DNA from: Tillus elongatus
Lineage: Eukaryota; Arthropoda; Insecta; Coleoptera; Cleridae
Length of the DNA stretch: 64,000 bases
Assembly (NCBI GenBank): GCA_964006375.1
Contig: OZ023262.1
Location: 52,650,917 to 52,714,916, forward strand
Direction: 5' to 3'
Shown: positions 1 to 64,000 of the stretch, piece by piece
How positions within the stretch are numbered: the first letter of the stretch is position 1
Layout of the letters: each line of letters opens with the position of its first letter
Notes under the pieces: model-generated
Told to the model about the DNA's origin: nothing
The model's database searches: none
What the model saw: the letters and a program-made list of their open reading frames with translations, nothing else
Position numbers and translations under genes: made by a program

Positions 1-9
1 GTACACTTT

Positions 10-419
10 TAGTGACTTTTCTTTGAAAAATTCACTAATGACGAGAGGGCGACTTTTGAATTTTGAAAAAATGTCTTCCAATGAGCGCAAACTAAAACTA
101 AAACTAAAAAAAACCATAACTAAAATTACTGCCAAAACACTAAAGAAAGTGTCCATTTGAAATGAATTTTCTGGAAATATTTAAGTAAAATGAAGGACAA
201 TGACGGTTGAAGCCAAAACTTAAAGGTTTATAAAACACAATTCTTGCTACATTTTTTCTACGTATCATCTTGTATTCGTTACAGGTTCTTTGCCTAAATG
301 TTGCCAATTTTGACGTTTCAAATCGCGACATTGGCGTTTTAAGAAAAAAATCCCATTTTTTGAAAGCCTACAACCCGAGTACCAAATTTGGTTGCCATAA
401 TTTTGTTAATTCCGGATAT

Positions 420-496
<77 letters not shown>

Positions 497-894
497 AACG
501 GAGTAATGGTCCGCAATACTCGTATGAAACTGTATTGATAATTTAAGGGGTATTGAGTTTTCTTTTAGAAAAAAATTTTCTTCGAAAGTAACAAGGCTGT
601 TTTAATGAAATTTACTACATATGTTGCCTTGGGAGAGATATTACTATGTACGAATATTCAACTTTCTAAGTTATAGAAAATTGAGTTATTCACATTTTAA
701 ATTTTCTTTCGAAAAAAAATTTTTTCTTCGAAAATTACAAAGTCATTTTAATGAAATTTTGTGGATATATTGCCTTAGGAAAGCCCTTACTACATACCAA
801 AATTAAACTCTCTAAGTTTATAGAAAATTGAGTTATTCAAATTTGAAGCATTTAATAAAAAATCACTACCATAACGCACTTGCTGCCTCCCGAT
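10..894 (+). repeat. Microsatellite-bearing dispersed element, near full length
   Basis: This is a copy of the family that dominates the window. The 5' end is a short palindrome (AGTGACTTTTC ... AAATTCACTAAT) followed by a conserved block (GGCGACTTTTGAATTTTG, ATGAGCGCAAACT). A pure (TA)n tract lies at 421-492. The 3' end is AATCACTACC followed by the hairpin ACGCACTTGCTGC. The small ORFs inside are repeat noise. The structure (subterminal inverted AGTGAATTTTC, internal microsatellite, 3' hairpin next to a T-run) resembles non-autonomous Helentron/DINE-1-like elements. That class assignment is inference. Confidence 0.6.
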
Positions 895-942
895 TAATTT
901 TTTTTTGGTCTTTTAATTTAGAGACCTAAATTTTGGCACATA

Positions 943-1634
<692 letters not shown>

Positions 1635-1764
1635 CAAATGATACATGCCAATTATTAAAATTAACGCCACAAGTTTTCGGTTTAAACTTAAATTGATCTA
1701 CCGGATAAAACAGCATACATATCAAACTATCCTGCAGAACACTACACATTGTTGTATGTTAAAA

Positions 1765-1836
1765 ACATCATTCTCAACTGGACATTTAAAATTTATTCAA
1801 ATTGATTGAATTTTTCTACTAATCTTCGAAAATCAG
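1765..1836 (+). pseudogene. Mariner transposase remnant A, 5' piece (interrupted by LINE)
   Basis: The last readable codons before the LINE give NLRKS. Joined across the insertion they continue as GVFNRHNHDYWATENP, the conserved block after the first catalytic Asp in arthropod mariner transposases. The 8-bp duplication AAAATCAG (1829-1836 and 4765-4772) marks the insertion. Upstream coding sequence is too decayed to follow. Confidence 0.5.
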
Positions 1837-4764
1837 TAGAGGGGGCGTCAACATCAAGATTTAACATATCCTTTTCGAATATATGTGGCCTAAATTCTAA
1901 CCTGAACTCCGTCCACCATTTCCTCCAGGCTAACAGGCCCCAACTCCTCTTCCTCACCGAAACCCAAATCAGTGCCAAAACAGCCATTAATTACCTTATT
2001 TTCCCGAGGTATGAGCTCCTTACTTCCTTTAGATTGCATGGAGGCGTGTGCGCATACGTCCGTAGCAATCTACCCTGCACCAGACTCCCCAATTTAGAAG
2101 CTGGAAGAAAAGACATACTATGGATAAAACTCTCTGTCAGGGCTGCAACTAAATTCATCTGTTGCATTTACCGGTCACCTTCTGACAACAACTTTGTCCA
2201 GCTCTTTGACTACCTTTCTGAAAAAACCTACCATCTGATTTCTGAATATCCTTCCTCCGAGGTCACTATTCTTGGTGACTTCAATGTCCATAATAAGGAA
2301 TGGCTAGGAGCTTCAAAAACCGATCCACAAGGGAGAGCAGCGGAGGCCTTTGCAGTCAGCAATTCTTTAGCCAATATGGTTCAGCAACCTATTTACTTTC
2401 CTCGCATCCCAACACACAGCTCAAATCCCTTGGATCTCCTTCTTACTACAAAACCTGAATGCTATAAGATATCAGTCACCGCCCCCCTTGGTCGTTCAGA
2501 CCACGGCATGGCCACTGCTTCCTGCGCAATGCAACCCGAGGTCACACAGTCATCACACCCACGTATCGTTTGGCACTACAACTCCGCAAACTGGGACGAA
2601 ATGCGGGATTACTTTTCCTTATTTCCATGGGCGTCTGTCTGCTTCTCTCATCCTGACCCCTCTGATATCTCACAAAACGTCACCGAAATTATCCAAGCTG
2701 GCATGGAATTATTTATTCCACGTACACAGAAAACCTCTTCAGCCACTCAAAAGCCCTGGTTCTCTAAATACTGTGACAAGGCCAGACTTGAAAAGGTCAA
2801 AGCTCACAAAACGCTTCTACACAATCCCAGTCAAGAAAACCGTCAAGCATTTAACGATGCAAGAAACCGCTATGTCCGCATTCTTTCTGAGGCAAAAAAC
2901 TCGTTTAATAACCACATCAAAAACAAAGTCCTCTTAAGCTCCAATGGCGGCTGGACTCTTGCTAAATCTATTGGGAATAATTTCTGCAAGAGCACGTTCC
3001 CACTTCTTGTCTCAGGGGATGAAATTGTTTCTACCGCCCTGGGCAAGGCTGAACTTTTTGCTTCGTTGTTCGCCGGCAATTCTACTCTCAATCCACCTCC
3101 AAATGTTCAACCACCAACAGCCCCCAATGTCGCGCACAAAATGACTGATATCATTTTCAAAACTAAAAAGCTACGAAAGATGCTCTCTTCTCTTAATACC
3201 AGGGAAGCCTCTGGCCTTGACGAGATCCCAGCAATTGTTCTCAAAAAATGCGCACCAGAACTTGCTCCTGTCCTGACTCGTCTGTTTCAGATATCTTACA
3301 ATAAAGGCATATTTCCTAGCAACTGGAAAACTGCTCGAGTACAACCCACCCCCAAGAAAGGATCCAAAGCACTTGCTAGCAACTATAGGCCTATTTCTCT
3401 CCTTTCAGTCGTCTCTAAAGTAATGGAAAAGTATATAAACACCGAATTACTAAAATTTCTTGAAAACACAGTCTAATCCACGACAGGCAGTATGGATTCC
3501 GTCAACGCAGATCGACTGCCGACCTCCTTTCCTTTGTCACCCATTCTTGGAACAAGTCTATGGAACTACACGGTGAATCCCAGATTATCGCTCTAGACAT
3601 ATCCAAAGCATTCGACCAGCTCTGGCACGCAGCGCTGCTTAATAAACTTTCGGCCTATGGTCTACCACCAAAACTCTGTACCTGGACAGCAAATTTCCTC
3701 TCCAATCGCAGCATTTCTGTTGCCGTGAATGGCCATTCCTCTAAACTGTATCCAATTAATGCAGGAGTTCCTCAAGGTTCAGCTTTGGCCCCTACTTTGT
3801 TTCTTCTCCAAATCAATGATCTCCTCTCTAGCATATCCAACCCAGTTCACAGTTACGCGGATGAGAGCACCCTCCACTCAAATATGCAATATTCTAAGGC
3901 TGTCTCTTTAGCCCAATTAGATGAGGATCGCAGACTCATGGAGGGTTCTGTCCCTGTGGATCTCCAAAAAATATTAGACTGGAGAAGTAGAAATCTTGTA
4001 CAATTCAACTCCACCAAATCTCAGTTTTACGTTCTATCTCATAAGAGATACACCAGCCCTAGACCCATCACAATGAACAACCAAGTTATTCAAAGTAATG
4101 AGTCGTTTTCTCTTGTTGGCATTTCTGTGGATCGAAATCTCAATTGGCACCAACATGTCACATCAATTGCAGAACCGGCTGCTACGAAATTAGATTTCCT
4201 CTTCCGGGCTCGCAAATACTTTTCACCAGCTAATCTCTATACCTTATATACTTCACAAATAAGGCCTAACCTCGAATACTGCTCCCACATCTGGGGTGAA
4301 GCTGCCGCTTCTACACTCGCTATCCTAGACTCTATTCAAAAGAGAGCTATACGTCTCATCGGTGACCGTACCCTCACCCAAAGGCTGCCATCCCTTGCCT
4401 ACCGACGTGGCGTTGGTGACCTCTCTCTCTCTTTTATAGATATCTGCACGGGCACTGCTCAGAGGAGCTTTCTTCCATAGTTCCTCCACCTGCTGCTCCC
4501 AACAGATCTACCAGGGGAACAGAGCGAATGCACCCTTTTACTGTCCAGGTCACCAGACATAGGGCATCTTGTTATGCCCGCTCTTTTGTCCCGAGGACTT
4601 CCAAGTTGTGGAATTCCTTGCCGGCACATGTTTTTCCTTCTCCTCCGAACCTCCAAACCTTCAAGTCCAGAATTAACAAGTTGCCTCTTTCCTCCTTCTC
4701 AACACCCACGGTACGATAGTATTTAGGCTGTAAGCCCTCGTGGTGTGTTGTTGAAATTAAAAAA
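1837..4764 (+). mobile_element. Non-LTR retrotransposon (LINE) copy 1, inserted in mariner A
   Basis: The insertion is about 2.93 kb. It begins at TAGAGGGGGCG, ends in a poly-A tail (4758-4764), and is flanked by the 8-bp target-site duplication AAAATCAG. It is the same family as the minus-strand element at 9375-12309, and the two copies start within a few bases of each other at GGGGGCG. There is no separate ORF1. It is an APE-type LINE with endonuclease then reverse transcriptase, most like the Jockey/CR1 superfamily. I cannot assign the clade more finely. Confidence 0.88.
1838..4719 (+). pseudogene. LINE endonuclease-reverse transcriptase, frameshifted
   Basis: The APE-type endonuclease comes first: N in NICGLN, catalytic E in FLTETQI, YRSP, GDFNVHNKEW, DLLLTT, GRSDH. 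The reverse transcriptase follows: NYRPISLLSVVSKVMEKYI, ALDISKAFDQLW, GVPQGSALAPTLF. Compared with the intact copy at 9.4-12.3 kb it has a 1-nt deletion near 3463, with a stop at 3474-3476, and a 2-nt insertion in a CT run near 4430. The catalytic YADD box reads YADE, so this protein would be inactive even without the frameshifts. The frame has no ATG at its start. It is a dead copy. Confidence 0.9.
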
Positions 4765-5387
4765 AAAATCAGGAGTGTTCAATCGTCACAACCATGACTA
4801 CTGGGCAACTGAGAATCCAGAATTACGAAATCCCCGTAGATTTCAGACGCGCTTTGGAGTCAATGTATGGTGTAGAATCTATGGTAAGCATCTTAATTTT
4901 AATTTTTTAAATTGTAAGTTACAATCTTATTATTTTTCAGGAAACCAGTTAATTGGGCCATTTTTTACGCTGATACACTTAATAGCCGGCGTTGTTTTAA
5001 TATGTTACAAACCCAAATAATCCCTGCAATCAGACAAGCGGTGCCAGTGATTCAATTTGAAAATGTTTGGTTTCAGCTTGATGGCTGTCCTGCTCATAAT
5101 TCTAGAGAGGTACAGACTCTACTTCATAACACATTCGGGAAAAGAATAATTTCAAATAGCGGTCCAGTATTATGGCCAGCAAGGAGCCTCTGGATTTTTA
5201 CTTGTGGGGACATGTAAAAAATGAAATGTATGAATTCGATCCACCTGAAGAAACAGACATGTTAATTCAAAGGGCAAGGGAGCTATTTGCTGGAATTAAT
5301 AGACATACTTTAGAACGGGTTACCAATTCAGTAATAAAAAAAATTCAGAAATATATTGACCAAAATGGCAGACATGTTGAACTTTCA

Positions 5388-5390
<3 letters not shown>
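4765..5390 (+). pseudogene. Mariner transposase remnant A, 3' piece
   Basis: The order is NRHNHDYWATENPELRNP, VNVWCRIYG, NQLIGPFF, then QLDGCPAHNSREVQ (second catalytic Asp), LDFYLWGHVKNEMYEFDPPEE, and a C-terminal helix region ending near 5390. These are the standard landmarks of arthropod Tc1/mariner-type transposases. There are frameshifts near 4990 and 5190, and a short deletion removes the usual SPDLTP residues just before LDFYLWG. The element is dead. A 57-bp intron-like insertion lies at 4884-4940. Confidence 0.82.
4884..4940 (+). other. Candidate minimal spliceosomal intron inside the transposase
   Basis: Removing 57 bp from GTAAGC to TTTTTCAG joins VNVWCRIYG to NQLIGPFF in frame (phase 1, codon G split g|ga), which matches the family. 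The insert is very AT-rich and the splice sites are good. A random AT-rich insertion is the alternative. Confidence 0.5.

Positions 5391-5427
<37 letters not shown>
5391..5427. repeat. (TG)n microsatellite
   Basis: About 18 TG units abut the 3' end of the minus-strand SINE. Confidence 0.95.
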
Positions 5428-5430
<3 letters not shown>

Positions 5431-5775
5431 GTTTCTTTAACGTCGGCCTATTTCCGCGACTATGGTCAATCACCGACGCCAGGGAGCAGTTTCACCTCAC
5501 TATCCTGGAAATTTTGCCGAACCCCTGTCTTTCTGTAAGGAGGGTAGGGATCTTTAACGTGCCCAACATCGCATGGACACGGGACCGACGGCTTTACGCC
5601 CCCTCCGAAGGGCGAAACGTGCAGACATTCAACTTGCTCAAATACAATGCCAGAACCTCGGTTGATGTTATTGTTACAGTATGTACTGAAAAAGTGAAAG
5701 GAGTAACCTAGGATCGAACCCACTACCCTTCGGTTCAGAGGCACACGTTCTTACCCCTGAACCACCGAGGTTCTA
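5428..5775 (-). mobile_element. tRNA-derived SINE with conserved central domain
   Basis: Read on the minus strand, the head contains a pol III box A (TGGTTCAGGGG, 5754-5764) and box B (GGTTCGATCC, 5711-5720) with tRNA spacing. A central domain of about 200 bp follows (GTCTGCACGTTTCGCCC, GTAAAGCCGTCGGTCCCGTG, TGTTGGGCACGTTAAAG). It ends in CGACGTTAAAG next to a microsatellite. The same central domain recurs at 29786-30018, 15131-15282 and 16535-16690 without the tRNA head. I cannot name the domain superfamily. Confidence 0.75.
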
Positions 5776-6484
5776 ACTTTAAAAGTGATACTTGTTATTT
5801 TTCTTTGCTTTTCTAATGCGCTAACTTTATTATTTGTTTCTTAATGGTATGTGTTGATTTTTAATTTTTAATTTATTGTTGTGTTTGACGCTTATAATGT
5901 TATTCGATGTTCGATGTGTTGTTGCTTTTATTGTTTGTATTTGTAATTAATATTCTGCCAGTCTTCGTTAAATAGCTAGCGCGCAATGTTTTAAAGTTCA
6001 TGTTATTCCCTTTTTTACTTTATAGATTGCGAGGTTGCCATATGTATGTTTTAATAAATCTTAAAATCTCATTTTTTTTTAAATTTCTAACCGTTCTTTT
6101 GGAATGTGTGATATTATGGTCTTTTTTAGACTGTCAAAATCCAGTATGGTGTCCATAAGAAAAAAATTTGACAATCGCCTAGCGATTATTTGACAATAAA
6201 CATGAAATCTGACTAGATAACTGGATTCTAGGTTAAAAGTTGCTGTGAAGATGTTTTTACAGAATTCAAAAATTTCGATAAATAAAAAATTATAGCACTT
6301 TGAAGAAATGTGCCATTTTTCTTATTTTAAAAAAATCCCAAAAACCAAATAAGTTAGCGGATTCGAATAAGCAGCTTTGGATTGGTAATAAAATTGCCTA
6401 CAACTTTCCCCATTTAACCGTTTCTCCATTTCTTATAGTTTCTGAGATCCCTACATATGCATCACCAATTTGGGGCGCACTATA
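5776..6484. other. AT-rich spacer, no gene recognised
   Basis: No homology is recognised. The last 60 bases read SEIPTYASPIWGA in one frame. That resembles the Y-x-x-P-x-WG motif late in LINE reverse transcriptases, but it is too short to rely on. Confidence 0.4.
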
Positions 6485-6845
6485 TAGGGTGGCGCATTGA
6501 AAACGAAACAGACCGATTTGCGTCCAGAGAATAATTTTTTTAAGAAACGCTGAAACACATCATAAGTACTGTACTAAATTTAGTTGTCACACATTTAATA
6601 TTGAGGGGGACATGTTTTGACATAAAACTCAACTTTGCCACATCAATCCCTTAAGGGTGGTGATAACAACCCTTATATTTTAAATAGGGAATATGGGTCG
6701 AGTGTTACATCATTTGAAAGCTTTATTTTCTGAATTCAGCACAATAATTTTTCTGGAAGTTTTCTCAACTCGTTTAAAAATTATTCACAGTTGAAGATCT
6801 AAAAACGCATTTCTGTCATTCCGATAAGAAATGTGCTGATAGTCA
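6485..6845 (+). repeat. Left terminal inverted repeat of mariner B
   Basis: Matches the reverse complement of 8112-8450 over its whole length, including GGTGGCGCATTGAAAACG, ATCGGTC-type sequence near the tip, TGTCCCCCTCAATATT and TCAACTCGTTTAAAAATTAT. Confidence 0.88.
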
Positions 6846-6914
6846 ATGTTTTGTTGGTTTATAAACAAAAAATTGACTATCAGAACATTTCTTATCGGAA
6901 TGAGAGAAATGCGG
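6804..6914. repeat. Internal hairpin at the inner edge of the left TIR
   Basis: GATAAGAAATG ... GATAGTCAAT is followed, after a loop of about 20 bases, by its reverse complement (ATTGACTATC ... CATTTCTTATC). This gives a stem of about 45 bp ending just before the transposase leader. It could be a second transposase-binding palindrome. Confidence 0.75.
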
Positions 6915-6977
6915 TTTATTATTTCAGTTTATCGTTCGGTTTGATACTTGATAGTACTACCGAAAATTAATTTCACA

Positions 6978-8057
6978 ATGATGTATTCTGTAGAAGAAAG
7001 AGTTGAAATAATTACTCTTTTTTTTCAAAAACGATGACTGTGCCAACCGTACCGCAAATTTGTTTAATAAACGACATCCGAACAGACATGTTAACAGAAA
7101 ATACATTTTGGAGTTAGTTGCAAAGTTTCGACAAAGTGGTTCAGTAGCCAACAAAAAACGGGATCCTGAACGTGAATTTCCGATTAGAAATGAGATTACT
7201 GAGATTCAAGTTTTAGGACAAATTGCTGCAGACCCAACTTTGAGCACGAGAAAATTGGCCACTGTTTCAAACATCAAAAGAAGGACCACTCAGCGAACAT
7301 TGAAGCATCATAAATTTCACCCGTATAAAATTCATCTTGTACAACAACTGAATGAAGATGATTTTGATCGGCGGCTGGAGTTTTGTGAAGTTATGACTGC
7401 ACGAATAGCTGATAACGGAAACTTTCTGTTCAATATCTGTTTTTCAGACGAGTGTACGTTTTTATTAAACTCTACAGTCAATCGCCATAATTGTCGTTAT
7501 TGGGCAGATAATAATCCAAGAAATTTTCACGAAGTCCACACTCAAACTCCACAGAAATTGAATGTATGGACTGGCATTTTTGGAGACCGTTTAATCGGAC
7601 CAATTTTTCTTCATGTGAATTTGAGTGGCGAAACGTATTTGGAGTTACTAGAAGATATCGTTTACCCTCTACTAATTGACATTGTTGAAAATGATGATCG
7701 CTATCAAGAAAATCAATTAGTGTTTCAACAAGATGGAGCTCCTCCGCATTTTTTTTTACAACGTGTTAGGGATTTTTGAACAGAGAGTTTCCAGGACAAT
7801 GGATTGGGCGTAGAGGTGCTATTGAGTGGCCCCTTAGATCACCGGATTTAACTCATTTAGACCTCATTCTATGGGGCCATTTAAAGAGTAGAATTTACGC
7901 AACAGAACCGGAGTCTCTGGAAGAATTACGACGACGCATTGTTGAAGAATGCCGTCTAATAACTCCACAAATGCTCCAGAATGCCAGAGCTCGTTTTGAA
8001 CAAAATTTGTACTTTTGTATGGAAGCTGGTGGTCAACAATTTACAACACTTACTTAA
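6978..8057 (+). pseudogene. Mariner transposase, DD41D-like spacing, two frameshifts
   Basis: The protein starts at ATG 6978 with MMYSVEERVEIITLFFQK. It shifts frame at a T/A run near 7030 and continues through an N-terminal helix-turn-helix region (NLFNKRHPNRHVNRKYILE, SGSVANKKR). The catalytic region shows FSDECTF (first Asp), NRHNCRYWADNNP, LNVWTGIFGDRLIGPIF, FQQDGAPPH (second Asp) and SPDLTHLDLILWGHLK (third Asp). A second 1-nt shift occurs near 7776. Allowing for a run of Ts after DGAPPH, the second-to-third Asp spacing is about 41 residues. All three catalytic Asp are kept. Two single-base repairs would be needed for a full frame, so this copy is probably inactive. Confidence 0.88.
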
Positions 8058-8111
8058 CTGAATAAACATTTTTGAACGTTTGGTTTTGTTTTTTAGTTTT
8101 TTTAAACGAGA

Positions 8112-8450
8112 AATTGACTAATTAGTGCATTTCTTATCACAATGAATGAAATACGTTCTTGCAACTCCAACTGTGAATAATTTTTAAACGAGTTGAGAAA
8201 ACTTCCAAAAAAATGTGTGTGCTGAATCCAGAAAAGAAAGATCTTTCAAATGATGTAACACTCGACCCATGTTCCCTATTTAAAATATAAGGGTTGTTAT
8301 CACCATCCTTAAGGGGTTGATGTGACAAAGTTGAGTTTTATGTCAAAACATGTCCCCCTCAATATTAAAATTGACGTGTTTCAGCGTTTCTTAAAAAAAA
8401 CAATTCTCTGGACGCAAATCGGTCTGTTTCGTTTTCAATGCGCCACCCTG
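8112..8450 (-). repeat. Right terminal inverted repeat of mariner B
   Basis: Mirror of 6485-6845. The tip CCACCCTG is followed by the TA duplication. Confidence 0.88.
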
Positions 8451-9306
8451 TATAAATTGTATCTGAGTTGAATAGAGTATATGATTTACCAAGCTCCAGA
8501 ACATTAATGTTATTTCAGTACAAAATTTTATGCAAGGCTCTAACATATAAGGAAAGAGCTAATTATTTTCCTTTCCGACCGACTAATTCTAATGCTTGGG
8601 TTAATAAAGCTATGCTACTACTAAGTTTTCATTATAATTCAACAAAAATTCAATACACAAAAAATTCATACATAAGTAATGTATTTCTCCGGCAGTGTGC
8701 ATTGTGCATTCGATTTTATCATTTTTTAAGACGGACACAAGGTTAAGTCTTAATCATAGGAACAATTAAAGTCACTTTAATACATTACACTATCATTATT
8801 CAAGAGTTGCTCGTTTTATTACATGCTCTGCCACGAGTGGACATGAATGTATTTTGCAATTACACCTTTCGGCATTAATAAAGCCACATCCACTTTCTCT
8901 GCTCTGCCTTGAACCTATCCTTCGGATTTTAGATATAATTATTATTCGATCATTAAAGTACAAGTAAATCACATAATTACCGAACAAAAAACAATAACAT
9001 ATTTGTTACTACTACTAATTGATATTATTATAAATTATTTGAACAATGTTAACTAAGCATATACGGTTAAACGTTCTTGAGAATTTTTATAATTAGTTAG
9101 TCTTTATTTTACGGAAACAGAAAGTAAAATTAAAAAATAATTAAAGGTGAAAAAAACAAACAAATCCTGCCGTCTCGGGTTCGCTAAGGTAGAAGCTGAC
9201 TTTTAGAATAAGCGGAAATTAATAGGACACAGAGAAACAGTTTGGTGTGTCAAAATATAATAATTTATATAAACTTACTCTTGCCCGATAATAAAAAGTT
9301 CGGGGC
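8451..9306. other. Possible LINE reverse-transcriptase debris, otherwise empty
   Basis: Just right of mariner B one frame reads NRVYDLPSSRT (8468 on), which resembles the YxLPxRT block near the C-terminus of LINE reverse transcriptases. It may pair with YASPIWGA at 6440-6480, as if mariner B had inserted into an old LINE. The rest of the stretch shows nothing I recognise. Confidence 0.28.
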
Positions 9307-9374
9307 GCAGCAAGTGCGTTATGGTAGTGAATTTTTATTAAATGCATAAAATTTTAATAAGTCAATTTTCTATA
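9307..9374 (-). repeat. Dispersed element, 3' end, split by LINE copy 2
   Basis: Begins with the hairpin CGCAGCAAGTGCG and TTATGGTAGTGAATTTT. It stops at TTTTCTATA where the LINE poly-A begins and resumes at 12310. Other uninterrupted copies (19086 onward, 19855 onward) show the undisturbed junction TTCTATAAACTTAGAG. Confidence 0.8.
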
Positions 9375-12309
9375 ATTTTTTTTTAATTTCGACAACACAC
9401 CACGAGGGCTTACTGCCTAAATACTATCGTACCGTGGGTGTCGACAAGGAGGAAAGGGGCAACTTGTTAATTCTGGACTTGAAGGTTTGGAGGTTCGGAG
9501 GAGAAGGAAAAACATGTGCCGGCAAAGAATTCCATAACTTGGAAGTCCTCGGGACAAAAGAGCGGGCATAACAAGATGTTCTATGTCTGGAGACCTGGAG
9601 AGTAAAAGGATGCATTCGCTCTATTCCCCTGGTAGATCTGTTCGGGGCAGCAGGTGGAGGAACTATGGAAGAAAGCTCCTCTGAGCACTGCCCGTGCAGA
9701 TATCTATAAAAGAGAGAGAGGTCACCAACGGCACGTCGGTGGGCAAGGGATGGCAGCCTTTGGGTGAGTGTAGGGTCACCGATGAGACGTATAGCTCTCT
9801 TCTGAATGGAGTCCAGGATAGCGAGTGTAGAAGCGGCAGCGGCACCCCAGATGTGGGAGCAGTATTCGAGGTTTGGCCTTATTTGTGAAGTATATAAGGT
9901 ATAGAGATTAGCTGGTGAAAAGTATTTGCGAGCCTGGAAGAGGAAGCCTAATTTCTTAGCAGCCGATTCTGCAATTGAAGTGACATGTTGGTGCCAATTG
10001 AGACCTCGATCCACAGAAATGCCAACAAGTGAAAAGGACTCATTACTTTGGATAACTTGGTTGTTCATTGTGATGGGTCTAGGGCTGGTGTATCTCTTAT
10101 GAGTAAGACAGCAAGACTGAGTTTTGGTGGGGTTGAATTGTACAAGATTTCTACTTCCCCAGTCTAATATTCTTTGGAGATCCACGGAGACAGAATACTC
10201 CATGAGTCTGCGATCCTCATCTAGTTGGGCTAAAGAAACAGGCTTAGGATATTGTATATTTGAGTGGAGAGTGCTGTCGTCCGCGTAACTGTGAATTGGG
10301 TTGGATGTGCTAGAGAGGAGGTCATTGATGTGGAGAAGAAACAAAGTAGGGGATAAAGCTGAACCTTGAGGAACTCCTGCATTAATTGAATATAGTTTAG
10401 AGGAATGGCCATCCACGACAACAGAAATGCTGCGGTTGGAGAGGAAATTTGCTGTCCAGGTACAGAGTTTTGGTGGTAGGCCATAGGCCGGGAGTTTATT
10501 AAGCAGCGCTGCGTGCCAGACCTGGTCGAATGCTTTGGATATATCTAGAGCGACAATCTGGGATTCACCGTGTAGTTCCATAGACTTGTACCAAGAATGG
10601 GTGACAGAGGAAAGGAGGTCGGCAGTTGATCTGCGCTGACGGAATCCATACTGTCTATCGTGAATTAGATTGTGTTTTTCGAGAAATTTTAGTAATTCGG
10701 TGTTTATATACTTTTCCATCACTTTAGAGACGACTGAAAGGAGAGAAATAGGCCTGTAGTTGCTAGGAAGCGCTTTGGATCCTTTCTTGGGGACGGGTTG
10801 TACTCGAGCAGTTTTCCAGTTACTAGGGAATATGCCTCTATTGTAAGATGTCTGAAACAGACGAGTCAGGACAGGAGCAAGTTCTGGTGCGCATTTTTTG
10901 AGAACAATTGCTGGGATATCGTCAAGGCCAGAGGCTTTCTTGGTATTAAGAGAAGAGAGCATCTTTCGTACCTTTTTAGTTTTGAAAATGATATCCGTCA
11001 TTTTGTGCGCGACATTGGGGACTGTTGGTGGTTGAACATTTGGAGGTGGGTTGAGAGTAGAATTGGCGGCAAATAACGAGGCAAAAAGTTCAGCCTTGCC
11101 CAGGGCGGTAGAAACAATTGCGTCCCCTGAGACAAGAGGTGGGAACGTGCTCTTGCAGAAATTATTCCCAATAGATTTAGCAAGAGTCCAGAAGGGTTTG
11201 CTGCCGTTAGAGCTTAAGAGGACTTTGTTTTTCATGTGGTTATTAAACGAGTTTTTTGCCTCACAAAGAATGCGGACATAGCGGTTTCTTGCGTCGTTAA
11301 ATGCTTGACGGTTTTCTTGACTGGGATTGTGTAGAAGCGTTTTGTGAGCTTTGACCTTTTCAAGTCTGGCCTTGTCACAGGATTTAGAGAACCAGGGCTT
11401 TTGAGTGGTTGAAGAGGTTTTCTGTGTACGTGGAATAAATAATTCCATGCCAGCTTGGATAATTTCGGTGACGTTTTGTGAGATATCAGAGGGGTCAGGA
11501 TGAGAGAAGCAGACAGACGCCCATGGAAATGGGGAAAAGTAATCCCGCATTTCGTCCCAGTTTGCCGAGTTGTAGTGCCAAATGATACGTGAGTGTGATG
11601 ATTGTGTGACCTCGGGTTGCATTGTGCAGGTAGCAGTGACCATGCCGTGGTCTGAACGACCAAGGGGGGCGGTGACTGATATCTTGTAGCATTCAGGTTT
11701 TGTAGTAAGAAGGAGATCCAAGGGATTTGAGCTGTGTGTTGGGATACGAGGAAAGTAAGTAGGTTGCTGAACCATATTGGCTAAAGAATTGCTGACTGTA
11801 AAGGCCTCCGCTGCTCTCCCTTGTGGATCGGTTTTGGAAGATCCTAGCCATTCCTTATTATGGACATTGAAGTCACCAAGAATGGTGACCTCGGAGGAAG
11901 GATATTCAGAAATCAGATGGTCGATTTTTTCAGAAAGGTAGTCAAAGAGCTGGACAAAGTTGTTGTCAGAAGGTGACCGGTAAATGCAACAGATGAATTT
12001 AGTCGCAGCCCTGAGAGAGAGTTTTATCCATAGAATGTCTTTTCTTCCAGCTTCTAAATTGGGAAGTCTGGTGCAGGGTAGATTGCTACGGACGTATGCG
12101 CACACGCCCCCATGCAATCTAAAGGAGGTAAGGAGCTCATACCCCGGGAAATTAAGGTGATTAGTGGCTGTTTTGGCACTGATTTGGGTTTCGGTGAGAA
12201 AGGGGAGTTGGGGCCTATTAGCCTGGAGGAAATGGTGGACGGAATTCAGGTTAGAATTTAGGCCACATATATTGGAGAAGGATATGTTAAATCTTGATGT
12301 TGGCGCCCC
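9375..12309 (-). mobile_element. LINE copy 2, apparently complete at both ends
   Basis: A 2.93-kb minus-strand insertion in a dispersed repeat. The poly-A is at 9375-9386 and the 5' end is GGGGGCGCCAACATC at 12309. The target-site duplication is short (TTATA or CTATA) but agrees exactly with undisturbed copies of the host repeat. The 5' end matches that of copy 1 to within a few bases. This suggests a real element end, or a shared source copy, not random truncation. Confidence 0.88.
9424..12309 (-). CDS. LINE endonuclease-reverse transcriptase, open frame
   Basis: About 961 codons without a stop. The endonuclease carries SNICGLN, FLTETQI (catalytic Glu), GGVCAYV, YRSPSDNN, ILGDFNVHNKEW, NPLDLLLTT and GRSDHGM. 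The reverse transcriptase carries NYRPISLLSVVSKVMEKYI, RQYGFRQRRSTADLL, ALDISKAFDQVWH, GVPQGSALSPTLF and an intact YADDSTLH box. A C-terminal domain (SRINKLPLSSLSTPTVR) ends 38 bp before the poly-A. The frame runs right up to the 5' end of the element with no in-frame ATG before the catalytic domains. Translation would need a non-AUG start, a fused upstream reading frame, or a missing 5' part. All motifs look functional. Confidence 0.9.
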   Translation of the reverse strand, partial: GAPTSRFNISFSNICGLNSNLNSVHHFLQANRPQLPFLTETQISAKTATNHLNFPGYELLTSFRLHGGVCAYVRSNLPCTRLPNLEAGRKDILWIKLSLRAATKFICCIYRSPSDNNFVQLFDYLSEKIDHLISEYPSSEVTILGDFNVHNKEWLGSSKTDPQGRAAEAFTVSNSLANMVQQPTYFPRIPTHSSNPLDLLLTTKPECYKISVTAPLGRSDHGMVTATCTMQPEVTQSSHSRIIWHYNSANWDEMRDYFSPFPWASVCFSHPDPSDISQNVTEIIQAGMELFIPRTQKTSSTTQKPWFSKSCDKARLEKVKAHKTLLHNPSQENRQAFNDARNRYVRILCEAKNSFNNHMKNKVLLSSNGSKPFWTLAKSIGNNFCKSTFPPLVSGDAIVSTALGKAELFASLFAANSTLNPPPNVQPPTVPNVAHKMTDIIFKTKKVRKMLSSLNTKKASGLDDIPAIVLKKCAPELAPVLTRLFQTSYNRGIFPSNWKTARVQPVPKKGSKALPSNYRPISLLSVVSKVMEKYINTELLKFLEKHNLIHDRQYGFRQRRSTADLLSSVTHSWYKSMELHGESQIVALDISKAFDQVWHAALLNKLPAYGLPPKLCTWTANFLSNRSISVVVDGHSSKLYSINAGVPQGSALSPTLFLLHINDLLSSTSNPIHSYADDSTLHSNIQYPKPVSLAQLDEDRRLMEYSVSVDLQRILDWGSRNLVQFNPTKTQSCCLTHKRYTSPRPITMNNQVIQSNESFSLVGISVDRGLNWHQHVTSIAESAAKKLGFLFQARKYFSPANLYTLYTSQIRPNLEYCSHIWGAAAASTLAILDSIQKRAIRLIGDPTLTQRLPSLAHRRAVGDLSLFYRYLHGQCSEELSSIVPPPAAPNRSTRGIERMHPFTLQVSRHRTSCYARSFVPRTSKLWNSLPAHVFPSPPNLQTFKSRINKLPLSSLSTPTVR

Positions 12310-12556
12310 CTATAAACTTACAAAGTTGAATATTGGTATCTAGTAAGGTCTTCCCAAGGCAACATATCCACCAAATATCATTAAAATAACTTTGTAATTT
12401 TCGGAGAAAAGAATTTTTTTCCAAAGCAAACTCAAAATTTTCCCGGAAAATCTTGTCCGATTTTCCTGGATAACAAACTCATCCAAGCCATTAATAAAAG
12501 AAAGGCGTTTGCCGAGTTTCATCGAAATCGGCTAATTATTTTTTGAGTTATTGGTT

Positions 12557-12629
<73 letters not shown>

Positions 12630-12728
12630 CTGACCCGGGATATGGGTTTAGGGGTCCTAGTTCGCAAAGTCTCACCTACCTTTCTATTACTTTCTATTAG
12701 TGACTTTTTTAAAATAAAAATTCACTTA
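12310..12728 (-). repeat. Dispersed element, 5' part with (TA)n
   Basis: Continuation of 9307-9374 after the LINE. It contains the block ATTTTCCCGGAAAATCTTG and GGCTAATTATTTTTTGAG, then (TA)n (12557-12624), then GACCCGGGATATGGGTTT. It ends at the 5' palindrome TTAGTGACTTTTTT ... AAAATTCACTT. Confidence 0.75.
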
Positions 12729-14335
12729 AAGTCTGCACGTAACGCGTTAAGGTAGCGAATTTTCATAAAAATGTTTTTAATGGCAAATATGTCTTTTTTT
12801 CAAAAGGACAACAAATTTCGTTAGCAATATAACCTATATAGTAGTAACAAAGTACCATATTTTATTAAAATAGCTTTGTTGTTGAAAAAGTACAAACATT
12901 TTCCGAAAATAAACTTAAAAAGTTCCAGAAAAAACTGGTTCGATTTTCCTGGCTAATTTTACAATAACTTATTGAACATTTATTATTCATAATTACCAAC
13001 ATTTTACAAAAATCTTACAAAAAAATTATGCCTACGAAAAGACAAAAAATTTCTGCGAAAACTTTTCAAATTCAACTACTATTTTAGAGCGCCTGTATAT
13101 GGTAGCTCGATTTTTTCAACGAATAATACAAACGAAAATCTCTCTGAATGCGTCATTTTCATGGGGCTCCGCTATCTATTGGTAAGAAGGCACAAGTTGC
13201 AAAACAATTGAGATAATTCAAAAACGATGAAATATATCAATTTTTCCTTACAAACAAGCATTATAATTCGATGGAAAATGCAAAAATGCAATAACATAAG
13301 GGGTGTTCTATTAAAAATAGAAAGTGCGTATCACCAACGAATTATGGGCCATCCGATGATTGTTAAATTAGGTTTATACGATGTAGCTCGAGAGGCCCTA
13401 TAATTAACGTATATAATGTTTTCTCATATCTTGTATAATAAAAGATATATTGAGCTTTACCGTAGAAATGCACCACCAACAGACAAAAAATGAAACTGAC
13501 CCGTGTATGAGTTATAGGGGTTCTAGTTCGCGCACATTTGAAGAACTCTTTTCAAAATTCGAAAGTCGCGGTCTTCTCAATAACGAATTTTTTCTACGAA
13601 AATTTTCTATTAAATCACAACCTTTATAGCTGAAACTACTGCCAAAGCGTTAGAGAAAGGGTCGATATGAAATGGATTTCCGTACATATTTTGGTCAAAT
13701 GAAGGACAATGATGGTTAAAGCTGAAACTTAAGGCTTTGTTAAACACAATTATTACGGCATTTCTTCTACATAACCCGTATTTGTTTCAGATTCTTTGTA
13801 TGAAAATTGCAAATTTCGACGTTTCAAATCGCAGACTGTACATTTTAAGAAGAAAAACTTTAAAATTTTCAAAATATTCTTCTGGTGTTTCTTGATCTTT
13901 TTGCGTCAAGAAAACTTAACCTTTGTATGGAAATATTCAATTGGTTTTGTTAACCACACAAAATATTTTGTTCTTGTGCTTTCCTCCGATCACCAGTGGC
14001 ACCCAAATTTTTTTCCTTAAATGCCTATAGCTTTTTGTTATTTTAACCTAGAGATGTGAATTTTGATATGTAGGTTAAATTTAATAGTAGAAGCTTGTGT
14101 ATTAAATTTAGTTGTCACAGCTTTGTTATTTTCGGATATACAAAAATTTCCCGAAAAGAAATTCAAAATAATTTAAAAAAACTACTCTAATTTTCCTGGC
14201 TAACGAAGTTATTTAAGCCACTTACAATAGGAAGGCACACTCCATTTTATCAAAATCGATCCATTATTTTTTGAGTTATCGGTACACAGATCTCCTCGTT
14301 AGTGAATGTTTTGTCTTAAGAAAAAATTCCCTAAA
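12729..14335. other. Decayed repeats only, no gene
   Basis: 12729-12965 is a degenerate copy of the MITE-like repeat (AACCTATATAGTAGTAAC). 13240-13960 is a dispersed unit with CACCAACGAATTATGGGCC, TATCTTGTATAATA, ACTGCCAAAGC and GAAGGACAATGATGG, which recurs at 32.9-33.4, 36.2-36.7, 38.7-39.2, 47.6-48.2, 51.5-52.1 and 61.4-61.9 kb. Only short meaningless frames are present. Confidence 0.6.
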
Positions 14336-14659
<324 letters not shown>

Positions 14660-15130
14660 CCTGTGTTTAAGACACCTCTTTAGTTAACAAACAATTCGGA
14701 TGAAATCGGAACGTTAACTGGACGCCGGACGATGTGCACTGTTGCCAGATGAGTATTAGCAAGGGTCATTTTAAATATAGAAGGAAATCAAGGGGTGAAC
14801 AAATGTTTTTATAATGTAAATAAATTAAAATATGGCGTCATCTACATAAATCGATATTTCACATATTTTGCGGAAAGCAGTAGGAAAACGGAAATGTAAA
14901 CAGTTAATTTTCAGCAATTGTGGTCTAGGGGGAAAAACGTGATATAGAAGGAAATCAAGGGGTGAACAAATGTTTTTATAATGTTAATAAATTAAAATAT
15001 GGCGTCATCTACATAAATCGATATTTGACATATTTTGCGGAAAGCAGTAGGAAAACGGAAATGTAAACAGTTAATTTTCGGCCCCAGGGTGAAAATCGTG
15101 TGCATCTCCTCCCTTTTTTGGTACATCAGT

Positions 15131-15282
15131 AACATCAACAGAGGTTGTGCGATTGTGATTGAGCAAGGTAATCTGCACGTTCCACCCTTCCCAGGGGGCG
15201 TAAAGCCGTCGGTGCCGTGCCCATGCGATGTTGGGCACGTTAAAGACCCAAATTTCCCGGACAGTGAGGTGAATGAATCACA
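15131..15282 (+). mobile_element. SINE central-domain copy in left foldback arm
   Basis: Shares ACATCAACAGAGGTTGTG, GTAAAGCCGTCGGTGCCG and TGTTGGGCACGTTAAAG with the SINE at 5428-5775, and lacks the tRNA head. Confidence 0.75.
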
Positions 15283-16534
15283 CTTTAGTAAAGTCAATGA
15301 AGCCATTTCCGTTGCGAATTTCCGATGATAAATACAACTGTATATGCTAATAGCAAACGGTAAGCAGTATATTATTTTTAAAAATCGCAATGTTTCATGG
15401 TAATGAAGCAATTTCTACTAACAACTGTCGATGATAAACATAACCGACAAAATGGCTCAAAATGGAATTTATCTGGCGAAACACATTAACAAATTCGGAC
15501 GTGTTTTCTGATTTTTTAATTTGCGTTCGCCAGCAATATAGTGTTTAGGATTCCGAATTATATCCTGTCTTCTTTTGGTTTGCCAAGACAAAACAAAAAT
15601 TATTTTATTTCTATCATTAATTCGTGGATTAGGCCTCCTGGGGATACCGCGCTAAAAAAAGACGCGCCGGAGACCCTACCTCCCCAGTCTATATGACAAT
15701 TATTGGGTCTACGTGGTGTGGAAACTGGTCAATATAATACATTACATTTTTATTTCACATAAGCAATTTGCAGCAAACATTGCTTCATTGACTGTTGTTA
15801 TATGCCATTCAAGGTTGAAATGTGTTTTTTAATGTATTAAGGCAAGTTAATGTCTCAGATTGTGTATATATGCCTGCATGCATACCGCTTTGTAACTCTA
15901 AAGATATCTTTCATATTTAGCCAGGCGAAAATGCAAAATGCGTCCCTTCATCTGAAACAAAATAAAACATTTCGTAGGGAAGCCCATTGTGAGCCATTTT
16001 CTTGGCAGTTGTCAGTAGAAATTGCTTCATTACCATGAAACACTGCGATTTTTCAAAATAATATACTGCTTACCGTTTTCTATTAGCATATACAGTTGTA
16101 TTTATCATCGGCAATTCGCAACGGAAATTGCTTCATTCACTTTTCTTACTCATTTAAGGTTGGGAAGTAAAATATAAACAAACACTTCGAAATATATACA
16201 TATAAAAATTGAAACTGACCGCGGATATGGGTTCTTGGGGCCATAGTTCGCGCTTATTTGCAAAAACTTTTTCAAAAATCAAAAGTCGGGGTTTCCCCAT
16301 TAGTAAATTTAAGGTTGGAAAGTAAAATATAAACAAACACTTCGAAGGGAAGCCCATTTTGAGCCATTTTGTCGGTTATGTTTATCATCGACAGTTGTCA
16401 GTAGAAATTGCTTCATTACCATGAAACATTGCGATTTTTCAAAATAATATACTGCTTACCGTTTGCTATTAGCATATACAGTTGTATTTATCATCGGCAA
16501 TTCGCAACGGAAATGGCTTCATTGACTTTACTAA

Positions 16535-16690
16535 AGTGTGATTCATTCACCTCACTGTCCGGGAAATTTGGGTCTTTAACGTACCCAACATCGCATGGGC
16601 ACGGGACCGACGGCTGTACGCCCCATGGGAAGGGTGGAACGTGCAGATTACCTTGCTCAATCACAATGGCACAACCTCTGTTGATGTTAC
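16535..16690 (-). mobile_element. SINE central-domain copy in right foldback arm
   Basis: Inverted partner of 15131-15282, slightly diverged (GTACCCAACATCGC). Confidence 0.75.
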
Positions 16691-16996
16691 TGGTGTACCA
16701 AAAAAGGGAGGAGAGGCACACGATTTTCACCCTGGGGCTGATAATTAACTGTTTACATTTCCGTTTTCCTACTGCTTTCCGCAAAATATGTGAAATATCG
16801 ATTTATGTAGATGACGCCATATTTTAATTTATTTACATTATAAAAACATTTGTTCACCTATTGATATCCTTCTATATTTAAAATGACCCTTGCTAATACT
16901 CATCTGGCAACAGTGCACATCGTCCGGCGTCCAGTTCACGTTCCGATTTCACCCGAATTGTTTGTTTACTAAAGAGGTGTCTTAAAAACAGGATTA

Positions 16997-18007
<1,011 letters not shown>

Positions 18008-18088
<81 letters not shown>
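18008..18088. repeat. (TA)n microsatellite
   Basis: About 80 bp of TA flanking the MITE. Confidence 0.95.
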
Positions 18089-18090
<2 letters not shown>

Positions 18091-18099
18091 CATAGAATA

Positions 18100-18824
18100 G
18101 CATGAAGCGCCATCTATGGTGTTGTAACGGTTCTAGGCTTCCACAGCTTCGGTATGGCATACTGATGAGTCAAAACAAGCACGAAATCGTCTCTTGCTAT
18201 ACATCTTGCTGCAAATCCCGGCAAGGCTCAAGTCATAGTGGCTAGCGAGTGATGTAATTCCACGCCCGTCTTCGTATTTGCCAGGGGAGATTACGCACTT
18301 TCGTTCGGTAGTTTTCTTCCCACAGCTACCTTCTTGCTGTACTGTGTGAAGGAGGAACCTGCTGTGGAACCTTAGAACCGCCACGAAACCAGAGATAGCG
18401 ATTTGGGCTATTTTCTTCACGATTATATGGCAGTCACGACTTGTTCTATCATAAGTATGGCATACTGAGGAGCCCAAACAAGAACGAAACCGGTCTACGT
18501 TTCCTGCTCTGCATCTTACCGCAAGTCCCAGCAGGACTGGTGTGAGGGTGGCTAGCGACTGACGTATTTCAAGACATGTCGTGGTATTAGTCAGAGTCGG
18601 AGCTTTTTCGTTCGCTAGTTTTCTTCTCACAGCTTCCTTCTTGCTGTACTGTGTGTACGTGGAAGCTGCTGTGGAAACATAGAGCCGCCACAAAACCACA
18701 GATGAGTCTCTGTGCTATTCTCCATTGCATTATATGACAGTGCCTGCCTCAAGGCCGACTTGTTGGAGCATATGTATAGCGCATACTGAGGAGTGCAAAC
18801 AAGGACGAAACTGGTTTAAAAATT
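18100..18824 (+). repeat. Tandem array with decayed hammerhead ribozyme motifs
   Basis: Just over two monomers (period about 303 then 321 bp, measured between CTGA(T/G)GA boxes at 18162, 18465 and 18786). Each monomer has CATACTGANGAG, an A-rich loop (AAACAAG) and then ACGAAA. Comparing the three copies suggests an ancestral stem II of GTCC/GGAC. The second copy keeps GAAACCGGTC. Stem II is mispaired in each surviving copy, so activity is doubtful. The 188-codon minus-strand frame across it is a by-product of the repeat. Confidence 0.65.
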
Positions 18825-18867
18825 TGGTGAGGTGATAAGTAGGCTAGCGGCCACATTTTGCATTATT

Positions 18868-19015
18868 TTGAATTGATTGGTCGTGGTGACGCCGTAAACT
18901 GGCTCACAAGGTCTCCTGATCTCACGCCTTTAGTTTTTTTCTTTTGGTGACTTATAAAAGAGACAGTTATGGCTATAACACCAACCTTCGTTGAAACTCG
19001 ACGTTTCATTTCCCG
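18868..19015 (+). pseudogene. Mariner transposase C-terminal fragment
   Basis: Reads IGRGDAVNWLTRSPDLTPL then VFFLLVTYKR. This is the conserved block around the third catalytic residue, here changed to Val (TPLVFF instead of TPLDFF). The fragment is isolated. Confidence 0.65.
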
Positions 19016-19085
19016 TAATATAAAATTCTAATTGACCTCGGATATGGATTCTAGCGGTTGTAGTTCGCTCCTATTTGAAAAAACT

Positions 19086-19385
19086 CCGGACGCAGCAAGT
19101 GCGTTATGGTAGTGAATTTTTATTAAATGCTTCAAATTTAAATAACTCAATTTTCTATAAACTTAGAGAGTTTAATTTTAATACGTAGTAAGGTCTTTCC
19201 TAAGGCAAGATATCCACAAAATTTCATTAAAATAACTTTGTAATATATAAACATATAAAAATTGAAACTGAGTCCGGATATGGGTTCTAGGGGTCCTAGT
19301 TCGCACTCATTTGAAAGAATTTTTGCAAAGTCTCACCATCGATACCTCTCTATTAGTGAATTTTTTAAAATAAAAATTCACTAAT
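19086..19385 (-). repeat. Compact, complete dispersed element without microsatellite
   Basis: Runs from hairpin GACGCAGCAAGTGCGTT (19088) to the 5' palindrome TTAGTGAATTTTTT ... AAAATTCACTAA (19385). In place of (TA)n it has only ATATATAAACATATAAAAA. It is a useful minimal reference for the family. Confidence 0.75.
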
Positions 19386-19837
19386 TATGCATATTGTGCT
19401 TTCTCAATATTCTGTGTATTGCCCAGATAGATAAACCCAAATCTTGAGACCTACTTCTTAACGAACTTTGTAGACATGCTTCAAAATATGCAAGAACTAT
19501 AATTTCATTCATTTCATTGTCTTCAATTTTGAAACGTTTAACAACGCGTCGTGTCAGTATTATTCCATGACTTGACGACTTACTTTTAATTCTGCTTTGT
19601 TCTATTCATTGGAGCCAAATAAAGGAATCTGTTGTTAAATGTTCGAACTGTTGTCTCAACTATTCTGTTACATTCACCATATATTGAAAACAAATTGAAA
19701 ACATCATCTGCAGAATAACAAACTAGCATGTACAACATTAGTTTTAAACACTGCCTATCCTCTCATGTGATCCTGATACTAGAGACGTGAAAATCGTCTC
19801 GTCGTTTCTACGATTTCTGTGGTAAAAACTTCATGTT
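19386..19837. other. Unique sequence, no gene recognised
   Basis: No repeat of this window and no coding signal is seen. It is probably intronic DNA of the minus-strand tetraspanin gene or sequence flanking it. Confidence 0.4.
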
Positions 19838-20486
<649 letters not shown>

Positions 20487-20792
20487 AAAAATAGGGTCTT
20501 AAAGTTCTGATTTCATTCCAGCGAATTATTCTACAAAAGAAATGAAACTTTTCTACTATAATTCACTTGCAGCGTTAGGAGTTTGGAATTATAAAAGTAC
20601 AATTAGGCGTAACTGATTAAGTTGGTCCTGCGCAGGGAGAATGAAGACATACTGGAATAAAATTATGGACAGTAATAATAGCGTACATATCGTTTATGTT
20701 CATTGACGCATCACGCCAATTTAACCATATGAATGTCAGCAATTTAGAGTCGGTATCCTATAAATAGAAGGATGTAAATTTAAACTACTTAC

Positions 20793-20891
20793 ATGAACCT
20801 CTTCGTTAGGCACCATTTTACTCAGTCCGATGAAAGAATTCTTATCCACAGCCAACCATATTCCTACAGCTAGGATTCCCGAGCCTACCAG
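20793..20891 (-). CDS. Tetraspanin exon (first transmembrane segment)
   Basis: This is the one clear host-gene exon. On the minus strand the acceptor TTTTGTTTTCAG precedes and the donor GTAAGTAG follows. The 99 bp translate in phase 0 without stops as LVGSGILAVGIWLAVDKNS followed by FIGLSKMVPNEEVH. The run GILAVGIWLAVD then SF is the hallmark end of TM1 and start of the small extracellular loop in tetraspanins, four-pass membrane proteins that organise membrane microdomains. The preceding exon (start of TM1) should lie at higher coordinates, and the following exon (second extracellular part, TM2) left of this exon, probably outside the window. Neither neighbour was found. I cannot say which tetraspanin it is. 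Confidence 0.85.
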
Positions 20892-21309
20892 CTGAAAACA
20901 AAATTACCATAATTAAATATTTTCTAGTAAATGCATCAAGCTGTTTTAAAGTAAAAAATGCATCCTGAAGAAGGTTTAACCGTTGGCATGAATCACATAA
21001 AAAATGTATATACAGCGTGGGACATTGATGCGAGAAGATAAAAGTTTTGTATGAATATAAAACACTATCAAAAACTTATTATTTTATACGAGGGTGGATC
21101 AAATATAAACCAGAATTCTTTTTTAATAAATTTATTGACCCAGTAAGAAAATTTTTGCACACCTCTTATTGCTTCCACATCGTCACAACGTGTGGAAGAA
21201 TCGCATCGTCGACAAAAATTTCAAAATTTTTTTTCGCTTATAGGTCGTAAAAAGTATCAAAACATATAGAAAACACGAACGAAAAATGCTAGAAAGAAAC
21301 TAGACTTTT
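20892..21309. other. Presumed tetraspanin intron with repeat traces
   Basis: No coding signal. A TIR-like string ACGAGGGTGGATCAAA occurs at about 21090-21105. 21175-21290 matches part of the repeat family at 23530 (CTTCCACATCGTCACAACG). Confidence 0.4.
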
Positions 21310-21740
21310 TTGAAGCTTTAGAAGTCAAAAAGCACACACACGACAATAACTGCCTTGTTTTAAACGAGCAAACTGATTTAATGAATTCCCGTTTCTTGGA
21401 TATTCTTCTTTCTAATTAAATAAGTCAAAGAAAATAAATTTAACTATTCTTTCAAAAAAGTTGTAATAAGATAATGAGTTGATGTATGTCGATATTTTCG
21501 TTGTATAGAGACTGCTTTTATACTGTTATTGTTAAGTTATTTTATTGTTGTAACTGTTATCATAGTTATTATAGGCTAATTCTATTTTTATGTTAAATAT
21601 TGACATACATCACAGAGACATTTTGAAAACCTCATCTGTCATCTGTGTTTCATTTTATTTTCAATTTGATAAATTTTTTGATCAAAACATCATATCATAA
21701 CATAGCAACAGATCTTTATTTGTAGTTGTCATGATTTTGT
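21310..21740 (+). repeat. 430-bp block shared with the inverted element at 46.5-47.0 kb
   Basis: Runs from AAAAAGCACACACACGACAA to ATTTGTAGTTGTCATGATTT. It is present in reverse complement as the centre of the 46296-47211 element, so it is a piece of that PLE-like family. Confidence 0.75.
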
Positions 21741-21825
21741 TCCTGTAAAATAAAAATCCAAATTTTCGTATATAGGTTCCTTTTCATGTCATAAACTTGT
21801 GTACCAAATTTGATTACCATAGCTT

Positions 21826-22732
<907 letters not shown>

Positions 22733-22734
22733 TT

Positions 22735-23152
<418 letters not shown>

Positions 23153-23404
23153 TAATCCGATATTTATAGAAACGTACTTTTATTTCGGAAACCTGACTAT
23201 ATAGGTATAGGAACGTGATACATAATTTCAAAGGAACTTTAATTTGTCTTTCAGGATATTTGATAATATACAGGGTGTTTCGTTTAGAACAATGCACTTT
23301 TCACCATTTTTGTATCTATCGGTAAAATGACAAATTTTGAAAGACCTGTGTAATGGAGAATAAAACAGAGCAAAACTAATTACCCAAAAAACCAAATTTT
23401 GAAA

Positions 23405-23490
23405 ATAATTAATCAATTTCTTCTCTAGGTAAGCGGTGCATCCGTGATATTCAGTCACGTTCTTAATATTCGCTAATGATTTGCTATATC
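23405..23490 (-). pseudogene. Penelope-like reverse transcriptase fragment
   Basis: Minus strand reads RTVTEYHGCTAYLEKKLIN. It aligns with RNVAEYNGYTACLVEKLIN of the PLE at 34.4-35.7 kb. About 30 codons remain. Confidence 0.65.
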
Positions 23491-23529
23491 TATTACTTCC
23501 ACATCGTCACAACGTATCGAAGTATGGTC

Positions 23530-23819
23530 TCGGCGACGAAAATTTTTTTTTCGCTTAAACGCGGTAAAAAATATCAAAACATATAGAACACATGATTTGT
23601 GAACGAAAAATTTTGTGTCTGTCGCTCTGTACGTCGGTCTGATTGTGGCCACGATAAGTTTCGAACGAATTACGATATCATCTTCAAATTTGGTATACAG
23701 TTAACACTCGACAAACGAACGGTTCGGATTGTTTTTGGGTAAAATCGATTTATCGGGTAGGGGGTGATTTGGTGAAAATTTACAGTTTTTCGTTAGAACT
23801 CGGGTAATATTACGTTTTA
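23530..23819 (+). repeat. Dispersed noncoding repeat R, copy 1
   Basis: Shares AACATATAGAA, TCTGTC-rich sequence, CGAACGAATTACGATATCAT, ATCTTCAAATTTGGTATAC and GGGGGTGATTTGGTG with copies at 27565-27990 and 30195-30625. Interrupted or bordered at the right by the LINE at 23820. Confidence 0.7.
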
Positions 23820-24008
23820 GGGTTTATTTATTAGAAAACTTTTAATTTCATCAAACATCTGGTATTCTGTGCTGAGATTATTATTATATAAATCAACAAC
23901 AGAGATAAATATATTCCCACAATTAAAAATACTGGCCCCACAAAAGAGACAGATAACAAAAACAGATTGCAAAAACAAAAGTCGACTGACAGTGATAACG
24001 TCGGTGCG

Positions 24009-24395
24009 ATGGCTGGAAAGCCGAACTCGTCTGTGAACAGCGGTGGATTTAAATCGCCGGTAAGGAGAAAACATCAACAGGTGATTACGGGTAAAAGCGG
24101 CCACTCTGCTGCTGCCAAAATACGGGGAGCAGATGAGGTTTCCTGGATATTTGTGGGGAGAGTAAGGGGCGACGTGGATGTTTCTGTGATGGAGGAGTTT
24201 TTTGCGGAAAACTGGCTGACATTAAAGTGTGAGTGCTTTAAACTTGTATCGAAAGGTAACAATAGTAGTTTTAGAGTGAGTGTCCCGAAAGAAAACAAAA
24301 GTTATATCTTCGACGAGGAAAAGTGGCCTGCTGGTGTAATAGTGAAAGATTACAGATTTTTTCACAAGAGAACTGAGCCGCGACCAACAGAGTGA
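24009..24395 (+). CDS. LINE ORF1-like protein, short
   Basis: Begins at ATG 24009 (MAGKPNSSVNS); the frame is open a little further upstream without another ATG. About 128 residues. The N-terminal third is basic and Ser/Gly-rich. The C-terminal part (EVSWIFVGRVRGDVDVSVME ... FRVSVPKENKSYIFDEEKWP then AGVIVKDYRFF) matches the small alpha/beta domain common in arthropod and cnidarian LINE ORF1 proteins, which probably bind the element RNA. The PHD or zinc finger and coiled coil often found before it are absent, so the protein may be N-terminally truncated. It ends 26 bp before the ORF2 frame opens. Confidence 0.65.
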   Translation: MAGKPNSSVNSGGFKSPVRRKHQQVITGKSGHSAAAKIRGADEVSWIFVGRVRGDVDVSVMEEFFAENWLTLKCECFKLVSKGNNSSFRVSVPKENKSYIFDEEKWPAGVIVKDYRFFHKRTEPRPTE

Positions 24396-24420
24396 CTGTG
24401 ACGTCTTACTAGATAATTAA

Positions 24421-27357
24421 ATCACAACAGTAAGTAGCAATGTTTTTAACTTTTCTGACGCGAACAGGTGCACTTCCGGTGACCCTATTCTAAATTGTGA
24501 CGTTAGGCAGATAGACTTGCTGCATATAAACATTCAGTGTTTGACAAATAAAATTAATATTTTAGAACTGTTTCTTGAAAGAAGGAAATCGCGATTTATT
24601 TGTATCTGTGAACATTGGTTAACACAATCAAATTGTAATGCTGTTGCTCTTAATGGTTATGTCAAAGTCGATGCATTTGTACGAACGATCCACCGACACG
24701 GTGGGTCAATTATTTACGCCACTGAAGCATCTGCACAGAAATGTAAACCATTGGCTTATTTAAATAGACTTTCAGTTGAGCTTGATTTTGAATGTGCTGC
24801 TATACAATATGATAAACAGACATGTATTGTTAATATTTATAGGTCGCCTGCAGGCAACTTTGGGGTATTTTGCGACCTATTGTGTAAACTCCTTAAAATT
24901 TTTATTCAGAGATACAAATTTGTTTATGTAACAGGTGACTTCAACATAAATAAGGATGGATCGCTTGATTATAAAATAATAGACGATCTATTTCATTCTT
25001 ACAATTTAACTTCTCTTGTCAATACTCCGACAAGGGTCTTTAGATTGGGTGACATCTTGAGTAGTAGTAGCATTGATTATGTATTAACAAATATTGAGGG
25101 TGTTGTTGTAGACAATTTCGATCCAGGAATCTCGGACCATTACGCTCAGGCAGTTACGTTTCCCGTAGCGAACGGAATTGGCCACTCTTCCATAGAGGCT
25201 AAAAGAGAAATTGTCTTTCGACCTCTAAATGAAATGACAATTAACGAATTTAAAACTCGTTTTGCGAGCACATACGATTTCAATTTGAGTGAAATTGAGG
25301 ATGTAGACATGGCATTTAAAAATTTTTTCGACACTTTTGTCTGGTGTTTTGAGGTAGCTTGTCCGAAAACTAAAAAAGTTGTAAATTCCGGTTTTAACGT
25401 AAAATATCGAATCAAGTTTTCACCAAATCTGCAACAAAAACTTAATGACCTGAAGAATTCAGTGCGTAAACAATCCGGAGAGAGGGAGATTAACGCTATG
25501 TATAAAGTAATGAAAGCGGAGGTAAATAGCCTAATTAAACAGGAAAAACAAAACTACACAGCATCTTATATTTGTAACGCCCCAAATAAAACTAAAGCAC
25601 TATGGCAGCTTGTTAATCTTAAGAAAAACAAACCAAGTGAGGAGCACTGCATTTCGAATTTACTATACGAAAACAAAAATATAACTAGTAGGGTAGAAAT
25701 TGCTGAGGTACTTGCCGGATATTTTTCAGGTGTTGCTGAGAGGAAGCTCATGTTGCATTTTGAGGGTCAGATGTCTGATAGCTGCACAGCCGAACAATAT
25801 AAGCCCAAAACACTTTTTATAACACCTTTAACTGAATGTGAAGTTATTGAGATCATCAACGAACTTCCTAATAAAAAATCAAGCGGCTTTGATGATGTTC
25901 CAATAAAAATTATTAAGCAATGTGCTGCTGAGCTTGCCGCGCCACTTACAAAGATTATAAATTCCTGTATATGTCTGGGAAAATTCCATGACATATTGAA
26001 ACTGGCTGTGGTTGTTGCTGTGTTGAAGGCGGGAGACAGTACCAATTTGGAGAACTATCGTCCCATCTCTATATTAAGCATTTTTTCAAAGATCATAGAA
26101 AGGGCAGTACATAGAAGGATGGTCAAGTTTTTAAACGCTAATAATATTATATCACCATCACAGCACGGATTTAGAACTGATCATTCTACAGAAACTGTCC
26201 TTATCGAATACATTCAATATGTAAATGAAAGAATGGACCTCAACTACATTGTGGTGACCTTATTTTTTGACCTGTCTTGTGCCTTTGACACAGTAAATCC
26301 TTTTTTTGTTAAGGAGAAGATGTGGGCGTTGGGGATAAGAGGCACTTGCAACGACCTTCTACTTTCGTATATCACCAACAGACAGTTGCTTGTAAAAGCG
26401 AATAATATTAATTCCCAAAGATATGGGGTAAGTATGGGCACACCCCAGGGAAGTGGGCCACTTTTGTTTACACTTTATATAAACGATTTGCCGCAATTTA
26501 TACAAGACGGAAAAGTCTTCATGTACGCCGATGACACTTCTATTGTTGTCTACGGCAAGACGGTGGAGGAAACTGAATTAAAATTAAAATCAGTGGTACA
26601 ATCTTTTGATGAGTGGTGTTATAGAAATCGACTGATTTTAAACTATGACAAGACTTTTTCTCTTGAAATGCATAACTGCCACCGAAGAGAGAGGATGTGC
26701 GGCAGCACTATTTTGGTGAATGGAAATGCTGTGCAATTCAAAAAGGTGGCAAAATTTTTGGGTGTTAGAATTGACAGCAGCCTGTTATATATAGACCAGA
26801 TTGATCACGTGTGCAAGAAATTAAATTCCGCGTTTTATGCAATTTTGATGCTTAAAGATTCCTTAAGTTCGGAAAAAGTTCTGAAAGTCTATTACGCGGC
26901 TGTCTATTCACATCTGAGTTACGGTATCATTATCTGGGGCCAATCTTCGGACTGCCATAGAATATTTGTGCTACAGAAACGAATCCTGAGATTAATATAC
27001 AATCTACCTTATGGGCACCCTTGTCGTGACATTTTCAAGAAAAATAACATTATGACGTTAACATCAGTTTATTTGTTCCATCTGTTAACTTACATTCATA
27101 AAAACAAGAGAAAATTTGTTATCAACTCGGATTTTCATAACCACAACACTCGTGAAAAAAATACTTTTCACCTGAATAAATGTCACCATTCTTTTTTTAA
27201 GAAGTCGCCATGTTATGCGGGTTGCTTTTTGTATAACCAGCTGCCTTGTTCTCTGAAGGACACAAATTGCACAAAAAAATTTAGAAAGCAACTGAAGGTT
27301 GCTTTAATTACTCATAGTTTTTATAGTTTGAGTGAATTTTGTGAAGCTGTACTGTGA
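24421..27357 (+). CDS. LINE ORF2: endonuclease and reverse transcriptase
   Basis: Open for about 978 codons from the stop at 24418-24420. No ATG occurs before the endonuclease, so the start is unclear. The endonuclease shows LLHINIQCLTNK, CEHWLT (Glu), GGSIIYAT, IYRSPAGN, VTGDFNINKDG, SSIDYVLTN and ISDHYAQ. The reverse transcriptase shows NYRPISILSIFSKIIERAV, QHGFRTDHSTETVL, FFDLSCAFDTV, MGTPQGSGPLLFTLYINDL and MYADDTSIV. The PQGS(VL)GPLLF motif lacks the usual two residues between S and G, an in-frame 6-bp loss in a conserved motif. The C-terminal thumb/tail continues to SEFCEAVL. No other damage is visible. Confidence 0.9.
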   Translation: MTTVSSNVFNFSDANRCTSGDPILNCDVRQIDLLHINIQCLTNKINILELFLERRKSRFICICEHWLTQSNCNAVALNGYVKVDAFVRTIHRHGGSIIYATEASAQKCKPLAYLNRLSVELDFECAAIQYDKQTCIVNIYRSPAGNFGVFCDLLCKLLKIFIQRYKFVYVTGDFNINKDGSLDYKIIDDLFHSYNLTSLVNTPTRVFRLGDILSSSSIDYVLTNIEGVVVDNFDPGISDHYAQAVTFPVANGIGHSSIEAKREIVFRPLNEMTINEFKTRFASTYDFNLSEIEDVDMAFKNFFDTFVWCFEVACPKTKKVVNSGFNVKYRIKFSPNLQQKLNDLKNSVRKQSGEREINAMYKVMKAEVNSLIKQEKQNYTASYICNAPNKTKALWQLVNLKKNKPSEEHCISNLLYENKNITSRVEIAEVLAGYFSGVAERKLMLHFEGQMSDSCTAEQYKPKTLFITPLTECEVIEIINELPNKKSSGFDDVPIKIIKQCAAELAAPLTKIINSCICLGKFHDILKLAVVVAVLKAGDSTNLENYRPISILSIFSKIIERAVHRRMVKFLNANNIISPSQHGFRTDHSTETVLIEYIQYVNERMDLNYIVVTLFFDLSCAFDTVNPFFVKEKMWALGIRGTCNDLLLSYITNRQLLVKANNINSQRYGVSMGTPQGSGPLLFTLYINDLPQFIQDGKVFMYADDTSIVVYGKTVEETELKLKSVVQSFDEWCYRNRLILNYDKTFSLEMHNCHRRERMCGSTILVNGNAVQFKKVAKFLGVRIDSSLLYIDQIDHVCKKLNSAFYAILMLKDSLSSEKVLKVYYAAVYSHLSYGIIIWGQSSDCHRIFVLQKRILRLIYNLPYGHPCRDIFKKNNIMTLTSVYLFHLLTYIHKNKRKFVINSDFHNHNTREKNTFHLNKCHHSFFKKSPCYAGCFLYNQLPCSLKDTNCTKKFRKQLKVALITHSFYSLSEFCEAVL

Positions 27358-27564
27358 ACGTATCTTTTTTGTTGTGATGTGAAGCTCGTTAGATTTTAGA
27401 TTTTTGGGAACGTACCCTTGTGATAAGTTGTGATACGTTCTTTATCTTTTTTATCTTGTAAGTTTTTGACTTGTCCGATTTACAATAATTGTAACTAAAG
27501 GACCAAATAAATATTATTATTATTATTATTAAATTAGTGGTTAAATATGTGGGGCTGGAATTTT

Positions 27565-27990
27565 GTTCAAAACGACGTAAAAAGTCTCTAAACATATAGA
27601 AAACTTGATTCTGGAACGAAAATGTTTTTGTCTGTCTATGTCCGCATGTACGTATCTCTGTTAATAGGCGCAATAACTTCCGCACGAATTGAGATGTCAT
27701 CTTCGAATTTGGTATCCTGTTAGCACCCGACAAAGCAACGCTTCGAATTGTTTTTTTTTGTGGGTAAGATGGCTTTAGGGGGTAGGGGTAGGGGTAGGGG
27801 GGTAATTTGGTGAAAATTGACATTCTTTCAATAAAACTCGAGTAACATAACGTTTCAAAAGTTTATGGGTACACGAATACAAATATTTTCTTTGTGGTCA
27901 ATTCATTCAATTCAAATTCATTCTATGAGAATGCCTTTCTGAAGAGAATAAATTATCACAGCTATGTGGAAATTATGATTCAACTTGCAG
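27565..27990 (+). repeat. Dispersed noncoding repeat R, copy 2
   Basis: Longest clean copy, with CTAAACATATAGAAAAC, GCACGAATTGAGATGTCATC, TTCGAATTTGGTATCCTG, a GGTAGGGG run at about 27781-27804 and TATCACAGCTATGTGGAAAT. No ORF. Confidence 0.75.
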
Positions 27991-27992
27991 CA

Positions 27993-28115
27993 CTATTTTT
28001 ACTTAAAGAAAAATATATTAACGCATTTACCAAAAAATTCAAACTAGCCAGTTTTTTGTGCGTACGTATGATGTGAATCATTCGGAATGTAACTTAGAGT
28101 GGTGGTTTAAGAATG
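27993..28115 (-). pseudogene. Penelope-like element fragment
   Basis: Nucleotide match to the reverse-transcriptase part of the 34.4-35.7 kb PLE (TACTTAAAGAAA, TTTTTTGTGCGTACG, ATGATGTGA(A/G)TCATTCG, AACTTAGAGTGGTGGTTT). It abuts repeat R. Confidence 0.7.
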
Positions 28116-28871
28116 TTGTCTACGAAAATGCACTAATAAGAACGAAATCGCAATTATTTTTTTTCGGATATTTTCGCAAGTTAGTGGAATTTTGTGGTTT
28201 TCTCGGAAGCTTAATATTGACGCCTCGATTGAGCACATTTCTTTGTAAGTTAACCACCGTTGTAACTTTTAGGGTTACCGAGATCCCATGCTATTAATTC
28301 TTATCTTGCACAACTGTATAACTTTAACGTAATTCCTTTGGTTATCTCGTATTAAACTATACGAATCATTAAGTACCTACATGAGGCAGTTGACAATAAA
28401 TTGTATAATCGATACATACAAAAAAGTTACGTTACAATCATATTTACAGAGGAATTGTACGCGTTGTAACAGTGAAATGCAATATATGTATGTATTGCCT
28501 TCACCTAACAAGAAACATTCAATTGAAATTAAATTACTATACTTAGTGACCCATATTTAACTTGTTCTATTTTTCATTGGGGAATGAAAGGCACACTTTT
28601 AGCTTACGCCAAACAGTCATTATACATAATAAATAGATAAAAGTTTGATAAGTATGTCAACCTATACAGTGTGGAACAGCCAAATCCAATAAATTCAGTT
28701 ATTTCAATTATTGTGCATATTTATGAAAAAACCGCGAAACGCATCAATTTTAGATTAAAAAATTTCAGGATGCAGCAAATCCGTTATGATAGTGACCTTT
28801 CATAAGAATATTATAATACTGATTTAACCTTATATTAAGTCATAAATAATTACATTTAATTGAATTCATGT
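28116..28871. other. No gene; one small dispersed repeat
   Basis: 28671-28760 (ACAGTGTGGAACAGCCAAAT, TTCAATTATTGTGCATA) recurs at 50475 and, inverted, at 62577. The rest is unique AT-rich sequence. Confidence 0.5.
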
Positions 28872-29112
28872 AGAACTTTGACTAGGGCCGAACGTAACTA
28901 TTCGATGACCGAGAAATAATGTCTGGCGATTGTGTGGGGCGTTGAGAAAATGAGGCCGTATCTGGAGGGGTATCACTTCACAGTGATGACCGATCACCAG
29001 TCATTGAAATATCTGCATTCAATGCGATCTCCAGCCGGAAGAATAGCTCCTTGGAGCCTGTTTTTACAATAATTTGATTTTGAGGTAGTATACAAAAACA
29101 CGATCTCTAAAA
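28872..29112 (+). pseudogene. Ty3/gypsy RNase H remnant
   Basis: Reads RTLTRAERNYSMTEK, stop, CLAIVWGVEKMRPYLEGYHF, TVMTDHQSLKYLHS, then SPAGRIAPW. This is the RNase H domain that follows reverse transcriptase in Ty3/gypsy-type LTR elements (catalytic Asp in TDHQSL; the usual E of KECLA is a stop). A second stop lies near 29070. No LTR or integrase is nearby. It is interrupted on the right by the hammerhead element. Confidence 0.85.
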
Positions 29113-29585
29113 TACTTATAGTTGTAAGACTAGATGCATTCTCGCAACAATTAGAACCGTAGACCGGTTTCGCTCTCATTAGAGCTCTTCAGTACGGCAT
29201 ACTAATTGTAGCAAAAATGCACCAAAATTAATACGGCCATAGTATAGCCAGCCTTAAAATACTAAGTGAGTGGTGGACGTGCCGCCACCTAGTTGCTGAA
29301 CCAAGTAGTATGCTGTCACGCCAGCTCCAAATAATGAAGAGCTCTAATGAGAGCGAAACCAGTCTACGTTTCTAATTGGTGCGAGAATGCATCTAGTCTT
29401 ACATACTTTGTCCCTATATTGGGGTAGAAATGGGCCAGGGCTGACAATTTTCTAAATTGTTAGTTAGCTGTATACAGTCTCTATTTTTATAACACTTTGT
29501 GTTATTTGGAGCTGGCGTGACAGCATACTATTTGGTTCCGCAACTAGGTGGCGGCACGTCCACCACCACTTAGTACTTATAGTTG
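29113..29585. mobile_element. Hammerhead inverted-dimer element with 12-bp TSD
   Basis: A 449-bp insertion (29125-29573) bounded by the exact direct repeat TACTTATAGTTG (29113-29124 and 29574-29585). The left arm (minus sense, to about 29326) carries a complete hammerhead. The right arm (plus sense) carries a hammerhead without its 5' stem-I strand. The ends are TAAGACTAGATGC and CACTTAG, the same as those of the 51-kb element. There is no protein-coding capacity. The retrotransposition machinery must be supplied in trans, plausibly by a PLE. Confidence 0.85.
29148..29208 (-). ncRNA. Type-I hammerhead ribozyme
   Basis: Minus-strand order: CAATTA, internal loop GTATG, CCGTA (stem I 5' side); CTGAAGA (core CUGANGA); GCTCT-AATG-AGAGC (perfect 5-bp stem II); GAAA; ACC/GGT (stem III, self-complementary); C17 as cleavage base (site between 29162 and 29161); TACGG, loop TTC, TAATTG (stem I 3' side). 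All conserved core bases are present. The loopless stem III suggests action as a dimer, as in newt and cave-cricket satellite hammerheads. Confidence 0.9.
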
Positions 29586-29785
29586 ATGAAAATAATCTAT
29601 TAGGCATTTTTAATTTTATTACAAATCGTTCCTACTCAAAATTTCTCAATGAAATTTACTACATAGTTTTGGGGGACGATGAATCCAGTGGCGTAAACAT
29701 ATTTCTTATAAATAAATCCCTAATAAGAATAAGGATTCTTAAAATTTTACTCCTGAAAACTGACGAAGTAGACATCTATCAATTA

Positions 29786-30014
29786 ACATCAACCGAGGTT
29801 GTGGCATTGTATTTGAGCAAGTTGAATGTCTGCACGTTCCGCCCTTCGGATGGGGCGTAAAGACGTCGGTCCCGTGCCCATGCAATGTTGGGTACGTTAA
29901 AGATCGCTACCCTCCTTACAGAAAGGCAAGGGTTCGGCAAACTTTCCAGGATAGTGAGGTGAAACTGCTCGCTGGCATCGGTGACTGGCCATAGTCGCGG
30001 AAATAGATCGACGT

Positions 30015-30018
<4 letters not shown>
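29786..30018 (+). mobile_element. SINE copy, 5' truncated
   Basis: Central domain and 3' end of the 5428-5775 SINE family (ACATCAACCGAGGTTGTGG to CGACGTTAAA), without the tRNA head. It runs straight into (TA)n, as the 5.4-kb copy runs into (TG)n. Confidence 0.8.

Positions 30019-30080
<62 letters not shown>
30019..30080. repeat. (TA)n microsatellite
   Basis: Pure TA next to the SINE 3' end. Confidence 0.95.
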
Positions 30081-30085
<5 letters not shown>

Positions 30086-30194
30086 GTGTGTGTATATGTG
30101 CGTGTGTAAAATTAAATGTAAATAGTAGAGAGAAAACAAAAACATATCCCAACAAATACTGTTACCAAAACAACCCTTGTACCCAGTAAAATAG

Positions 30195-30625
30195 TGATGC
30201 AAATTGAATCATCACTTCCACATAGCTGTGATAACCTACTCTCCTCAGAAAGACATTCTCATGAAATAAATTCAGGGCCCATTACTTGATCACAAAGAAA
30301 ATATTCAAATTCCTGTACCCATAAACTTTTAAAACGTAATATTACTCGAGAGTTTTAACGAAAAAATGACAATTTTCACCAAATCACCCCCTATTTATTC
30401 CCTACTCCCTGATTCGATCTTACCCAAAAACAATTCGAAGCATTCCTTTGTCGGGTGCTAACTAGATACCAAATTTGAAGATTGTACCTTAATTCGTTCG
30501 AAAGTTATTGCGCATACTAATAGACAGACTTACAGGCCGACCGACAGACAGACAAAACATTTTCGTTCCAGAATCAACTTTTCTATATGTTTTGAGACTT
30601 TTTGCCTATTTTAACAACAACAAAT
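30195..30625 (-). repeat. Dispersed noncoding repeat R, copy 3
   Basis: Reverse complement of 27565-27990 in the same order (CACAGCTATG, TACCCATAAACTTTTAAAACG, ACCAAATTTGAAGATTGTAC). Confidence 0.75.
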
Positions 30626-30700
30626 TTTTCGAAATTTCTCTCACCGATATTTCACCCTCACACATTCATTCGAGTTAATTTCCTTTTTACTTTGCTTAAC

Positions 30701-30741
30701 CTCTTGAAAATGGCTCCAGAATGGGAGCCGAAACGTTGAGT
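30701..30741 (+). ncRNA. Hammerhead-like hairpin
   Basis: CTC, TTGAAAA, extra T, stem GGCTCC / GGGAGCC (loop AGAAT-type), GAAA, CGTT, GAG. It fits the arrangement stem I (CTC/GAG), core, stem II, GAAA and a minimal A-CG-U stem III, but the core C/U are altered and one extra base precedes stem II. Probably inactive. The same signature occurs at 59795-59834. Confidence 0.45.
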
Positions 30742-30767
30742 CAACCCTAGAACCTAGTACATCTCAT

Positions 30768-30769
<2 letters not shown>

Positions 30770-30828
<59 letters not shown>
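30770..30828. repeat. (TA)n microsatellite
   Basis: About 59 bp of TA. Confidence 0.95.
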
Positions 30829-30830
<2 letters not shown>

Positions 30831-31472
30831 ACGCGCGTGGAGGAGTCACCCTGAACATTTATGCATATAACATTGCAATCGTAGGCATACATGTAATAAC
30901 AAAGCTGATTAGAAATTAATATGCCTCCAGCTGCATGCTACCAATTGATAATGGTCATTTTCTATTTTATTATTTTTCTATTCTATTTCATCTTGTTTCC
31001 ATATTTTTAGTAGCTTTAGCTTTTTACTCAGTCGTTTTTTTTTATTTTTACGTTTTATTATTACCTCAGTTGGCTACACCGTTACTTAGAAATAAACTAA
31101 AAAACAGAATGAAACGGTGGGATGATGGTTCCATATAAATAATTCAAGAAAAACGTAGTGCATTGAACTACATAATTATCCTCACTGAAGATACAGTAAT
31201 AGGTACTAGATAATGTGACACGCGATCATGAACAATAGGAAAACCAATTCTTCTCTATAACCCAGTTATTCCATAAACAGGAATTGTCCTCTACGTGGGG
31301 ACACGCTTATATCGGGTGATTCGTTTCACAATTTCCTCTATGGCTTGTGATTAGTTATAATCGAATTTTCGTAGGAAAATATCGCTAAGGAGATCTCGAC
31401 TCATGAATTGTGGAAAAAGTTCTTTTAATGAGCACGAACTATGTCCACTAGAACCCACATCGCTCGTCAGTT
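30829..31472. other. No gene recognised
   Basis: A 67-codon plus-strand frame (30935-31138) opens across a TTTTTAG site and has hydrophobic residues followed by NKLKNRMKRWDD. I recognise no homologue and would not annotate it. 31375-31470 is a degraded end of the dispersed family. Confidence 0.4.
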
Positions 31473-33430
<1,958 letters not shown>

Positions 33431-33446
33431 GTAAGAAAAGTATTTC

Positions 33447-33763
33447 TGGACGCGCCAAGTGCGTTATGGTAGCGAATTTTGATCAAATGCTTCATATTTG
33501 AATAGCTCAAATTGCTATTAACCTATAAGGTTGACCAAGAAACGAGTTTTTTCGGGAACACTTTAAGCTTACTTTACGGAAATTTTTGTACATTTTCAAA
33601 CAATAAAGTTATTTTGATGAAACATGGCACATTGTTTTTACTATATAGGTTATACTGGTAACCAAATTTGATGCCTGCTTTCTTAAAAAAAAACACATAT
33701 TTGCTATTAAAAACATTTTTATGAAAATTCATTACCATAACGCACTTGCTGCATCCAGAATTT
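33447..33763. repeat. MITE-like element with hairpin-tipped inverted ends
   Basis: Left tip GGACGCGCCAAGTGCGTTATGG, right tip CCATAACGCACTTGCTGCATCC. The 317-bp body contains CCTATAAGGTTGACCAAG, CTATATAGGTTATACTGG and AAACATTTTTATG. The tips can each fold on themselves (ACGCA/TGCGT). Confidence 0.78.
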
Positions 33764-33825
33764 TTTTTTGAATCAAACACGTCTTATGTTATTGCATTTT
33801 TGCATGTTTGTAAGAAAGAAATTCT

Positions 33826-34138
33826 GGACGAAGCAAGTGCGTTATGCTAGCGAATTTTGATCAGATGCTTCATATTTGAATAGCTCAATTTGCTATTAAC
33901 CTATAAGGTTGACCAAGAAACGAGTTTTTTCGGGAACACTTTAAGTTTACTTTCGGAAATTTCTGTACATTTTCAAACAATAAAGTTATTTTGATGAAAC
34001 ATGGTACATTGTTTTTACTATATAAGTTATACTGGTCACCAAATTTGATGCCTGCTCCTGCTTTATTAAAAAACACATATTTGCTATTAAAAACATTTAA
34101 ATGAAAATTCACTGCCATAACGCACTTGCTGCGTCCAG
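33826..34138. repeat. MITE-like element, second tandem copy
   Basis: About 90% identical by eye to 33447-33763, in the same orientation, 60 bp downstream. Tips GGACGAAGCAAGTGCG and CGCACTTGCTGCGTCC. Confidence 0.78.
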
Positions 34139-34148
34139 ACTTTTTTAT

Positions 34149-34266
<118 letters not shown>

Positions 34267-34424
34267 GTGTCACAAGGATAAATTTAAAAAAAATCGAAAT
34301 TTCTGTCACAATACCATGCTCCACACGTTGGGACGACGTGGAAGCAAAAAAAATCGGAACGCAGCAAGTACGTTATAGTAAGCACACTTGGAGAACCCAA
34401 ATCACCACAACACATTAAAAAAAA

Positions 34425-34465
34425 CCCGACGATCGTATCACTAACCAAGTTAGCGTCATCGGAGG
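34425..34465 (-). ncRNA. Hammerhead-like hairpin in PLE tail
   Basis: CCT, CCGATGA, extra C, stem GCTAAC/GTTAGT with loop TTG, GATA (for GAAA), ACGATCGT palindrome as stem III, C, GGG pairing with CCT. It has one core change (CCGA for CTGA) and a damaged GAAA. Same family as 55929-55969. Confidence 0.5.
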
Positions 34466-34667
34466 ATGACTAATTCTAAATATCTTATATACACAACTCT
34501 ATTTACATTCAGGTAGTCGGTCACAAACGATTTAGGGAGGTTCAACGATACCAAAATTAACATATTTCTTTGGCGGAAATATCTGCTTTCTTTTATTATC
34601 TATCGGACGTGCTTCCGCAGTATTTATGTTGTAAAAAGTAGTCTATCGGAAGACTACCCATAGGCGG

Positions 34668-34780
34668 CGGAGCGAGATTCATACACTTTTTATTATTACT
34701 ATATTTAGCAATGTATACCCAGCGGCGGCGGAACGAGATTCATACACTTTTTATTATTACTATATTTAGCAATGTATACA
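34668..34780. repeat. Tandem duplication of 56 bp
   Basis: GCGGCGGA(A/G)CGAGATTCATAC ... TTAGCAATGTATAC occurs twice in direct tandem at the end of the PLE coding region. Confidence 0.85.
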
Positions 34781-35110
34781 CTTTCGGAGGCGTTTAGCTG
34801 TCCTGGCTGAATAACATTTTTTATTAATTTTAGGTTCTCCTCATTAACGTGTTGATTATTATTCCAAATATGTCGGGCGACGGAAGATCTATCTATAGTA
34901 CCGTATCTTAATTGTGATAAATGTTCTTTGAATCTAATTCTAATAGATCTTCTTGTTTGTCCGACGTATTTAAGATCACAATCTTTACAACTTATTTCAT
35001 AAATTCCTGACATTTTGGCCGTACTATCCTTGTCTTTTGGGTTACCTAGCAAGTTTTTAAAGTATTCTTTGTCGAAAACGTTAGTTGCAAATTGTTTTTT
35101 TTATAAATGC
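34705..35110 (-). pseudogene. PLE GIY-YIG endonuclease domain
   Basis: LLGNPKDKDSTAKMSGIYEI then SCKDCDLKYVGQTRRSIRIR. GIY and KYVGQT are the GIY-YIG catalytic strands. Then come RFKEHL and the domain end (SESVYIAKY). The CxxC-x pattern just before KYVG is typical of PLEs. The upstream linker (GLDSIYKKNNLQLTF) is in another frame, so there are at least two frameshifts between RT and this domain. Confidence 0.85.
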
Positions 35111-35113
35111 TAT

Positions 35114-35742
35114 CTAGACCCTTCGTGAGTCGAGGTTAAAACAGTAAGCAAACAAAATTTTTTTGGCTTTCTCTTTTCTAAAAGTCGTTAATTCCGTTAA
35201 CATTTTCTTTGTTTTCTGTTTGTTAATTAATTTCTCCACTAGGCAAGCAGTGTATCCGTTATATTCGGCCACGTTCCTAATATACTTTAATTCTTTGGCA
35301 TATCTACTTTTACTTAAAGAAACATTAATTAACCTGTTTGCTAAAAAATTCAGACTGGCCATTTTTTGTGCGTACGGATGATGTGAGTCATTCGTAATGT
35401 AGCTTAGAGTGGTGGTTTGCTTTTTATGGACATCAATTTCTAAAGTGTCTTTATTTTTGATAACTAGTATATCTGGAAAGGGTAATTTATTATTAATTTC
35501 TAATTCGTGGGTAAATGTTATAGAATCTAATGTATTGTTTAATTTGGCAATAAGATCTTCTACTCTGCAAATGTTTGTGTTAAACACTGCGAAAATATCA
35601 TCCACGTAACGAAAGCACACTCTAGGAAAATACTCACTTTCACTTTCAAGATCTGTTTCAAATCTATTCATGAAAAGGTGTGGAATAAATGGCGATGATG
35701 GGTTGCCCATTGCCGGGGCTTGGGTTTCTTAAAAAAAAACTA
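35114..35742 (-). pseudogene. PLE reverse transcriptase, C-terminal part
   Basis: TQAPAMGNPSSPFIPHLFMN (motif B), CFRYVDDIFAVF (catalytic YVDD), LPFPDILVIKNKDTLEIDVH, TTTLSYITNDSHHPYAQK, RNVAEYNGYTACLVEKLIN. The order is exactly that of Penelope-type reverse transcriptases, which are related to telomerase and use GIY-YIG endonucleases. The first half is absent. Confidence 0.88.
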
Positions 35743-36058
35743 ATTGTTGAATTGAAAAATATTTTCATATTTTTCGTATGTCAAAAATTATAAAAAAGTT
35801 TGAGTTTTTGGTTTTGTGAAAAAAATATATTCTCCATTCCGTAAAACTGTTACCTATTGAATTTTATCGATAAATAACTATTATGACGAACTATGAAAGT
35901 CAAAAACAACATCTCAAACGTTGAAGAAAAAACGTTTATAAATGATGTGACATGAAAATAATTTTAGTAGGACGTGATCGAATGGCCTAGGAAACAATTT
36001 TCACACAATCCATAGACTTATTCATTTTCTATCTTTTGAGATCTCGTCGTTAAAAAAT
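35743..36058. other. No gene recognised
   Basis: AT-rich spacer with no repeat matches that I can place. Confidence 0.4.
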
Positions 36059-36230
36059 CTGGACGCAGCAAGTGCGTTATGGTAGTGAATTTTCATTAAA
36101 ATGTTTACAATAGCAAATATGTGTTTTTTTTTAAGAAAGCAGGCATAAAATTTGGTTACAAGTATAACCTATATAGTGAAAACAATGTGCCACGTTTTAT
36201 CAAAATAACTTAACCTATTTGCTGCGTACC
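36059..36230. repeat. MITE-like element, partial
   Basis: Left tip GGACGCAGCAAGTGCGTTATGG and the first half of the body only. Confidence 0.7.
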
Positions 36231-36234
36231 GAAT

Positions 36235-36970
36235 TTCTTTTCTTACAAACCTGCATTAAATTTCGATGCAAAATGCAAAAATGCCATAACATGTTCAACT
36301 TAAAAAAAAAGTATCACCAACGACTTATGGGTCACCTGTGATTATATAGAAATATTTAAGATATAATTAATGTATACATTTTTTTCGTATCTTGTATAAT
36401 AACGGATATATTGAGCTTTATTGATTTTTTACGAAAATTCGACAAAAATTATATACCATTCAACGATAAACTCTCTAGCTAAGACTACTGCCAAAGCATC
36501 AGAGGAAGGGTCTATTTAAAATAAATTTTCCGGAAATATTTTAGTAAAATGAAGGGAAATGACGGTTGAAACTAAGACTTCAGGGTTTCTAAAATATAAT
36601 TCTTGAGACATTTTCTTTCCATAGCCCGTATTAGATTCAGGTTCTTTGCCTAAATGTTGCCCATTTTGACGTTTTAAATCGCAACATTCTTTTTCTTTTA
36701 ACTTTTTTGTCTTTTCACCTACAGAGCTAAATTTTGGTACGTTTTACCTATAACGATATAAACCCGCGTACCAAATTTGGTTGCCCTTACTTTGTTATTT
36801 CCTGAGATTTTTTTCCGAAAGATAACACAAAATTTTCCGGGAAAACCTAGGCTGATTTTCCTGGCTAACGACTTATCCAAGCCACTTGCAAAGGGAAGGT
36901 ATTCACCAAATTTAATCAAAATCAGCCAATTATCTCTTGAGTTATCGGTGTGATACATACATATGAATAT

Positions 36971-37003
<33 letters not shown>

Positions 37004-37107
37004 AATTGAAATTGACTCCGGATAGGGGGCCTAATTAGCGCTCATTTGAAGAATTTTTTTCAAAATTCAAAAGTCCTCATTAGTGATTTTTTTAAAGAAA
37101 ATTCACT
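36235..37107 (-). repeat. Dispersed unit plus element end with short (CA)(TA)
   Basis: Contains GACTTATGGGTCACC, TATCTTGTATAATAACGG, GACGGTTGAAAC, ACCAAATTTGGTTGCCC and a short (AC)n-(TA)n at 36971-37002. The 5' palindrome is at about 37078-37107. Confidence 0.65.
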
Positions 37108-37465
37108 AAAAATGACGTTATAAATACAATAAATACAAAAGTTGCAGGGGTTTTTCAATATTAGAAGGGTCACACAAAAATCTTTCTGAAATGGTTAATA
37201 ATTCTTCTTTTTTGATGAAATTTGGTATATATCTATTTTGAAGGATGCCGAATGCAGTTGCGTACTTATTTTCAACCTAAAAAGGACCCTAACCCCTTTT
37301 CCCATTCTTCTAGAAAAACTGCAATAGTAGGCCTTGGTCAGGTGACATAAGAAACAATATTCACAGCATTTGTAGAGTTTCTCATCTTATATCTTTTGAC
37401 CTTTTGTTAAGCAAAATCTAATTGTTAATACAAAAGTTACAAGAGTGTTTCCATCTAGAATGGGA

Positions 37466-37470
<5 letters not shown>
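37108..37470. other. No gene; stray MITE end
   Basis: 37447-37470 (TTTCCATCTAGAATGGGACAC) is one end of the 17168-18007 MITE family, next to (TA)n. The rest is unplaced. Confidence 0.5.

Positions 37471-37544
<74 letters not shown>
37471..37544. repeat. (TA)n microsatellite
   Basis: About 74 bp TA, followed by a degraded dispersed-element end (37560-37680). Confidence 0.95.
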
Positions 37545-37551
<7 letters not shown>

Positions 37552-37680
37552 ACAATATAAAGTATGGAACTGAGATCGGATATGGATTCCAGAGGATCTA
37601 ATTTGCGCTCATTTGAAATTTTTTTCGAAAATTCGATAGCCTCTTTATAAGCGATTTTTTAACTGAAAATTCGATTTAAA

Positions 37681-38390
37681 AAAGCTATAGGTTACGATGC
37701 AGCTATTCAGACGGCAAACTCAATACTCCGATTTCCATGCGACAAGAAATGAAATAATGCATATCAGATGAGATTCCTCTTGGATCTATGTTTAACAACA
37801 CTCAGATCTTAGAAACTGTGTCTTTCTTTGTTATTAACAATAATAAATGCATTTTAATGAAATTTATTATACAAGTTACCTTAATAGACTAAACCATGCA
37901 TCAAAAATACAGTTTTAATGTTAATGAAGTACTGAGCTATTAGAATTTGAAAAAGAGGTAAGAAAAATTGACTTCCATAACGCGCTTGCTGTGGATGGAT
38001 GTTACAAATGGAGGTCATATTATATTATACAAAGATCTGCCCTCGTATTTCAGGTACTATATTTAATATTGATAGATTATTGACTTAAGTAGGTCACTGA
38101 CCAAATAAGAGGTCGTCATATTGTAGTGATCCCCTTTGTGCAATAGATAGACACGCAGCAACTCAACCCTTATCGATGTCATCAAATTATTATTGCAGAG
38201 TATATCGGGACGATGCTATCAATTTGAAATAATAATACCAAGGTAATGTGAAGAACATAAAACTTTTTTTATCATGCGGGTGTAATTAGTTTTCGTTACT
38301 TTATTCAATCGAATATTCGTAGAGTGTTTTAATTATTTACCCAGCGAGCTTAATTAAATAGGTCAAATCAACTATATCTTAAAAAACTCT
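37681..38390. other. No gene recognised
   Basis: Mostly unique sequence, with one degenerate tip CCATAACGCGCTTGCTG at 37976. No exon signal was found here. Confidence 0.4.
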
Positions 38391-38702
38391 GGACGCAGCA
38401 AGTGCGTTATGGTAGTGAATTTTCATAAAAATGTTTTTATTGCAAATATGTGTTTTCTTTTTAAGAAAGCAGGCATCAATTTTGGTTACCAGTATAACCT
38501 ATATAGTCAAAGCAATGTGCCATGTTTCATAAAAATAACTTTATTGTGTGAAAATGTACCAAGATTTCCAAAAGTAGACTTAAAGTGTTCCCGAAAAACT
38601 CGTTTCTTGGTCAACCTTATAGGTTAATAGCAAATTGGGCTATTCAAATATGAAGCATTTGATCAAAGTTCGCTACCATAACGCACTTGCTGCATCCAGA
38701 AT
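38391..38702. repeat. MITE-like element, complete
   Basis: Tips GGACGCAGCAAGTGCGTTATGG and CCATAACGCACTTGCTGC. The body is the reverse of 33447-33763. Confidence 0.78.
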
Positions 38703-39797
<1,095 letters not shown>

Positions 39798-39951
39798 AAC
39801 TTTACAGGCTATTTCGATCTTCAGCCACAGAAAGTCCTACCTGACAAGTGCGTTATGGTAGCGAAATTTCATTAAAATGTTCTCACTTAAAAGCTTGAAA
39901 GCTTAAAAAATTGATAAAAATTGAAATACACAAATAATCAATTATATGTAA

Positions 39952-41236
39952 CGCCTCGGCCATTTAAGATTTGGAATCTGAATCGGCTATAAAAAAAAGT
40001 AATGAATATTTTCTCAAAGTTATGAGTTTATTAGAAAGATGGAACCTTTCCATTTAGGAATGGAAGACAACATCATTCAAATGACTGCCACGACTAGCCT
40101 TACAATACCCCATTCGATCAGTCCAAATTTTCAGTACATTTTCAATTGTTTGGGCCTCTATTTCGTCAATGGCAACTTCGATTTCATGTTTCAAGTCGTC
40201 AATCGTCCCTGGATGGTTAGCGTAACACTTGTCCTTAACAGCTCCCCACAAAAAAAAAGGTCCAACGGAGTCAAATCGCAGCTTCGAGGTGGCCAATTGA
40301 CATCAGCATTTCGGCTGATTATGTGACTTTCGAAAACAGTGCGCAAAAGATCGATTGTTACATTGGCTGTGTCGCACGTTGTGTCGTCCTGTTGAAGCCA
40401 AATGTCGTCTATGTCATACGCTTCAATTTTGGGAAACAAAAAATCTCTTAGCATGGCGCGGTAGCGATCGCCATTCACCGTAACGGTGTTTCCTTGCTCA
40501 TTTTCGAAGCGAAATGGCCCAATAATGTCGCCAGACCAAAATCCGCACCAGACAGTCAATCGTTGTGGATGCATTGGTTTCTCCACGATGACGTGTGGAT
40601 TTTCTGAGCTCCAGATACGACAATTTTGACGTATCCTCCGAGGTGGAAATGAGCTTCATCTGAAAAGATGATTCTTCGGTAAAAATGCTTATCTTCAATC
40701 AAGCGGTCTTCGGCCCATTGAGCAAACCAAAAACACATCGGATGGTCATGCGGCTTCAGCTCTTGCACTAGTTGAACATTGTACGCATTCATACCGAGAT
40801 CTTTATGTAAAATTCTTCTCAAAGAAGTGCGTGAAATTTTCAATTCTTGAGAACGCTGACGAGTTGTTTGTTCACGCACATTCTGAGCAACAGCAGCGAT
40901 GTTTTCGGTTGAGCGCACTGGACGAGTACGTAAACGGGTTGTTTTATCCAACAACGATCCAGTTTCACGAACTCACTGTACAAATTGATCCACAACTGCG
41001 TTTTTGGCACATCCTTTTTGTCCAATTTTTGTCGTAAATTTCTTACAGTTTGAGTAGAAGATTCACCCACTTTGGAAATAAGTTGTTAATATTTCCCAAC
41101 TTTATTCAAGAGAAAAGCGACTCATTTCATATATGTCAGACATAAAATTAACTTTCTGTCACATCGAAAATGTCATCATACCTTCCAACCTCAAAATAAC
41201 CTATAGTTCCAATTCCAAACGTTAGATGGCCCACCC
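39952..41236 (-). mobile_element. Mariner element C, decayed, both ends visible
   Basis: Right end (read inward): AAAGGGTGGGCCATCTAACG and TTTGGAATTGGAACTATAGG. Left end: GGCCATTTAAGATTTGG and AATCTGAATCGGCTATA, a degenerate mirror. One transposase frame with several frameshifts lies between. Confidence 0.8.
40045..41070 (-). pseudogene. Mariner transposase C
   Basis: N-terminal helix-turn-helix region (STQTVRNLRQKLDKKDVP), then RTRPVRSTENIAAVAQNV and RRSQELKISRTSLRRILHKD. The catalytic part shows FSDEAHFHLGGYV (Asp 1), MHPQRLTVWCGFWSGDIIGP, WLQQDDTTCDTANVT (Asp 2; the family usually has QQDGATCHT) and WPPRSCDLTPLDLFF (Asp 3), then FFLWGAVKDKCYANHPGTID. Frameshifts lie near 40930, 40580 and 40250. 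This family differs from mariners A and B, whose motif is QDGAPxH. Confidence 0.85.
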
Positions 41237-41622
41237 TTTAGCTCTCTGATTAAAGACGTTGTGGCCAAAAGCTAGATCACTGTCATAAGCAGAAAATATC
41301 TTGTCGCATTTGCATATGACGAGTTGTCAAAAGTATTTTTGTGAGATTTCGTAAAAAAAATTCACTAATGTAAGTTGGTTTAGTTACCTAGTTTTAAATT
41401 AGTTCTGTGACATTTGTCAAAAAAAAAAGATTTCAGTCACTTCTGATCGATAAACTTGATTTAACTTATATTGTGCGCCCTTAATATTAAATTACCCACT
41501 AGTCGAACAGTTCGATATAAATTACCGTCCTTTCCTCAAGCATCTAAACTTTCAAATGCCTACGGAGGACATATTTCTGTAAAAAAAAACTGTATAAATA
41601 ACTACCATTAAAACGTACTTAC
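41237..41622. other. No gene recognised
   Basis: Presumed intron just downstream (minus sense) of the candidate first exon. Confidence 0.4.
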
Positions 41623-41830
41623 TATTCTTTATTCTGCCCATTGAAACAAACAACAAAGTGGAAGGCTCACGCCGTTTTAAATTTGTGATCCTCGGTGTGG
41701 GAAGGGTACCGCTGCGGTCGGGTGGAATGCTGTTTCGCTCATACGCACACAAGCTTATGGCTGAGAAGCCGCGGCGAATAAGTTTTAAGCGGAACAGTCG
41801 GGTTTAATTAAGTTATTGAAGGCACGTTAT
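41623..41830 (-). CDS. Candidate first exon (5' UTR plus start codon) of a host gene
   Basis: A GC-richer, non-repetitive island on the minus strand. After a 5'-UTR-like stretch of about 190 bp, ATG at 41641 begins MGRIKN. The exon ends with A followed by a strong donor, GTAAGTACG (phase 1). Tetraspanins often start M-G followed by a short polar stretch before TM1, and the tetraspanin exon at 20793 lies downstream on the same strand, so it may be exon 1 of that gene. The link is inference; the intervening exon was not found. An upstream in-frame codon series without stop also exists. Confidence 0.42.
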
Positions 41831-41940
41831 TTTCGGACCATTTTATACAAAGCAAACTGAATTTATTTTAACTAAATAATATTTTATTCCAAGAGGAAGC
41901 ATTCGGATTAAGCATCAATAGTAAATAATTTGTTTAAAAA

Positions 41941-43300
<1,360 letters not shown>

Positions 43301-43397
43301 TCGTCAACCCTAAAGCACCACCGATGACAGGAATAATAAAAATACACAAAACGGGATACCCAATAAGACCACTCATCAACTTCAAAGATGCACCTTA
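43301..43397 (+). pseudogene. PLE reverse transcriptase fragment, opposite strand
   Basis: Plus strand reads NPKAPPMTGIIKIHKTGYPI and RPLINFKDAP. This is the conserved PLE motif KAPxLxGxPKIHKxGxPLRP near the start of the reverse transcriptase fingers. It abuts the minus-strand PLE2 piece head to head. Confidence 0.75.
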
Positions 43398-43410
43398 ATA
43401 CAAAAAAATC

Positions 43411-43835
43411 TCTGGACGCAGCAAGTGCGTTATGGCAGCGAATTTTCTTTAAAATATTTTTAATAGCAAATGTCTTTCTTTGATGAAAGTAGGCATCAAA
43501 CTTGGTTGCCTATATAGTAGAAACAATGTACCATATTTCATTGAAATAAATTTATTGTTTGAAAATATATATTTTTCAAAAGTCTAGATGCAGCAAATGT
43601 GTTATGGAAGTGAATTTCCATAAAAATGTTTTTAATAGCAAATGCGAGCAGGCATCAATCTGATTACCGGTATAGCCTATGTGGTAGAAACAATGTACTA
43701 TATTTTATCAAAATTACTTATGGTATGAAAATATACAAAAATTTTCCGAAAATAAACCTAAATGTTGGTTTTCTAACCAACAAAGCTTACGTTAATCGCC
43801 AATTGAGTTATTGAAATTTGAAGGATTTAATGAAA
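43411..43835. repeat. Two partial MITE-like copies
   Basis: Tips GGACGCAGCAAGTGCGTTATGG at 43413 and AGATGCAGCAAATGTG at 43585, each followed by the family body. Confidence 0.65.
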
Positions 43836-44565
43836 ATTCGGTAAATTTGCAGATTAGCTCCCGAACGCTTTTCAACAAATTGTTTTCAGAAACATTACTA
43901 GGACCCCACCTGGATGCACAAACCACAAGAAAAATTTCTTGTTCACACCCCCCAAGGAAGTTATGGGACTGGGAGTGAATAGGGGTGCTGTGCGGGGTAG
44001 GCGGGGTTTAAGTGGGATATAGCTTCAAGATGTGAAAAATACAGCTTTCAAGCCCGCTTTATTCGAATGTTCTGCTCTTATTTCCTTTTTACTACCTACC
44101 CCGCTCAGCACCGCTACTCACTCCTGGTCCCGTAACTTCCTTGGGGGGTGTCAACAAGAAATTTTTCTTGGGGTTTGTAGAGAGGGGTGGTGGTGTTGCT
44201 AGGCAGGTTTCTGAAAACAGTTTTTTGAAAAACGTTCGGGAGGTAAACTGCAAATTTACCGAAAATTCGCTACCAAAATGCACTTACTGGGTCCAGATTT
44301 TTTTCTTACAAACGCATCATATTTCGATAAAAAATGCAAAAATGCATTAACGAATTTGTTCTACGAAAATGAGCTCAAAAAAAATTATACACCCCTACTC
44401 ACTCCTGGTCCCGTAACTTACTTGGGGAGTGTGAATAATAAATTGTCCTTTGGGTTTGTGGATCGGGGGAGAGGGGGGAGGCAGGTTTTTGAAAACAGTT
44501 TTTTGAAAAGCGTTCGGGAGCTAAACTGCAAATGTATCAAAAATTCGCTACCAAAACGCACTTAC
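43836..44565. repeat. GC-richer block in inverted then direct copies
   Basis: The block (CCCGAACG, TTCAACAA-type, CCCCAAGGAAGTTATGGGA) at 43836-43978 recurs inverted at 44106-44280 and again at 44396-44565. The first two form a foldback with a spacer of about 125 bp. No protein is recognised. Confidence 0.65.
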
Positions 44566-44835
44566 TGCGTCCAGATTTAAAAAAAAATCGCTAATATCAA
44601 AAGAACTAGACCAAGTACTAAAACAAGAAATACAACTTGAAAACAAATTTAACAAAAACCTCCATAGAACCAGTGCATAAATTAGAAAACATAAACAAAA
44701 ACACAAGACACAAAGAACAAACGCACACACACATGGGTTCTAGGGGGCCTAATTTGAGCCCATTTGATGACATTTTTTCAAAATTCAAAAGTCGGGATCT
44801 CCTCATTAGTGAATTTTGTTAAGAAAATTCACTAA
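44566..44835. repeat. Spacer and dispersed-element end
   Basis: 44730-44835 is the usual element end (ACATGGGTTCTAGGGGGCC to the palindrome TTAGTGAATTTTG). 44580-44725 is unplaced Lys/Asn-rich low-complexity sequence. Confidence 0.55.
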
Positions 44836-45339
44836 AATGACTTCTCAAGTGTTTAAGCTAAGCATATATCTAGTTTGAAAATTCTCAATATTTTGGTTTT
44901 GAGTGACTCCTCGTTAGAGCTGCATACTCATAAGTCATATCCATCTAGTTTAACTCGCAATTGCCTGTAGTAGGCTTACAACTAAATTTCTTGGTGACAT
45001 GTCAGAAATACAAACCGTCAACAATATATTATAAGCCAGTTTTTCAAGTAAACAAGTACTTCATTATTATAGTTAAATTCACAAACGAAGAAAAATATAA
45101 CATGTAAAATTGTATTCGAGGCGATACCCGAACAGGACTCCGGAACGCAAACATTTCACATTTTGAAAATGAATCTGATTGCATACAGAACTGTCATTCC
45201 GTCAAAGCGAAATCGTATGAGGGTTGTCACGAATGAGCAACATATAGCTTGTAGAAAGTAACCCGCACATATCAATCAGAAATATTTCAGAAGAAAGTTG
45301 TATGTCTTATTTCTCATGTTAAAGAATACTTTCGAAAAA
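44836..45339. other. No gene recognised
   Basis: Unique AT-rich sequence upstream of a mariner remnant. Confidence 0.4.
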
Positions 45340-46009
45340 TAAGTTCCACCCATATAAAGTACACTTAGTGCATCATTTACGTCCTGAAGATTCTGAGAGA
45401 AGATTAAACTTTATATTACGAATGTCTATCATCGTAGCGACCGAGGATTTTTTAATACAATTTTATGGACTGACGAAACACAATAACGGCCTCGGCAACA
45501 AACACAATTGCCAGTACCAATCTCGCAAAATCCTAGATTGACAAAGGCAACAGTCTATCAAAATAAGTTCTCAGTCAACGTTTGGTATGGCATTTTTAAC
45601 GGGCATTTGATTGGTCCCCTTTTGGTCGAAGGATCATTAACAGACGAACGCTACCTAGAGTTTCTAAAAAACGACATTCTTAACTTGTTAGAGGAGGTCC
45701 CTTTAGTAACAAAGCGTACAATGTGGTGGCAACATGATGGTGTGGCTGCAGAAGATGCGGCTTCAGTTACAGAGTACTTGAATAGTACTTGAAAGATGGA
45801 TCGGGACTAATGGACCTCTCGGGTGGCCAGCGCGTTTGCCAGATTCAACACCAAACAATTTCTTCCCGAGGGGTTGATTGAAAGACATGCTGTATGCTGA
45901 GCCAATAGCAGATATGGCAGACCTAGTTAATAAAATGTTTGCTAGTTGTGCGGTAATAAGTAGCTATTCTTTGTTAGATTCTTGTAATCAGGCATTACGA
46001 CATCGTTAA
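45340..46009 (+). pseudogene. Mariner transposase remnant D
   Basis: Frames in order: FHPYK-like start, RPEDSERRLNFILRMS, FLIQFYGL (decayed first-Asp block), NKFSVNVWYGIFNGHLIGPL, LVEGSLTDERYLEFLKNDIL, WWQHDGVAAEDAAS (second Asp), RWIGTNGPLGWPARLPDSTP, then NNFFPRG where the third Asp should be (now Asn), and KDMLYAEPIADMADLV. Same broad family as mariner A. Dead. Confidence 0.8.
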
Positions 46010-46295
46010 GAACTGTGTATTGCCACAAATGGTAACGTTTTTGAGCATATGTTGTAAGCTTTGTTTGTTTGTTTTTATGCTATGGTTATGATTATATTTA
46101 TCTTGATAAATCAAATATTTTTTCCTCAATGTAGCTTATTCAATAAGAGGACTGTATTACCTAGGTTTTTGTTTTATTTTGTCTTTTATCATAAAAGAAC
46201 ACTAAAATTAGCTTGAAATCAGAACTCACACAGACATACCATTTCTAAAGTTTCTTGCGTTAGGTAAAAAATATTCTACAACACCTATAAATTAC
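46010..46295. other. No gene recognised
   Basis: AT-rich; ends in the 13-bp duplication ACCTATAAATTAC (46283-46295). Confidence 0.5.
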
Positions 46296-46471
46296 ATTGA
46301 TCGTTGTTGCCCTTACTTGGTGAAACTTGTCCATACTACATACAGACTTGGAGACTACTGGCTTCACTGTTGGTTTTCGTTTTTGTAGGTGAATGACGTA
46401 GCCAGCGCGTAAGCTAACTAAAGCAAGTGGCCCTTACGAATTCTGGAAGTTTTAGGATGTCTTCAACGTTT

Positions 46472-46512
46472 CTGTGACTATAGTTTCGCTGCTTGACAGC
46501 ATTCTCAGACAG
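46472..46512 (-). ncRNA. Hammerhead-like hairpin, left arm
   Basis: Minus strand: CTGT (stem I), CTGAGAA, extra T, stem GCTG/CAGC with loop TCAAG, GAAA, C-TATA-G stem III, TC, ACAG (stem I partner). All helices pair. Core position G8 is A. Confidence 0.6.
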
Positions 46513-47031
46513 ATAAACACTGAATTAGTACGAAATCATGACAACTACAAATAAAGATCTGTTGCTATGTTATGATATGATGTTTTGATCAAAACATTTT
46601 ATCAAATTGAAAATAAAATGAAACACAGATGACAGATGAGGCTTTCAAAATGTCTATGTGATCTATGTCAATATTTAACATAAAAAATAGAACTACCCTA
46701 TAATAACTATGATAACAGTTACAACAATAAAATAACTAAACAATAACAGTATAAAATCAGTCTCTATACAATGAAAATATCGACATACATCAACTCATTA
46801 TCTTATTACAACTTTTTTGAAAGAATAGTTAAAATTTTTTTTTTTTTGACTTATTTAATTAGAAAGAAGAATATCCAAGAAAGCGGAATTCATTAAATCA
46901 GTTTGCTCGTTTAAAACAAAGTAGTTATTGTCGTGTGTGTGCTTTTTGAGTTCTAAAGCTTCATCATATCATAACATAGCAACAGATCTTTATTTGTAGT
47001 TGTCATGATTTCGTACTAATTCAATTTTTAT

Positions 47032-47070
47032 CTGTCAGAATGCTGTCAAGCAGCGAAACTATAGTCACAG
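47032..47070 (+). ncRNA. Hammerhead-like hairpin, right arm
   Basis: CTGT, CAGAA (core shortened by deletion), T, GCTG-TCAAG-CAGC, GAAA, C-TATA-G, TC, ACAG. A damaged copy of the left-arm motif. Confidence 0.55.
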
Positions 47071-47303
47071 AAACGTTGAAGAACATCCTAGAACATCCAG
47101 AATTCGTAAGGGCCACTTGCTCCAGTTAGCTTACGCGCTGACTACGTCCTTCACCTACAAAAACGAAAACTAACAGTGAAGCCAGAGAAGTAGTCCCCAA
47201 GTCTGTATGTAACCTATAAATTACGTTTAATTGATTCTGCTTCAACTTTTACACAAAAGTAATCCTTGACCTAGGTCGTTAACTTTTACGGATTACAAAA
47301 AGT

Positions 47304-47612
47304 CTGGATGCAGCAGGTGAGTTATGGAAGTGAATTTTCATAAAAACGTTTTTAATAGCAAATGTGTCTCTCTCAACATCAATCTGGTTACCGGTATAAC
47401 CTATATAGTAGAAACGATGTTCCATATTTTATCAAAATAACTTATTGTTTGAAAATGTAGAGCAATTTTCAGAAAATAAACTTAAACTGTTTCCGAGAAA
47501 ACTGGTTTCCTAGCCAACAAACCTTGGGTTAATAGCAAATTGAGTTATTGAAATTTGAGGCATTTAAAGAAAATTCGGTACCAACACGCATTTCCTGCCT
47601 CACGATTTTTTT
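47304..47612. repeat. MITE-like element
   Basis: Tips GGATGCAGCAGGTGAGTTATGG and ACACGCATTTCCTGCCTC, body ACCTATATAGTAGAAACG. Confidence 0.7.
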
Positions 47613-48279
47613 TCTTACAAACATGCTTCATATTTCGATAAAAAATGCAAAAATGCAATAATATAAGGGTCTTCGAAAAAAACTTGTAGGGATCACCAAC
47701 GACTTATGGGCCATCCTGTGATTGTCAAAATATTTTTATAAGGTGAAGCTCAAAACACCCTATAATTAACGTATACAACCTTTTCTCGCAAAAATGCGTC
47801 AGCCTGTATATATGTAAACAGATAAAACTTGAAACTAAACCCGAATATGGATTCTAGGGGGCCTAGTTTGCGCTCAGTTGAATAAATCTCTTTAAAAACA
47901 AAGTCGCGGTCTCATCATTAACGAATTTTTTCTACAAAAATTTGCTAAAAATTATAGGCCGTTAAACCGTAAACTTAACTAAAACACCGCCAAAGCATCA
48001 GAGGAAGTGTCTATTTGAAATGAAATTTCTGGAAACATTTTAATAAAATGAAGGACAATGACGGTCGAAGCTGAAACTTAAGGGTTTGCAGAACACTCTT
48101 CTTGCGACATTTTCTTTACATAATTTGTATTTGTTTCAGGTTCTTTGCCTAAATGTTGCCAATTTTGACGTTTCAAATCGCGACTTTATGGTTTTGAGGA
48201 AAACCCCTTTTTCATTTCTTTAAATGACCATAACTTTTTTGTATGTAAACTTACAGACCTAAATTTTGGTACATGGTTC
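47613..48279. repeat. Dispersed unit copy
   Basis: CACCAACGACTTATGGGCC, AACACCCTATAATTAACG, an element-end fragment (47830-47950) and GACGGTCGAAGCTGAAAC. No gene. Confidence 0.65.
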
Positions 48280-48755
<476 letters not shown>

Positions 48756-49182
48756 ATTATTTTCCATTTGCAAATTTTATCTCCCAAAGTTTCATAATAG
48801 TACCTCCATTATCTCAAAATCTGTCCACATTTCGAAAATTTTTGAAAGAAAAAAATTACTTAGAAATGGCAGGTGCTACCGAAAAAATACTTTTTAAAGT
48901 TCCTGCCATCGGATAATTTCTTTCGACGCTAACGCCACCTACAATCTGCATATGACATCTACATTTAGTCAGCTAAATGTAGCCGCCGAAGGCCACAGTT
49001 TTTTGTTTCTTACAAATTTGAAAAATTCCTACTCGTTACCAAGATATGTGGCCTGGGCGTTTTGCGTGAATCAGCCTGTATATAAGCATAAAGATTGAAA
49101 CTGACCCCAGATCTGGGTTCTGGTTCTAGTTCAGACTCATTCGGGATCTCCTACGTGAATTTTTTCTACGAAAATTTGCTGA
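48756..49182. other. No gene; element-end fragment
   Basis: 49075-49180 is another worn element end (GACCCCAGATCTGGGTTC). The rest is unplaced. Confidence 0.45.
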
Positions 49183-49340
49183 AAACAAAGTGTTTGATAG
49201 ATCAAGCCAAAATGTAGATCATTTACGAGAAAGGATCACAAAAGCCTTCCATAGCATTGGACCGGAGACGATACGAAATGCCGTGAACGGTATAGATCGT
49301 AGAACATCACTTTGTATTCAGTATGAGAGTGGACATTGTG
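49183..49340 (+). pseudogene. Mariner transposase C-terminal fragment
   Basis: NVDHLRERITKAFHSIGPET then IRNAVNGIDRRTSLCIQYES. This is the conserved C-terminal helix of the mariner A/D family. Only about 50 codons remain. Confidence 0.75.
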
Positions 49341-49777
49341 ACAAATTCTGTAATTCGATAATTAAATTGATTTAATTTTAACAAACTGTGAATTTTTTCC
49401 CAAGAATCTTATATTATAAAGGTAATGTTCGATGTACCTTGGTTGCAGCTTTAGAAACTATGGTTTCTGCGTGGACTGCTAACTGAAGATCGTTTAAAAT
49501 GGTATAAATAATTTAAAAATGTCAAATCATTAATTCATTGTAATCGCTTAGTCTAGCTTTGGCGATGATGTAAAGTGCAAACAAGATAATGTCTTGCTTC
49601 CGTTACGGAAACCATAAGATAAAATGCTGGAAATGGTATTTATTGGAAAATACGTTACTGTTTTTACATGATGTTCTTTACCACAAAATAACTAAATAAT
49701 ATTCCTTCATTAAATTTATAGTTGCTACAATTTTTCGCCATATTTTTTCGTAGGTGTTTAATCTGAAGGTAAAAAAA
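49341..49777. other. No gene recognised
   Basis: Unique AT-rich sequence. Confidence 0.4.
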
Positions 49778-49982
49778 GGTAAAGGTAATATGCTTACTGG
49801 CAATTAGGGCATTGCTTACCCTTTTTGCTCATCTAAACTAACCTACCCACCACCTTGAGCTCGATCTCAACGACGACAGTGATTTGAAAAATCATCTCCC
49901 GCCGGTGAGTCTCGAACCGTCGACCCCCGAGTCCGTATTGGAAAGTCTGAATCGACTTTCCCGCACGGCCACGGAGGAATAT
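49778..49982 (-). mobile_element. tRNA-derived SINE, second family
   Basis: Minus strand: box A GTGGCCGTGCGGG, variable-arm-like AGTCGATTCAGACTTTC, box B GGTTCGAGACTC, body GTCGTTGAGATCGAGCTC, and an A/T-rich TTACC tail. The head resembles a class II (Leu/Ser-type) tRNA. It sits at the edge of a mariner remnant. Confidence 0.72.
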
Positions 49983-50430
49983 AATCTGTAGGTAACTCCA
50001 AAGAAATAAAGTCTCATGGGTTAAAATTGAGCTAGCCAATCCATCTTGGGGGAGGGGAGGGTACCTTCCATTTAGGTACTTTCGCACTTGAACAGAGAAG
50101 TGTGTCGGTGCCCCGTCTTGCATAAAATACACATTCTGCCTTGAGTAAATCATCAATGAGATCACTGAAACCGTTTTGTGAAAAAGTTACGTAAGAATTT
50201 AATTTCAGAATAGTTGGTAATTTATGTGGACCTAAGAATGATTTCCAATTATTCCCGGCCAAACATTAATATTGAATTCATGTTGGAAATGACGGTCTAC
50301 TGCTATATAAGGATTTTCATTCTCCCACATATGTTTATTTCTGAAGTTGAATAGTACAGATAGCTTCGTCTGTAAATACTATTCAACTCCCAAACAGTGG
50401 ATCTGCATTTTGCTTGTGTCTGAAGGAATC
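49983..50430 (-). pseudogene. Mariner transposase remnant E
   Basis: Minus strand pieces in order: DEAICTIQLQK-like first-Asp block (near 50380), AGNNWKSFLGPHKLPTILK, NVYFMQDGAPTHFSVQVRKY (second Asp), LNGRYP, then THETLFLWSYLQIIF for the third region. Many shifts. Truncated at 49983 by the SINE. Confidence 0.68.
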
Positions 50431-50474
50431 GCAAAATTGTAAGTGATATGGATAAAGAATCTATGATCTTTCTG

Positions 50475-50740
50475 ATATACCGTGAAACAGCCAAATTGAA
50501 TAAATTCAGTATTTCAATTATTGTGCATACTCATAAAAAATCTCGAAACACGTCGATTTTTTAACGACAACCTGCAACGTGAAAACCTTACCACTACCTA
50601 CCCCTTAAATAGGAAGTAGGGGCTTGTAACGCTTCGTTTGAAAAATTTAAATCATTTTCTATGCAAAAATGCTATGGTTTTAAAATTAATCGCACAAATT
50701 AACAGTAAAAAAAATTCCTGTGATTGACGAACTTCGCTAC
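50475..50740. repeat. Dispersed repeat F
   Basis: TTTCAATTATTGTGCATACTC, CTGCAACGTGAAAACC, AGTAGGGGCTTGTAACG. Present inverted at 62347-62577 and partly at 28671-28760. Confidence 0.7.
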
Positions 50741-50949
50741 AACACACTAAATAAATACTAAGTGAGTAGCGAACGTGTCGCCACCTAGTTCGGAACCAAG
50801 TACTTGTTGTCACGCCCGCTCCAAATAATACAGAGTATTAAAAATAGAGACGGTATACAACTAACTAACAATTTAAAAAATTGTTAGCCCTGGCCCATTT
50901 CTACCCCAATATAGGGACAAAGTATGTAAGACTAGATGCATTCTCGCAA

Positions 50950-51010
50950 CAATTAGAACCGTAGACCGGTTTCGCTCTCATTAGAGCTCTTCAGTACGGC
51001 ATACTAATTG
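50950..51010 (-). ncRNA. Type-I hammerhead ribozyme, left arm
   Basis: Core identical to 29148-29208: stem I CAATTA/TAATTG and CCGTA/TACGG around loop GTATG/TTC; CTGAAGA; GCTCT-AATG-AGAGC; GAAA; ACCGGT; C17. Confidence 0.9.
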
Positions 51011-51156
51011 CAGCAAAAATGCACCAAAAATAACACGGCTATCGTATAGCCAGTCTTAAAACACTAAGTGAGTAGCGTGGCGACACGTTCACCACTCACT
51101 TAGTGTTTTAAGACTGGCTATACGATAGCCGTGTTATTTTTGGTGCATTTTTGCTG

Positions 51157-51217
51157 CAATTAGTATGCCGTACTGAAGAGCTCTAATGAGAGCGAAACCG
51201 GTCTACGGTTCTAATTG
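51157..51217 (+). ncRNA. Type-I hammerhead ribozyme, right arm
   Basis: Stem I 5' side 51157-51172, CTGAAGA 51173-51179, stem II 51180-51193, GAAA 51194-51197, stem III ACCGGT 51197-51202, predicted cleavage after C51203, stem I 3' side 51204-51217. Complete core and full pairing. Confidence 0.9.
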
Positions 51218-51253
51218 TTGCGAGAATGCATCTAGTCTTACACTAAATAAATA

Positions 51254-51530
51254 ATAAAAATGTTTTTAATAGCAAATATGTCTCTTTAATGCAAGCAGGC
51301 ATCAATTTGGTCACCGGTATAACCTATATAGTAGAAACAATGTATCATATTTTATCAAAATAACTTGTTTGAAAATGTACACAAATTTTCCGAAAATAAA
51401 CTTAAAATGTTTCCGAGACAACTCGTTTCCTAGCCGATGAACCTCAGGTTAAGAGCAAACTGAGTTGTTGAATTTTGAAGCATTTAAGGAAAATTCGCTA
51501 CCAAAACGCACTCACTGCTCCTCGATTTTT
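51254..51530. repeat. MITE-like element, one tip lost
   Basis: Body AATGTTTTTAATAGCAAATATG to the right tip CCAAAACGCACTCACTGC. The hammerhead dimer inserted just left of it. Confidence 0.68.
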
Positions 51531-52355
<825 letters not shown>

Positions 52356-52600
52356 AGCAGTTGTGAAGTCACGGGTAAAGTCTACGACTGTAATAAATAT
52401 TTTCACTAAGTTAGGGCAAGAACAAACCACCCGATACCCTATTCAAATTGAATTAAGTATTAAAACTTTCATCTCCTCTTTATTAAATTATTTCTTATAC
52501 AAAAACTTGCTCAAAAATTCATCGGCATAACAACACTCTGATCATATAACGGTAAAGTGAAATGAGACTAGAGATTTTTTATGGAAAGTGAAGTCGCTAA
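52356..52600. other. No gene recognised
   Basis: Unplaced AT-rich sequence. Confidence 0.4.
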
Positions 52601-52604
52601 TTAG

Positions 52605-52680
52605 GATTAGAACTCGTCATGTAGGAGTCGATTATCCGATGTACAGGACTTAGCCCACTTGGCTACGGTTGACATGTATG
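52605..52680 (-). other. tRNA-like sequence (SINE head or tRNA pseudogene)
   Basis: Minus strand: a perfect box A (TAGCCAAGTGG) followed about 45 bp later by a box-B-like GAGTTCTAATCC. One B-box base is off, and the arms do not fold into a complete cloverleaf by eye. Class II tRNA-like, probably a SINE remnant. Confidence 0.45.
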
Positions 52681-53068
52681 TACTAGAGGGTATATCCGGT
52701 AGTCTAACGTCTTTACTATTTACACCAAACAACTTTGATTTAAAATGGATTTCTTGCTCATATTTCAACGAAATGAAGGAAAATAACGACTTAGACACAT
52801 ATCTAGGAGCTCGTTAGTCATTTCGTGTCGTATTTTTTACTAACATTCGTACTCCTACCATAATTATCAATTTTGACGTTTTAACTTTCTTGAATCAGAT
52901 TTAATTAATTAAAAATTAATTTAGCTCAAACTTTTCTGTTTTTTAACATAGAGATCTGAATTACATAGGGTACTCTTGATGACAGAAACCAGCGTACCAA
53001 ATTTGGTTGCCCTTACTTTGTTATTTCCGGAGGTATAAAATCGGCCTATTATTTTTTGAGTTATCGAT

Positions 53069-53071
<3 letters not shown>
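52681..53071. other. Repeat debris
   Basis: 52740-52900 resembles the dispersed unit (degenerate). 52985-53071 is element body (ACCAAATTTGGTTGCCC). Confidence 0.45.

Positions 53072-53149
<78 letters not shown>
53072..53149. repeat. (TA)n microsatellite
   Basis: About 78 bp TA joined directly to a PLE2-type tail. Confidence 0.95.
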
Positions 53150-53151
<2 letters not shown>

Positions 53152-53154
53152 TTA

Positions 53155-53310
53155 GGAATATTGCACTACACTGTAATCACTTTTAAATATACACTTTATT
53201 TGTTTGCTGTACGTTTGTGATTTCTTATTGGTTTGCGTGAACCGGGACGGTTCGAAACTGCAGTCCACTCAAACCAATAAGAAATCACAAACGTACAGCA
53301 AACAAAATTC
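53155..53310. mobile_element. PLE2 tail folded into a palindrome
   Basis: The tail of the 42.4-kb PLE family (ATTGCACTACACTGTAATC, TTTGTTTGCTGTACG), followed by an inverted copy of TTTGCTGTACGTTTGTGATT. The hairpin-bearing core lies between the arms (53194-53232 and 53267-53305). Confidence 0.75.
53236..53265 (+). ncRNA. Hammerhead-like 3' half
   Basis: Stem GAACC/GGTTC, GAAA, C-TGCA-G as stem III, TC. The CTGATGA strand is missing because the palindrome junction replaces it. Confidence 0.45.
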
Positions 53311-53449
53311 ACTAATAATCGCGCTTCACTCTTGATGATGAGAAAAACACATCAATCTTAATGTAGAAGATGTTCAAAATACATGCCTTGAACGTCTTGG
53401 CCGCATCCTAATCGTAATTAAGAATGTCTTCTAACGTTAATCAACACCT

Positions 53450-54165
53450 GAGGCGTTATCTACCTAATCGCAATCGTTATTCTTCTTCTTAAATCAGTTA
53501 GATAGCGTGGTTTAGTTTTGTTACCATACTTTTCATATATCTCCATAAGAAGTCTAATAGCGCAAGATCGGGTGACCGTGCTGCAATATACTGCCAGACA
53601 TTGATTTCGTAATGTACTGGTGCTCCATGCTGCTGAAACCATATCACACTGGCTGTAACTTGTGGGCTTGCTCGATCAAGATATAAGTTTGCCCAAGTTG
53701 GCACGATATTATTTTAGAGCAGTGCTAATTAATTATCTCCATTCAAACTGTCATCAATAAAAGAAAGGGACCAATGACATTGTTTCCAACTATTCCTGTC
53801 CAAACATTAACCTTTTCAAGGTATTGCGTATGTTCTTCTCTCAGCCCGTGTGGATTTTCTTTAGACCAGTAGCGACAATTTTGACAATTAGCATGGCCGC
53901 GAAGTCTAAAACTGCACACACCAGAAAACAAAACATGTTCTAGTTGGATAACATTGTTATCTAACATTTACATCATTTGTTTACAAAAAGACGTTCTTCT
54001 ATCAAAATCGTCTTCTATGAGCTCCTGAGTTGATATCAATTTATAGGGATGCATTTTACTTTCTTTTAATATTCGAATAATCGATGAATGGCTACATCCA
54101 ATATTGTGGCTGCTTGTCGACTCGAAGTATGTGAGTTTTCCTCAAATTCAAGCAATACATCCGAT
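53450..54165 (-). pseudogene. Mariner transposase remnant F, 3' part
   Basis: Minus strand: KSDVLLEFEENSHTSSRQAA, MHPYKLISTQEL-like, HVLFSGVCSF (first Asp lost), NCQNCRYWSKENPHGLREEH, VNVWTGIVGNNVIGPF, WFQQHGAPVHYEINVW (second Asp now His), AARSPDLALLDFLWRYMKS (third Asp kept), YLTDLRRRITIAIR. Catalytically dead and split by the LINE at 54177-55118. Confidence 0.8.
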
Positions 54166-54176
54166 TTGGTATCATT

Positions 54177-55118
54177 TTTTTTCTCTCCCTCAGGGCTCGT
54201 CCGCGGCCTTGTCGCCCCGATAGCACTGCAACCTTTGGTTGGTTCTGCATGCCCTTAGTCTTTTTACTCCACCCACTCCAAAATCACTGTGCCTTGAACT
54301 AGTCTGCACAGTGATTGGTAGGGTGAAGTTTTATAATGCTCTGTATCCGGTCTAGACTGACCGTAGATCAGTTGTTTTCTGAGTTCAGAGCTCTTTACAC
54401 TCGCACAAGATGTGCAGGGTTGATTCCTCTCCCTCGCCGCAGAGTCTGCATGCGAGGTCCCCCTCGAAACGCCCCATTTTATGCAGGTGTTTCTTGACGG
54501 CCATGTGTCCCGTCAAGAGACCTGTTATGTTTCTGAGCTGTCCTCTGCTAATATTTAGCAGCTCCCTTTGAACTGGGTTCGTCAATTGTTGACTTCCCAT
54601 GTCTGAGCCCTGGACAGTCTGCCCAGTACACCTTGTGTTGGTTTCTGACGCAGGACTTAATGGCTCCCCTGGCAGTGCTCTTTGTCACGCCCAGAGCCGG
54701 TCAGGTCCCATAAATGGTTCTGCTGACCCTCTTTTCGCGAGACTGTCAGCTTCTTCATTGCCTTTGACCCCCGAGTGACCCGGCACCCAGATGGGGGTGA
54801 CCTCATTCTGCCCAGCCAGGTCGCTCGTCTCGTCTCGGCACTCACTCACCAGCCAGGAATTTACCCGTGGGCCACTTAGGGTCTTAAGGGCTGTCTGGCT
54901 CTCTGTGGCTATGAGAATCCGCTTGTTGGTGTAGCCCCTCCTCTTGTTCTCTCGCACACAGTGCAGGATGGCGTACATTTCGGCCTGAAAGACCGTTGCA
55001 TGGACTCCGAGGAAAATACTATGACTTACCCTCGGTCCTTCCGAATAAACACCTACCCCCGTCCCACGCTCCCCTCCGGATCCGTCCGTGAACCAGACGA
55101 GCGCGTTCCGTGGTGTGC
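54177..55118 (-). mobile_element. LOA-like LINE fragment inserted in mariner F
   Basis: A 942-bp 5'-truncated insertion. The poly-A (T run at 54177-54182) and the 11-bp target-site duplication TTGGTATCATT (54166-54176 and 55119-55129) define it. It contains the RNase H domain and the C-terminal zinc knuckle of an I/LOA-group LINE. Same family as the decayed copy at 56742-59540. Confidence 0.9.
54385..55118 (-). pseudogene. LINE RNase H and zinc-knuckle C-terminus
   Basis: RNase H: WFTDGSGG (first Asp), FQAEMYAILHCV (Glu), IATESQTALK (second Asp replaced by Glu), IWVPGHSGVKGNEEADSLAK (His and last Asp). After a frameshift, HKMGRFEGDLACRLCGEGEE and STLHILCECKEL give the CCHC knuckle. RNase H degrades the RNA strand during reverse transcription. 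Only the 3' quarter of the protein was inserted. Confidence 0.85.
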
Positions 55119-55129
55119 TTGGTATCATT

Positions 55130-55365
55130 ACTCAGTGCATTAAAATGTTTTTTGTATGTGCCTTACATGTCAAAGTTCACGAAATTGCTTTCCAAATTTA
55201 CTAACTGTCCCTTGGGATATAGACGGAAAATCAGGAAATATTTCTAGATACAGACGAGCAACGTCGATCTGTGATCGTGTTTTATGTCCGTAACCAATCT
55301 TCTGTAGAGTTGTTGTTTTATGCATTTCTGACAAATAACCCATGTTTCTGAACTGCAGTCAACAA
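55130..55365 (-). pseudogene. Mariner transposase remnant F, N-terminal part
   Basis: Minus strand: MGYLSEMHKTTTLQKIGYGH, KTRSQIDVARLYLEIFPDFP, SISQGTVSKFGKQFREL. This is the N-terminal DNA-binding region of the A/B-type mariners. It is continuous with 53450-54165 once the LINE and one target-site copy are removed. Confidence 0.75.
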
Positions 55366-55544
55366 CTGACAACTACTGTCATGCGGTTACGAGCACACAG
55401 CATGTTACTAAGGCGTTTTAAACAAAAGTAACATTGTCAACTGTGAAGAATATTGGTAAGTTTTCATGTCTTCTCTTTAATTGATACCGCCCAAAAAGTA
55501 CACTTTAATAGTTTTTGCTTGCTTTCTCATTATCGAAATCGTTT
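55366..55544. other. No gene recognised
   Basis: Probably the 5' non-coding end of mariner F; its terminal repeat was not identified. Confidence 0.35.
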
Positions 55545-55736
55545 GGACGCGGCAAGTGTGTAATGGTAGTGAATTTTCTAAAAACCTATTTAATAGTAAA
55601 TATGTCTTTAATGAAAGCATACATCAAATCTGGTTACCAGTATAACCTATATAGTGGAAACAATGTACCATATTTCATCAAAATAACTTTACTGTTTGAA
55701 AAAGTACAACAATTTTTAGAAAATAAACTTAAAATG
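55545..55736. repeat. MITE-like element, right half lost
   Basis: Tip GGACGCGGCAAGTGTGTAATGG and body up to AATAAACTTAAAATGT, then a junction with a PLE tail. Confidence 0.7.
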
Positions 55737-55787
55737 TCTTACTATTACAATTTGGAGAACCCAATTCATCAAAATACAGTTTTCAGA

Positions 55788-55825
55788 CCTGATTTTCGTT
55801 TCGCTAACAAAGTTTGCGTCATCAG
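55788..55825 (-). ncRNA. Hammerhead-like hairpin
   Basis: Minus strand: CTGATGA (perfect), extra C, stem GCAAAC/GTTAGC with one mismatch, GAAA (perfect), ACGAAAAT, C, AGG. Stem I does not pair because the palindrome junction falls just upstream. Confidence 0.55.
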
Positions 55826-55928
55826 ACGAATTAATAAACTGTTAGCGAAACGATCGTCAGGTCTTAAAACTGTATTGTGATGAATTGGGTTCTCCAAATT
55901 GTGCTAACCAGTTTTCTCATATTTTCAT

Positions 55929-55969
55929 CCTCTGATAAAGCTAACTTTGTTAGCAAAACGATCGTTAGG
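55929..55969 (+). ncRNA. Hammerhead-like hairpin with full stem I
   Basis: Stem I CCT/AGG, extended by CATATTTT/AAAATGTG beyond an internal loop; CTGATAA (G8 to A); extra A; stem GCTAAC-TTT-GTTAGC; AAAA (G12 to A); stem III ACGATCGT; T17. The helices are complete but two catalytic Gs are mutated, so it is inactive. Confidence 0.6.
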
Positions 55970-56049
55970 TCTTTTAAAATGTGTTGTGGTGATTTGGGTT
56001 CTCCAAGCGTGCTAATTGCTCATCACAGATTCCAATCTACACTTATGCC

Positions 56050-56234
56050 CAGTTTCACAAAGCTCGATTAAATATTTAACAGCCGATTAGTTAATCAAGG
56101 CTTCAGAAGACCAATCACAGACTACGATTCAGGTCTTTGCCATGACAACCAAAAATTTTGAAGTTGTGATTGGTTGTATCAAACCTTGATTAACTAACCG
56201 GCCGTTAAATATTTAATCGAGCTTTGTGAAACTA
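56050..56234. repeat. Foldback MITE, 185 bp
   Basis: CAGTTTCACAAAGCTCGATT at the left and AATCGAGCTTTGTGAAACT at the right, with arms of about 75 bp (TTAAATATTTAACAGCCG / CGGCCGTTAAATATTTAA). Confidence 0.85.
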
Positions 56235-56741
56235 ACCAGTGTACTAATCAATGCTCATAACAGGTTCCAACCTTCATTTACTTAAAATGTCCCCTAACAA
56301 ACCGGGCGAATTTCCTCGCCAACGATTCTCTTCAAGCTAGTTATCCACCTACCAAGATATAATTATTCACAAGAGCTTTTCGACGATACTACCAAAAAAA
56401 CTGTTGCATGAAAATTTGCAAACAATTTTTTCACAAAAATAAAAAAAAATGGTTTACAATAACCTATCATACATTTATTATTAATTACCAAAATTTCACG
56501 AAAACCTTACAGACAATGATTTCTACGGAAACAAAAAATTTCTGCGAAAACTAAAAAATGAACTTAAAGAATACATAAAATTGAAATTATATACTTAATC
56601 TCTAATTGATATTTATAAAAGGATATGTAACAATTTCTTTTTCACTTTTCAGGAAAATTTTAACCAGTGAAAGTAAAATCAAATATAAGCGGAAAATGCT
56701 CATATTTTCATGCCACAAGCTGTCAGAAATAAGAACATTAC
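56235..56741. other. Repeat debris, no gene
   Basis: 56450-56560 matches 12960-13070 (ATTACCAA, ATTTCTGCGAAAACT). The rest is unplaced. Confidence 0.45.
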
Positions 56742-59230
56742 CTAAGTCCGCCTATCTACCAGGGGACAGCACGGACCCTCCTCCACCCAAGGAATTGGAG
56801 CAGCTGATGGTGGGTGGCAGAGCAGGTGGCTGGCAGACCTAATTTAGACATATTGAATAGAGGTAATAAACCGACCTTCGTCACAACACGGCGTGAGAAA
56901 GTTTTAGATCTAACAGTTTCCACCCGGTTCCTGGGTGACTTTGTTAAGAACTGGGCTGTGTCTGGGGAAGTGAGTAGCTCAGACCACAGATACATCCGGT
57001 TTGAAATCGCCAAAGTCGAAAGAGAAACGGTATGGTACCGGGACCCCCGCAAGGCGGACTGGGAAGCCTACAGGGCAGACCTAGCTGTGGAACTGCGGGG
57101 GGTTAAGAGTACCATAAAAAATTCAATAGACCTCGAGATTATAGCAGTCCAAGTGCGAAACGCAATCACCTCGGCCTATAACGCCAAATGCCCCCCGAAT
57201 CTGAGGGCGCCCACCAGGAACGTCCCGTGGTGGAACGAATAGTCCCACTATGGACGCACTTCCCCGGCTGCAACATGATAAACCAATCACCTCCGGACAG
57301 GGAACACTCAGAAATAGAGGCGCCGTACAGGCGGGCATCTAGAGTAGACTAGGCAGTCTCTAAAGAGGCGGTTACATGGTGCAAAATTAGATATGGGCTA
57401 TTAACAACTTCAAGCCATTCAAATCCCCGGGATTTGATGGAATAATGCCCACCATGCTCCAACAGGGTATAGATATACTGGCGCCGGCGCTTACCCTCGT
57501 TATGAGGACCAGCCTGGCTCTGGGGTATATTCCGAGGGCATGGAGATTGGCCAGTGTTGTATTCATTCTAAACCTGGGCGTCCAACAGACCAGGCAAAGT
57601 CCCTGAGGCCAATAAGTCTCATGTCATTCTGGCTAAAAACAATGGAAAAACTGGTCGAGCGGCACATTAGGGGCGGTGTACTGGAAGCATATCCCCTACA
57701 CTGCGGACAATATGCATACAGAGCAGGAGTCTCAACAGAAACGGTACAGCACCAACTGGTGCTGAAACTGGAGATTACGCGGGAGAACAGGGAGGTGACG
57801 CTGGGGGCCTTCCTTGACATAGACGGGGCCTTCAGCAACACCTCATTTGGATCGTCACTGCCAGCTGTCAGGAAGCGGGGAATAGAGGAGACCTGCTGCA
57901 GGTGGATCGGTTCCATGCTCAGGGACAGGGCGGTGTTCACCTCACTCGCGGGAGGGACTCTGCTGACGGGGATCGCGGCGGAGTGTCCGCGAGGGAGCGT
58001 TCTGTCTCCCCTGCTCTGATGCCTAGTCGTCTATGACCTGCTAGGGAGGCTCTCGGGAGGGGATTACGAGGTACAGGGCTATGTGGACGACATTGTCAAC
58101 ATAATCCGAGGAAAGGTTACACAGTCAGTGTGGGAGCGCATGCAGACATCACTGAAAGTGGTGAAAAGGTGGATGGTTGGCCAAGGGCTCGGGGTGAGCC
58201 CCGAGAAAGCAACCGTCATACTTTTTACGAGGAAGGAGGAAGTGGGAGAGCCACAGAACTCTCACTCTATACAGTAGAAACATCCCAATGTCCAGGGAGG
58301 TAAAATATCTTGGGGTCGTATTGGAATCTAAGCTAACCTGGAATGGTCACGTTGAAAAAATACTGCGTAAGGCAGTTATGACCCTAGCCGTCACTAGGCG
58401 GCTATATGGAAAAACGTGAGGACTAAGACCTAGTATGGCCCACTGGCTGTACACAAGGGTGGTGAGACCAACGTTAACATACGCGGCACTGATCTGGTGG
58501 CCCAAGGTGACACAATCCAGTGCCAAACAAAAACTAGGAAATATCCAAAGGATGGTTGCCTGTGCATCACAGGGGCCATGACTTCAACCCCAACAGCCGT
58601 CAAGGAGGTGTTGCTGGATCCCCCCCCCTACATTTACTTATCATGGAGGAGGCCAGGCTAGGACTATACAGACTAGCCTGCAGTGATAGACTGAAGATCA
58701 ACCTAGGCTGCAGGGGCCACTGCAAAATTCAGGAGATCGTGAACGAGCCCATGATTGAAATGAGGTCAGACTTCGCGAGCCCGCGAACCTGCAGGGAAAA
58801 CAATTTTACAGTGGAAATCCCGACCGCGGTGCACAGCGGGGGGAGACGCCGGGCCTACCACGGGACGGGCTCGTCTGGTTCACGGACGGATCCGGCGGGG
58901 AGCGTAGGACGGGGGCAGGCGTTTATTCGGAAGGACCGAGGGTAAGTCACAGTATTTCCCTCGGAGCTCATGCAACATTCTTTCAGGACGAAATGTGCGC
59001 CATCCTGCACTGCGTGCGAGGGGGGCCTACACCAACAAGCGGATCCTCATATCCACAGACAGCCAGGCAGCCCTTAAGGTTCTAAGTAGTCCACGGATAA
59101 ATTCCAGGCTGGTAAGTGAATGCTGAGACGAGACGAGCGACCTGGCTGGGCACAATCAGGACACCCTCATCTGGGTGCCGGGCCACTTGGGGGTCAAAGG
59201 CAAGTAGGAATCTGAGAGTCTCGCGAAGAG
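56742..59230 (+). pseudogene. LOA-like LINE polyprotein, many frameshifts
   Basis: SAYLPGDSTDPPPPKELEQL, a deletion, LDILNRGNKPTFVTTRREKV, SSSDHRYIRF (endonuclease SDH). Reverse transcriptase: KPFKSPGFDGIMP-like, LRPISLMSFWLKTMEKLVER, GQYAYRAGVSTETV, GAFLDIDGAFSNTSFGS (first Asp region), ECPRGSVLSPLL stop, GYVDDIVNIIRG (YVDD). RNase H: VWFTDGSGG near 58870, then frameshifted ALHCVR and PQTARQPL, with a decayed WVPGHLGVK. At least six frameshifts or stops. Inactive. Confidence 0.85.
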
Positions 59231-59540
59231 AGGGTCAGCAGCACCATTTATGGAACCAGAACCGGTCCTGGGAGTATTGAAAGGCACGGCGAGGGCACCA
59301 TCAAGTCCTGGCTCAGGGAACAGCACAAGGCATACTGGGCAGATTGTCCAGGGCTCAAACACGGGAAATCATTAATTGGGCAACCCAGTCCAAAGAGAGC
59401 TGTGGAGCTGCTAAATCTCAGTGTGTTCAACCCTAGGCCTCAGAGAGATCTAGAGGATGAACACGCTGAGACCTCACAGGCGATCTCCGGCGAGATTTGG
59501 GGAGTAGGCAGATTGAGCCCCCTTAATCTAGCTACAACAA
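56742..59540 (+). mobile_element. LOA-like LINE, 5' truncated and decayed
   Basis: Markedly GC-richer than its surroundings. Order: endonuclease C-terminal half, reverse transcriptase, RNase H, C-terminus, then an 89-bp tandem tail. It shares RNase H sequence with 54177-55118. The RT-RNase H arrangement and the FLDIDGAFSN motif point to the I superfamily, LOA-like. The clade is inferred. Confidence 0.82.
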
Positions 59541-59806
59541 CCCAACCCACCTTTGTCCACCGCTCTAAGCAGTAGGCAGATTGAGGCCTTAGAGTCTACT
59601 TACATATTTCCTTTACCTCTTGAAACCAACCCAACCCACCTTTGTCCACCGCTCTAAGGAGTAGGCAGATTGAGGCCTTAGAATGTCCTTACATATTTCC
59701 TTTACCTCTTGAAACCAACCCAACCCACCTCTGTCCACCGCTCTAAGAAGTAGTCAGATTGCGGCCTTAGAGTGTCCTTACATATTTCCTTTACCTCTTG
59801 AAAATA
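59541..59806 (+). repeat. Three tandem 89-bp repeats in the LINE tail
   Basis: Each unit begins CCCAACCCACCTTTGTCC, continues CGCTCTAAG and AGTAGGCAGATTG, and ends ATTTCCTTTACCTCTTG. Starts are at 59541, 59630 and 59719. Confidence 0.9.
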
Positions 59807-59834
59807 GCTCCAAAACAGGAGTCGAAACGTCGAG
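59795..59834 (+). ncRNA. Hammerhead-like hairpin
   Basis: CTC, TTGAAAA, extra T, stem AGCTCC/GGAGT(C) with loop AAAACA, GAAA, CGTC, GAG. Same signature as 30701-30741, with a better 3' half (GAAACGTC). Confidence 0.45.
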
Positions 59835-59912
59835 TTTTCATAAATTCTGGACGCGGTTCAACCCGAGAACCAAGTATGTCTCACATTAAAGACCGCGGAA
59901 ATCTTTCTGAAC

Positions 59913-59916
<4 letters not shown>

Positions 59917-59991
<75 letters not shown>
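59917..59991. repeat. (TA)n microsatellite
   Basis: About 75 bp TA. Confidence 0.95.
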
Positions 59992-60915
<924 letters not shown>

Positions 60916-60930
60916 ATCGCGATTGGGTAT

Positions 60931-61065
60931 TAGTGAATTTTTATTTAAAAAAATTCACTTAATAGAGGTATCGATAGTGAGACTTTGCAACATTTTCTTT
61001 TCAAATGAGCGCGAACTAGGACCCCCCCTAGAACCCATATCCGGGGTCAGTTTCAATTTGCATAT

Positions 61066-61164
<99 letters not shown>

Positions 61165-61404
61165 CCAACCGATAACCGAAAAAGTAATTAATCGATTTGG
61201 ATGAAACTCGGCAAGTACCTTTTTTTATTAATAGCTTGGATGAGTTCGTTAGCCGGTAAAATCGGACAAGGTTTTTCGGGAAAATTGTAAGTTATATATC
61301 GAAAAAAACAATTTCTCTCCCAAAATTACAAAGTTATTTTAATGAAATTTGGTGGATATGTTGCCTTGAGAAAGACCTTACTGCATACCAAAATTCAACT
61401 GTCT
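60931..61404 (+). repeat. Dispersed element with (TA)n, facing the previous one
   Basis: 5' palindrome TTAGTGAATTTTTATTT ... AATTCACTT, GAGCGCGAACTAGGACCCC, ATCCGGGGTCAGTTTC, (TA)n 61071-61163, CGATTTGGATGAAACTCGG, TTCTCTCCCAAAATTAC. Arranged head to head with 60646-60915. Confidence 0.78.
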
Positions 61405-61944
61405 AAGTTTATATAAGACCCTTTCTCTGATGATTTGGCAGTAGTGTCGGCTATAGAATTTATCGGTTAATGGTATATCATTTTTGTCGAATTTTCGTAA
61501 AAAATCTTTAAAGTTCAATATATCCGTTATTATGCACGATACGAAAAAAAATTGTATACGTTAGTTATAGGGTGTCTTGAGCTGCAACTTAAAAAAATAT
61601 TTCTACAATTACAGGGTGGCGCATAAGTTGTTGGTGCTTCAAGTTTCCTTTTTTAGTGAATTTTCTTAAAAAAATTAACTAATGGGAAGATCCGTGTCCC
61701 TTCAGTTTTAGATTCAACCGTCATTGACCTTCATTTTACTAAAATATTTACAGAAAATTCATTTCAAATAGACCCTTTCTCTGATGCTTTGGCTGTCGGT
61801 TTAGTTAAGTTGATACCTTCGCTGTGGGTTTATTGAAGTTTATGGTTTAACGGTCTATAATTTTTAGCTAATTTTTGTAGAACAAATTCGTTACTGCATT
61901 TGAGCATTTTTTATCGAAATATGATGCATGTTTGAAAGAAATAA
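61405..61944 (-). repeat. Dispersed unit copy
   Basis: CTGATGATTTGGCAGTAG, TATCCGTTATTATGCACG, ACAGGGTGGCGCATAAG, CAACCGTCATTGACC. No gene. Confidence 0.65.
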
Positions 61945-62346
61945 ATCTGGACGCAGTAAGTGCGTTTTGGCAGCGAATTTTCATTAAATCCTTCAAATTT
62001 CAATAACTCAATTTTCTATTAACGTAAGTTTTGTTGGTTAGGAAATCTACATATAACTTTATTTTCGGAATTTTTTTTTATAAACGCGGTGAGGGCGGTT
62101 TGGTAGCAAATTTTCATTAAATGTTTCAAATTTCAATAACTCAATTTGCTATTAACCTAAGGTTCATTGTCTAGGAGACCAGTCTTCTCACAAACATTTA
62201 AAGTTTATTTTCGGAACATTTTTGTACATTTTCAAATAATTATTTTGATAAAATATGGTACATTGTTCCTACTATATAGGTTATACCGGTAACCAAATTG
62301 ATTTTTATGAAAATTCACTTCCATAACGCACTTGCTGCGTCTAGAG
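61945..62346. repeat. Two MITE-like copies, overlapping or nested
   Basis: Tips GGACGCAGTAAGTGCGTTTTGG (61948), CGCGGTGAGGGCGG (62085) and, at the right, CCATAACGCACTTGCTGCG (62315). Confidence 0.65.
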
Positions 62347-62577
62347 TCTTTACTGTTAATTTTGGCATTAAATTTTAAAACTATAGCATTTTTGAATAGA
62401 GAATGAAGAGATCTTTCAGATGGGGTGTCACAAGCCCCTACTTGTAACTTTCACTCGAATGGGGTGAATGTAGGGGTGAAGTTCTCACGTTGCAGTATGT
62501 GATTTATGATCAATATGAACAATAATTGAGATACTGATTCTTTTTCCATCTGACTGTTCCACACTGTATATTTTAGA
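62347..62577. repeat. Dispersed repeat F, inverted copy
   Basis: Reverse complement of 50475-50740 (CAAGCCCCTACTTGTAAC, TTCTCACGTTGCAG, TCCACACTGTATA). Confidence 0.7.
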
Positions 62578-62917
62578 TAAAGTTATAATTCGACAATGAT
62601 GTTTATAATGACTTTTGAATTAACAAGGGACTTTTTGTCTACATAGCTATTATTAACAATTCCCATTTTTTGTGCACTGTCAATTTAACGGTATTTACCG
62701 GCACTATTACAGGAAGTGATTGTACAAAATTAATAAATATTACAATTAACAATCGTTAAAATACGGAATACGACTTAGGAAATACTTTCAATTGTTATTA
62801 TGAAAACAAAAGGTATGATTTATACGCTTCACTAGCAATTTATAGGATGCCAATACTAAAGTATATACTAATGATAGGTAACATAAGTTAGAGAAAGCAC
62901 AAAACAATAATTAAAAA
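62578..62917. other. No gene recognised
   Basis: Unplaced AT-rich sequence. Confidence 0.4.
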
Positions 62918-63267
62918 GTCTGGCGACAGCAAGTGCGTTGTGATAATGAATTTTCATGGAAATGATCGGGCAGCACCAAATAATTTTTTATAACTTTTTT
63001 TTCCTTTTAACATAGAAATATAAATTTTGGTATATAGTTTCCTTAATATCGTTAACTTACGTACCAAATTTGGTTACCATAGCTTGTCCATTTTTTGAGA
63101 TACAAATTTTTTCCGAAAGGAAACGCAAAATTTTTTTCCGGAAAACCCGGCTCGATTTTCCTGAATAACGAACTTATCCAAGCCACTTATAAAAGGAAGG
63201 TACATGCTAAATTTTATCAAAGATAGGTCCATCATTTTTTTTGAGTTATCGGTGTGATACATACATA

Positions 63268-63356
<89 letters not shown>
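62918..63356 (-). repeat. Dispersed element truncated at (TA)n
   Basis: Tip CTGGCGACAGCAAGTGCG, body ACCAAATTTGGTTACC and CCAAGCCACTTATAAAAGG, (TA)n 63264-63356. The 5' half is missing, as in the copy at 41941-42388. Confidence 0.75.
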
Positions 63357-63357
<1 letters not shown>

Positions 63358-64000
63358 GGTGTAAAGTTAGTTCGCCTCCCCGTGGTGCACCCTGGATAGT
63401 GTCTACTATTAGACGTGAACTAAATGAACTAACCAAACCGTAACCCTTCCTAGTCATGTCTTAGGAGGGCCGGGAATGCTTGCCTTAATTGGCCGGCATT
63501 GCGAGGAGAGTCCTCTATAAAAAAACCCACATCGCAAGGTCGTTGGCGGGTTGGTGCCGAGGCGATGATGCTTCTGGCCGATATGGCCGGGCATTGGCAG
63601 GATGGTAATTCTGTCGCTAACGTTAACCCTCCCCAGGGAAACCGGGCGACCTCCCTGTATAAATGCCTATTCATGGGATGCGGGGCTCTTCCATGGAGGT
63701 CTATTTTCCCTTGCTGCTCGTGGGACCAAACATGGACACGACTTACACAGACCCAATAGAAGAGGTGGCAGGATTCAACCTTCCACTGGAACCTCCAGAG
63801 GGAAACAACAGGGGAAAGGAAAGTCCACCCCTAGGACGACTACCAAAGGTAGACCCTCCTATAGGAAGCTTGGTTATCGAGCTCCTAAAAAGGAGGAGGA
63901 ACCTGCACCATAATTCCCTTTTCCTTTAAGCTCCTCAAACTACTCCTTTTTCCTCCATACATTCCTATATTCCTACCCACATGCCCACCAACTTAAGGTG
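63357..64000 (+). other. GC-rich region, possible 5' end of a LINE running off the window
   Basis: An abrupt GC-rich change begins right after (TA)n. It includes CAGGGAAACCGGGCGACCTC, a phrase common in 5' UTRs of arthropod I/LOA-type LINEs, and a plus-strand frame starting MDTTYTDPIEEVAGFNLPLE near 63732 that is Pro/Gly/Arg-rich and stops at 63929. It may be an ORF1 start. I do not recognise a domain. Confidence 0.35.

Follow-up and report, generated by a model that had tools for sequence, protein, structure and literature searches.

Head-to-head hammerhead retrozyme insertions in a Tillus elongatus contig, possibly made by Penelope-type two-sided priming

Within a 64,000-nucleotide stretch of a Tillus elongatus contig (hereafter the window), two insertions consist of head-to-head partial copies of one hammerhead-bearing monomer, have both outer ends in common, differ at their inner junctions and are each flanked by a target-site duplication (TSD). 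The explanation that we favor, at somewhat better than even likelihood, is that a retrozyme RNA was copied by a Penelope-type reverse transcriptase (RT) priming from the two strands of the target at fixed positions within the RNA, and that the resulting cDNAs were joined head-to-head. This mechanism rests on the two insertions and on analogy with published work on Penelope elements.

According to this explanation, the two insertions, U1 and U2, would both derive from one metazoan non-LTR retrozyme, a non-coding hammerhead RNA of 306–310 nt that may be produced as circles or tandem multimers. A Penelope-type enzyme, which carries a GIY-YIG endonuclease, would cut an AT-rich target with a stagger of ~12 nt and use both 3' overhangs as primers, one at a site that we call A and the other at a site that we call B, on opposite strands of one predicted RNA helix. 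Each cDNA would be extended over a variable distance before the two were joined, so that the outer ends would be fixed, the inner junctions would vary and a TSD would remain. On the enzyme that moves animal retrozymes, the available text of PMC7229834 offers only proposals, and a Penelope-like layout whose start sites can be placed to within one or two bases makes the question testable.

Two insertions with common outer ends

U1 is 484 bp long (50758–51241) and has ACTAAATAAATA at either side, a TSD that measures 12 bp, or 14 bp (ACACTAAATAAATA) with the ambiguous bases assigned to the target (Table 1). The original prediction for this DNA had given the same length and a 12-bp duplication, and had placed two full hammerheads on opposite strands at 50950–51010 (minus) and 51157–51217 (plus); all of this was borne out. 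It had also described mirror-image arms of about 150 bp around a loop of about 16 bp. Mirror-image arms are indeed present (50925–51073 and 51094–51242, 100% complementary), with a measured length of 149 nt each and a spacer of 20 nt. Identity between the arms spans 148 nt and fails at the inner edge only (GCT versus ACC), a mismatch for which two-sided priming would require two RNAs or one error. The monomer, earlier put at 309 bp, has a measured period of 306 nt in U1 (GC 40.8%), and the corresponding circle in U2 is 310 nt.

A second head-to-head copy, U2 (29124–29573, minus strand, 450 bp), was recovered by blastn and has its own 12-bp TSD, CAACTATAAGTA; the expectation that other copies would have the same ends and their own duplication was therefore confirmed inside the window. 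The TSD sequences of U1 (14 bp) and U2 (12 bp) are not alike. As found by blastn, the family in the 64-kb window comprises these two insertions and one fragment, U3, for which no inverted partner was seen, and a long direct array of the monomer is absent from the window. A suspected decayed ribozyme upstream of U3 was dropped, its score of 27 lying within the range of shuffled sequences (mean 21.6, maximum 38).

Table 1. Positions of the insertions, related repeats and Penelope-type sequences in the window
Feature	Position	Strand	Evidence or remarks
Inverted fragment, left edge of second decayed hammerhead-repeat family	18094–18147	-	Alignment score 56 against each of two repeats
Decayed tandem hammerhead repeats	18152–18818	+	Cores at 18162, 18465 and 18786; spacing 303 and 321
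U2 TSD, right copy in minus-strand reading	29113–29124	.	CAACTATAAGTA; overlaps unit end by one ambiguous base
U2 short arm, ending at site B	29124–29334	-	Intact hammerhead 29148–29208, C17 at 29162; Rfam HH9 24.8 bits, E 0.0011
U2 long arm, ending at site A	29335–29573	+	Inner end cut inside hammerhead core; remnant Rfam HH9 19.4 bits, E 0.063
U2 TSD, left copy in minus-strand reading	29574–29585	.	Repeat test
GIY-YIG endonuclease, same Penelope element as RT fragment	34705–35100	-	Another frame; Pfam GIY-YIG 29.5 bits, E 9e-7, cut-off 22.6
Penelope-type RT fragment (presumed)	35114–35728	-	Pfam RVT_1 22.3 bits, E 1.2e-4, below cut-off 29.6, for 35114–35710
U1 left TSD	50746–50757 (50744–50757 if 14 bp)	.	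ACTAAATAAATA; sequence reading and repeat test
U1 long arm	50758–51077	-	One complete circuit of the 306-nt monomer and a further 14 nt; minus strand is sense; outer end is site A (CACTTAG|)
Hammerhead type I in U1 long arm	50950–51010	-	C17 at 50964; descriptor; Rfam HH9 30.4 bits, E 2.1e-5, below gathering
U1 short arm	51077–51241	+	Monomer 294–306, then 1–152; outer end is site B (GTCTTAC|)
Hammerhead type I in U1 short arm	51157–51217	+	C17 at 51203; descriptor; Rfam HH9 30.4 bits, E 2.1e-5, below gathering
U1 right TSD	51242–51253	.	Sequence reading and repeat test
pLTR-like repeats of the window Penelope family, head-to-head	55752–56013	minus 55752–55829; plus 55841–55908, 55925–56013	Match Penelope 3' flank
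U3, old fragment of monomer 152–299	60396–60545	+	109/150 columns identical; blastn match begins at site B; without ribozyme half
Repeat copy without insertion, both U1 flanks matched in order	62152–62495	-	Approximate empty site, not base-precise

When the insertions are placed on a doubled monomer, U1 runs from 320 to 1 (minus) and from 294 to 458 (plus). One arm of U2 goes from 320 down to about 85 and the other from about 250 up to 458, with inner limits of 82 and 243 according to blastn. The outer ends are common to both, with A after nt 14 (equivalent to 320, CACTTAG) and B after nt 152 (equivalent to 458, GTCTTAC), and both have the same asymmetric layout, with the long arm running to A and the short arm to B. 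The inner ends, at 1/294 in U1 and about 85/250 in U2, are not common. Because each arm reads through the start site of the other, the template was circular or a tandem multimer, and from the insertion ends we infer that reverse transcription started at A and B. Given the ambiguous bases beside the duplications, the units could stop one or two bases earlier at B (TSD of 14 bp for U1 and 12 bp for U2).

Comparison of the arms suggests that the two dimers have separate histories. In the A-side segment, 2 mismatches plus 1 gap column separate the U2 arms over a length of 73, and each has 8 mismatches against U1; this nearness of the U2 arms to each other, together with the identity of the U1 arms, makes each dimer look separately made, as expected if every head-to-head insertion arose from its own source RNA. 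The signal is missing in the ribozyme segment, where U1 and the U2 short arm are identical and the U2 long-arm remnant differs by 3/68. When the short arms of U1 and U2 are compared, none of the 85 positions running from the ribozyme as far as B differs, and 9 of the 80 upstream do (Fisher p 0.0012), a pattern that hints at constraint on the ribozyme.

Duplications of this length are rare by chance: non-simple exact repeats of at least 12 bp at such spacing were found at 85 of 100,000 random places. With simple matches excluded, the control gave 101 of 100,000 for a length of at least 10 bp and 68 for at least 14 bp, a plateau that is probably caused by tandem repeats; with simple matches included, it gave 406 of 40,000 at 12 bp or more, a count inflated by microsatellites. 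The repeat copy at 62152–62495 (minus strand), which has diverged, also bears on the U1 target. Aligned end to end with the joined U1 flanks, it lacks the insertion and has gaps around the join (score 278), and the U1 left flank alone scores 118 against it, compared with a maximum of 40 in 100 shuffles. Neither join was spanned by a single match when the joined flanks of U1 and of U2 were searched in the window by blastn, and this search within the 64-kb window found no empty site for U2.

Hammerhead motifs and predicted RNA folds

The original prediction of type I hammerhead motifs holds up on two counts. A strict descriptor found three sites in the window, all of the U1/U2 family, against a mean of 0.015 in 200 dinucleotide shuffles of the window, 3 of which had one. 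In addition, Rfam applied to a 1-kb stretch matched both U1 ribozymes to Hammerhead_HH9 (30.4 bits, E 2.1e-5), below the gathering score of 52; at gathering score Rfam gave no match in the window. The top Rfam matches in U1 were to miRNA hairpin models, again below gathering (MIR8562, 111.1 bits, gathering 211); we attribute these to the long inverted repeat and reject them as miRNAs. Searches for the ribozyme core, exact in viral contigs and as a degenerate pattern in bacterial and archaeal genomes, returned 0 matches each in collections that are hardly informative here.

Stem I of the hammerhead contains an internal loop and stem II carries a tetraloop; stem III is one base pair capped by a palindromic tetraloop (A-CCGG-U, the whole ACCGGT being palindromic). 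The earlier suggestion that such a stem III favors dimeric ribozymes is backed, by analogy, by the axolotl ribozymes of PMC7229834, in which a single base pair with a palindromic tetraloop goes with better cleavage as dimers. In the minimum-free-energy (MFE) fold of the 61-mer, the core is partly paired with stem III and the catalytic core does not form (-20.6 kcal/mol, versus -11.6 kcal/mol for the native helices), so that folding proves neither activity nor inactivity; the predicted misfolding of a lone 61-mer is in line with a need for dimers.

The monomer as a circle is predicted to be highly self-paired (-105.2 kcal/mol, z -6.35 against 200 shuffles), and one predicted helix has site A on one strand and site B on the other (13–17 with 153–157, 20–26 with 145–151). 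The two sites are 3 steps apart in the predicted fold, a closeness shared by 1.3% of pairs of positions separated by at least 100 nt and reached in 4 of 300 shuffles, that is, significance at the 1% level in a test conceived after the fold had been seen. Pairing probabilities for this helix are unchanged in the linear RNA cut at C17. In U2 all 12 of the 12 predicted pairs are kept, with one-sided changes from G16-U154 to A-U and from A24-U147 to G-U, in a comparison of two sequences.

A 484-nt transcript of the inverted locus, from either strand, would contain the antisense ribozyme first and the sense ribozyme second. In the best folds of these transcripts (-322.7 and -341.7 kcal/mol), the whole sense ribozyme is sequestered in a long hairpin, and a fold constrained to contain the ribozyme helices is 92.5 kcal/mol less stable. 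With the ribozyme buried like this in its transcript, the inverted locus is probably an end product, and the original view of the inverted dimer as the working form is not supported. We infer from these models that the inverted locus would be a poor source of ribozyme and of RNA circles, and that active source loci would be direct tandems elsewhere.

Relation to known systems

The profile of the U1/U2 monomer (306–310 nt, 41% GC, strongly self-folding) is that of a metazoan non-LTR retrozyme. The retrozymes of Cervera and de la Pena (2020, PMC7229834) are, like U1 and U2, non-coding, about 300 bp long and low in GC, with a type I hammerhead, a TSD of >4 bp and self-paired RNA. U1 and U2 have a type I hammerhead with conserved core and helices, albeit with an Rfam match below gathering; a non-coding, low-GC monomer within the usual ~170–400 nt; a tandem or circular template, the U1 long arm exceeding one turn and the arms reading through A or B; TSDs of 14 and 12 bp; and the highly self-paired RNA described above. 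They depart from those retrozymes in layout: the published ones are direct tandem repeats, the word 'inverted' being absent from the main text of PMC7229834, whereas U1 and U2 are head-to-head partial dimers with two fixed ends.

That layout instead recalls endonuclease-containing Penelope-like elements, for which PMC3846280 and PMC11167929 describe head-to-head inverted repeats, TSDs, fixed internal RT starts, a hammerhead in the repeat and AT-rich targets. Head-to-head ends with a TSD and fixed internal start sites, the starts being read off the ends, are found in 2/2 of our inverted copies. In contrast to Penelope elements as described there, U1 and U2 have no coding sequence (no open reading frame (ORF) of at least 150 aa in the 484- and 450-bp units), a fuller hammerhead than the minimal Penelope form and start sites 138 nt rather than 30–40 nt apart. 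Because units of 484 and 450 bp are too small for an RT and a GIY-YIG domain, we do not class them as Penelope elements.

Other hammerhead-bearing repeats resemble the insertions in part. The newt and axolotl satellite hammerheads (PMC7229834) have the same one-base-pair stem III and a palindromic tetraloop suited to dimeric cleavage, and differ in host, sequence and in the inverted genomic layout of U1 and U2. The pDo500 family of Dolichopoda cave crickets is likewise an insect repeat family with a hammerhead, but it is satellite DNA, and 'inverted' has 0 occurrences in the available text of PMC2837043. The Schistosoma W-elements (PMC8490949) come near, being hammerhead-linked satellite repeats with suspected TSDs and, in some, inner inverted repeats; those inverted repeats flank predicted miRNA or snoRNA subunits, and the available text describes no head-to-head dimer with fixed ends. 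Among the matches listed for hammerheads, retrozymes, Penelope and twin priming, the titles and abstract openings held no description of head-to-head retrozyme insertions.

Explanations for the head-to-head layout

We read the head-to-head layout as an insertion footprint because Penelope elements are already described as prone to inverted arrangements with TSDs: rotifer copies have head-to-head inverted pLTRs, several with 8–10-bp TSDs and one described without (PMC3846280). With purified Anolis Penelope protein, cleavage and extension take place on both target strands, AT-rich DNA is preferred and synthesis begins at two adjacent sites inside the protein's own RNA (PMC11167929), and Penelope or LINE enzymes have been proposed as retrozyme mobilisers (PMC7229834). 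Supporting company is found in the window, which holds a GIY-YIG Penelope element as well as the head-to-head edge of the decayed hammerhead array at 18.1–18.8 kb and head-to-head pLTR-like repeats. Several points speak against the Penelope reading. The A–B spacing is 138 (or 168) nt, versus 30–40 nt in the published Penelope case; only two head-to-head insertions are present in the window, the third family locus, U3, being a lone fragment; no likeness between the retrozyme ends and Penelope ends is established at the sequence level; and self-priming is the favored explanation for inverted Penelope copies in PMC3846280, which counts against two-sided priming. A further proposal, which we regard as possible though tentative and would not ourselves expect to hold, is that the two strands of one RNA helix serve as the two start sites and that a dimeric Penelope-type enzyme extends both break ends in one complex. 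If this proposal is true, head-to-head insertion between fixed A and B ends would be what the reaction normally yields, and could be diagnostic of the enzyme that moves animal retrozymes. Recognition through the A/B helix, if real, would also account for the ability of a non-coding RNA to parasitise a Penelope enzyme.

The inverted dimer could alternatively be a heritable mobile unit, one ancestral inverted copy having been propagated, as the original prediction implied. The asymmetric layout common to U1 and U2 is in its favor; the differing inner junctions, the closer resemblance of the A-side U2 arms to each other than to U1 and the 148-nt identity of the U1 arms argue the other way. The signal of separate making is absent in the ribozyme segment, and gene conversion between arms could mimic it elsewhere; we judge this origin unlikely. 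Twin priming of the LINE type, with the genome's own LINE as helper in place of Penelope, yields inverted insertions with TSDs, and LINE-type RT ORFs are present in the window. In L1 twin priming, however, one end is anchored at the RNA 3' tail and the other is variable, whereas here both outer ends agree in 2/2 copies and no tail is seen in U1 or U2; we judge a LINE helper unlikely as well.

Under self-priming, a single cDNA (or antisense RNA) would fold back on itself and be copied, so that the second arm would arise by snap-back from the first. The 148-nt identity of the U1 arms speaks for this, and palindromes often occur at Penelope inverted junctions (PMC3846280). Yet the U1 arms disagree precisely at the inner edge, where a snap-back copy should match, and the second arm meets the target at the same site B in 2/2 copies, an agreement that fold-back does not call for; we consider self-priming about as unlikely as a heritable dimer. 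An origin at the DNA level, as a fold-back DNA transposon or rearranged satellite DNA, is suggested by the long inverted arms and by the existence of hammerhead satellites (PMC2837043), but the ends of the units lack inverted-repeat symmetry (inspection by eye shows only CTTA in common), the TSDs are 12–14 bp long and the arms correspond to permuted stretches of a tandem or circular monomer, so that we think it very unlikely. Least probable of all is a sequencing or assembly artefact: the perfect 149-bp palindrome arm of U1 might raise the suspicion of a palindromic chimera, and against it stand the TSD at both sides and an independent U2 with diverged arms.

Other repeats in the window

The second hammerhead-repeat family, near 18 kb, is a decayed tandem array with an inverted fragment at its left edge, whose alignment scores of 56 exceed the best of 500 shuffles (26 and 29). 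At the right edge, blastn similarity ends ~2 nt beyond the point at which the third core would be expected to cleave, and Rfam reports Hammerhead_1 at that core only (13.4 bits, E 9.4). We take the RT fragment at 35114–35728 to belong to the Penelope clade on the basis of its motifs and of the adjoining GIY-YIG domain. The head-to-head alignment of the pLTR-like repeats at 55752–56013 scores 87, against a maximum of 30 in 500 shuffles, and these repeats presumably contain minimal-hammerhead-like motifs. No TSDs were obvious by eye for the array near 18 kb or for the 55.75–56.01-kb repeats.

A LINE ORF at 9424–12117 (minus strand) is a single 897-aa frame with endonuclease and RT domains, perhaps a young copy. 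Homologues of one LINE ORF of the window point to arthropods: those named among the best 120 of 890 matches come from seed beetles, an isopod, a crab, moths and a butterfly. The window also contains a near-identical 190/272-bp tandem duplication around (TA)n runs at 942–1633 and, at 31622–32648, a (TG)n run of 1027 bases with 100% matches.
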